From contig JAICQO010000056.1 of NCBI GenBank assembly GCA_025937835.1, positions 1 through 44,598 on the forward strand: 44,598 bases of DNA, read 5' to 3'. Under the pieces are notes generated by a model. It ran no database searches and was not told the DNA's origin. It was given only the letters and a program-made list of their open reading frames with translations. This DNA comes from Polyangiaceae bacterium. GTDB lineage: Bacteria; Myxococcota_A; Polyangia; Polyangiales; Polyangiaceae. Both the position numbers and the translations under genes were made by a program. Within the stretch, counting starts at the first letter, position 1. Each line of letters starts with the position of its first letter. Of this stretch, positions 1 through 44,598 are shown one piece after another.

Positions 1-4
1 CCAA

Positions 5-685
5 ATGTCGGACGAGCGCAGCAAGAAGCTCGCAGCGCGTGCAGCGCTCGCGCTGTTGCCGGAATCGGGAGTGATCGGGCTCGGCACCGGTTCCACGGTG
101 CGCTACTTCATCGAGGGCGTGGCCGAGCTGGTGAAGCAAGGGCGCGCGTACCAGGGCGTCCCGACCAGCCAGAAGAGCCGCGAGCTCGCGACGAGCCTCG
201 GTATCCCGCTGCTCCAGGACGACGGCCCCTGGGACGTGCTCTTGTGCGTGGACGGCGCCGACGAGGTGAGCGACGAGCTCGACCTGATCAAGGGCGGCGG
301 TGGCGCGCACACACGCGAGAAGATCGTGAACTTCGCGGCGCGCAAGAACGCGATCGTGGTCGACGACTCGAAGCTCAGCCGGCGCCTGGGCGAGCGCTTC
401 TCGGTGCCGGTCGAGGTTCTGCCGTTCGCCCACCTCGAGACCCACTCCCTCCTGTCGATGCACGGGGAGCCGAAGCTACGGATGGCCGGGAGTGAGCCAT
501 TCCGGACCGACTCCGGGAACTACGTGTACGACCTTCGGACCGGCCTGATTCACCGCCCGGCAGAGCTCGACGTCGAGCTCCGCACCATCCCCGGGGTGGT
601 CGAAACGGGCTTGTTTTGCGGCCGATGCGACGTGCTGCTCGTCTCTAGGGACGGCGACGTCCAGCGCATCGACAAGCCCGTATGA
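5..685 (+). CDS. rpiA: Ribose-5-phosphate isomerase A
   Basis: Interconverts ribose 5-phosphate and ribulose 5-phosphate in the cytosolic pentose phosphate pathway. The 226-residue protein is full length for RpiA. It carries the substrate loop GLGTGSTVRYF (residues 25-35), DGADEV (83-88) and KGGGGAHTREKIV (96-108), which contains the family's catalytic glutamate (E105) and binding lysine (K96). The ATG at position 5 is the natural start, but its upstream region lies outside the window. The next gene on this strand begins 144 bases downstream behind its own promoter, so co-transcription is not required. The assignment is secure. Confidence 0.96.
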   Translation: MSDERSKKLAARAALALLPESGVIGLGTGSTVRYFIEGVAELVKQGRAYQGVPTSQKSRELATSLGIPLLQDDGPWDVLLCVDGADEVSDELDLIKGGGGAHTREKIVNFAARKNAIVVDDSKLSRRLGERFSVPVEVLPFAHLETHSLLSMHGEPKLRMAGSEPFRTDSGNYVYDLRTGLIHRPAELDVELRTIPGVVETGLFCGRCDVLLVSRDGDVQRIDKPV

Positions 686-771
686 CGCTCGGCCTCGTCC
701 CGAAGAGAGAACAAGCGCCCAGGCCAGGGCCGAAAGCCCGAGCCCCAAGCCACGGAAGCCGGGGAATGGCG

Positions 772-800
772 TTGACAAACTCGGGGGCGATCGGGAAAAT
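772..800 (+). promoter_or_regulatory. Sigma70-type promoter for the PP2C phosphatase gene
   Basis: A consensus -35 box TTGACA (772-777) and a -10-like GAAAAT (795-800) are separated by 17 bases. They sit about 30 bases before the phosphatase ATG, in the gap after rpiA. The perfect -35 and ideal spacing in GC-rich surroundings make this credible. The -10 matches the consensus at four of six positions. Confidence 0.55.
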
Positions 801-829
801 GAGGCCTTCGCGCTTTTCGACAGCAGGCA

Positions 830-1603
830 ATGAGTCGCCCTCTCAGGATCGAAGTCGCCGGTCAGACGGACGTCGGGCGTAAGCGCAGCCACAACGAAGA
901 CAACTTCGCGATCCTGGCGGAGTACGGGCTGTACGTCGTCGCCGACGGCATGGGCGGCCATTCTTCTGGCGAGATCGCGTCGAAGATGGCGGTCGACACG
1001 CTCGAGCAGTTCTTCGCCGACACGTCGGAAGATCCCGAGCGCACCTGGCCCTACAAGATGGACCGGGCCAAGGGCTACGAAGAGAACCGCCTGATCACGG
1101 GCATCAAGCTGTGCAACCTGCGCATCTACGAGCAAGCGCAGCGCAACGCCAAGCAACGCGGCATGGGCACGACGCTCGCTGCGCTGTTCGCGGTCGAAGA
1201 CGGCATCTACATCGCGCACGTCGGCGACAGCCGCGTGTACCGGATCCGCGACGGCCGGATCGAGCTTTTGACCGAAGACCACAGCCTCCTCAACGACTAC
1301 AAGCGCATGAAGCGCCTGACCGAAGAGGAGATCGCGAACTTCCCTCACAAGAACGTGATCGTGCGCGCCCTCGGGATGAAGGACACGGTCAAGGTCGACA
1401 CGCGCTTCGAGTCGCCCCGCGTCGGTGACATCCTGCTCTTGTGCAGCGACGGGCTGTGCGGTCCGGTCAACGACCAGCGCCTGCTCGACACGGTGATGAA
1501 GCACGGCGATTTGACGGCCGCGACGCAGCGGCTGATCGAGACCGCCAACGAGAGCGGCGGTCCGGACAACATCACCTGCGTGCTGGCTCGCTGGGTCGAG
1601 TAG
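830..1603 (+). CDS. PP2C-family serine/threonine protein phosphatase
   Basis: Metal-dependent phosphatase expected to reverse Ser/Thr kinase signalling. All PP2C metal-binding and catalytic motifs appear in order in 257 residues: RSHNEDNF (19-26), VADGMGGHSSGE (37-48), GMGTTLAALF, HVGDSRVYRI, LLCSDGL and GGPDNITCVL near the C-terminus. There is no transmembrane segment or extra domain, so it resembles soluble Stp1/PrpC enzymes. The large kinase at 35.8-40.2 kb is one possible partner class, but nothing links them directly. A promoter lies just upstream. The ATG at 830 has only a weak ribosome binding site. Confidence 0.93.
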   Translation: MSRPLRIEVAGQTDVGRKRSHNEDNFAILAEYGLYVVADGMGGHSSGEIASKMAVDTLEQFFADTSEDPERTWPYKMDRAKGYEENRLITGIKLCNLRIYEQAQRNAKQRGMGTTLAALFAVEDGIYIAHVGDSRVYRIRDGRIELLTEDHSLLNDYKRMKRLTEEEIANFPHKNVIVRALGMKDTVKVDTRFESPRVGDILLLCSDGLCGPVNDQRLLDTVMKHGDLTAATQRLIETANESGGPDNITCVLARWVE

Positions 1604-1637
1604 GCCGGCCGCGAGTCCGCGCCGATCGGAGCCCGGC

Positions 1638-2573
1638 TTGTTTCAGCTGAAGCGCTATCCGGGAAACCCCGTTCTCACCGGGAAGGACTTCCCCGAAGGC
1701 TCCGGCATCAGGCGGGTCTTCAACTCGGGCGTGATCAAGGCCGGAGGCCGCTACGTGATGGCGTGCCGAGTCGAGGACGCCGCGCTCCGGAACCGGATCT
1801 GGATCGCCGAGAGCGACGACGGCCTGCGCTGGGTACCCCGGCCCGGGCCGGCCGAGCTGCCGCACGACGATCCCGATTTCGCCGAATACACGGCGGGCAT
1901 GTACTACGACCCACGCATCACGTACCTCGACGGCAGGTACTACTTGATGCACGCCGCGCACAGCTCGCACGGCTGCCGGCTGAGCTTGCTCTCCACCAGC
2001 GACTTTTCGCGTTTCGAGTGGCTGGGACACGTCTCCGCGCCCGACAACCGCAACGGCGCGCTGTTTCCCGAGAAGATCAACGGCCTCTACGCCCGGCTCG
2101 AACGGCCGAACACCGGCGGGGCGTTCGGGGACATGTGGGTCAGCTATTCGCCCGATCTGATTTTCTGGGGCAAGGCCCGGTGCGTGCTCAGAAACCGCGA
2201 CGTGCGCTGGGCCTGGACCAAGATCGGACCGGGCGCGGTGCCGATCCGCACCGAGCACGGCTGGCTCACGATCTTTCACGGCGTGCGCACGCAATGCGCG
2301 CAGCACTACGTGTATCAGCTCGGAGTGTGCCTGCTCGCCCTCGACGATCCGTCCCGGGTGATCGGCCGCAGCGAGGAGGCGATCCTCGAGCCGGAGGAGC
2401 AATACGAGCTGGTCGGACAGACGCCGAGCGTCGTGTTCACCTCGGGAGCGGTGCTCGAAGATGATGGCGAGCTCAAGGTTTACTACGGCGGTGCCGACAC
2501 CGTTCAATGCCTGGCCACGATCCGCATCGAGCGCTTGCTCGAGGCGTGCGGCGTGGCTTCGCCGCGCGTTTGA
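1638..2573 (+). CDS. Glycoside hydrolase family 130 (beta-mannoside phosphorylase-like)
   Basis: GH130 enzymes phosphorolyse or hydrolyse beta-mannosides. The 311 residues show the five-bladed propeller signatures: an N-terminal RYPGNPVL, VFNSGVIKAGGRYVMACRVE (27-46), and YDPRITYLDGRYY (90-102), whose aspartate D91 matches the family's proposed proton donor. Start choice: the TTG at 1638 follows CGGAG (1627-1631) at good spacing. The gene ends two bases from the end of the convergent LacI regulator at 2576, a plausible regulator although transcribed from the opposite side. No transporter or other carbohydrate enzyme adjoins it, so substrate and direction (phosphorylase or hydrolase) are open. 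Confidence 0.85.
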   Translation: MFQLKRYPGNPVLTGKDFPEGSGIRRVFNSGVIKAGGRYVMACRVEDAALRNRIWIAESDDGLRWVPRPGPAELPHDDPDFAEYTAGMYYDPRITYLDGRYYLMHAAHSSHGCRLSLLSTSDFSRFEWLGHVSAPDNRNGALFPEKINGLYARLERPNTGGAFGDMWVSYSPDLIFWGKARCVLRNRDVRWAWTKIGPGAVPIRTEHGWLTIFHGVRTQCAQHYVYQLGVCLLALDDPSRVIGRSEEAILEPEEQYELVGQTPSVVFTSGAVLEDDGELKVYYGGADTVQCLATIRIERLLEACGVASPRV

Positions 2574-2575
2574 GC

Positions 2576-3634
2576 TCAGCGGCGCACGCGGCGAGGAGCG
2601 GCCCGCCCGGTGCTGCCGCGCAGCACCAGGTCCACCGGCGCGAGCTCGACCTTCGCCGCCTGGTCCAGCTTCTCGACGAGCTCGATCAGCCGCGCCATGG
2701 CGCGCCGCCCCAGGTGCTCCTTGACCACGCTTACCGTGGTCAGCGGCGGATCGGTGTACTTGCTCATCACGATGTCGTCGAAGCCGACGACGCTGAAGTC
2801 GCGCGGCACCGCACGGCCGCTCTCGTGGGCGGCCCGCAGCGCCCCGGCCGCCATCTCGTCGTTCGGGCAGAACAGCGCCGTGGGCGCCTTCTTCGTCGAG
2901 AGCGCGCGGTGCGTGGCCTCGTAGGCAGCCTCGAAGGTGAAGGCCTCGGTGTCGAGCACGTGCGCGGACTTCTTGAACGCGAGCTCGCGGCGCTCGAAGG
3001 CAGCTCGAAAACCTGCCAGACGCTCGCCGACGCTCGGCGGCGGGCGGCGCGGCAGCAGCATGGCCGGGACGTGTCCGAGCTCGATCAGGTGCTCGGCCGC
3101 GAGCGCCCCACCGCGACGGTTGTCGATCAAGAGCGCGTTGATGCCGCGGAGCTGAGGGAAGGTGTCGACCGCGACCACGGCGACGCCGAGCGACTCGAGA
3201 TCGCGCACCATGCGCGGCTCGAGCCGGCGCATGAACAGCACGCCAGCGACGTTCTTCTCGCGCACGATCTTGGGAAGATCGGCGTAGCTCTTGTAGGTCG
3301 CATCGACGTAAGAGAAGAGCAGGTTGTAGTCGCGCTCGATCGCTTCCTTGACCGCGCCCTGGACCACGAAAGAGTAGAAGTGATTACTGATGGCGTCGTC
3401 CTGCTTGTAAAAGACGATGCCCACGTTGACGATGCGCTTGCGCGCCAGACCCGCCGCCGCGGCATTGGCGTGATAATTCAGGGAGCGCGCCACCTCGAGC
3501 ACGCGCCGCCGCACCTTCGGGCTGATGCTCTCGTTCGGGTTGTCGTTCAGCACGAACGACACCGTCGCCGTCGAAACCCCGGCGCGCTTGGCGACGTCCT
3601 TGATCGTGGCTCGTTTACCGGCTGGGGACGTCAC
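2576..3634 (-). CDS. LacI-family transcriptional regulator
   Basis: A 352-residue repressor-type protein. The N-terminal helix-turn-helix TIKDVAKRAGVSTATVSFVL (residues 10-29) and hinge region to about residue 66 are textbook LacI. A periplasmic-binding-protein-like effector domain follows, with GVLFMRR, ALLIDNRRGG and the late signature FSVVGFDDI. Start choice: GTG at 3634 places the helix-turn-helix at the expected distance from the N-terminus. It converges with the GH130 gene and probably senses a sugar or sugar phosphate. No clear operator palindrome is visible in the 200 bases upstream (3635-3834), which hold no gene. Confidence 0.92.
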   Translation of the reverse strand: MTSPAGKRATIKDVAKRAGVSTATVSFVLNDNPNESISPKVRRRVLEVARSLNYHANAAAAGLARKRIVNVGIVFYKQDDAISNHFYSFVVQGAVKEAIERDYNLLFSYVDATYKSYADLPKIVREKNVAGVLFMRRLEPRMVRDLESLGVAVVAVDTFPQLRGINALLIDNRRGGALAAEHLIELGHVPAMLLPRRPPPSVGERLAGFRAAFERRELAFKKSAHVLDTEAFTFEAAYEATHRALSTKKAPTALFCPNDEMAAGALRAAHESGRAVPRDFSVVGFDDIVMSKYTDPPLTTVSVVKEHLGRRAMARLIELVEKLDQAAKVELAPVDLVLRGSTGRAAPRRVRR

Positions 3635-3834
3635 AGCAAGCTCATAGACTATTTCGAGCGTGGTCCCAACGAACTGCGGCGTGGACGAGGATGCAACTCG
3701 GCTTCACCCGAACGGCCGCAACCCTCTCGGTCCGCGATACCGCTCCAGTTCCTCAAGAATAAAATCCCTTCCCGATCTTCTCACCTTCTGATCTTCTTGT
3801 TGCCCGGATCGAACCCCGCCGCCCTCAGCCTTTT

Positions 3835-4164
3835 CTATTCGGGGAGGACGTTGACCGGTTGGGGCGGCTTCACTTCCACGGGTGAGCCCGAGAGCGGGTG
3901 CAGGAGGCCGTAGATCGCGCACAGTAACGCGAGCATCATCACGCTCGTGACGAGGTAGGTGTTCACGGGCGGGTGCTTGGAGGTGCTCCAGCCGTCGGCG
4001 TAGAATTTTCCGCGGCTCCGCGTGCGGATCCGGCGCTGAACCCCCTGCGTGAGATCGGGTGGGACGGAGGCGCTACCGAGCGCGCCTCGGACCAGCTCCT
4101 TGACCCGCTCTTCACCCTGCGGGTCTAGTCGCGACGGGGGCGCGGGCTCTTCGGGATCCGCCAT
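3835..4164 (-). CDS. Small single-pass membrane protein, putative anti-sigma factor
   Basis: A 109-residue protein whose ATG overlaps the stop of the ECF sigma gene by one base (TGATG), so the two are translationally coupled. An acidic N-terminal half is followed by an RRIRTRSRGKF basic patch, one transmembrane helix at about residues 69-89, and a short proline-rich tail. It has no HxxxCxxC zinc anti-sigma motif; the only cysteine is inside the membrane helix. Position and topology suggest a membrane-tethered sigma regulator, but this is inference from context. It could also be an unrelated product of the same transcript. Confidence 0.7.
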   Translation of the reverse strand: MADPEEPAPPSRLDPQGEERVKELVRGALGSASVPPDLTQGVQRRIRTRSRGKFYADGWSTSKHPPVNTYLVTSVMMLALLCAIYGLLHPLSGSPVEVKPPQPVNVLPE

Positions 4165-4805
4165 CAGGACTTGCCTCCGAGTTTGCGCTCGACCGCTGAT
4201 TTGAGCATCGCGCGGGCGCGGTGCAGACGGCTCTTCACGGTGCCGTCCGGCAAGCCCGTGATCTCCGACAGCTCTTCGTAGCTCAGGTCTTCCAGGTCAC
4301 GCAGCACGAGCACCTCGCGAAAATCCGGGTCCATCTCCGCCAGACACAGGCGCACGATGCGCTCGACCTCTCGCCCTTCGGCCATCTGGTCCGGTCGCTC
4401 GACGTCCCCGCTGGTGAAGCCCTGAACCTCTTCGGCGTTGAGCCGCTCCTTCAGCGGCTCGAAGTCGGCCTGGCTCTCGGTCTTGCGCCGGCCCAGGTAC
4501 TTCAGGCGATTTTTGCAGAGGTTGATCGCGATCGTATAGACCCAGGTGCCGAGCCGCGAGTCGCCACGAAAATTGCCGACCGCCTTGAACACCTGAACGA
4601 AGACTTCCTGCGCGAGATCCTCGGCTTCGTCCCTGCGGCCGACCATGCGGAACACGAGCTTGTAGACGCGACCCTGGTAGAGCTGCACGAGCTCGAGGAA
4701 CGCGCGCTCGTCGCGAGCCCTGAGCCGTTCGATGAATCGGCGCTCGCTCTCGTCGTCGGGATCGCTGGGTTCCAACTTCGGGGTTCCGCCCTTCCCCACT
4801 CTCAC
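4164..4805 (-). CDS. ECF RNA polymerase sigma factor (RpoE-like)
   Basis: A 213-residue group IV sigma factor. Region 2 is clear (RDEAEDLAQEVFVQVFKAV, then LGTWVYTIAINLCKNRL). Region 4 carries SYEELSEITGLPDGTVKSRL and HRARAMLK, the -35-recognising helix-turn-helix. No extra C-terminal domain is present. It begins with GTG at 4805, 20 bases downstream of the tRNA-Gln 3' end on the same strand, and no convincing Shine-Dalgarno precedes it; GTG at 4799 is an alternative. It overlaps the small membrane protein at 4164 by one base, the usual sigma/anti-sigma order. The stimulus is unknown. Confidence 0.93.
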   Translation of the reverse strand: MRVGKGGTPKLEPSDPDDESERRFIERLRARDERAFLELVQLYQGRVYKLVFRMVGRRDEAEDLAQEVFVQVFKAVGNFRGDSRLGTWVYTIAINLCKNRLKYLGRRKTESQADFEPLKERLNAEEVQGFTSGDVERPDQMAEGREVERIVRLCLAEMDPDFREVLVLRDLEDLSYEELSEITGLPDGTVKSRLHRARAMLKSAVERKLGGKS

Positions 4806-4825
4806 TGGAGGTTCGGGATTTGGGG

Positions 4826-4896
4826 TTCCGGCGCATGGATTCGAACCACGATTCAGGGATTCAAAGTCCCTTGTCCTGCCTTTAGACGACGCCGGA
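4826..4896 (-). tRNA. tRNA-Gln (UUG anticodon)
   Basis: Folding the minus strand gives a complete 71-base cloverleaf. The acceptor pairs TCCGGCG with CGCCGGA, the D arm is GTC/GAC, the anticodon arm AGGGA/TCCCT encloses loop CTTTGAA (anticodon TTG), and the T arm is CGTGG-TTCGAAT-CCATG. The discriminator is A and CCA is not encoded. A promoter lies directly upstream (4921-4948). The tRNA sits between hemG and the ECF sigma gene, all on one strand. Confidence 0.95.
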
Positions 4897-4916
4897 AGAA
4901 GAGAGTTCCCTGCGGG

Positions 4917-4930
4917 CCACTAAATAGTGG
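4917..4930. repeat. Short palindrome spanning the hemG stop codon
   Basis: CCACTA and TAGTGG are perfect complements around a two-base centre. The palindrome contains the hemG stop codon and the -10-like element of the tRNA promoter. It could act as an operator or a weak hairpin; no T tract follows. Confidence 0.4.
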
Positions 4931-6383
4931 AGCGCGCTTTGGTGTCAACCTGGCTCGCGCGATTCAGGAAAGACAGGGCCGCCCTGGCTGCGCTCTTGGC
5001 CTGGCGGATGCAGTCCGGAATGCCCACACCGTCGTAACCCGCGCCGGCGAGAAACAGCCCCGGGAGCTGGGCGAGCTCGGTGTCGAGACGCTCCAGGCGC
5101 TCCCGATGACCGATGCCCGGTTGCGGCCGGATACCCCGATGCCGGTACAGGCGGCTGAAGAGCGGCGCGCCGAAGGGCCCGCTCAGGCGCTCGAGCTCCG
5201 AACGAGCGAGCTCCACGAGGTCGCTGTCCGGCAACTCCAGATCGCGCCCCGGCCCCACGTACGCGCGCACGAGGATCGAGCCCTCGGGCGCGCGCCCCGG
5301 CCACTTGCTCGTCACCCACGTCGCCGCGAGGATCCTGCCCTCACCGGGCGGCACCAGGAAGCCGGAGCCATCGAGCTCGCGGCCGAGCTCGCTCTTCGAG
5401 AACGCGAACGCGGCCGTCGCGGTCGAGGCGTAGCGGATCGCGGCGAGCTCTCGCGACAGCCGCCCCTCGGGTACGACCGCCGCGGCCACCGGCGCGGGCA
5501 GTGTCAGCACCACCGCACGCGCCGAGAGCGTGCCGCGGCTCGTGCGGAGGACGAAGCGCGCGCCGTCGCGCTCGAGCGCGATCAAGCTGTGATCGACGCG
5601 GATCCGAGCGCGGCCGATGCGCTCGACGAGCCGGTCGACGAGCGACTCGAGCCCGTCCCGCAGAGACAGGAACGGGCTCGGCGCCGCCACCGAACGCGCG
5701 CGGACCCAGCTTTTCAGCAGGGAAATCAGGCTCGGGTGCGCCTCGCCGCCGCGCTGCAAGGCTGCCCCGAGCATGCCCAAGATCACGCTGCGCGAGCGGC
5801 TCTCGAACAACGACAGCTGCGGAAAGGTCGCGTGCAAGCTGAGCTCGCCGATGTCACCGGCGTAGATCCCGCCGAGCAGCGGCGCGCCGATCGTCCTCGC
5901 GACCTCGGCTCCGAAGCGCCGCGTGAGGAAGCTCTCGATCGATTCGTCCTCGCCGCTCTGCTTCGCGGGGATCACCAGATCCCCGAGCGCTCGCAGCTTG
6001 CCGGGGAAGCTGAGCAGCGGCGTGTCGAGCAAGGGGCCGAGCCGCGTGGGCGCCGACAACACCATGCCCGCAGGCAGCCGCTCGAGCGCGCCGTGTCGCA
6101 CGAGATACGCGGCGTGCGCGCCGGGCAAGACCTCGATCAGCTCGGACTTCATGCCGAGCTCGGCGCACAGCGCCGCGGCGTCGGGCTTGGTTCTGAGAAA
6201 CGAGTCGGGGCCCGCCTCGATCACGAAGCCGTCGCTCCGCTCGGTGCGCACGCAACCGCCGAGCCGCGGCGAGCCCTCGATCAGCGAAAGCGCGAGCTCC
6301 GGCGCCTGGCTCATGAGCGCGAACGCCGCGCTCAGGCCAGAGATTCCGCCGCCGACCACGGCGACGTCGAGCTCGGCGATCAT
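4920..6383 (-). CDS. hemG: Protoporphyrinogen/coproporphyrinogen III oxidase (HemG/HemY type)
   Basis: FAD-dependent enzyme that oxidises protoporphyrinogen IX (or coproporphyrinogen III) late in haem synthesis. Its 487 residues match the oxygen-dependent family. The N-terminal dinucleotide fold VAVVGGGISGLSAAFAL begins at residue 8, followed by EAGPDSF in the mid N-terminal part. The C-terminal flavin-binding block LFLAGAGYDGVGIPDCIRQA is intact. Its ATG overlaps the hemE stop as ATGA (6380-6383), so the two are translationally coupled. This is the HemY lineage, often named hemG in delta-proteobacteria, not the unrelated small E. coli HemG. Which porphyrinogen it prefers cannot be read from the sequence. 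Confidence 0.93.
   Translation of the reverse strand: MIAELDVAVVGGGISGLSAAFALMSQAPELALSLIEGSPRLGGCVRTERSDGFVIEAGPDSFLRTKPDAAALCAELGMKSELIEVLPGAHAAYLVRHGALERLPAGMVLSAPTRLGPLLDTPLLSFPGKLRALGDLVIPAKQSGEDESIESFLTRRFGAEVARTIGAPLLGGIYAGDIGELSLHATFPQLSLFESRSRSVILGMLGAALQRGGEAHPSLISLLKSWVRARSVAAPSPFLSLRDGLESLVDRLVERIGRARIRVDHSLIALERDGARFVLRTSRGTLSARAVVLTLPAPVAAAVVPEGRLSRELAAIRYASTATAAFAFSKSELGRELDGSGFLVPPGEGRILAATWVTSKWPGRAPEGSILVRAYVGPGRDLELPDSDLVELARSELERLSGPFGAPLFSRLYRHRGIRPQPGIGHRERLERLDTELAQLPGLFLAGAGYDGVGIPDCIRQAKSAARAALSFLNRASQVDTKARSTI
4921..4948 (-). promoter_or_regulatory. Probable promoter of tRNA-Gln
   Basis: On the minus strand a perfect TTGACA (4948-4943) is followed after 16 bases by TATTTA (4926-4921), an AT-rich -10-like element matching the consensus at three positions. 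Predicted initiation falls about 15-20 bases before the tRNA 5' end. The element overlaps the last codons of hemG and a short palindrome (4917-4930). Confidence 0.5.
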
Positions 6384-7408
6384 CGCCGCGAGCGCTCGTG
6401 GACGTAGTCGACCACGAACTTGGCGGCATCCGGCGAAGTCTCGGGCAAGATGCCGTGGCCCAGGTTGAAGACGTGACCGAGCCGGTTACTGGCCGCGGCG
6501 AGCACCTCGTCTACACGGCGGGAGAGCAGCGGGCGCGGAGCGTCGAGCACGAGCGGATCGAGGTTGCCCTGAACCGCGACGCCGTCACCGAGGCGAGCGA
6601 TGGCGTCGGCGAGCGGCGTCCGCCAGTCGACGCCGATCACCGTGCCGCCGGCGTCGCGCTGCAGCTCGAGCAGGTTGGAAGTGCCGGTGCCGAAATGAAT
6701 CACCGGGACGCCCGCCTTCTCGACGTCGGACAAGATGTGGCGCACGTGAGGCTTGATGAACTCGACGTAGTCGCTCTGGCCGAGCGCGCCGATCCAGGAA
6801 TCGAAGAGCTGCACGGCCTGCGCTCCCGCGGCGATCTGCGCGCGGAGGTAGCGCCGCACCACCTCGGAGAGCTTGTGCATGAGCGCGTGCCAGAGCTCGG
6901 GCTCGCGGTACATGAGCCGCTTGGTGAGCGCGTAGTGCGAGCTCTTGCCGCCCTCGACCAGATAACTCGCGAGGGTGAACGGCGCGCCGGCGAAGCCGAT
7001 CAGCGGCGTCTTTCCGTCGAGCTCCTTGCGCAGGAGGCGGATCGCCTGGAGCACGTGCGGCAAGCCCTCCTCCGGATCGAAGAGCCTGAGCCGCTCGATG
7101 TCGGCAGCTTCGCGCACCGGCTGATGGATGACCGGACCTTCACCGGCCGCGAACTCGAACGGGGCGCCCATCGGCTCGAGCGGCAGCAGGATGTCTGCGA
7201 ACAGGATCGCCGCGTCGACTCCCAGGGCGCGCACGGGCTGCAGAGTGACCTCGGTCGCGAGCTCGGGTTGCCGGCAAATCTCGAGCAGCGTGTGCTTCTT
7301 CCGCACCGCGCGGTACTCGGCCATGTAGCGCCCTGCCTGGCGCATGAACCAAACCGGCGTCGCGTCCACGGGTTCTCGCCGGCAAGCGCGTAAGAATCGA
7401 TCCCACAT
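6380..7408 (-). CDS. hemE: Uroporphyrinogen decarboxylase
   Basis: Removes four carboxyl groups from uroporphyrinogen III to give coproporphyrinogen III in the cytosol. The 342-residue protein has the signature PVWFMRQAGRYMAEYR (18-33), with the substrate-binding arginines (R23, R27), and FADILLPLEPMG (70-81), with the catalytic aspartate (D72). GLGHGILP-type C-terminal residues appear as NLGHGILPETSP. Start choice: ATG at 7408 follows GGAAAG at good distance. It lies 44 bases downstream of ccmE and overlaps hemG, giving a ccmE-hemE-hemG string. Confidence 0.96.
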   Translation of the reverse strand: MWDRFLRACRREPVDATPVWFMRQAGRYMAEYRAVRKKHTLLEICRQPELATEVTLQPVRALGVDAAILFADILLPLEPMGAPFEFAAGEGPVIHQPVREAADIERLRLFDPEEGLPHVLQAIRLLRKELDGKTPLIGFAGAPFTLASYLVEGGKSSHYALTKRLMYREPELWHALMHKLSEVVRRYLRAQIAAGAQAVQLFDSWIGALGQSDYVEFIKPHVRHILSDVEKAGVPVIHFGTGTSNLLELQRDAGGTVIGVDWRTPLADAIARLGDGVAVQGNLDPLVLDAPRPLLSRRVDEVLAAASNRLGHVFNLGHGILPETSPDAAKFVVDYVHERSRR

Positions 7409-7452
7409 TTTCTGATCTTTCCGGGCCCTCGGCCCTCTTGCCCGGAGCTCGA

Positions 7453-8019
7453 CTAGAGCGAGGTCGTAGTCTGCATCTGAAGGTGCGGCGCGCGCTCGCC
7501 CTTCTCGGCCCGGTCACGCATTTCGTACTTCGAGGGACACTTCGCCATCACGTGCGTGGCCTCGAAGTGACCGGCCGCGGTCAGCGTGCCGGTCGCGGTC
7601 ACCTCGGTGTCCATGCCCGGAACGTCACGGAATGTATCCGGAACGACGCACGCGGGCAGGCGCACCGGCAGCTTCACGCCCTTGCTCTCGACCGTGAACC
7701 GATACTCGCAGGGTTGATCGCGCCGCACCAGGGTGCCCCGCGTCAGGATCCCCTGAACCTTGATGTTGCGACCGGTGAGCTTGGTCTGCTCCTTCACCGC
7801 CTGATCGACCTGGTAGGCGTAGACCGCTGCGTTCTTGAAACTCAGGAACACGAGCGACAGGATGCCGATCACCATCACGAGCAACGCCGCGAGCAGCCCG
7901 CGGTTCCCCTTGCGCTTGGGGCTCGGAGACTCGACGGAAACGCCGTAAGCCGGCTCGGTCTTGGCGATCGTCTCGGACTCTTCGAGCGCTTTCGTCAGCT
8001 CGTCATCGACCCGGCTCAT
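7453..8019 (-). CDS. ccmE: Cytochrome c haem chaperone CcmE, CxxxY variant
   Basis: CcmE carries haem in the periplasm during System I cytochrome c maturation. The 188-residue protein has a 40-residue cytoplasmic tail, one membrane anchor (about 42-62) and a periplasmic OB-fold domain with GRNIKVQGIL, LPACVVPDTFRDVPGM and THVMAKCPSKYEMR. The position of the classical haem-binding HxxxY reads C161-P-S-K-Y165. This CxxxY form is known from Desulfovibrio-type and archaeal systems, where cysteine replaces the haem-binding histidine. No other ccm gene adjoins it; the neighbours are the haem genes hemE and hemG. The long N-terminal tail is unusual for the family. Confidence 0.86.
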   Translation of the reverse strand: MSRVDDELTKALEESETIAKTEPAYGVSVESPSPKRKGNRGLLAALLVMVIGILSLVFLSFKNAAVYAYQVDQAVKEQTKLTGRNIKVQGILTRGTLVRRDQPCEYRFTVESKGVKLPVRLPACVVPDTFRDVPGMDTEVTATGTLTAAGHFEATHVMAKCPSKYEMRDRAEKGERAPHLQMQTTTSL

Positions 8020-8076
8020 GGTCAGAGAGGCTAGCTCCGGGTCCCGGCAGGGTCCAATCCCGGCGGAAATTCGGCT

Positions 8077-8526
8077 TCAGCCGAGTCCTGGTCTCTTGCG
8101 GATGCCGTAGCGGGCGCCGAGCCAGGCGCAGCCGGCCCCGACGGCCACCAAGAACAGCGTCGCGCCGAGCGCGACGGTCCAGGGCGACAGCGCCCCGGCG
8201 AGCCCAGCCGGCAGCAGCGTGAGCAGCCCGCCGAGCGCGCCACCAAAAAGCCCGTGACGCGCCACGAGCCGCGTCCCGAACCGGCCGGCGATCGCGCCAG
8301 CGCTCCAAGCCGAGACTGCGAACGCCGCGACGAGCGGCAGCGCGCCAGCTCCGCTCCCGGTGCTCGAAGCGAGCCGCGCCCCGACCCAGAGCCCGACAGC
8401 AGACAGCGGCAGGAACAGCGAAAGCGTGAGCGCGCCGCAAATAGCCGTCCAGGCGAGCGGCGAGCGTTCGGCCGCCTCGGCGTCGTCGCCCTGCGGCGTG
8501 TTCAGCACTTTGAGGCGCCGCACCAT
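8077..8526 (-). CDS. Small multi-pass membrane protein, unknown function
   Basis: About 149 residues with four predicted transmembrane helices (near 25-48, 63-82, 92-112 and 116-136) rich in Ala, Gly and Leu, and a basic C-terminus. No family recognised. The start is placed at ATG 8526 because GGAAA lies just upstream. An ATG 45 bases earlier (8571) would overlap the start of the divergent barrel gene. It is divergent from the 8570 gene and lies 57 bases upstream of ccmE on the same strand, so it could be the first gene of the haem string. Confidence 0.6.
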   Translation of the reverse strand: MVRRLKVLNTPQGDDAEAAERSPLAWTAICGALTLSLFLPLSAVGLWVGARLASSTGSGAGALPLVAAFAVSAWSAGAIAGRFGTRLVARHGLFGGALGGLLTLLPAGLAGALSPWTVALGATLFLVAVGAGCAWLGARYGIRKRPGLG

Positions 8527-8569
8527 CGTTTCCGAGCAACTTACCGCGGTCGCGGGCCGAGGGGACGTC

Positions 8570-9160
8570 ATGTTGTTCTTCGACCCGCCGCCGGCCCCCC
8601 TGCTCGAGCCTCCGGAATACCTGCGGCGCAGCCTGGAGGTCGTCTCGAGCGTCGGAGCGGGGGTCGCCGAGGGTCGGGTTCCGTCCGAGACCAGCAGCGT
8701 GGGGAGCGAGCTCGCGCTGTTCGGGTTCTATCGGGTCTCGCCATTTTTCGCGGCGGGCGCCGGTGTGCGCTGGAACGCCTTTCCGGTCTGGCCGAGCGGG
8801 GAGGGCGGCGGAGCTCGCTTCGCCGGCGCGGCGGGCCGCCTGTACTTCCTCGAGAGCGGCGCGTCCGATCCGTACTTCGAGCTCGAAGTCGGGGTGAGCT
8901 CGCTGCGCGTCGGGGACGACGACGTCGGCTCCTCCGCGGATCTCGCCGCTGCGGCGCGCGGCTCGATCGGCGTCGACTTCTACCTGAGCGGTAGCACGCG
9001 GTTCGGGCCGAGCTTCGGATACACGCGCTACCGTTATGGTCGAGTCGAGCACTGCGCTGGCTATCGCTGCCAGAGCCTCGACTCCGGCCGCGGCGATTTG
9101 CCGTCGGGCGTCGTGAGCCTCGGGATAAACTTGACGTTCGGCGCTGGCGACGCACTGTGA
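8570..9160 (+). CDS. Putative outer-membrane beta-barrel protein
   Basis: About 196 residues with alternating hydrophobic and polar strands and aromatic-rich ends (FGFYRVSPFFAAGAG, YFELEVGVSSL, VVSLGINLTFG), typical of small outer-membrane barrels. The final residues after the last strand are GAGDAL rather than an aromatic. Start choice: ATG at 8570 preceded by GAGGGG; a longer reading frame reaches back to 8360 but would overlap the divergent membrane-protein gene. No signal peptide is visible from this start, so localisation is uncertain. The next gene follows after 16 bases and is probably co-transcribed. Confidence 0.6.
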   Translation: MLFFDPPPAPLLEPPEYLRRSLEVVSSVGAGVAEGRVPSETSSVGSELALFGFYRVSPFFAAGAGVRWNAFPVWPSGEGGGARFAGAAGRLYFLESGASDPYFELEVGVSSLRVGDDDVGSSADLAAAARGSIGVDFYLSGSTRFGPSFGYTRYRYGRVEHCAGYRCQSLDSGRGDLPSGVVSLGINLTFGAGDAL

Positions 9161-9176
9161 CGCCGCGCCGGCACCG

Positions 9177-10484
9177 ATGCAGTACCACGACCCCTTCGCC
9201 CTCGATCGCTCGCTCGCCGCTTACGCGCGTCTCGAGCGCAGGTTCCGGGTCGCGCTCGCCGAGGGCACGGCGCGAGATCACGCCTTCGAGGTCTTACCAC
9301 CCGGCTTCTCGAAGGAGCGCCTGCGCGAGCTCCGGCGCGAAACGGGCGATCCGTTCGAGCGAGCAGCCGCGCGCTGGATGGCGCGGTTGCTGCTCGAGCA
9401 CGCGTTGATCGCCGAGCGAAGCGCCGTCGCCCACGCTTACTTCGCTGAGCCGCGGCCGATCGACGAACCGGAGCAAGGCAGATTCAGCGTCCTCGCCCTG
9501 TTCGAGCGCGTGCTGTCGGACGCGCCACGGCGCGCAGGCTGGCTCCGCGCGCTCGCGGCGCAAGGCGATGAAGTGGGCGCGCGTCGCCTCGCATCGTTCG
9601 AGGCGCTCGCGCTGAACGCGCGGGAGCTCGGAGCTGATTCTGCGCTGGCACCGGAGCCCGCGCGGGTCGTGCGCGAAGCCGGTGCTTGGTTCGTCTCGGC
9701 AACGCGTGACGCCGTGCGCGAGCTCGGCATGCGCAGCCTGTCGGAGTGGATCGGGCTCGGCCTGGGCACGGATGCGCTCGGCGATTGGCCCGTGAGCCTC
9801 GGTGCTCCGCGCCTTGGCGAGTGGTTTCGCGAGGGGCGCTTGCTCGACGGTCTGTCACCCGAGCTCGGCGCCGCGCCGCGGATGCTGGGCTCGTCCAGCG
9901 GGTTGCGCGCGCTGTCGCGCTTCGGGAGCGCGGTTCACGACGCTGGGGCGAACCCTCGCCGTCCCTTCGTGATCGCGCGCGATCCGTACACGTTGCGTTC
10001 GCGAAGCTACGGCGCGCTGTTCTCGCTCTTGCCGCTTCACGCGAGCTTCGCCGAGCGCCGGCTAGGCGTCGGGCGCGGCCGCTTCTCCGAGTTTTCACGC
10101 GGGCTCGGCCGCGTGCTGTTGCTTTCGGCGTGCTCGGAGGTCGTGCGCGCGGAGCTCGCGTTCGCTGCGGCGGAGGGCGCGAGCACGTATCGGCGCGCCT
10201 TCGCCGAACAGCTGCCGGAAAGGATGGGCTTCGAGATCCCGCCGCGCCTCGCCGGAGTCGTCTTCGCGAACGAACAGGCGCCGCGCGGGCTCGCGGCCCT
10301 TTTCCAGGCCGTCGAGCGCGACCGCTTCCTCACCGAGCGTCACGACGAGGATTGGTTCCGCAATCCACGCGCCATCGAGGAGCTGCGGGGAGACTTCGAG
10401 AGCGTGCCGGAGACCGAGCCCGACGCCACCGCGCTCCAAAACGGCAGCCGCCGCCTTTCGAAGCTGCTGATCCAGGCAGGGTGA
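9177..10484 (+). CDS. Hypothetical 435-residue protein
   Basis: No family recognised. The protein is mostly helical, rich in Ala, Arg, Glu and Leu, and has no signal peptide, transmembrane helix or HExxH metalloprotease motif. Conserved-looking segments include RPFVIARDPYTLRSRSYGAL and RHDEDWFRNPRAIEELRGDF near the C-terminus. It starts with ATG 16 bases after the barrel gene, suggesting shared transcription. The coding assignment rests on length, continuous codon pattern and tight packing. Confidence 0.7.
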   Translation: MQYHDPFALDRSLAAYARLERRFRVALAEGTARDHAFEVLPPGFSKERLRELRRETGDPFERAAARWMARLLLEHALIAERSAVAHAYFAEPRPIDEPEQGRFSVLALFERVLSDAPRRAGWLRALAAQGDEVGARRLASFEALALNARELGADSALAPEPARVVREAGAWFVSATRDAVRELGMRSLSEWIGLGLGTDALGDWPVSLGAPRLGEWFREGRLLDGLSPELGAAPRMLGSSSGLRALSRFGSAVHDAGANPRRPFVIARDPYTLRSRSYGALFSLLPLHASFAERRLGVGRGRFSEFSRGLGRVLLLSACSEVVRAELAFAAAEGASTYRRAFAEQLPERMGFEIPPRLAGVVFANEQAPRGLAALFQAVERDRFLTERHDEDWFRNPRAIEELRGDFESVPETEPDATALQNGSRRLSKLLIQAG

Positions 10485-10614
10485 CCTCGCGCACGGCGAG
10501 CCGACCCCAGGGCCGGCCTCAAATAAAGTCGCGCTTTCTGTCGATCGGCTACGCCGTGGATCGTCGCCAGATCGAAGCGGGTCGAGGCGGCCCGCCAGAA
10601 CCAGGAGCTCGAAG

Positions 10615-11043
10615 ATGCGCGTGATCGTTTTCGTGAAAGCCACCCCCAACTCGGAAGCCGGAGCCCCGCCCCCCCCGGAGCTCTTCGACCAGATGACCCG
10701 CTACAACGAGGAGCTCGTGAAGGCCGGCGTCATGCTCGGCGGAGACGGACTGCAACCCAGCAAGCGCGGCAAACGCTTGGTCTTCGAAGGCAGCCAGCGA
10801 ACCGTGGTGGACGGCCCGTTCACAGAGACCAAGGAGCTCGTCGCAGGCTTCTGGCTCTGGCAAGTGAAGTCGATGGAAGAAGCCGTCGAGTGGGCGCGCC
10901 GCTGCCCGCACCCCATGCCCGGCGAGACCGGGATCCTGGAGATCCGCCCGGTGTACGAGCTCGACGATTTCGGCGAGGGTCTGACGCCGGAGATCCGCGA
11001 GCGCCAGGACGCGCTGGCGGCGAAGCTGGCAAAGAAAACTTAG
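10615..11043 (+). CDS. YCII/DGPF-domain protein
   Basis: 142-residue protein of the YCII-related (DGPF) family, small ferredoxin-like-fold proteins of unclear biochemical role often found near ECF sigma factors. Visible motifs: MRVIVFVKATPNSEAG at the N-terminus, the eponymous TVVDGPFTETKELVAGFWLW in the middle, and GILEIRPVYELDDF near the C-terminus. An AGGAG (10603-10607) seven bases before the ATG fixes the start. No ECF sigma gene adjoins it here; the nearest is 6 kb away. Confidence 0.88.
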   Translation: MRVIVFVKATPNSEAGAPPPPELFDQMTRYNEELVKAGVMLGGDGLQPSKRGKRLVFEGSQRTVVDGPFTETKELVAGFWLWQVKSMEEAVEWARRCPHPMPGETGILEIRPVYELDDFGEGLTPEIRERQDALAAKLAKKT

Positions 11044-11181
11044 GCGCGCAGCGCCTCGGGCTCGAGGCATGGAGCTTGCTAACCCGACCGGTTCGTGGAA
11101 GCGGGTGATGCAGATCCTCGGGTGGCTCGGCTCTCACGGAGTGCGTGCGAGCCGGCCACCCCTGACAGCCGTGTCGCGGGT

Positions 11182-11721
11182 GTGAAGGGATGGTTGATCC
11201 GAGCGCTGCTGATCGTGGCGGCGCTCGCGTTGATCGCAACCAGCAATCCAGCGCCTTACTCCGATAGCTACGAGACGAGCGTGGCTGCTCCCCACGCCAT
11301 CTTGACTTTGGCTGCCCCGAGCGCGCGCTTCGAGGTGCGAATTCACGCCGAGGATTTGCTCCCGGCGACGGGCGGAGCGCTCGCCCAGGTCCGCGGCAGC
11401 GTCGTCGAGCCCGCGGCAGACTCGAGCTTCGTCCGTGTGACGCTCGATGACGGCTGGCCAACGAGCAGTATGGAGTTCGTGAGCTCGTTTTCGAAGGCGG
11501 CCCAGCCCGTCTTCACCGGTGACTGCCGCGAGCACGATCCCAGCTCTCCGTGCGAGGGCTCGTTCGTGGTCACGTTCGAGCGCTCGAGTGGAGCCGAGCG
11601 AAGCGCGCCCAGCGAAATCGAGTGGAGCATCGACGTCCGCGCGCGGCTCTCCAAGGACGACGGCCCCGATCGGGGACCGTTCCCCCTCCCCTGGCTGGTG
11701 GAGGTGACGCCGCTTGATTGA
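11182..11721 (+). CDS. Secreted or membrane-anchored hypothetical protein
   Basis: About 179 residues from the proposed GTG at 11182, which gives an export signal (a KGWLIR basic start, then a hydrophobic Ala/Leu/Ile core ending near TSNPA). A reading frame open to GTG 11095 would add 29 residues that look non-coding. The mature part is acidic and strand-rich with two cysteines (DCREHDPSSPC). No family recognised. Its 3' end overlaps the next gene by eight bases, and the two products look alike in size and style, possibly diverged paralogues. Confidence 0.6.
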   Translation: MKGWLIRALLIVAALALIATSNPAPYSDSYETSVAAPHAILTLAAPSARFEVRIHAEDLLPATGGALAQVRGSVVEPAADSSFVRVTLDDGWPTSSMEFVSSFSKAAQPVFTGDCREHDPSSPCEGSFVVTFERSSGAERSAPSEIEWSIDVRARLSKDDGPDRGPFPLPWLVEVTPLD

Positions 11722-12322
11722 GCGACGCTTGGCCTTCGCGTTGTGTTGTCTTTTGACCGCGACCGCTTGCGACGGAAAAGTCTGCAGCGGCGACGCGCAG
11801 GACGACACTCGCCTCGAGACGGTGCAAAAAGGCTCGCTGCGGCTGACCGACGCGGGAGAGACGCGCACGATCCGGCTGCGGGCGATTCTGGGTGGCCTTC
11901 CCGAGCTCTGGAGCGATTGGACGCTGCCCGGAGCCAGCGTCGATCTCGAGATCTACCTGCGCTACGAGTCGGCGCCCTTCGGTGGGGACGGCAGGACCGA
12001 GATGCCGTCGTTCACGATCGAGCTGATGCCCCTCGAGCGGAACGGCTTCGCCACGATCCGCACGCCTTCACTGCCGCGGAACCCGTTCGCCACGCGCCGC
12101 GGTTTGTTCGTGCCGTGCGGGCCCGACGAGGACGGCTATTGCTGCCCCTTCGGTGAGGCCGAATGCGTGCTGCCCGTGACGATTCGCGTCGAGCGAGCCG
12201 TAGGCGCGCCGTTTCCTCCGGTCGTCATCGACTGGTACGCGAGCATCGCCGCGCGCGTGAATAGCTGCCCCGAGCCCGACCGCGTCACCCTCGCGCTCGA
12301 ATTCGAGGCGGAGGAGCCGTGA
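11714..12322 (+). CDS. Putative lipoprotein, unknown function
   Basis: 202 residues. The N-terminus RRLAFALCCLLTATAC ends in an ATAC lipobox-like site (Cys19), suggesting a lipid-anchored envelope protein. Further cysteines cluster at CGPDEDGYCCPFGEAEC. Start choice: TTG at 11714, preceded by GAGGTG at 11701, overlapping the previous gene by eight bases. The C-terminal region (VVIDWYASIAARVN) resembles the IEWSIDVRARLS segment of the preceding protein, supporting shared ancestry. The stop overlaps the next GTG as GTGA. No family recognised. Confidence 0.65.
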   Translation: MIERRLAFALCCLLTATACDGKVCSGDAQDDTRLETVQKGSLRLTDAGETRTIRLRAILGGLPELWSDWTLPGASVDLEIYLRYESAPFGGDGRTEMPSFTIELMPLERNGFATIRTPSLPRNPFATRRGLFVPCGPDEDGYCCPFGEAECVLPVTIRVERAVGAPFPPVVIDWYASIAARVNSCPEPDRVTLALEFEAEEP

Positions 12323-13431
12323 CCGAGCGCGCGCCCGGCGCGGGCATGCTCCATCCGCTCGCCGTCGCGAGTCTGCTGACCTTGGTGGTGAACGACCAGA
12401 TCTTGAAGGCCGAGGTGCCCGGGGCGCTGACCGGCAAGCTCTCGGACTTCGCGGGAATGGCGCTCGTGCCGCTGCTCTTACAAGCGGTGTTCGAAGTCGC
12501 TCGTTTCCGGAGCCGCGGGACATACTCGGAAGAAGCCTCGAATCGCGTGCTCGCGGGCGCAGCGCTCGCGACGGCGCTCGGGTTTTCACTGGTGGAGCTC
12601 GTCCCGGCCGGCGAAGCCGTGTATCGCGTGGGGCTCGGGCTCGTGCAGTGGCCGTTCCGCGCCGCGGCTTGCCTGGCATCGAGCGCGCCGCTACCCGCGA
12701 TACGGCCGGTACAGGCGACCTCCGACATCACGGATCTGCTGGCGCTGCCGATGGCGTGGGTCGCCTATCGAGCGGGCCGCGTGCGGAGAAAGCAGGAACG
12801 CGCAGGGCTCGCGACGACGCTGGTTGCCTTGGTCGTCGCCACCTGCGCCTTTCCTACGCGCGCGGCGGCGGCCGAAGGCGATCACGTCCGCGACGGGTTC
12901 TACCTCGGCAGCGAGCTCGGCGGCGGCGTTGCGTACCTGAGCTCGACCGCCAGCATCCACAACGGGTTTCGCCAGCGCATCGACACGACTGCCTTCGGCA
13001 GGGTGTTCCCGTCGTTCCTCTTGGATGCGGGTGGCACGATCGCAAAAGCAAAGCTGGTGATCGGCGGCCGTTTCTCGGCCGTGGCGATCCGCCGAGTTCG
13101 CTACGATTCGAACGGCTCCGAGTTCGTCGATGCCAGCAATGAGCTGCGTTTTTTCAGCCTTCAGGTGCTCGGCCATTACTACCCGGATTTGACGGGCGGG
13201 CTGTATTTCGGCGGCGCGCTCGGCGTCGGCTCGCTGGAGCCCTCGGCACGCTACGCGGAGCACCACGGCGGCTACGCGCTATCGATCGAGGCCGGCTATC
13301 GGGGCTGGGTCAGTCGCAACTGGAGCATCGGCGGGGTGCTGCGCCTGAGCGGTGCCGTTTTCGAAGGGCAACGCTTCGGAGTCACGACGCTGCTCGCACC
13401 GACCTGCGGCGTGACCGTGGCCTGGCACTAG
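12319..13431 (+). CDS. Inner-membrane domain joined to an outer-membrane barrel-like domain
   Basis: 370 residues in two dissimilar parts. Residues 1-150 are multi-pass membrane with HPLAVASLLTLVVNDQILKA and ALTGKLSDFAGMALVPLLL, a pattern I associate with uncharacterised myxobacterial membrane proteins. Residues 155-186 look like a second signal peptide (RRKQERAGL, hydrophobic core, FPTRAAAA). Residues 190-370 look like an outer-membrane barrel (DGFYLGSELGGGVAYL to GVTVAWH). The GTG start overlaps the upstream stop (GTGA) behind GGAGGAG. An internal GTG at 12781 would yield the barrel alone. The stop overlaps that of the convergent gene (CTAG). Confidence 0.65.
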   Translation: MTERAPGAGMLHPLAVASLLTLVVNDQILKAEVPGALTGKLSDFAGMALVPLLLQAVFEVARFRSRGTYSEEASNRVLAGAALATALGFSLVELVPAGEAVYRVGLGLVQWPFRAAACLASSAPLPAIRPVQATSDITDLLALPMAWVAYRAGRVRRKQERAGLATTLVALVVATCAFPTRAAAAEGDHVRDGFYLGSELGGGVAYLSSTASIHNGFRQRIDTTAFGRVFPSFLLDAGGTIAKAKLVIGGRFSAVAIRRVRYDSNGSEFVDASNELRFFSLQVLGHYYPDLTGGLYFGGALGVGSLEPSARYAEHHGGYALSIEAGYRGWVSRNWSIGGVLRLSGAVFEGQRFGVTTLLAPTCGVTVAWH

Positions 13432-14405
13432 AACGTATCACCCGGTCCCGCGTCGAAGCCGGTGCTCTCGAGGTGATAGGTGAAGCCGATCACCAGCGCG
13501 GTCGCGCCGATGTCGCCGAGGGTGCGGCGCGCGCCGATCTCGGCTTCGAACTCGCGAGAGACGTAGGCGAAGCCGAGAGCGCCGGCGTGGGACTCGAGGC
13601 CCTGGTCGTAGCGGTAGCCCGCGCGGACGGAATAGGCCCCGCCGAACAGGGTCTCGATCGCGAGCATGCCGCGCAGCTTGGTGTCGTCGAAGGTCGTGAA
13701 GTCCGCAACCAGATCGGCCTCGATCCCGAACGAGGTGACGCCGTAGCCGATGCCACCCCCGATCGTGGTCGGCATGAAGCCGTGGTCGGGCGCGTTCAGG
13801 TTCGTACCCGTGATGGCCAGAGACAGCTCAGGAATCGGTTTGACCGTCGCACCGGCGTCGAACGACCACTGGCGGACGATCTGTTCGTCGTTGGTTCCCG
13901 AGCTCGCGAGGCTCTGGCCGAGCGGGCCTTGCCCGTTCTGCTGCAGCCACAGGTAACGGCCCCCCAAACCCACGAAAAGCGACTGGGAAAACGGGTAGGC
14001 CATCGCGAACCGCAGATCGGTCCACTGGCGATCGACGCCGTCGGAGTCCTGCGTGTTGTAGGTGACGCCAGCGGCGCCCGCGAGCTCGGAGGACGACAGG
14101 AAGGAGTCGCTGCCGGCCACGCCGTAGCTCTGGCGCTTCGCTTCGGGCCAGATCTGTGCCAACACCCCGAGGTGATAGACTTCACCGACCGCGATGTTGG
14201 CGGGGTTCACGAACAGGGCGCCGATCGAGTTCGACGTCGCCCGTTGAGCGCCCGCGGTCGCAGCGTGACGCGCGGTCTCGATCTCCTCGTAGTTGTAGCC
14301 AACGGTCGGATCGAGGCTGCTCGGATCGGCGCGCGCGTGCGTCGCCAGCAACGCCAACGCACACATTGACGTACTCGCAAGGTACGCGGCGCGCACGCTG
14401 TGCAT
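13428..14405 (-). CDS. Outer-membrane beta-barrel protein
   Basis: About 325 residues from the chosen ATG at 14405, which gives a signal peptide (HSVRAAYLASTSMCALALL, then THARA before DPSS). The reading frame is open to 14522 but the extra 39 residues are Arg/Ser-rich and non-signal-like; GTG 14417 is an alternative. The mature protein has many beta strands with aromatic girdle residues, an early NPANIAVG motif seen in PorV/FadL-like barrels, and ends in GFTYHLESTGFDAGPGDTF. It ends tail to tail with the 12319 gene, sharing CTAG. Confidence 0.75.
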   Translation of the reverse strand: MHSVRAAYLASTSMCALALLATHARADPSSLDPTVGYNYEEIETARHAATAGAQRATSNSIGALFVNPANIAVGEVYHLGVLAQIWPEAKRQSYGVAGSDSFLSSSELAGAAGVTYNTQDSDGVDRQWTDLRFAMAYPFSQSLFVGLGGRYLWLQQNGQGPLGQSLASSGTNDEQIVRQWSFDAGATVKPIPELSLAITGTNLNAPDHGFMPTTIGGGIGYGVTSFGIEADLVADFTTFDDTKLRGMLAIETLFGGAYSVRAGYRYDQGLESHAGALGFAYVSREFEAEIGARRTLGDIGATALVIGFTYHLESTGFDAGPGDTF

Positions 14406-14522
14406 GAAACGTTTCACCCAGCGAGCGCTAGACCGGCTACGCGCGCGCGGACAACTATTCGACGAACTCGAGTGGCCCGTCGTCCGGCCGTTGCCCAGCC
14501 AACGACGCCGGAGCGGCGGCAA

Positions 14523-14576
14523 TGCAACCGGCCGTCCGTGCGTTGCATAGAGTCACCGTGGATGCGCGTTGACTCT
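14523..14576. repeat. Two successive inverted repeats upstream of the barrel gene
   Basis: TGCAAC (14523-14528) pairs with GTTGCA (14542-14547), and AGAGTCA (14549-14555) pairs with TGACTCT (14570-14576). They lie 118-171 bases upstream of the minus-strand barrel start, a distance compatible with operator sites or a leader structure. No family assignment is possible by eye. Confidence 0.4.
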
Positions 14577-15040
14577 TGACGCCACAAACCGCGGAAGTTG
14601 CCGTCGATGAAAAGCAGCGCGCTCGAGCGTCGAATGGAATGTGCTTCGACTCTGCGAAGTTACTGAGCGCGCACGAAAGCCATGCGCTGCAAAACGAAGC
14701 GCGCGCAAATTCGGGTCGCGACGATTCAGCGTCATTTGCGCGGCGGCTGCGTGAGCGCGATCTTTTGATTGAACTTCGGTTTGGGGCGGTGCTAGCTGCC
14801 CCTTCACTGTCGGCGGTCGCGCTCCTCGGGTTCGACCATCCGGCCTGCGGATTCAAGGAACAGGGCTAGATGAGCAGGTCTTCTCCCCAGCCGTAACCAG
14901 GGTCCCAAGCTCCTTCCTGGAGCGTGGAATCCAATACCCGTGAGCATGGCCGAGGTGGTCGGCCAGCTCGCCGAAACCCGACGAAATAGTGAGCCCGAGC
15001 CAGGCACCCGGCCTTTGGGCTGACCATTCGGACACGCAAC

Positions 15041-15060
15041 TGTCCACAGGTTTGTGGACA
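15041..15060. promoter_or_regulatory. Inverted pair of DnaA boxes before dnaA
   Basis: TGTCCACA (15041-15048) and TGTGGACA (15053-15060) form a perfect inverted repeat around GGTT. The right arm with 15061 reads TTGTCCACA on the minus strand, one mismatch from the DnaA box TTATCCACA. The left arm with 15040 reads CTGTCCACA. The pair ends 28 bases before the dnaA start, so DnaA autoregulation or origin function is likely. Confidence 0.7.
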
Positions 15061-15088
15061 ACGTGGGGGCGCTTTCTGTGAGATCGCC

Positions 15089-16549
15089 GTGATCAGTCAA
15101 ACCAGCCAGTACATCCCGCAAGGTCCTTCCGTGAGCGCGCTTAACGAGCGGATCTGGAACGAAGCAGTCGAGGAAACGCGCCGCCGTTCTCCGGCATCCT
15201 TCGAACAATGGTTCTCGAGCGTTCAGTTCGACGAGCTGGACGACGGCGTGCTCACGCTCACTGCCCGTGACGAGTGGGTGCGCGACTGGGTCGTCGCGCA
15301 TTTCCTGCCCGACCTCCTCGCCAATATCGAGCAGAAGCTCGCGGGGGGTGAGACGGGCGAGGCCGAAGCGCTGCGCGTCGAGTGGCGGATTTCGGGCAAC
15401 GTCGAGCGGCCCGTGTGCGAGCGCCGCCAGAGCGTCCGCCCGAAGACGCTCGAGCCGACGCCCCAATCTCGCCGTTCGGAGCGGCCCCTGCCCGGCGGGT
15501 ATTCACGCGCCGCGCTGGCCGCCGCGCTGAACCCGAAGCACACGTTCTCGAACTTCGTGGTCGGGCCGTCGAACGCGCTGGCTCACGCGGCCGCGCTGTC
15601 CTCGGCGGGCGGCAGCCCGGGTTACAACCCGCTCTTCATCGCCGGCGGCACGGGCCTCGGCAAGACGCACCTGATGCATGCGATCGCGCACAAGGTGCTG
15701 GAAGAGCGGCCCGACGCGCGCATCGTCTACGTGTCCGCGGAGCGCTTCACCAACGAGTTCATCGAGGCGCTGCAGCACCACCGCATGGACGAGTTCCGTT
15801 CGCGCTACCGCGCGGACTGCGACCTGTTGTTGGTCGACGACATCCAGTTCTTGGCGGGTCGCGAACAGACGCAGGAGGAGTTCTTCCACACCTTCAACGC
15901 GCTCCACGATGCGGATCGGCCGATCGTGGTCACGAGCGACAAGTATCCCCAGCAGCTGCAGCGCATGCCGGAGCGGCTGGTGTCGCGCTTCACCTCGGGG
16001 CTGGTCGCGGACATCCAGGTGCCGCAGCTCGAGACGCGCGTCGCGATCGTGAAGAAAAAGGCGCAGCTCGAGGGCATCGAGCTGCTCGACCAGGTCGCGG
16101 TTTTGCTCGCGCAGAACGTGCAGAGCAACATCCGGGAGCTCGAGGGCGCGCTGATCCGACTGGCGGCGAAGTCGTCGCTCACCGGGCGCCCGATCGACGA
16201 AGAGTTCGCCCAGGGCGAGCTGTTGCTGGTCGCGCCGCGGCGGGCCAACCTGGTCAGCGTCGAGGACATCCAGCGCGCGGTCTGCCACCACTTCCAGCTC
16301 TCGAACGCGCACCTCATCAGCAAGGATCGCCACAAGAGCGTGGCGTTCGCGCGGCAGGTGGCGATGTACCTGTGCCGGCAGCGGCTCAAGTGCAGCTTCC
16401 CCGAGCTCGGTCGCGCTTTCGGTAACCGCGATCACACCACGGTGATGAGCGCGGTGCGGCGTGTCGAAGAGCTGCGCGCGCGGGACCCTCAGGTCAACGC
16501 GCACCTCGAAGCGATCGAGCAGCGGCTGGCGTCGTCTTCGGAGAGCTAG
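15089..16549 (+). CDS. dnaA: Chromosomal replication initiator DnaA
   Basis: ATP-dependent initiator that binds DnaA boxes and opens the origin. The 486 residues contain domain I (about 18-100, IWNEAVEETRRRSPASFEQW), a short linker, and the AAA+ domain with Walker A GGTGLGKTH (186-194) and Walker B LLLVDDIQFL (246-255). The DNA-binding domain IV carries the signature GRAFGNRDHTTVMSAV (441-456). Start: GTG at 15089; GTG at 15131 would remove 14 poorly conserved residues and is possible. It stands alone: no dnaN, recF or rpmH is visible nearby. Two inverted DnaA boxes sit just upstream. Confidence 0.97.
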   Translation: MISQTSQYIPQGPSVSALNERIWNEAVEETRRRSPASFEQWFSSVQFDELDDGVLTLTARDEWVRDWVVAHFLPDLLANIEQKLAGGETGEAEALRVEWRISGNVERPVCERRQSVRPKTLEPTPQSRRSERPLPGGYSRAALAAALNPKHTFSNFVVGPSNALAHAAALSSAGGSPGYNPLFIAGGTGLGKTHLMHAIAHKVLEERPDARIVYVSAERFTNEFIEALQHHRMDEFRSRYRADCDLLLVDDIQFLAGREQTQEEFFHTFNALHDADRPIVVTSDKYPQQLQRMPERLVSRFTSGLVADIQVPQLETRVAIVKKKAQLEGIELLDQVAVLLAQNVQSNIRELEGALIRLAAKSSLTGRPIDEEFAQGELLLVAPRRANLVSVEDIQRAVCHHFQLSNAHLISKDRHKSVAFARQVAMYLCRQRLKCSFPELGRAFGNRDHTTVMSAVRRVEELRARDPQVNAHLEAIEQRLASSSES

Positions 16550-16565
16550 CTCGGCTCGGTCGGGG

Positions 16566-16787
16566 CTACTCGACCCGGGCGCCGCCGATCCGGACGCTGC
16601 CCACGACTTCCTCGAGCTTCACCTTGGTGACGCCGGGGCCTTCCCCGGAATCGGTCCAGAGCGTGACCAGGGTATCGTTCGCGGGGAACGTGGTATCGAC
16701 ACGGACGATCTTGCCCACGCGGCCGTCGGCCAGGCGGACGTGGAGCCGCTGGTTCATGAATTGATGGATGCTGCGGAGCGTCGTCAC
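16566..16787 (-). CDS. Small hypothetical protein
   Basis: About 73 residues from the proposed GTG at 16787; the frame is open to 16859, and an internal ATG at 16757 gives 63 residues. The core LHVRLADGRVGKIVRVDT and TLVTLWTDSGEGPGVTKVKL looks like a compact beta-barrel or SH3-like domain. No family recognised. It converges on dnaA, with 16 bases between the stops. The start is uncertain because no clear ribosome binding site is visible. Confidence 0.5.
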   Translation of the reverse strand: MTTLRSIHQFMNQRLHVRLADGRVGKIVRVDTTFPANDTLVTLWTDSGEGPGVTKVKLEEVVGSVRIGGARVE

Positions 16788-17550
16788 CCCGGAACCATAG
16801 CTCCCTCGCAGGCAGATTGCCCAGATTCCCGGCGCGGCGGCCTCCCGGTGCGTCGGCACATCTCAGGAAATTTCCGGTTCACGGGCACTCCGGCTAACGT
16901 CCCGCCATGAATCCCCGCGCGCTGCTGGGCGCCGCCCCGTGCCTGTGCCTGTTGCTCTGCCAGACGCTCTCGGGCTGCGGAATGACGTACCACCAGGCCG
17001 AGATCCGCAGCTCTCGCCTGGCGCCACCCCCGGAGCCAGTGACCCGGCATTCTGCGCCGATTTGGCTCGAGATCGACCCCGGGGTGGTTCCGTCGCAGTG
17101 CGTCGTCCCGCGGGGGCAGCGCAAGCTGTGTTTCGAGGACGTGCACGGCGCGCTGGCGACGGCCCTGTCGCAGTCGCTGTGGACGAGCTTTCCGGACGCC
17201 CCCGTGCTCGGACCCGGAGACGAGCCGCACCCGGGCGACTACCGGCTCGTGATCGAGCTCCGCATGGAAGCCGTCCCGCCGAGCGAGGGCGGCCCGGGCT
17301 GGGCAGCGCTCGGACGCGGCAAATTCCGGCTGATCCGCGGCCAACAGACGCTCGCGACGTCCTCGCTCGAGTCCCGCTCCCGCGCCGAGTTCGCCTACGG
17401 TAAGCCGCTCGGCATCGGCGCGAGCGAAGTGATCGACGCCATCGCCAGCCACATCGCGGGCGAGCTGTCGAAGATCCCCGAGACCGTGACGCCCCCCGGG
17501 CGCTCGCTGCCAGCCGTCAGCGTGACGAGCCCGCTGACGCCGAGCTCGGC

Positions 17551-19380
<1,830 letters not shown>

Positions 19381-19559
19381 GAAAATGCTCAGTCTCGTGC
19401 CGTGCTCGTGATCGCAGCCGAGGATACCCAACCCCTCGGCGCGTTCAAAATGAGACTTGCCTGAACGACGAGAGCGTAGCCCGTCGCCGCGCCCCGGACG
19501 ATGCCCCAATTCTCGCGGTCTCCCGCGGCCGGCTCCGGAAGGCCTACTCCGTCGTCGAA

Positions 19560-21404
19560 ATGGCGACATCGGGCGCGGCGTGCCCGCGACCTGATGGCCG
19601 GATTCCGTGGCCGGCGCGCTGGATCGCGTGGCCGCAGGGAATCCGCCGGGTTAATCTGGTTGCTGGAGCGCGACCGAGGTCGACTCCTTTCACTTCCGAG
19701 AGAGGGCGCCTGGCCGAGGCAGAGAAACCGGCGGACGGCGAAGGCCGTACCGAGAGCGAGACGACGTTCTTGCGCGTATCGGTGCGCAAAGAGTTGGCTC
19801 GCGAGGGCTTCCTCGCGGAGGACGGCGACGTCGACTCGCTGCACTCGATGCTGGAGGGCGAGTCGGGCCGCGACGAGCTCGCGCGGCGCGTGAAGAGCCT
19901 GACCCAGCTCGAGGCCGTCGCGCGTGTGGCAGCAGGCGTCGCTCACGACCTCAACAACGTGCTGGCCGTGGTCGAGACGTACACCGGGTTCGTGAAGGAG
20001 GGCGCGCTCGGGCAGCAACAGCGCCACGATCTCGAGATCGCGCGCAACGCTGCCCGCCGCGGCGCGCAGCTCACGGCGCAGCTGCTCTCGCTCAGCGTCC
20101 CGACCAGCTTCGAGAGCAAGCTCGTGGATCTGAACGAGCTGGTGCGCGGCTTGGACGGCATGCTCCGCCGCGTGCTCCGCACCAGCGTGTCGTTCGCCGT
20201 GCAACCTGCAGCTGCGCCGCTGACGGTGCGTGCGGATCCCGTGCAGATCGATCAGGCGATCTTGCACCTGGTGCTGAACGCTCGCGATGCCACGCCGGAC
20301 GGCGGCAGCATCAGCGTCAGCCTCAAAAATTCGGTGGTCGGCCCCGGGCACCCGATGCACGGCAAGATCGCCAACGGCAGCTACGGCGTGATCGCCGTGC
20401 GCGACACCGGAGGCGGCATGGATCCCGCCACCCAGACGCGGATCTTCGAGCCGTTCTTCACCACCAAGCCGGGCGACGCGGCCGGGCTCGGGCTCGTGAT
20501 CGTGAGTGAGACCGCGCGGCAGTTGCGCGGCGGCGTGCAGGTGGACAGCAACCGCGGGCAGGGCTCCGAGTTCAGCCTGTATCTGCCGATCGCGGCGGTG
20601 AGCAACGCCCCGAAAGAGGGGCCCGTCGAGCGCTCGACGGAGGCAGAGACGCTGCTGATCGTCGACGACGACCCGGCCCTGCGCGCGGCGATTCGCCGGA
20701 TCCTGGAAGCCAAGGGCTTTCGGGTGCTCGAGGCGGCCGACGGCAACGAAGCCGGGGAGCTCGCGAGCCACTACGAAGGGCCGATCGATCTGGTGCTGTG
20801 CGATCTGGTGATGCCAGGGCTCGGAGGGCGCGAGGCCGCGGAGCGCGTGCGCGCGGCCAAGCCCCAGGCGCGCGTGGTGTTCACCTCGGGCTACCCGCTC
20901 GAGCACGGTTCGACAGACGGCGAGCCGGTGGAGTTCGTGGCCAAGCCCTTCACGCCCGACGAGCTCGTGGCCGCGGTCAAGAAGTGCCTCGAAGCGCCGC
21001 AACCGAGCAAGCCGCTGCCCGCGCAACCGGTGGTGCTGCTGGTGGACGACGAGCCGAACCTGCGCTCCTCGCTGGCGCGCGTGCTGGAGGAGTGCGAGGT
21101 CTCGACGCTGGCCGCGAAGAGCAGCCTGCACGCGCTGCAGATCTTGCAAGAGCAGCACGTCGATCTGGTGGTGTCCGATCAGTTCATGCCCGGAATGGAT
21201 GGCGTGCGGCTGCTCGAAGCGGTACGCCAGCGCTGGCCGCACTGCACGCGGATCCTGTTCACGGCCCATCCGTCGTCGGACATCGTGCTCGAGGCCATCA
21301 ACCGCGGCGGCGTGCACAAGGTGCTTGTGAAGAACATGCATCCGGTGGCGATCCGCGACGAGATCGCGAAGGCGGCCCGAGCCGCGCAGCGCGCCCGGCG
21401 ATGA
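19560..21404 (+). CDS. Hybrid histidine kinase with two receiver domains
   Basis: Soluble two-component protein, up to 614 residues. A dimerisation/phosphoacceptor domain carries the H box VAAGVAHDLNNVL (His129). An HATPase domain follows, with HLVLNARDATPDGG (N box), RDTGGGMDP and TTKPGDAAGLGLVIV. Receiver 1 has LIVDDDP and phosphoacceptor Asp415 in LVLCDLVMPG; receiver 2 has LLVDDEP and Asp540 in LVVSDQFMPG. The first 60 or so residues look non-coding, so the true start may be a later TTG/GTG near 19770-19790. No sensor or membrane segment is visible. Its stop overlaps the next ATG (ATGA), coupling it to the DUF2071 gene. It is divergent from dnaK. Confidence 0.9.
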   Translation: MATSGAACPRPDGRIPWPARWIAWPQGIRRVNLVAGARPRSTPFTSERGRLAEAEKPADGEGRTESETTFLRVSVRKELAREGFLAEDGDVDSLHSMLEGESGRDELARRVKSLTQLEAVARVAAGVAHDLNNVLAVVETYTGFVKEGALGQQQRHDLEIARNAARRGAQLTAQLLSLSVPTSFESKLVDLNELVRGLDGMLRRVLRTSVSFAVQPAAAPLTVRADPVQIDQAILHLVLNARDATPDGGSISVSLKNSVVGPGHPMHGKIANGSYGVIAVRDTGGGMDPATQTRIFEPFFTTKPGDAAGLGLVIVSETARQLRGGVQVDSNRGQGSEFSLYLPIAAVSNAPKEGPVERSTEAETLLIVDDDPALRAAIRRILEAKGFRVLEAADGNEAGELASHYEGPIDLVLCDLVMPGLGGREAAERVRAAKPQARVVFTSGYPLEHGSTDGEPVEFVAKPFTPDELVAAVKKCLEAPQPSKPLPAQPVVLLVDDEPNLRSSLARVLEECEVSTLAAKSSLHALQILQEQHVDLVVSDQFMPGMDGVRLLEAVRQRWPHCTRILFTAHPSSDIVLEAINRGGVHKVLVKNMHPVAIRDEIAKAARAAQRARR

Positions 21405-22132
21405 GCTCACGCCGTCCGGTCTTCCTACGCGCGCGCTGGGAGCAGCTCGTGTTTCTGAACTACGAGGCTCCGCGCGCGCTGCTCGCGCCGCTCGTGCCGC
21501 GCGGCACCGAGCTCGACGACTGGGGCGGCGCCTGCCTTTTCAGCCTGGTCGGGTTCCGCTTCGCGGACACGCGCGTGCTCGGGCTCTCGGTGCCGGGGCA
21601 CCGCACCTTCGAAGAGGTCAACCTCAGGTTCTACGTGCGGCGGCACGGGCCCGACGGCTCCGTGCGGCGCGGGGTGGTGTTCATTCGCGAGCTCGTGCCT
21701 CGTTCCGCGATCGCCCTCGTCGCGCGCGTGCTTTACAACGAGCCGTACCTCTCGGTGCCGATGCACCACGAGGCCTCGCTCGAGGCAAGCCGCGGAGGCC
21801 GCGCCGAGTACGGTTGGGCGTTCGAGGCAGGACGATTCTCGATGTCGGCGACGGCGCAAGGGGCTCCCGCTCCGCTCGAGCCGGAGTCCGAAGCGGAGTT
21901 CATCACGGAGCACTATTTCGGGTACACGCGCCAGCGCGACGGCGGCACCCTCGAGTACGAGGTCGAGCATCCGCGCTGGAACGTGTGGCGGGCGACCGCT
22001 TCCGAGTTCGAAGGCGCGGCGGCGGCGCTCTACGGCGCGCCGTTCGCGGAGATCCTCGCCCGCCCGCCGCGCACCGCCTACCTCGCGCTCGGCTCGGAAG
22101 TCAGCGTGCGACGCGGCATACGCATCGTCTAG
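21401..22132 (+). CDS. DUF2071 (YqjF-like) family protein
   Basis: 243-residue protein of the DUF2071/YqjF family, related to acetoacetate-decarboxylase-like folds but without known activity. Visible signatures: VFLRARWEQLVFLNYEAP at the N-terminus, FRFADTRVLGLSVPGHRTF, EVNLRFYVRR, and FITEHYFGYTRQRDGGTLEY followed by EHPRWNVW. Start at ATG 21401 overlaps the histidine-kinase stop (ATGA), so the two genes are co-translated. The functional reason for coupling with a signalling protein is not apparent. Two hairpins follow its stop. Confidence 0.85.
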   Translation: MSSRRPVFLRARWEQLVFLNYEAPRALLAPLVPRGTELDDWGGACLFSLVGFRFADTRVLGLSVPGHRTFEEVNLRFYVRRHGPDGSVRRGVVFIRELVPRSAIALVARVLYNEPYLSVPMHHEASLEASRGGRAEYGWAFEAGRFSMSATAQGAPAPLEPESEAEFITEHYFGYTRQRDGGTLEYEVEHPRWNVWRATASEFEGAAAALYGAPFAEILARPPRTAYLALGSEVSVRRGIRIV

Positions 22133-22137
22133 TCATC

Positions 22138-22178
22138 GGGAGCGCAGCTCCCACCCCGCTGGAGTGAATCCAGCGGGG
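22138..22178. terminator. Tandem hairpins between convergent genes
   Basis: GGGAGC-GCA-GCTCCC (22138-22152) is followed by CCCCGCTGGA-GTGAA-TCCAGCGGGG (22154-22178), a perfect 10-pair stem. They lie between the DUF2071 stop and the grpE stop, so could serve both strands. No T tract follows, so intrinsic termination is not proven. Confidence 0.55.
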
Positions 22179-22202
22179 CCCCTACCCCAAAACCGTTCTT
22201 TC

Positions 22203-22757
22203 CTAGTTCGGGGGCGGCTTGGCGACGACGACCATCGCGGGGCGGACCAGGCGGTCCCCGAAGCGATAGCCGGCCTGCACTTCCGCGGCGACCGTACCGG
22301 GAGCGTGCTCGGTCGTCTCGAGCTGCTGCACCGCTTCGTGCAGCGCGGGATCGAAGGGCTCTCCGACGGCGCGCACGCGCTCGATGCCGATCCGGCCGAG
22401 CGTGTCGGTGAACATGCGGAGCACCATCGAGATCCCGTCGGCCAGCGACTTCACGTCGCTCGCGGACTCGGCGTGCTGGGCGGCGCGCTCGAGGTTGTCG
22501 AACACCGGAAGCAGATCCTTCAACAGATCTTCGCGGGCGCGGCGCTCGCCGTCTTCCATCTCGCGGCGGGTGCGCTTCTTGAAGTTGTCGAAGTCCGCCG
22601 CGGTGCGGAGCAGCTGCTCGCGGTAGCGCTGAGCTTCCGCTCGCGCGGTTTCCAGCGGATCCGCTGGCTCCGGCTCTGCAGCAGGCGCGGAGTTCGGGTC
22701 AGCGTCAGCGGAGGAGGGCTCTTCGGAGGGAGCGTCGGGCGTACTGTCTTCGGACAC
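22203..22757 (-). CDS. grpE: GrpE nucleotide exchange factor
   Basis: Releases ADP from DnaK in the Hsp70 cycle. 184 residues: an acidic Pro/Ser/Ala-rich N-terminus (1-35), a long coiled coil (about 37-100, [19 protein letters not shown]), and the C-terminal beta domain with [17 protein letters not shown] and [19 protein letters not shown]. All GrpE landmarks are present. Start is GTG at 22757. TATACT at 22771-22766 lies immediately upstream with TTGCTG 19 bases earlier, a weak possible promoter. It is 67 bases downstream of the CxxC membrane-protein gene on the same strand and 3 kb from dnaK. Confidence 0.95.
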
Positions 22758-22824
22758 GGCCGACCAGTATAGTCACGCCGCCCAGGATTTCAGCAAGGCC
22801 TGCTGCTCCGCGGAAGACAGCAGG

Positions 22825-23862
22825 TCAGCGCGCGCCGCCGGCTTCGAACGGCGCTTCGGAACACGGTGCCTGGCGCAAAGCGACACTGGTTCCGCCCGTC
22901 AGGTTGGCCCCCGAAGAGTCGCGCGGGTTGGGGGAAAACCAGCCCCTCAGATTGTCCGGCAAGACCCAGAACCGGTCTTCGCCCTGGAGCGGAACGATGG
23001 TTTCCGACCCCTGTTTCGGTCGTTCCGGTCGTTCCGGTCGTTCCGGCTGTTTCTGGATTTGCTCTTTGCCGTAACTGCGGGACTCGAGCCAGAAGCAGGT
23101 CTCGGCCGAGGCCGGCGCGTACAGGTGATGCTTGCCGGAGAGCAGCCGCACGCTCGCAGCGGCCAGCAGATTCCCGCCCGTGTCCCGGGCTTCGAGCCTT
23201 CGGCGGCCGGACGGCACGCGGAGCTCGAGTCCGGCGCGGGAGCTCTCGCCGCTGGTCGGTTCGACGCGGCCCGCGAAGCGGCCATCCACGGTGAGCACCA
23301 GCGTGCCTTGGCCGAGGTTCAACACGCGCAGCGGCGGATGGTGAAAGCGATGCAGCGCGAACGCGAGCAGCGCCGCGCCGAGCGCGAGCGGGAGTGAAGC
23401 GATCGAGAGCCGGCGCCGCGCCGCCACCGGCTCTGGACCGCGGTCGAGCCCGAGCCCCTCGGCGAAGCGCTCCGCCCATTCGCGGCGACGCGACCAGAGC
23501 TCGCCGGGCTCGTGGAAGAACACGGACGGGCCCGCGGCGGCGTGTCCGCGAGGAACGCGCTCGAGAGCTCCAGCGAGCAGCGGCACCAGGAGCGCGCCGA
23601 GCGCCGAGAACGCAGCGTCGACCCAGGCCGGCCAGTGTGGCAGCGCGACCGGCAGCCCTGCGGCGAGACAAGCAGCGAGCAGCGCGCCCCCGAACAGCGC
23701 CGCATAACGGCGCGTGGCATGGCGAGCGAGGTGCGCGGCGCACTCGTCGCAATAGCCGATCAACAGGTGTTGCTCGGCGCCGTCCGAGATCGCCTGGGTC
23801 GACACGGCCACGCCGCCGCAACACGCGCATTCCGCCGGAACGACGCCGCGGCGCGCGCCCAA
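22825..23862 (-). CDS. Membrane protein with N-terminal double CxxC motif
   Basis: 345 residues, no family recognised. The N-terminus has two cysteine pairs (CACC and CDEC) spaced like a zinc ribbon. Two hydrophobic hairpins (about 55-100 and 150-170) follow, then a strand-rich region with VLTVDGRFAGRVEP and LELRVPSGRRRLEARD that looks like a PEGA-like or Ig-like surface domain. A triple 9-base repeat encodes PERPERPER. Start is a TTG at 23862 with no good Shine-Dalgarno; the true start could differ. It precedes grpE on the same strand. Confidence 0.6.
   Translation of the reverse strand: MGARRGVVPAECACCGGVAVSTQAISDGAEQHLLIGYCDECAAHLARHATRRYAALFGGALLAACLAAGLPVALPHWPAWVDAAFSALGALLVPLLAGALERVPRGHAAAGPSVFFHEPGELWSRRREWAERFAEGLGLDRGPEPVAARRRLSIASLPLALGAALLAFALHRFHHPPLRVLNLGQGTLVLTVDGRFAGRVEPTSGESSRAGLELRVPSGRRRLEARDTGGNLLAAASVRLLSGKHHLYAPASAETCFWLESRSYGKEQIQKQPERPERPERPKQGSETIVPLQGEDRFWVLPDNLRGWFSPNPRDSSGANLTGGTSVALRQAPCSEAPFEAGGAR
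23017..23043. repeat. Three tandem 9-base repeats inside a gene
   Basis: The unit CGGTCGTTC occurs three times in a row, with a fourth partial copy following. Read on the minus strand it encodes a Pro-Glu-Arg triplet repeat in the CxxC membrane protein. Copy number could vary by slippage without changing the frame. Confidence 0.8.
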
Positions 23863-24032
23863 GGAGAGCCGTTGGAAGGCCGCGCCTCGGGCAGACGGGG
23901 CTTGATGAATCGCGTCGTCGGAAACGGTCTGGAAGTTCTACCGCGAAGGCCGGGACGATCAACTACGGCTCCCTGCGCCCGGGATCGATCCGAGCTAGGC
24001 TCGCGCCCGATGATTCGGGTTCCGGAGCGCTC

Positions 24033-26279
24033 ATGGCGGAGCTGAACGAGCCGCAGCGGCAGGCGGTGGCGCACACCGTCGGGCCGTTGATCGTGTTCGC
24101 GGGCGCCGGCAGCGGCAAGACCCGAACCATCACCTACCGCATCGCCAACCTGCTCGCGAACGGCACCCCGCCCTATCGCATCCTGGCCGTGACCTTCACG
24201 AACAAGGCCGCGGGCGAGATGCGCGAGCGCCTCGAAAAGCTGGGCGGCGAGGTCACGCGCGACCTGTTCATCGGCACGTTTCACTCGGTGTGCGCGCGGC
24301 TGCTCCGGCGCCACCACGCCGCCGTCGGCCTCGGCCGGAACTTCGTCATCTACGACGATTCGGACCAGAAGGCGTTGCTCGGCCGCGTGTTGAAAGACAT
24401 GGGGCTGAACGACGCGAGCTACCCGCCCAAGCTCGTGCTGTCGCTGATCAGCAAGGAAAAGCGCGAGGGCTATCTGCCCGAGCAGTCGCGCAGCCTCGGG
24501 CGCCTGGAATCCACGCTGTGCGACGTGTACGAGCGCTACCAGGCGGCGCTGCTCCGCGCGGACGCCGTCGATTTCGACGACCTCTTGCTGTACGTGATGC
24601 GCATCGCCGAGGGCGAAACGCCCGACGGGCAGGGGCTCCGCAGCCGCTTCTCCTACGTGCTGGTCGACGAGTTCCAGGACACGAACCAGATCCAGTACCG
24701 ATTGATCCACGCGCTTTCCCGGACCACCCGCAACCTGTGCGTGGTCGGGGACGACGATCAGTCGATCTATCGCTGGCGCGGCGCCGACGTGCGGCTGATC
24801 CGCAACTTTCGGCGCGACTTCCCCGACGCCACCCTGATCAAGCTCGAACAGAACTACCGCTCGAGCCGTAACATCGTTCAGGCGGCGCTGGGCGTGATCC
24901 AGTGCGCGGGGGATCGCGAGCCGAAGGAGCTGTGGACCGAGGCCGAGCCCGGCGAGCTGGTGATGATCCGCGCGCTCGAGAGCGAGAGGGAAGAAGCGGC
25001 GTTCGTCGCGGGCGCGATCCGCGGCGCGCTGTCACGGGGCCAGAGCGGCCGGGAAATCGCCGTGTTTTACCGGGTGCACGCGCAGTCGCGAGCGCTGGAA
25101 GAGGCGCTCCGCAGCATGAACCTGCCGTACCAGATCATCGGCGGCATGAAGTTCTTCGAGCGCGCCGAGGTCAAGGATCTGTTGAGCTACCTACGCTTTT
25201 CGCTCAACCCGAAGAGCGACACGGACCTGCTGCGGATCATCAACGTGCCGCCGCGCGGCATCGGCGACAAGACCGTGGAGCGGATCGTCTCGCGCGCCGC
25301 CGAGGACACGACCAGCGCCTTCGAGGCGCTCTCGGCCGTGATGGGCAGCGACGAAATCACGACCGCCGTGAAGAAGAAGCTGGTCCAGTTCCGGAAGCTG
25401 ATGCTCGACTCGATCGAGCAAGCGGAGAAGCTGCGCCCGTCGGAGCTCGCCCGCCGTATCCTCGAAGCCAGTGGCTATGAAGCGGCGCTGCGCGAGGACG
25501 ACAGCTCCGAAGCGGACGCGCGGCTCGGCAACCTCGAAGAGCTCGTGGGGGCGATCTCCGAGTACGAGCAGGAGCTCGACGGGCGCGACGAACAACCGAC
25601 GCTCGGCGGCTACCTCGAGCGCATTTCGCTGATCGCCAACGTCGACACCATGAGCGACGGCTCGCAGGTCAGCCTGATGACCGTGCACAGCGCCAAGGGG
25701 CTCGAGTTCGACACCGTGTTCCTGACGGGCATGGAAGAGACGATTTTCCCGTACAAGGGCGTGGACCAGGCGCGCGGCGATACGGAGGAAGATCTCGACG
25801 AAGAGCGGCGGCTCGCCTACGTCGCGATCACGCGCGCGCGCCGGCGGCTGGTGATCACCCACGTCGGGACGCGGCTCTTGTTCGGGCGCACGCACTACCT
25901 GACCGGTTCGCGGTTCCTCGACGACATCCCGCCCGAGGTGAGCCAGCGCGAGGGCTCACGGCGCGCGCCGACGAGCAACCGCTTCGGTGCTCCCCAGAGC
26001 TATCGCTTCGGCTCGAACGCCTACGCGACGCCGTATCCGAGCCCGTCGCGGCCTCCCCCGCCGCGCCTCGCACCGGGCACGCGCATCGTCGAGCGCGACG
26101 AATACTCGGACTCCTACGACGGCGAGGCGCAGATCCGCCCGGGCACCGCGGTGATGCACGAAAAGTTCGGTAGGGGCATCGTCGAGGCGATCGAGCCCGG
26201 AAGCTCGCCGATCATCGTGGCGCGCTTCAAAAGCGTCGGTCAAAAACGCATCAAAGCCGAGTTCCTCAAGCTCGCCTGA
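24033..26279 (+). CDS. uvrD: UvrD/PcrA-type superfamily 1 DNA helicase
   Basis: 3'-5' DNA helicase for repair and replication-fork maintenance. 748 residues from ATG 24033, chosen because CCGGAG precedes it and the Q motif LNEPQRQAVAH begins at residue 4; the frame is open much further upstream without helicase sequence. Motifs in order: AGAGSGKTRTITYRI (I), VTFTNKAAGEMR (Ia), VLVDEFQDTNQIQ (II), VVGDDDQSIYRWRGAD (III), EQNYRSSRNI (IV), VSLMTVHSAKGLEFD (V) and LAYVAITRARRRL (VI). A Tyr/Pro-rich linker leads to a C-terminal Tudor-like domain (MHEKFGRGIVEAIE to KAEFLKLA). The small TPR gene follows after 14 bases. Confidence 0.94.
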   Translation: MAELNEPQRQAVAHTVGPLIVFAGAGSGKTRTITYRIANLLANGTPPYRILAVTFTNKAAGEMRERLEKLGGEVTRDLFIGTFHSVCARLLRRHHAAVGLGRNFVIYDDSDQKALLGRVLKDMGLNDASYPPKLVLSLISKEKREGYLPEQSRSLGRLESTLCDVYERYQAALLRADAVDFDDLLLYVMRIAEGETPDGQGLRSRFSYVLVDEFQDTNQIQYRLIHALSRTTRNLCVVGDDDQSIYRWRGADVRLIRNFRRDFPDATLIKLEQNYRSSRNIVQAALGVIQCAGDREPKELWTEAEPGELVMIRALESEREEAAFVAGAIRGALSRGQSGREIAVFYRVHAQSRALEEALRSMNLPYQIIGGMKFFERAEVKDLLSYLRFSLNPKSDTDLLRIINVPPRGIGDKTVERIVSRAAEDTTSAFEALSAVMGSDEITTAVKKKLVQFRKLMLDSIEQAEKLRPSELARRILEASGYEAALREDDSSEADARLGNLEELVGAISEYEQELDGRDEQPTLGGYLERISLIANVDTMSDGSQVSLMTVHSAKGLEFDTVFLTGMEETIFPYKGVDQARGDTEEDLDEERRLAYVAITRARRRLVITHVGTRLLFGRTHYLTGSRFLDDIPPEVSQREGSRRAPTSNRFGAPQSYRFGSNAYATPYPSPSRPPPPRLAPGTRIVERDEYSDSYDGEAQIRPGTAVMHEKFGRGIVEAIEPGSSPIIVARFKSVGQKRIKAEFLKLA

Positions 26280-26293
26280 ACGACGAGAACCAC

Positions 26294-26611
26294 ATGGTAG
26301 ACCCCAACAAGCGCCTCGAAACCCTGCTCAAGATGACCGCCAGCCCGAGCGCCGACTCGTTCGCCTGGTACGCGCTCGCGCTCGAGTACCGCAAGGCCGG
26401 GCGCCTCGAGGAGTCGCTGTCGACCTTCGACCGCCTCGCCGAGCGCGACCCGAGCTACCTGCCGATGTACCTGATGGCCGGGCAGACCGCGATCGAAGCC
26501 TCGCAGCGCGACGCCGCGAAGAGCTGGCTCGAGCGCGGCATCACCCTGGCGGAAGCCAAAGGCGACATGAAGGCCCTCGGAGAGCTGCAATCGGAGTTGG
26601 CTGGGCTCTAA
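26294..26611 (+). CDS. Small TPR-repeat protein
   Basis: 105 residues forming about two and a half tetratricopeptide repeats: FAWYALALEYRKAGRLEESL, LAERDPSYLPMYLMAGQTAI and AAKSWLERGITLAEAKGDMK. No signal peptide or other domain, so a cytosolic protein-interaction adaptor is expected. It begins 14 bases after the helicase stop and is probably co-transcribed with it, although a functional link is not established. Downstream lies a structured non-coding gap. Confidence 0.8.
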   Translation: MVDPNKRLETLLKMTASPSADSFAWYALALEYRKAGRLEESLSTFDRLAERDPSYLPMYLMAGQTAIEASQRDAAKSWLERGITLAEAKGDMKALGELQSELAGL

Positions 26612-26656
26612 GATCGTGAATGGGCGGGCGCGGAATGCCCCTGGTCGCAGACCGAC

Positions 26657-26682
26657 GGTGCAGTAAGGATCCTGACTGCACC
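26657..26682. repeat. Palindrome A of a duplicated element
   Basis: GGTGCAGT and ACTGCACC flank the self-complementary AGGATCCT. The 26-base palindrome is perfect apart from one mismatched pair (26665/26674). Its core CAGTAAGGATCCTGACTG (26661-26678) is repeated 75 bases downstream with two changes, pointing to a duplicated binding site or RNA hairpin. Confidence 0.75.
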
Positions 26683-26724
26683 GCGGCGACTCGTAAACCC
26701 AGGATATTGCTGACTATTTCAAAA

Positions 26725-26733
26725 TTATCCACA
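26725..26733 (+). promoter_or_regulatory. Consensus DnaA box
   Basis: TTATCCACA matches the DnaA box consensus exactly. It ends the AT-rich patch and directly abuts palindrome B. One box alone can occur by chance, but both the match and its surroundings are atypical for this GC-rich window. Confidence 0.5.
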
Positions 26734-26755
26734 GCCAGTCAGGATCGTGACTGGC
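26734..26755. repeat. Palindrome B of a duplicated element
   Basis: GCCAGTCA and TGACTGGC are perfect 8-base arms around GGATCG. The core CAGTCAGGATCGTGACTG (26736-26753) matches palindrome A at 16 of 18 positions. The shared core and conserved symmetry suggest that both serve the same factor or fold alike. Confidence 0.75.
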
Positions 26756-26845
26756 GGGGGGCGCGGAGAAGGGGTGCTCCCGAGGGGGAGGGGAAGATTT
26801 TTTGGGGGCGCTCGTGGGCGTTGCCGATGACGCTCGCCCGACTGC

Positions 26846-27625
26846 TCAGTCAGTGAGCGAGGGGAGGCGTCCGGTCGCGTGGAGGGCGAAGAGGTCCATG
26901 CTCCAGGCGACGGCGCAGTGGACGAGCACGCCGCCGTAGATCGAGCCGGTGCGGAGCGAGATGGTGCCGAGCGCCACGCCGGCGAGAACAGAGCCCAGGC
27001 ACTCGGCGAGCGGCTTGCCGAAGTGGATCATCGCGTACGGCACGATCATCACGAACAGCGATAGCGAGCCGATGTAGCGCGCAAGCGAGAAAATCAAGAA
27101 GCCGCGGAAGAAGAACTCGAGCATCAGGAATTGGAAGGCGTATGCGGCCTCCCAGAGCAGGAGTGCCGTCACGGAGTCCCCTGCGCCGGCGTACTTGGGG
27201 TAGGTGCGCAGGAAGGACTCGGTGGTCGACGCGAGGTAGGCCATCGGCAACACGGCGGCGACCATCCCGAGGTAAAGCAGCCATACCTTCGGCTCGCGCA
27301 CGAAGCGCAGCCCGAAATCGCGGAGCCTCTGCTTCAGCACGAAGTGGATGCAGAGCGCGGGCAGCAAGCCGTAGTTCACGAGCTTGAACGCAGCCCAGTA
27401 GAGGTGCGGATGTAGATCCGGATACGGCAGGTGGCTCGTGGCATCGACCAGCCAGCGAGCCTTCACGAACCAGTGCGTTTGCCCGAAGTAGCGCGGCAAG
27501 ATCAGCGCGAGCGCGGCCGTCACCAAGATCGCAGCGGCTTTGGCGCTCGGGAGCGACTCGGTGCGGTACTGCTCGTCAATCGCCCGGAGCTGCGCGAGGA
27601 GCCAGCGAATCAATCGGTTGTTCAA
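26846..27625 (-). CDS. CPBP (CAAX protease-like) intramembrane protease family protein
   Basis: 259 residues with about seven membrane helices. Family motifs are recognisable: motif 1 reads MLEFFFRGFL (E170, R174), motif 2 PYAMIHFGKP (H201), motif 3 VLVHCAVAWSMD (H236, D244). The usual motif 1 is EExxxR; here the first glutamate position is leucine (L169), so activity is uncertain. Related bacterial proteins cleave or sort membrane-associated substrates. Start is TTG at 27625, inside the end of the HTTM gene (50-base overlap); TTG 27613 is an alternative. Last gene of the four-gene overlapping membrane operon. Confidence 0.8.
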   Translation of the reverse strand: MNNRLIRWLLAQLRAIDEQYRTESLPSAKAAAILVTAALALILPRYFGQTHWFVKARWLVDATSHLPYPDLHPHLYWAAFKLVNYGLLPALCIHFVLKQRLRDFGLRFVREPKVWLLYLGMVAAVLPMAYLASTTESFLRTYPKYAGAGDSVTALLLWEAAYAFQFLMLEFFFRGFLIFSLARYIGSLSLFVMIVPYAMIHFGKPLAECLGSVLAGVALGTISLRTGSIYGGVLVHCAVAWSMDLFALHATGRLPSLTD

Positions 27626-28511
27626 GGCGGCGGATCATCCAGCGGAAGGGGCGGGTCGCGAGCCAGCGTTCGGCTCGGAAGAACGCCAAGTAAGGCACGG
27701 CCGACAGCGGGTAGGCAAAGGCGATCATCATCGTCACCAGCACCGACGCGTGAAAGCCCCAGGCGAAGACCGACCAGACCAGGGCCCAGCGCCCGCCGAG
27801 CAGCGCCGCGGGCGCCCCGAGCTCGACCAGCAGCGTGAGCCAGGCGAGCACGGTGAACAGCGCCGGCACCGACAAGAGCGCGACGCCGAGCGGCGAGTGC
27901 AAGCTGCCGAGCTCGATCTTGCGCAGGTTGTCGTAGGCGATCTGCGCCTCGAGCACCTCGCCGCTGAACCAGCCGTCGCCGCCGAGCCGCAGCTTGGCGA
28001 CGCCGGCCAGCACGTAGGTGACGACCGTGAGCAGGCCGAGCGTGCGCACCGCCCAGCCGTAGCGACCATGAGCCGAAGGTCGCGGCTTGCCGCGCGCGTC
28101 GAACGAGACCGCGTCGGCGGCGGCCGAAAACCCGAGGACCAGCGCGTGCAGGCACACCAGGTTCTCGGTGTGGAACTTCATGCCGAACGAGCTCCGGTAG
28201 CTCGTGAGCAACAAGAACGCGATCGCGAAGGCGGGGCCGCTGACGCGGAAACGAAAACCCAGGCTGAACGCCACCCCGAGCAACAGCGTCGCGGCCGTGA
28301 ACGCGAACAGCAGAACGCGCGGGAGCGGCTCGGGCATCCAGAACAGCGGACCTACGGGGTCGAACTCGTGCGCCGAAAAGCGCGACAGGCTGGTGAAGCT
28401 CGTGAAGCGCACGGCGAGGTAGAGCGTCGCGAACGCGCCGATCAACAGCCGGAGCACGCCGAGGCGCTCCGCGGGTATCGCGGCGTAAAACCGCCGGTCG
28501 AGAGCGTTCAC
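27576..28511 (-). CDS. HTTM-domain (vitamin K carboxylase-like) membrane protein
   Basis: 311-residue integral membrane protein of the HTTM family, whose membrane domain is related to vitamin K-dependent gamma-glutamyl carboxylase. Signature features: LGVLRLLIGAFATLYLAVRF near the N-terminus, SSFGMKFHTENLVCLHALVL (108-127), and YVLAGVAKLRLGGDGWFSG (166-184). Start choice: GTG 28511 overlaps the upstream stop as GTGA; the frame is open 15 bases further. The C-terminal 50 bases overlap the CPBP gene. HTTM proteins are poorly characterised in bacteria, and no carboxylated substrate is evident here. Confidence 0.85.
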   Translation of the reverse strand: MNALDRRFYAAIPAERLGVLRLLIGAFATLYLAVRFTSFTSLSRFSAHEFDPVGPLFWMPEPLPRVLLFAFTAATLLLGVAFSLGFRFRVSGPAFAIAFLLLTSYRSSFGMKFHTENLVCLHALVLGFSAAADAVSFDARGKPRPSAHGRYGWAVRTLGLLTVVTYVLAGVAKLRLGGDGWFSGEVLEAQIAYDNLRKIELGSLHSPLGVALLSVPALFTVLAWLTLLVELGAPAALLGGRWALVWSVFAWGFHASVLVTMMIAFAYPLSAVPYLAFFRAERWLATRPFRWMIRRLEQPIDSLAPRAAPGD

Positions 28512-28942
28512 GGCGGCACCGGGCAAGTGTGGTGCACCGTGCGCGACACAGGCTCGGGACCGCGCGTGAAGTAACCCACGGGATCGAAGGTCGCGCTGAC
28601 GAGCGCAATCTCTCTCGCTCTTCCGTGGGCGGCGGGCGACCAGCGCGACGCGATTCGTTCGCAGAGCGCTTGCATGGCTTCAGGGCCCGCGCGAACCGCG
28701 CGCTTCACCGTGGCCGCGGCTTGCATCACCTCCTGATTCGCGACGAGCTCCGGCGACACGCGCAAGCGCTCACCCCGTGCGTCGACGGCTTCGGCAAAGT
28801 GCAAGGTCGGGCGCCCGCGGGGCCGAGCGAACATCGGGTACGTGGACAGCGGGTACGAGTCCCAGCGCGGGTCACCGAAGCCCGGGGCTGCCACGAGCAG
28901 CGTGAGGCCGAGCCCGAAACCGTACGCCCAGACCCGCGACAT
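28508..28942 (-). CDS. Small membrane-anchored protein of the HTTM operon
   Basis: 144 residues from ATG 28942, whose A is shared with the stop of the upstream gene (TGATG); a longer frame to 29380 is a shadow of that gene. An N-terminal hydrophobic segment (YGFGLGLTLLVAAPGF) anchors or exports the protein. The rest is soluble with the motif DSYPLSTYPMFARPRGRPTL. I do not recognise a named family, but the STYPMF segment and position suggest a dedicated partner of the HTTM protein. Coupled at both ends: TGATG upstream, GTGA downstream. Confidence 0.75.
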   Translation of the reverse strand: MSRVWAYGFGLGLTLLVAAPGFGDPRWDSYPLSTYPMFARPRGRPTLHFAEAVDARGERLRVSPELVANQEVMQAAATVKRAVRAGPEAMQALCERIASRWSPAAHGRAREIALVSATFDPVGYFTRGPEPVSRTVHHTCPVPP

Positions 28943-31188
28943 CACAGCCCCAGCAGTCTTCCACCGTGCCCGAGCGCGGCCATGGCGTGCTGCACGTAGT
29001 CCACGCGCACGGCGGGCGTCGAGGCGCTCTCGGAGAAGCCGCCGATCACGCTCAGATCCGCGCAGGTGCTGCAGGCGCGCGCGTCCCATTGCTGGCGCGA
29101 CACGAAGCCCAGGGTGCGCGCGAGCAATCGAAGCTCGGAGGAGACGTCCATCCCCCGCGCTTTCTTGACCGAAATCGCCGCCGACAGCGCCTCGGCGAAG
29201 CCGGCCGCGGGCGTGACGTGAAGCGGGAACAAGTGCCCGAGCCCGTAGCCACCGGCGTTGGCCGGAATGCGCGTTCCGGGCTCGAAGATGAACCGCTCCT
29301 TGAAGGCCACGTAATCGAGGCAAAATCGCTCGTAGCCGTCGTGGCGGTGCGCGGCGAGCGCGGCGCGGGCTGCCAGGCAATGCCAGTTCTCTTCCAGGTA
29401 GAAAAGGCTGCGCAGCGCCCTCGGCCAGTGGCGCGCGGCGTAGTGATCCATGGCCCGCGCGATGGCCGCGTCGAGCGCTGCCCGCGACGGCGCACCCGCG
29501 CGTGGCCGTGCAGCGAGCTCGCGCTCCAACAGGATCAAGCCCAATACGGCCTGGCCCGCGCCGAACAGGGACTCGCGTTCTCCCTCGGGAGCGCCTTCGG
29601 GCAGCGGGATTTCTTCGTAGAAGCTGCCGTCCGCGCGCTGCATGCGCAGCAGGAACCGGCCAAGGTCGTCCACGAGCGAGTCGGCCTCCTCGGAGTGCCC
29701 GCCGAATTCGGGCCGTTTGCGGCAGGTGAGCAGCGCCGCGAGCGGCAGCGCCGAGTGGCCGAGCTGCGCGCGATCTTCACGCACGCTGACCGCGCGAAAT
29801 CCGCGGCCGTCGCGCGAAAGGCGCGCCATCATCGCGAGCGCGCGTTCGGCGCTGTGCACGCCTGCGTCGGTGCCGAGCTCGCACAGCACCAGCGCGGCGC
29901 CGGCCTGGCGTGCGACGTTGCCGACGTCGGCTCCCGGCGGCTCCGTCGAAAACGGATCGATGGAATACGCGTAGGTGCCGTCGTCGGCCTGATGCTGAAC
30001 GATGTAGCGCTCGGCGGCCGCGATCGTCGTCGCCAGCGACTTGGAATCGAGCGCTCCGCGCGGCGACCGCAGCCGCTCGAGCCGCGAAAAGCCCTGGCGA
30101 TCGCCGGCGTAGCTCACGGTTTCGATGCGCTCGAGCGGCTCGCTGCCGCCGAGCGCGGCCTCGAGCTCGTCGAGCGAGCTGCCGAAGCGCGCATCCGGCA
30201 CCTTGGGGATCGGGCTGAAATGCGTGAACGCGCCGCGCGCCACGAGCTGCCACGGCGTCAGGCAGCGCGCGCCCCGACACACCCCGTCGAGCGCCGGTCG
30301 CAGCTCGAGCGCATCGAAGATCGGGTGCACGCGTCGGAGCGTCTGGTGCGCGGTCACCAGATCCGCCTGGATCCGAGCTACGCGGAACGGCGCCATCCGC
30401 AGCGCCTCCGAGAAACGCGCGGCGAGCCGCTCGGGGGTTGCGGCCTGGAGGCAACTCGAGATGCCCACCGCGTGATCGCGCACCAGGGTCACGAGCAGCG
30501 TGTACTCGCCGCTGGACACCGCGCCGCGGCAGGTGATCGGAGCTCCGCGTACGAAGGCCGGCGCTCCGAGCTGCCGGAGACGCAGAGGCATCGTGAAGTA
30601 TTCGGACGCGGTCTCCGCGAGCACACGCTCCACGCGTTCGCTGTCGTTTGCGCCGAAGGCCGGCAGCGGCGGCGCCGCGCGCGCCACGGCCCAGATGCCG
30701 ACCACGTACAGCAACGCCGTCAGCGCGGCACCGGCCCGAGCGCGCTTACCGAATGCTCTCGACAGGCGCGGTGAGCACAGCCCCCAAACGCCGATCGGCA
30801 GTGTGAACAGCGCGACCGAAGCCCAGACGGTGAACAGGCCCGCGCTCACGGCCGCTCCGATCCCCGCGTACAGCTCGCTCAGGTAAAAGGCCGAGGCTGC
30901 GGCGATCCAGGTGATGGCTGAAAGAAAGCCGAGCGACGCGATCGAAGCGGCTCGCAGGGCGAGCAGGACCCAGCGCGGGCGCCGGGAGAGGAAGGCCGCG
31001 AACACCGCGCCGTGCACGGCTGCGAGCGCGAAGCCCGCGACGGTCAGCCACGACGCCGCTTGCCAGGGCGCGACGGCGCCAAGGCCGCCGAAGGCCAAGC
31101 CGTGCACGAGGTGCAGAACCGCGCGGCCCGGACCGACGGGCGACGTCGCCGCGCCGGCGCGGGTCGGTGACTCGGGGTCGGTGGCCAT
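28942..31188 (-). CDS. Polytopic membrane protein with C-terminal alpha/alpha-toroid domain
   Basis: 748 residues. The first 170 or so contain four or five membrane helices. A middle domain (about 175-360) includes PITCRGAVSSGEYTLLVTLV and CRGARCLTPWQLVARGAF with paired cysteines. Residues 385-740 are helical repeats with terpene-cyclase/prenyltransferase-like motifs (ERYIVQHQADDGTYAYSID, LRMQRADGSFYEEI, YLEENWHCLAARAAL) typical of alpha/alpha toroids. The DxDD cyclase motif is not seen, so activity is unknown. CSTC near the end adds a possible metal site. First gene of the overlapping four-gene operon, divergent from the glycosyltransferase with 80 bases between. Confidence 0.7.
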   Translation of the reverse strand: MATDPESPTRAGAATSPVGPGRAVLHLVHGLAFGGLGAVAPWQAASWLTVAGFALAAVHGAVFAAFLSRRPRWVLLALRAASIASLGFLSAITWIAAASAFYLSELYAGIGAAVSAGLFTVWASVALFTLPIGVWGLCSPRLSRAFGKRARAGAALTALLYVVGIWAVARAAPPLPAFGANDSERVERVLAETASEYFTMPLRLRQLGAPAFVRGAPITCRGAVSSGEYTLLVTLVRDHAVGISSCLQAATPERLAARFSEALRMAPFRVARIQADLVTAHQTLRRVHPIFDALELRPALDGVCRGARCLTPWQLVARGAFTHFSPIPKVPDARFGSSLDELEAALGGSEPLERIETVSYAGDRQGFSRLERLRSPRGALDSKSLATTIAAAERYIVQHQADDGTYAYSIDPFSTEPPGADVGNVARQAGAALVLCELGTDAGVHSAERALAMMARLSRDGRGFRAVSVREDRAQLGHSALPLAALLTCRKRPEFGGHSEEADSLVDDLGRFLLRMQRADGSFYEEIPLPEGAPEGERESLFGAGQAVLGLILLERELAARPRAGAPSRAALDAAIARAMDHYAARHWPRALRSLFYLEENWHCLAARAALAAHRHDGYERFCLDYVAFKERFIFEPGTRIPANAGGYGLGHLFPLHVTPAAGFAEALSAAISVKKARGMDVSSELRLLARTLGFVSRQQWDARACSTCADLSVIGGFSESASTPAVRVDYVQHAMAALGHGGRLLGL

Positions 31189-31268
31189 CGGCGCCGAGTC
31201 TTCAGTCGGCCCGGAAAAAGCGCAAGCTGAACCTCCACCGAGAGCGTTGCTTTTGGCATGCTCCGGCC

Positions 31269-32396
<1,128 letters not shown>

Positions 32397-32510
32397 GCCC
32401 CGCGCACCTTTCTCGGTGCTCGGGGCGCCCCAGAAGAGCATCTACCTCGGCTGAGGAAATCGACCAGGACCGATGAAGGATTCGCCTCCGCCGAGCGAAT
32501 CCGGGTGGCC

Positions 32511-33569
32511 ATGAAACGGCACCTGTTCGTTCTGCTCTTTGGGCTCATCCTCACACTGGCGTCCGTACCCGTGCGGGCGGACACGGGCTTGCGGATAGGA
32601 CCGCACGCGGGCGTCGCGCTCGACGGGGACGCGGACGCGTATGCCGGATTGGGCCTACGGCTGACGGCCTCGAGCAGCCCGCTGACGATTCAGCCGACCT
32701 TTGCGTACGTCTTCGACGAAAACCGGACGCTCTATCACGTCGGCGGAAACGTCTTGTACGAGGTCCCGGTCGCGTTCCGTCTCAAGCCCTACTTCGGCGT
32801 CGGCGCCAACTTGAGCGCGTTCAAGTTGAATCGAGAGTCTGCAACGACGGACAGCCAAGGCTACCGTCTGGGTCTGAATCTGATCGCCGGAGCCCGGCTC
32901 CAACTGCCGTGGGTGTCACCGTTCGTCCAGATAACGAAAGGGGTGGGCGAGCTCGACGCCGTGGCCGTCGGCGGCGGCATCGAGCTGACCTTGAGCGAGA
33001 CGCAGGAAGCTCCAGCCGCGCCGAAGCCGCTGCGCTTTGCCGCCTCGCCTTACGTCGCAAACAACGTGGCCGGGGCCGTTCAGTCCGGCCGGCTCGGCCT
33101 CGGGCTGTCGCTCGCCTTATTCCCGTGGGCGCACTTCGGCTTCGAGCTCGACGGCCAACTCCACGGGCACTTCTTCCGCGACGAAGACGTCGCCGATCTC
33201 GTCTCCGAAGGCGTGGATCTCGACACCACGGCCGCCTTGCTCTCCGCAAGCGGGGTCGTCCGATATTGTGTCAGCGGCGCTTCGTACGGCACCTGGTGTC
33301 CCTACGCCACCGTCGGAGTTGGCGCCATTCACGCTTCCTTCAAAGGCATGGCGAGAGAGCCCGGTGCGACTTCGAGCTCGAAGACGCAGACGGACCCGGC
33401 GCTCACCGCTGGCGTCGGCATCACCCACGCCTTCGCCCGGTACATCGGTGTGCGCTTCGACGCGCGCTACTTCCATGCGCTGGTCGACGAGAGCTCGCGC
33501 GACGGCGGCTACTTCGAAGATTACGGCTTCCTACGCCTCGCCGCGGGCGTCACCGTCGGCTTCGACTAG
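32511..33569 (+). CDS. Outer-membrane protein with two barrel-like halves
   Basis: 352 residues from ATG 32511 (GTG 32505 adds two). Signal peptide KRHLFVLLFGLILTLASVP then VRA. The mature protein shows two successive strand-rich units, about 24-165 (ending GGGIELTLSE) and 178-352 (ending LAAGVTVGFD), split by a Pro/Ala linker; each looks like a small eight-strand barrel. Two cysteines (YCVSGASYGTWC) in the second half may bridge. Function unknown. It ends tail to tail with the LMF gene, the two stops sharing CTAG. Confidence 0.75.
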   Translation: MKRHLFVLLFGLILTLASVPVRADTGLRIGPHAGVALDGDADAYAGLGLRLTASSSPLTIQPTFAYVFDENRTLYHVGGNVLYEVPVAFRLKPYFGVGANLSAFKLNRESATTDSQGYRLGLNLIAGARLQLPWVSPFVQITKGVGELDAVAVGGGIELTLSETQEAPAAPKPLRFAASPYVANNVAGAVQSGRLGLGLSLALFPWAHFGFELDGQLHGHFFRDEDVADLVSEGVDLDTTAALLSASGVVRYCVSGASYGTWCPYATVGVGAIHASFKGMAREPGATSSSKTQTDPALTAGVGITHAFARYIGVRFDARYFHALVDESSRDGGYFEDYGFLRLAAGVTVGFD

Positions 33570-35125
33570 CGCAAACCTGCCAGCTGGAGATACCCGAGCA
33601 GCTCCGGATCATCGACGGCGATCGGGCGGAGCTTGGTACCGAGGAGCTCGCGGTGCCAGGTGCCCGGCTCACCCGCACGGGTGAATCGGTAGCGGTACTC
33701 GAGGATGCGTAGGTAACGCGGCGGGCGCTCGGGGAACGGGTCGTGAGCGAGCAGCGTCTTCACGCCGGCATCACCCTTCAGGAGCTTGTACACGAGGTTC
33801 AGCGCCCAGGGCTGGTCGAGCCGTCCCATGGCGAGGAACCAGAGCTGCCAATCGAGGCGGTAGTGGTAGGGCGAAACCAGGCAGGGAGGCCGCAGCGGAT
33901 CGCCCGGCTTGCAGGGAAATTCGTAGGCCAGCCAGCGCGCCGTCTCGTCGGGGACCTCGGCGGCGGTGCCCTCGAACACCAGCTCGCGCCGCTCTTCGCC
34001 CACGCTGCCGAACGCGCCGTAGGTGTTCACGAGCTGGAACGGGTCGAAGGAGCGGTTCATCGCCTGGCGGGGCGAGAGCAGGTTGACGATCGGGTTGATG
34101 CTGAGCAGCACGATCACCGCCGCTAGCGCGAAACCGATGCCACGCCAGACCTTGCCGGCGACTTGCAACGGGCGGGCTGGCAAGCGCCGCGTGACGAACG
34201 CGAACACGCCGTCGTCGAAGCAGGCGAGCGCCACTGCGATCGTGAGCCAATTCAGGAACGACAGGTTGCCGCTCAGGATCAACAGCACCTGGAACCCGAT
34301 GATGGCCGTACCGGCGATCAGCCGAGCACGCCGCGGTCCAAAAACGAAGAACGGCGCGACGAGCTCCACCGCGTGATTGACCAGCACACCGAGCCGATGG
34401 GTGAGCTCCGGCATTCGGTGCAGGATCGGGCTCAACGGATTGGGGTTCGGCTGAGTCTCGTAGTGGTAGTCGAGACACGTCAGCTCCAGCCAGCAGGGGT
34501 CGCCGCGGAGCTTGATCAGACCGGCGCCGAACATCACGCGGAACGTGAGCCAGCGAAACAGGACGAACATCAGCCGCGGGGGCTCGGCCGCGTTCGCAAA
34601 GCGGATAGCGGTCGGCGGAGCCAGAAAAATCGCCAGAAATCCGGCCTCGCAGAGCAGGCTCTCCCAACCGTAGCCGTAGAAGATCTGCCCCACGTGCACG
34701 AACGACAGATAGAGAACCCAGAGCGCCCCGAACCCGAGCGCGTTGCCGAAGCCGAGGCAGCCGAGCGCCGACAACACGAGGCCGATCGACGCGCACACGG
34801 AGAGCGCCGCGTCGCTGTCGCCGAACCAGAACAGGCTCGGCAGTCGCCAGAACGCAGCGCCGTTGGAGCCAAGACTGTCTCGAACGTGAGCCGTGAACGC
34901 CCGGACCGGCAAGAGCCCGTCCGAACCGAGCAACGGCGCGTGTTGCTCGACCAGGATCAGAAACGCGATGAAGTAGACGAACGACAGCGCGTGCAAGAGC
35001 ACGGTGCGCGTCCAGAAGTACTCGGGGCGTGGACGCAGGCGGCGCGCCTCGAGCTCGTCCTCGTCGGGCGCCTTGTCAGCCCGCGCGGCGTGGTCCAGAC
35101 TGGACGCCTTGGCGAGGGTTGACAT
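33566..35125 (-). CDS. Lipase maturation factor (LMF1) family membrane protein
   Basis: 519-residue polytopic membrane protein of the LMF family; in animals LMF1 is an ER chaperone for lipases, while bacterial roles are unproven. Signatures: VHVGQIFYGYGWESLLCEAG (143-162), FGAGLIKLRGDPCWLELTCL (199-218), then DYHYETQPNPNPLSPILHRM. A soluble C-terminal segment ends in FTRAGEPGTWHRELLG. Start is ATG 35125. TAAGAT lies about 10 bases upstream, so a short or absent leader is possible. The GxxKLR...W block also occurs in the HTTM protein 5 kb away. No lipase adjoins it, though a decayed SGNH esterase lies directly upstream. Confidence 0.87.
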   Translation of the reverse strand: MSTLAKASSLDHAARADKAPDEDELEARRLRPRPEYFWTRTVLLHALSFVYFIAFLILVEQHAPLLGSDGLLPVRAFTAHVRDSLGSNGAAFWRLPSLFWFGDSDAALSVCASIGLVLSALGCLGFGNALGFGALWVLYLSFVHVGQIFYGYGWESLLCEAGFLAIFLAPPTAIRFANAAEPPRLMFVLFRWLTFRVMFGAGLIKLRGDPCWLELTCLDYHYETQPNPNPLSPILHRMPELTHRLGVLVNHAVELVAPFFVFGPRRARLIAGTAIIGFQVLLILSGNLSFLNWLTIAVALACFDDGVFAFVTRRLPARPLQVAGKVWRGIGFALAAVIVLLSINPIVNLLSPRQAMNRSFDPFQLVNTYGAFGSVGEERRELVFEGTAAEVPDETARWLAYEFPCKPGDPLRPPCLVSPYHYRLDWQLWFLAMGRLDQPWALNLVYKLLKGDAGVKTLLAHDPFPERPPRYLRILEYRYRFTRAGEPGTWHRELLGTKLRPIAVDDPELLGYLQLAGLR

Positions 35126-35254
35126 GGGGTATCTTAAACACGGGACTATCGGCAGCAGGGCTTCGAAACGGGATTGGATCAGGCGCGTGCTGGCGCTGGG
35201 TGCGCTCGCGCAGCTCGCCTTCCCGACCGAGCAATGCCGCCTCTCGCAGCACGC

Positions 35255-35829
35255 CTAGCGGAGGTAGCCGGCGAGCGGCAGGCCCTGCTTGCGGATCGCG
35301 TCGGCCACACTTTGGCGATGCGAACCGCGCCGGAGCGCGAGAGGTGCGTGTGATCGTCGCAGAAGAACTCGCCGACGGGTCCGGTCGTTGACGCGCTCAC
35401 GTCGCCGCCCGGGATCGGGCAGAAGCCGAGCGACTGGTAGAGCGCGACGCTGTCCGCGTGCAGATCCAGCGCGGGGACGCCGTTGTTCTTCGCCGCCTCG
35501 AGCGTGGCAGGGACGAAGTCTCCACGGCTGCCGCGCGCCGTGCTGCCGTTACAGGCGATCATGCTGAGCGGCGCGACGAACACGGGCGTCGCGCCGCGCT
35601 CCTTCGCGGCCTCGGCCATCACGCCGTAAGACTCCTTGAACGCCTCGACCCCGACGTGGCGATCGCAGTCCGGGCTGCCGTCGTTGATGCCGAACTGGAT
35701 GAAGAGGTAGTCGCCCGGCTTCATGCCGCTCTTCGAGTCCAGCATGGCTTGCCAGCGCGCTTGCAAGCTGGGCTCGCCGTTGGCATCGCGCGCGAGGTAT
35801 TGCCTGAGTCCTACCGCCGCATCACGAAA
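35255..35829 (-). pseudogene. Decayed SGNH/GDSL (rhamnogalacturonan acetylesterase-like) gene
   Basis: The frame encodes KPGDYLFIQFGINDG (block III-like) and FFCDDHTHLSRSGAVRIAK (catalytic Asp and His), typical of SGNH acetylesterases. Two defects are visible. The N-terminal part with the GDS catalytic serine is absent: coding similarity begins directly after the kinase stop (35835-35833), in the same frame. Near 35300, after GAVRIAK, one base is missing; shifting frame restores VADAIRKQGLPLAGYLR and a stop at 35257-35255. Unless these are sequencing errors, the gene is inactive. The 130 bases to the LMF start hold no gene. Confidence 0.75.
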
Positions 35830-35832
35830 AGG

Positions 35833-38800
35833 TCAGGCCACGTCGGCGACCATCTGGCGTTTCATGAACGAGCGCTGGAACCCAGGGTCGCGGATGTTGG
35901 CGAACAGCTTCTTCACGTACTCCGAGGCGCGGCGGCGGGCCTCGTCGGCTTGCGGTGAGGCTGCCTTTTTCAAGGCATCCCAGCACACGACGCGTGTCTG
36001 CAGACCGTACTCCGAGCCTTGCAGCGTCTCGATCGCCCCCATGGCGGTGGTAGCGAGCAGAATGCCGGTGTGCTGCTCGCCCATCTCGACGCGAGCGCAG
36101 GCTTCGATCGCCATGGCGTAGAAATGAAAGGCCACGTAAGCCTGAGCTTCCGCCGCCTGGCGCGCGTCGAACGCATGAAGCACCGCGCGCGCCGGGTCTC
36201 CCGCGAGCCGCGCCAAAAGCGCGCGCAGGATCTTCTCGTGCACGGAGTCGTAGGTGCTGCCGGTCACGGCCGTGAGCGCTCCCGCGTCACCCACCAGCGG
36301 CTCGGCCGCGGCGATGTTCCCGATCTCGATCAGCACCTCGGCGAGCGAGAGCAGCGTGTCGGCGCGCGAGTCTTGATCTCCGTAACGCTCGTGGGCGTCG
36401 CGCGCGCGGTGCATGTACGCAAGCGCGCGCTCGAAGTCGCCGAGGCTCGCGTAACATTCGCCGATCGTGTTCAAGGTCTTGGCGATCTGAAAGCGTCCGC
36501 CGATCGACAGATCGATGCGGATCGCCTCGAGCGCGAGCGCGATGCCGTCCTCGAAGCGGCCGAGCACGAGCAGGCCGTAAGCGAGCGAGTTCTTGGCGCG
36601 GGCCTCGAGCCGCCGCGCTCCGGCGCGACGGAACACGGCCACGGCTTCGGCCTGGGCCTCGATCGCCTCGTGCACGCGGCCGACGCGGCGCAACAGGGTG
36701 CCGCGCAGGCGCAGCAACTCGGCGCGCAGGCGCGCGGGCACGTCCTTGCCGTCGGCCATGCTGCGCGCGCGGTCGATGGCCGCGAGCGCGCCCTGCATGT
36801 CGCCGATGTCGTGCAAGATCTCGCCGATCAACATGCGCGCCTGGACGAGTAACAGCGGGCTCTGCGCCTTGTCGGCCACGACCTCGGCGCGCTGGGCCGA
36901 AGACAGCGCCTTGGCGAGCCGCGCCGCGTCGAGCTCGAACTGCGCCGTGAGCAGCAGCGCGGTCGCCACCCAGTAGGGCCTGGCGCTGTGGCGCGCCAGA
37001 CGTCGCAGCATCACCAGGTGCCGCCGCCGTTCGCGCCAGCGGCCCTGCGTGCGGCAGATCGCCTCCATCGACTGGTGCACGTCGAGCAGCCGCAGATCGT
37101 CGGGCAAGAGCAGCGACAGCGTGCGGCGGTAGTAGCGCTTGGCGAGCGGCGTCTGGTACGCCGCGCGCGCCGCGTTGCCGGCCTCGATGTAGTAGGTCGC
37201 GGCCTCGGTGCGGGCGTTGCCGCGCGCGAAGTGGCGAGCCACGACCGCGGCCGTCAGACCGCGAGCCAGCGGCGTCGACGCGAGGTACTCGCCCAGCACC
37301 TTGTGCATGCGCACGCGGCGCCGTCGCTCGAGCGCGCGGTACGCCACGTCGCGCGTCAGCGGGTGGCGTACGTCCACGACCTCCGCCTTCAAATCGCAGA
37401 GTCCGCGGGCGCACAGCCGGGCGACGGCGTCCGCGGTTTGCGTACCACTGACCGCGTCGAGATCCTTCTCCGACAGCGGGCCGCCCGCGAGCGCCAGCCA
37501 ATCGATCACCGAATGCTCTTCCTCGGGCAGCTCGTTCAAGCGATCCGCGATCAGCTGCTCGAGCGTGGACGGCAGGGTCAGCCCCATTTCCCCGCTGCGC
37601 TCGACCTGCACCAGCTGTTGTCGCCCCTCTTCGCCCTCGCGGATCTCGAGCATGCCGCGCTCGAGCAGGGCATCGACCATTTCGAGCAGGAAGAACGGAT
37701 TTCCGGCCGCGCGCGGCACGAGCTCGGCGCACACCTGCGCCACGCCGTCGCTGACGCTGAGCCGCGCTTGGAGCAGCCGGATCTGTTGCTCGGGGGCGAG
37801 CCCCTTGAGATCGACGCGCACCAGGCCGTCGATGTGCATGAGCACGCGATCTTCCGGGCGGGTCGCGAGCAGCACCAGCACGGGCAACGTGTCTCTGCGG
37901 CGCACGAACTCGCTCACGAGCTCGAGGCTCTGGCGGTCGGCCCACTGTAAGCCGTCGATCACGACCACGAGCGGCGCTTCGGCCGTGGCGCGCGCGAAGA
38001 AACAGCGCACCCCTTGCGCGATCAGCTTCTGGTTCTGGACCGCGTCGGCCTCGTCGTTGGCGGTGCGCACGCGGCCGGTGGCAAGCTCCGCCATGCGCTC
38101 GATGATCTGCGGGCCGTCGTCGCCGAGCGCGTATTCGCCGAGCGCGGCAGCGACCAACTGCCGCACCTGTTCGAGAGGCTGTTCGACGCGCGTCTCGGTG
38201 AGCTCGCGCACCCAGTCGCTGACGGTCGCGAACGGGATCTCGCTCAGCACAGGAGAGCACTCGACCCGCAGCACGTGCGCGTCGGGCGGCAGCTCGGTGA
38301 GGAACGCCGACACCAGCGCGCTCTTGCCGATGCCCATTTCCCCGTGGATCACCCGGGCGGCGACCTGACCTGGCCCCTTGTCGGTGCTGACCACGCCGTA
38401 ATACGCGGCGTGCAGATCGGCGAGCTCCGCGTCGCGGCCGATCAGATCGCTCGGCAGCGCGGCCATCTCCGCCACCTTCTCTTCGCGCGTGTGCGGGCGG
38501 AGCAGCGTGTAGATGCGCATGTTGTCGGGCAGGCTGCGCGACGCGGCCTCTTCGATCTGCACCGTCGGCGCGTCACCCCAGACGAAATCGCGGCGCACCA
38601 GGCGGTACAGGCCGCCCGCCACCCAGGACACGCCGGGCGGCGCGCGCTCGCCCAGGAAATCGGCCAGATACGTGGCCGGCTCGTAGAGCTCGTGCTGCAC
38701 GAGGTGTCCCGCCTTGTCGCGGCGGCCCGAGGCGATGCCGCGCACGATGCCGACGGCCAGCGACAGCTTCACCGGCAAATCTTCGGACGCGCCGCGGACC

Positions 38801-40203
38801 ACCTCGTGGACGTCGATCGCGAGCCACACCGCGTCGGCGGGCGCGCGCGACGGGTTCGCGGTCAAACCGACGATCGCGCGCGCGGCGATGCTGGCGCGCA
38901 CCGCGCCATCCGCGATCGTGGTCTCGGGCTCCCAGACGAAGTGCGCGCCGCGCCGGAACGCGGCCTCGCCGAGCGTGTTCTTCAGCTGATCCAGCACGCG
39001 CGCCGCCGGCGCCGCGCCGACGCTCTGCACGAGCTCGTCGGCGCCGTGCATCTTGAGCTTGAGCAAGGCGACGTGACGCACCTCGCGCCCGGCGCGCTCG
39101 CGCTCGTCCACGCGCTCGAGCCCGCCTGGCCCGGTCTGCTCGTTTTCGGAGGCGGACTCGGCCGCGGGCGCGGCATTGCCGGACGCCGCCTGTTCCATCG
39201 AGTCGAGCCCGTAGTGGCTCTCACCGGCGAGCTCGGAGCCCGCGGTGTCCGGCGGAAACGCCGACTCGCGCGTCACGAGCTGGGCGATCACCGTCTCGAG
39301 CACGTGGGAATCGACGAGCTGCTGGCGCTGAATCAGCGCCCGGCTGATGCTCGCCGCGAGCTCGCGCGCGGTCTGAAAGCGCTCTTCCGGATCGCGCGCG
39401 AGCGCACGCAGCACGAGCTCTTCGAGCTCCGGGGGTAGCTCGCGAACGAACGTGCTCGGCGGCTCGATGTGCCCGCCGCGCACCGCTTCGAGCAGCTCCG
39501 GCCCCTCGGCTGCGCCGTGCAAGGGACGCCCCGAAAGCAGCTCGTGAAAAACTACACCCAAGGAGTAAATATCGGTGCGACGACTCACCCGCTCGGCGCG
39601 CGCCTGCTCGGGAGACATGTACGCCGTCTTGCCCTTGAGCACGCCCGGCTCTTCGCGGAACAAGTTGGCGGACGCGATGCCGAAGTCGGCGACTTTGACG
39701 GCGCCGTCGTAGCTGAGCAGGATGTTCTGCGGCGATACGTCGCGGTGCACGATGTCGAGCGGCGCGCCCGCCTCGTCCCGGCGCTCGTGCGCGTAGTGCA
39801 GGCCCTTGGCGACTTCGGCGACGATGTAAGCCGCTACGTACGGCGGAATTCGCTGGCCGCGCGCCAGCGCCGCTCGCATCAGACGTCGAAGATCCGGGCC
39901 CTCGACGTACTCCATACTGAGGAGCTGACCTTCGTCGCCGTAGTCCTGAAAGTCGTAGACCTGGACGATGTTCGGGTGATTGAGGCGCGTCGCGAGCTGC
40001 GCCTCTTCGGCGAACATGGTGCGGAAGCGCCGCGAGCTACCGAAGGCCGGCAGGATCCGCTTCACGACGAGCAGCTTGAAGGTGCCTTCTGCTCCGCGTT
40101 TCTTGGCGAGAAACACCTCGGCCATGCCGCCCGCGCCGAGGCGCCGAACGATCTCGAAATCGGCAAGGCGCTTGGGCGTGGGCCGGTCGGAGGGCTCGGT
40201 CAT
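35833..40203 (-). CDS. Serine/threonine kinase with cyclase-like, ATPase and TPR domains
   Basis: 1456-residue cytosolic signalling protein. The kinase (about 16-290) is complete: glycine loop LGAGGMAEVF, Lys48, IVHRDVSPQNILL (151-163) and VADFGIA (171-177). An acidic linker leads to residues 376-550, which resemble a degenerate class III nucleotide cyclase lacking clear metal-binding aspartates. An AAA/STAND-type ATPase follows: Walker A HGEMGIGKSAL (620-630), Walker B LVVVIDGLQWAD (745-756). TPR-like helical repeats fill about 1010-1400. The architecture is typical of large myxobacterial regulators that sense through repeats. No transmembrane helix. ATG 40203 diverges from the barrel gene at 40334. 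The decayed esterase begins directly after its stop. Confidence 0.92.
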   Translation of the reverse strand: MTEPSDRPTPKRLADFEIVRRLGAGGMAEVFLAKKRGAEGTFKLLVVKRILPAFGSSRRFRTMFAEEAQLATRLNHPNIVQVYDFQDYGDEGQLLSMEYVEGPDLRRLMRAALARGQRIPPYVAAYIVAEVAKGLHYAHERRDEAGAPLDIVHRDVSPQNILLSYDGAVKVADFGIASANLFREEPGVLKGKTAYMSPEQARAERVSRRTDIYSLGVVFHELLSGRPLHGAAEGPELLEAVRGGHIEPPSTFVRELPPELEELVLRALARDPEERFQTARELAASISRALIQRQQLVDSHVLETVIAQLVTRESAFPPDTAGSELAGESHYGLDSMEQAASGNAAPAAESASENEQTGPGGLERVDERERAGREVRHVALLKLKMHGADELVQSVGAAPAARVLDQLKNTLGEAAFRRGAHFVWEPETTIADGAVRASIAARAIVGLTANPSRAPADAVWLAIDVHEVVRGASEDLPVKLSLAVGIVRGIASGRRDKAGHLVQHELYEPATYLADFLGERAPPGVSWVAGGLYRLVRRDFVWGDAPTVQIEEAASRSLPDNMRIYTLLRPHTREEKVAEMAALPSDLIGRDAELADLHAAYYGVVSTDKGPGQVAARVIHGEMGIGKSALVSAFLTELPPDAHVLRVECSPVLSEIPFATVSDWVRELTETRVEQPLEQVRQLVAAALGEYALGDDGPQIIERMAELATGRVRTANDEADAVQNQKLIAQGVRCFFARATAEAPLVVVIDGLQWADRQSLELVSEFVRRRDTLPVLVLLATRPEDRVLMHIDGLVRVDLKGLAPEQQIRLLQARLSVSDGVAQVCAELVPRAAGNPFFLLEMVDALLERGMLEIREGEEGRQQLVQVERSGEMGLTLPSTLEQLIADRLNELPEEEHSVIDWLALAGGPLSEKDLDAVSGTQTADAVARLCARGLCDLKAEVVDVRHPLTRDVAYRALERRRRVRMHKVLGEYLASTPLARGLTAAVVARHFARGNARTEAATYYIEAGNAARAAYQTPLAKRYYRRTLSLLLPDDLRLLDVHQSMEAICRTQGRWRERRRHLVMLRRLARHSARPYWVATALLLTAQFELDAARLAKALSSAQRAEVVADKAQSPLLLVQARMLIGEILHDIGDMQGALAAIDRARSMADGKDVPARLRAELLRLRGTLLRRVGRVHEAIEAQAEAVAVFRRAGARRLEARAKNSLAYGLLVLGRFEDGIALALEAIRIDLSIGGRFQIAKTLNTIGECYASLGDFERALAYMHRARDAHERYGDQDSRADTLLSLAEVLIEIGNIAAAEPLVGDAGALTAVTGSTYDSVHEKILRALLARLAGDPARAVLHAFDARQAAEAQAYVAFHFYAMAIEACARVEMGEQHTGILLATTAMGAIETLQGSEYGLQTRVVCWDALKKAASPQADEARRRASEYVKKLFANIRDPGFQRSFMKRQMVADVA

Positions 40204-40333
40204 GAGGGCGGCTCGAAGAACTGCGCGGAGCTGCGGCGGGATAGATTAACGCGAACGAAGGGCTGCGTGGTAAGGTCCGGCCCGCCAAAAAGCCCCCGAA
40301 AGGCGGGATTAGCTCGAAAGAGCGGAGGAAGCG

Positions 40334-41467
40334 ATGCGATTCAGCTTGGCCCTGGCCCTGGTTTCGATGTTGGTGAGCGCCCCCGTATTCGCCGCCCCGA
40401 ACGACGGTGACGGTAAGGAAAAGAAGGCAAAGAAGAAGGGGGAAGAGACCGGTCCCAGCATGGACAGCGGAGCGGACCCCGCGGCCACCGAGAAGAGCGA
40501 CGACGGTCCGTTCAAGCCGAAGAGCGAGAAGCCGGTGATCGACAAGGAGACCGGAAAGGCCGAGCCGCCGCCGAAGCCGCGCCCCCGCGATCCGATCGTC
40601 GTCTACCTCGAGCCGCTGATCGGGTTCGGAAAGGGCTTCTCCGCGTCCAACTCCGCCGCGAGCCAGGACCAGATGCCCGACAGCACGGTGGTCACGGTCG
40701 AGGCCGGCGGCATGTACGACCTCTCGCCGAAGATGTCGCTCGGGCTGCGGTTGGCCTGGTCCACGGCCACCATCGACCCCCAGGACGGCGGCGAGTCCTT
40801 CAGCTCCACCGCCTTCGCGGCACCGGAGCTGATGTTCGAGTACCGCCACGCGCTGTCGCCGTTCACGGCCCTGCCGATCTTCGCGGGGCTCGGGATCCCG
40901 GTGGCTCAGGGCACGCTGGATCCCTCGGAAGTCGACACCGTGAAGCAGCGTCAGGGCCTGGTGAACTCACTCGCCGACGCCTCGCACGGCTTCGAGGACG
41001 GGGAGCTCTATCAGCCCAAGCGCTTGCCGCTGATCCTCGGCGTGGGTCTGCGCCACGAGCGCGGCGCGCTCGATCTGCACGCGGGGACCAAGTTCGTGTT
41101 CGGCTTCAACACCGGCGGCGCCGTCAAGAACGAGAACTTCTTCAGTACCGGCGTCGGTACGATCAAGGCCAACGCCGTCGCGATCCGCAACGTGACGCTC
41201 GCCGGCATCATGTATCAGTTCCTCGAGAAGCCCGCGCTATCGGCCGGCCTCGACGCCTGGTTCTCGTACCGCGCCATCGACCCGGTGGAGTTCGAGTCGG
41301 CGGTGGACGCGACGCCGCCCTCGTCGTTCCAGTTCGTGGTCGAGCCCAAGCTCGGCGCGCGCTTCGGGAAGCTCGGCGTAGGCGCCGGCTTCCTGCTCCC
41401 GGTCGGCGGCCCGCTCGGCGACTCGGGGATGAAGGGCGTCCGGCTGAACGCGAGCTACGCGCTGTAG
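40334..41467 (+). CDS. Outer-membrane protein with charged N-terminal linker
   Basis: 377 residues. Signal peptide RFSLALALVSMLVSAPVFA, then a Lys/Glu-rich disordered stretch (about 22-85, EKKAKKKGEE then PPPKPRPRDP), then a strand-rich barrel from VVYLEPLIGFGKGFSA to the terminal GVRLNASYAL. The lysine-rich linker might contact peptidoglycan or lipopolysaccharide, but that is a guess. A strong GGAGGA (40324-40329) precedes the ATG. The leader also holds a CCCGCC/GGCGGG inverted repeat (40281-40307). Divergent from the kinase gene with 130 bases between. Confidence 0.8.
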   Translation: MRFSLALALVSMLVSAPVFAAPNDGDGKEKKAKKKGEETGPSMDSGADPAATEKSDDGPFKPKSEKPVIDKETGKAEPPPKPRPRDPIVVYLEPLIGFGKGFSASNSAASQDQMPDSTVVTVEAGGMYDLSPKMSLGLRLAWSTATIDPQDGGESFSSTAFAAPELMFEYRHALSPFTALPIFAGLGIPVAQGTLDPSEVDTVKQRQGLVNSLADASHGFEDGELYQPKRLPLILGVGLRHERGALDLHAGTKFVFGFNTGGAVKNENFFSTGVGTIKANAVAIRNVTLAGIMYQFLEKPALSAGLDAWFSYRAIDPVEFESAVDATPPSSFQFVVEPKLGARFGKLGVGAGFLLPVGGPLGDSGMKGVRLNASYAL

Positions 41468-41489
41468 CGTTCCGCCCGCCCACCCCCAC

Positions 41490-41520
41490 CGGAGTGCTCC
41501 GCGGGGGCACATCGCCCCCG
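41490..41520 (+). terminator. Tandem hairpins after the barrel gene
   Basis: CGGAG-TG-CTCCG (41490-41501) and CGGGGGC-ACATC-GCCCCCG (41502-41520) lie 22 bases after the stop. The stems are strong, but only AAA follows downstream and no T tract is present, so this may be a terminator or a mobile intergenic repeat. The rest of the gap to 41633 holds no visible gene. Confidence 0.5.
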
Positions 41521-41633
41521 TGCCCCCAAACGCGACTCGCTACGCTCGTCGCTCGCTCGGCGTCTCGTGGTCCTGACTGATGGGCTGAATTTCGCTCGGG
41601 CTCCGGGGACCGCCGCCCTGTAGACTGCCGCGC

Positions 41634-43832
41634 ATGATCCGTCTCGACGGTCGCGGAGCTCGGCTCCTTCTGACGGCTGCGCTGTGCTGCGGCTGCGCGG
41701 GCTCGGCCGCGGGCAACCTGCGCGATCCGAACGCCGCCGGTGCGTCTCCGGTGCGGCCAGTGGCCGTCAACGACGAGGAGTTCGCCGAGCGCACGTACCA
41801 GCTGTTGCTCGACCCCGAGCCGGGACCCGATCGACAGAACCTGTTGGTCGGCGTGGTGCGCCGGCAAATCGCGCGCGCGGGCGCGCGCTTCGACGCCGGC
41901 CACGACGCGGTCGGCTTGCGCGCGTTGTTCGGCGCGTTCCTGTTGATGCGCTCGGGCGAGTATCGACCAGAGATCCTCGAGGGCGCGGCCAAGCCGCTCC
42001 ATGCCGGCGCCACCGAGGTCTCGCGGCTCGGCTACGACGGCTACGCCCTGTCCTTGTACAGGATGCTGGAGAGCCAGCTGCCCGAAGGCCGCGAAAAAGC
42101 CGACGTCCAGGCCCACATCAAGGCCATCGAAGACTTCGCGCGGTCGACGCACGGCGACGGCCCGCTCGAGGTGGCGAGCAGCGAGGCGCGCCGCTCCCTG
42201 CAACAGGCGCTGCTCGAGTCGGATCCCGAAGGGGTGACGCGCGCGGCGGACAACGTCACGCGGCTGATCCGCGGCGCAATCGAGGCCAGCACCAACGAGC
42301 AGCGCTCGCTGCTCGATCGCAACGCGGCCTTCGAGGGCTACCGAGACGGGCCGTACGCGCTGGTCGCGCTCTACCTGCGGCACGGCGATCCGCGCGGCGC
42401 GCTCAACGCGATCAGCCGCGCCGACCTCGAGCACCAGTTTCCCCCGGAGCTCAGCGAGACGCTCGAGCGCGCCGCCGACGATGGCGATCCGGAGGCCTGG
42501 ACCCGACTGTACCGCGCGTTCGAGTCCGCCGCGGCCACCGAGGGCGCGATCGCGCTGGTCGATTCGATGTCGATGTCCGCAGCTGCGTTCGGCTCGGCGC
42601 TCGAGCTCTATCGGCTGCGGCCGGGCTCGCTCCAGGGCGCGTTGCCGCTGGTCTCGCAGCTCGTCCGCTACGGCATGGCCGAGGTCGCGACGCCGATCCT
42701 GAACGCCGCAGTGAGCGCCGACTCACCTCCCGAGCATTTGAGCGTCTGCCTCACGGTCGTATTGAACTCGATCGTGGCCGAGGACTCGGCGGGGCAGCTC
42801 GACGCGGCGCGGCGCCTGTACGCTGCCGCAGAGCCGCTGTTCGCGCTCTCCGAGAAGCGCAGCGTGCTCGGTCGCGTCGCTCCGAGCGCGGCGCGCGTTC
42901 GTTACGTGATGGCAGCGGTCGAAGCGCGGCACGGCGAGAGCGAGCGCGCGTTGCCGCTGCTCGAGCGCTCGATCGCCTCGGAACCGAGCGCCGAGGCCCT
43001 CAACCTGCTCGCGTCGCTGGAGCGCCAGCGGAACCGCACCGACGCCGCGCTCGCCGCGCTGGACCGCGTGATCACCCAGGCCCAGGCCACCAAAGATGGC
43101 ATCGCCGCAACCGACGCGCTGATCCACAAATTCGAGCTACTCCGCGACGCAGGCCGCGCCGAGCTCGCGAAGAAGACGCTCGACGAGGCGCTCGTCCAGG
43201 CCATCGACGCGCAACGCCAGAGCAAGCCCGGGCCCAGCCAGGCGAGGATCGAGCGCCTGCTCGCGCGCGTGCTCGAGCAATACGGCAATCAGGCGGGGAT
43301 CCGCCGAGCCACCGAGCGCGCCTACGAAGCCGCCAACGGCGACGCGCGCCAGTTCTCGGCCACCGTGCTCGACGCGGCGCGGCGCGCGCTCACCCTCGGT
43401 GATCTCGGCGCAGCCCGCGCCGCGGCGCAGCGCGCGATCGAGGCCAAGCTCGCCCCCGACGAGATCGTGTACGTCGCGCTGTGGCTGCAGCTGCTCGAAC
43501 GCTGGCTGAAGGTGACGAGCGACGGCACGACCGAGGAAGCCTACGCCACGATCGACGACGCCTCGGGCTGGCCGGCAAAGCTCCGCTCCTGGGCGCGCGG
43601 CAAGCTCAGCGACGCCGAGCTGACCAAGGCGGCTAGCGACGGGGCGGAGCGCACGGAAGCCCGGTTTTATACGACGCTTTTCGCCATGTCGCCGAGCACG
43701 CCGGCAGCCAAGGTCGCGCTGAAAGACGTCGCCCAGAGCGGCGCCGTCGACCTGATCGAGGTGACGATCGCGCGGGACCTATTGGCGCCCCCCGGCCCGT
43801 ACGTGCTACCGGCGAAAATCGCGGTGCCGTAA
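41634..43832 (+). CDS. Large helical-repeat (TPR-like) envelope protein, probable lipoprotein
   Basis: 732 residues. A short hydrophobic N-terminus ([16 protein letters not shown]) with three cysteines resembles a lipoprotein signal, though none fits the lipobox exactly. The rest is Ala/Leu/Arg-rich helix pairs that read as degenerate TPR units, for instance [20 protein letters not shown] and [20 protein letters not shown]. No catalytic motif seen. Function unknown; a scaffold in the periplasm or at the outer-membrane inner face is plausible. Its stop is one base from the dnaJ GTG, so the two are almost certainly co-transcribed, an unusual partner for dnaJ. Confidence 0.75.
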
Positions 43833-43833
43833 C

Positions 43834-44598
43834 GTGTTCGATCCGTACCAGGTTCTCGGAGTCCAGAGAGGCGCGAGCGAAGGCGAAATCAAGAGCGCCT
43901 TCCGCAAGCTCGCGGCGCAGCACCACCCCGATCGCAACCCGAACGACGACACGGCCCAGGGCCGCTTCAAGCAGATCAATCAGGCCTACCAGATCCTGGG
44001 CGACCCCGACAAACGAGCCGCCTACGATCGCTTCGGAGAGGCCGCGTTCCGCCCGGGCGGAGCGCCGTCCCCCGGCTTCTCCGACATCGGCCTGGAAGAT
44101 CTGTTCGGAGACCTGCTCGGCGCCTTCGGATTTCGCGGCGGCGGCGGCGAGCGCGTCCCGCCGCTCCAGCGCAGCATCGAAATCAGCTTCGAAGAGGCGG
44201 CGCACGGCACGACGCGCGAGGTCAGCTACGAGCGGATCGACCTGTGCAGCGGCTGCGACGGCAGCGGCGGCAAGCGCGGCACCCGCGTCGAGACCTGCAC
44301 GGCTTGCTCCGGCCGCGGCCGCGTGCGCTTTCAACAGGCGCTGTTCCCGATCGCCGTCGAGCGCCCCTGCTCGCGCTGCCGCGGTACGGGCCAGGTCCCG
44401 CTCGAGTCGTGCGGCGAGTGCCAGGGCTCGGGCCTGGCCAAGGCCCTGCGACGGCTCGAGCTCACCATCCCCGCCGGCATCGAGCACGGCAGCGTGCGCA
44501 CGGTGGACGGCGCTGGCAACCGCAGCCGCCCCGACAGGCCCGCAGGCGACCTCGAGATCACGATCGAGGTCAAGGAGCACGAGCTGTTCTCGCGCGCG
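43834..44598 (+). CDS. dnaJ: DnaJ co-chaperone, truncated by the window end
   Basis: Type I Hsp40 that delivers substrates to DnaK and stimulates its ATPase. The 255 visible codons run open to the window edge. The J domain begins [20 protein letters not shown] and has the essential HPD in [12 protein letters not shown] glycine/phenylalanine-rich linker follows ([17 protein letters not shown]), then four zinc-binding CxxCxGxG units: [32 protein letters not shown]. The first substrate-binding domain is reached ([11 protein letters not shown]). Start: GTG 43834, one base after the preceding stop. It is separate from dnaK and grpE. Confidence 0.95.

Follow-up and report, generated by a model that had tools for sequence, protein, structure and literature searches.

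The two palindromes in the gap at 26612–26845 belong to a dispersed family whose copies, intact or nearly so, number at least 33 and occupy 25 loci spread over 20 contigs of the same genome; two decayed copies can be added. We interpret this family as REP-like (REP, repetitive extragenic palindromes), restricted to one species and an orphan, with a probability of roughly 0.6; the element behaves as REP-type extragenic palindromes do. The terms "REP-like" and "orphan" are preferred to REP membership because the tests for a GTAG or CGTC tag and for a Y1 transposase gave negative results. The family bears on the question of how palindromes of this type can be maintained in the absence of a recognisable transposase. 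Since the set is small and its cores are kept while the flanks decay, a few more genomes of the species could decide between function and copying, and the doublet described below offers a direct test case for whether a repeat has been recruited to bind DnaA.

The window, that is, the whole analysed stretch of 44,598 nucleotides, contains the doublet in a gap between convergent genes encoding a small TPR protein (plus strand) and a CPBP/Rce1-like protease (minus strand). Coordinates and alignment agree with the sequence-only reading of this locus, which had described a gap between convergent genes and, in it, paired palindromes 75 bases apart (start to start) with 16 of 18 core positions identical. 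With up to three mismatches allowed, the motif is confined to these two places in the window, giving four matches when both strands are counted; the expected number is 0.17, and four matches were reached in 0 of 100 shuffles. The AT-rich stretch noticed between the palindromes proved to be the AT peak of the 44.6-kb window (58% AT in the 60-base window from 26691; 60-base windows, step 10). The adjacency of the DnaA box to palindrome B holds for its extended arms (GCCAGTC...GACTGGC), which the box adjoins, the 18-bp core being two bases away. Neither promoter-like nor terminator-like sites were found in 26560–26900, and no Rfam match was obtained in 26500–26950 up to an E-value of 5. The features of the locus are listed in Table 1.

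Table 1. Features of the palindrome doublet (positions in the window).
Feature	Position	Strand	Basis or second copy
Extended palindrome A, CGGTG-core-CACCG, family member	26656..26683	.	inverted-repeat search, fold, family search
18-bp core A (CAGTAAGGATCCTGACTG), centre GGATCC, A opposite G at core position 5	26661..26678	+	
AT-rich doublet spacer, diverged between the two doublet copies except for the DnaA box	26684..26733	.	
Consensus DnaA box TTATCCACA, also in the second doublet (contig C73)	26725..26733	+	
Extended palindrome B, GC-core-GC, family member	26734..26755	.	
18-bp core B (CAGTCAGGATCGTGACTG), centre GGATCG	26736..26753	+	
Whole doublet	26645..26774	+	second copy G000:C73:36707-36835, minus strand, 83% identical (BLAST)

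The family was revealed by the genome search for the 18-base core that had been proposed from the window alone, performed on the assembly of the own genome (G000; 6.92 Mb, 227 contigs, 95.8% complete). The query CAGTNAGGATCNTGACTG with up to two mismatches produced 27 forward and 31 reverse matches versus 0 and 0 for the backward control, and a freer pattern produced 28 and 28 versus 3 and 3, one palindrome being able to score on both strands in these counts. The total of 33 sites combines the two pattern searches, a covariance-model search and inspection of the retrieved stretches; beyond these stretches, near-intact members with more than two core mismatches may be missed. The covariance model added one family member, on contig C5, and, applied to stretches of 60 other contigs (819 kb in all), gave no match with an E-value under 2. 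The decayed copies are located at C207:27497 and C206:7824. Seven of the 25 loci carry two or three copies, and by eye several of the multi-copy loci other than the doublets resemble tandem duplications of a local stretch. A single motif of the DNA-uptake type was rejected, since half sites outside the palindromes occur close to expectation in 431 kb. Two palindromes with similar arms and another centre (CAGTCAYTGGGCTCACTG) were also noticed in this genome, 124 bases apart (C162:28213 and 28337).

Alignment, flank, fold and tag counts refer to 32 of the 33 sites. The most common centres are GGATCC (11 sites), GAATTC (7), GGATCG (6) and CGATCG (4), followed by CGATCC (2), GGATCT (1) and GGAACG (1). 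At the second position from the dyad the 32 aligned sites carry C or T, identical on the two sides, so that GGATCC and GAATTC are symmetric variants. The outer letters of the arms read ACTG in 63 of 64 halves. The core, including the apical stem, is nearly invariant in sequence; in 17 of the 32 sites one arm has A instead of C at core position 5, which places A opposite G in the hairpin. Family information declines to background by about ±28 to 34, inverted symmetry extends to about ±28, and AT content peaks in the flanks near positions 14–15, 20–21 and 24–26.

The suggested folding check showed that the family folds more strongly than shuffled sequences (mean z −2.2 for 32 sites). Four pairs just below the core, at the stem base, co-vary with a score reached by 0 of 500 shuffles, and the number of double-changed cells there is 19 versus 10.8 in shuffles (1 of 500); structures slid by 2 or 3 columns have as many such cells (21 and 20, respectively), but their scores are lower. 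Across 36 pairs covariation is weak, with a score matched by 30 of 500 shuffles. The two sides of single copies match each other better than those of different copies at positions 10–13 (p 0.005), not beyond. On the basis of the stem-base covariation and this within-copy matching, a predicted hairpin of roughly 10–11 pairs is supported, with weaker dyad symmetry farther out. The earlier proposal of paired protein sites or a structured nucleic acid is therefore upheld in part: the invariant core and the co-varying stem base agree with it, but the element is a genome-wide repeat.

Retention of the core can be compared with decay of the flanks. Core scores are bimodal: in a 594-kb scan, which covered 30 of the 33 sites, these 30 scored 24–33 bits and the next best match 11, while the flank scores of the same 30 sites ranged from 30 down to −16 bits. 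A flank-only scan yielded one convincing core-lost case among the best 25, judged by eye; because the searches lean on the core, core-lost copies are harder to detect. Free of that bias is the comparison of the two doublets (contigs C11 and C73), in which 35 of 36 core positions are identical, the sole difference being a gap placed by the aligner. The DnaA box is identical at 9 of 9 positions, the other spacer at 29 of 48 and the outer positions at 33 of 38. The core is better kept than the whole spacer (38/57; Fisher p 0.0003) and than all the rest (p 0.002). Flank strength on the two sides is correlated over copies (Pearson 0.45, p 0.009; Spearman 0.31, p 0.08), and distant copies share flanks, with 16 pairs identical at no fewer than 28 of 50 positions versus 1.1 in column shuffles. 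Both observations fit uneven decay from one ancestor.

Such a pattern could also be produced if the copies were binding sites of a sequence-specific nucleoid or segregation protein, with selection acting on the 18-bp dyad core and the AT-peaked flanks aiding bending; the copies would then act in the manner of chromosomal sites such as matS, NBS and parS. The persistence of the core in 33 copies, some with flanks decayed to background, the contrast between core and spacer in the doublets, and the symmetric variants among the centres all favour this possibility. So does the flank symmetry, which past position 13 is unexplained by pairing; symmetric flanks reaching about ±28 without a better side-to-side match past 13 suit a dyad protein site and count against the REP-like interpretation. 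However, the absence of the family from seven congeners and its control-level occurrence in 182 genomes (see below) would be unusual for a chromosome-organising system, the local groups and the doublet are repeat-like behaviour, and the stem-base covariation speaks for a hairpin. We therefore regard the protein-site explanation as rather unlikely.

Among the gene contexts of the copies, convergent gaps are over-represented. In 31 of 33 copies the middle lies outside predicted genes, and by locus, according to a codon-usage gene caller, nine are in convergent, nine in co-directional and four in divergent gaps, one is unclassified and two touch predicted genes. The gap test included 22 of the 25 loci, leaving aside C148 (no left neighbour called) and C5 and C82 (touching predicted genes). 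In 60 independent stretches used as background, convergent gaps account for 9.2% of gaps longer than 60 bases and 10.8% of their length, against which 9 of 22 is an excess with p 0.00008 by gap number and 0.0003 by gap length; against all junctions (17.8% convergent) the excess is weaker (p 0.01). Dropping C202, whose gap is below the 60-base background limit, leaves 8 of 21 (p 0.001). Some copies lie at the very ends of genes: at C202 the predicted left gene is terminated by the TAA within CAGTAA, and at C5 a predicted gene end directly adjoins the core. Five small site-bearing contigs carry ordinary housekeeping genes, as judged by eye.

The convergent bias and the strong folding could likewise be accounted for if the elements served as bidirectional transcription terminators, or as hairpins that stabilise RNA, where convergent genes end, and at C206 the core is 19 and 25 bases from two predicted gene ends. 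This explanation appears improbable, given that the window gap has no terminator-like site, the family profile contains no U tract, four loci occupy divergent gaps, and the upper stem is nearly invariant, so that more than its shape is kept. For the REP-like interpretation, the same bias would reflect tolerance of repeats mainly between gene ends, where they are least harmful.

The gene dnaA is present in the same window (15089–16549), upstream of the doublet and some 10 kb away. In the part of the genome examined for the box, 1.43 of 6.92 Mb, two occurrences of TTATCCACA were counted against 0.30 expected from trinucleotides, and both are in doublets; within one mismatch, seven DnaA boxes were counted in 431 kb. 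No cluster of boxes was found near the doublets, each having a single box nearby (up to one mismatch). Exact boxes are present at 2 of the 25 family loci, and since both doublets descend from a single ancestor, retention of the box is one event kept twice. It is suggestive with respect to the doublet alone; the family as a whole is not characterised by it.

These data bear on the idea that the doublet is a DnaA-binding or replication element, serving in titration or dnaA-proximal control, with the palindromes as boundary or structure. The proximity of dnaA, the rarity of the exact box and its full retention against 29 of 48 for the remaining spacer argue for it; against it are the single box without a cluster, the occurrence at only two loci of common ancestry, the post hoc choice of the 9/9 comparison, the coverage of the box count (1.43 of 6.92 Mb), and the presence of separate, differently spelled boxes (TTGTCCACA/CTGTCCACA) in the gap upstream of dnaA. 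We consider this explanation quite doubtful. The replication idea of the sequence-only reading thus fails as a property of the family, and for the doublet, where the box was kept and occurs nowhere else in the 1.43 Mb, a role in replication is possible. Also unlikely, though somewhat less so, is a lineage-specific chromosomal address system, in which an 18-bp dyad that spread in a REP-like manner would be kept by selection for a putative host protein and the doublet version would couple to DnaA near dnaA.

The upstream gap itself (722 bases, 14367–15088) contains two facing DnaA-like boxes, CTGTCCACA at 15040–15048 and TTGTCCACA on the minus strand at 15053–15061, and may represent an origin or a control region of dnaA; in 1.43 Mb, TTGTCCACA was found five times versus 1.9 expected.

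The core, with up to one mismatch, was found neither in 58 other relatives nor in seven congener assemblies. Among 182 other members of the order, a second pattern matched in six genomes, at most once per strand, and the backward control in seven; as these stray matches do not exceed the control, the family is restricted to its own species among the genomes searched. The covariance model also gave a single match (E between 0.009 and 0.82) in each of five genomes out of 38 others; judging from the letters, these matches were taken as chance. A scan of 84,980 GTDB species genomes, from which the own genome was possibly left out, returned 52 stretches with one place apiece. Eight of these 52 single core matches are in Pelagibacteraceae contigs (L095, L096, L097, L102, L137, L140, L141 and L142) and perhaps represent one conserved coding stretch. 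Viral spread was rejected, there being just four single matches in viral contigs. The four core spellings had no occurrence in the literature searched, and a search for REP in Myxococc found nothing relevant, as judged by titles; a Sorangium genome paper (PMC3696898) reportedly uses the words "palindromic repeat".

In the seven congeners, no copy of the core was found in about 500 bases following the orthologous TPR gene, nor did the short loci around this gene show the CPBP gene, so that the gap as such does not seem to be conserved, as far as these sequences indicate. A core missing from relatives with the same flanking genes, together with lack of expression or binding, had been named as evidence against a role for the element. 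The core is indeed missing from the seven congeners, but the gene pair was never seen together there, and its absence therefore shows species restriction and not lack of function. Other sequences were noticed downstream of the orthologous TPR gene. In G006 (L191) a tandem array with a unit of about 21 bases (AGCGGTCGCCTAGCTCTGCTC) follows it directly, and in G004 (L189) it is followed by a perfect 15-pair hairpin (AGAACGCCGATCCGT-CGA-ACGGATCGGCGTTCT) of unrelated sequence, perhaps an ordinary terminator.

The inverted symmetry to about ±28 and the doublet with its inner spacer might suggest MITEs derived from an element with a DDE transposase, in which two terminal repeats abut to form the palindrome. 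However, target-site duplications are not in excess (mean 3.8 versus a null of 4.2 for 25 of the 32 aligned copies), with C54 alone having an 8-base match; half ends alone are not above expectation, with the qualification that repeats may be missing from a 227-contig assembly; and no transposase was seen by eye among the predicted proteins of five small site-bearing contigs, two of them partly covered. Such an origin is highly improbable.

According to the REP-like interpretation, short extragenic palindromes would fold as single-strand hairpins, recognised by both sequence and shape, and would have spread through the lineage as small non-autonomous repeats, forming singles, doublets and local groups. 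Spreading could have been driven by a transposase acting on single strands, since lost or not assembled. The window locus is one of two related doublets with an AT-rich spacer and a DnaA box. The search for a Y1 (RAYT-type) transposase (PF01797, E 0.001) found none in the 95.8% complete own genome, while 5 of 14 control genomes were positive. In the 20 bases preceding the core on either strand, one of the 32 copies has GTAG and three have CGTC, versus 1–2 and 6–8 in control stretches, respectively, and the commonest tetramer at one offset beside the core occurs in 9 of 32 copies. No empty site in a close strain is at hand, which also counts against this interpretation. Two properties that define REPs are nevertheless present: a palindrome of 20–40 bp is repeated in the extragenic DNA of one genome, and a hairpin is kept by compensatory change, although at the stem base (four pairs) only.

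Among known systems, datA/DARS-type sites are clusters of DnaA boxes in intergenic regions away from dnaA; the box of the doublet is likewise intergenic and away from dnaA, but it is single, unclustered and part of a repeat. MITEs resemble the family in being dispersed, non-coding inverted repeats, but the family shows no excess of target duplications, and no parent ends were seen. BIMEs are mosaics of palindromes with spacers, as is the doublet, although the family has just two related doublets. Compared with REPs and REPINs, the family lacks the GTAG/CGTC tag, no Y1 transposase was found, and its apical stem and centre are nearly fixed; it numbers 33 copies found, against 91–323 in the REPIN populations of one published report (PMC8049555). 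At the same time, it shares with them short dispersed palindromes, the hairpin, doublets and groups, and the bias toward convergent gaps and 3' ends: according to published work, REPs favour convergent and unidirectional gaps near 3' ends and supply stop codons, and the CGTC families include ones that, like the family described here, are without a dedicated transposase (PMC3733652).
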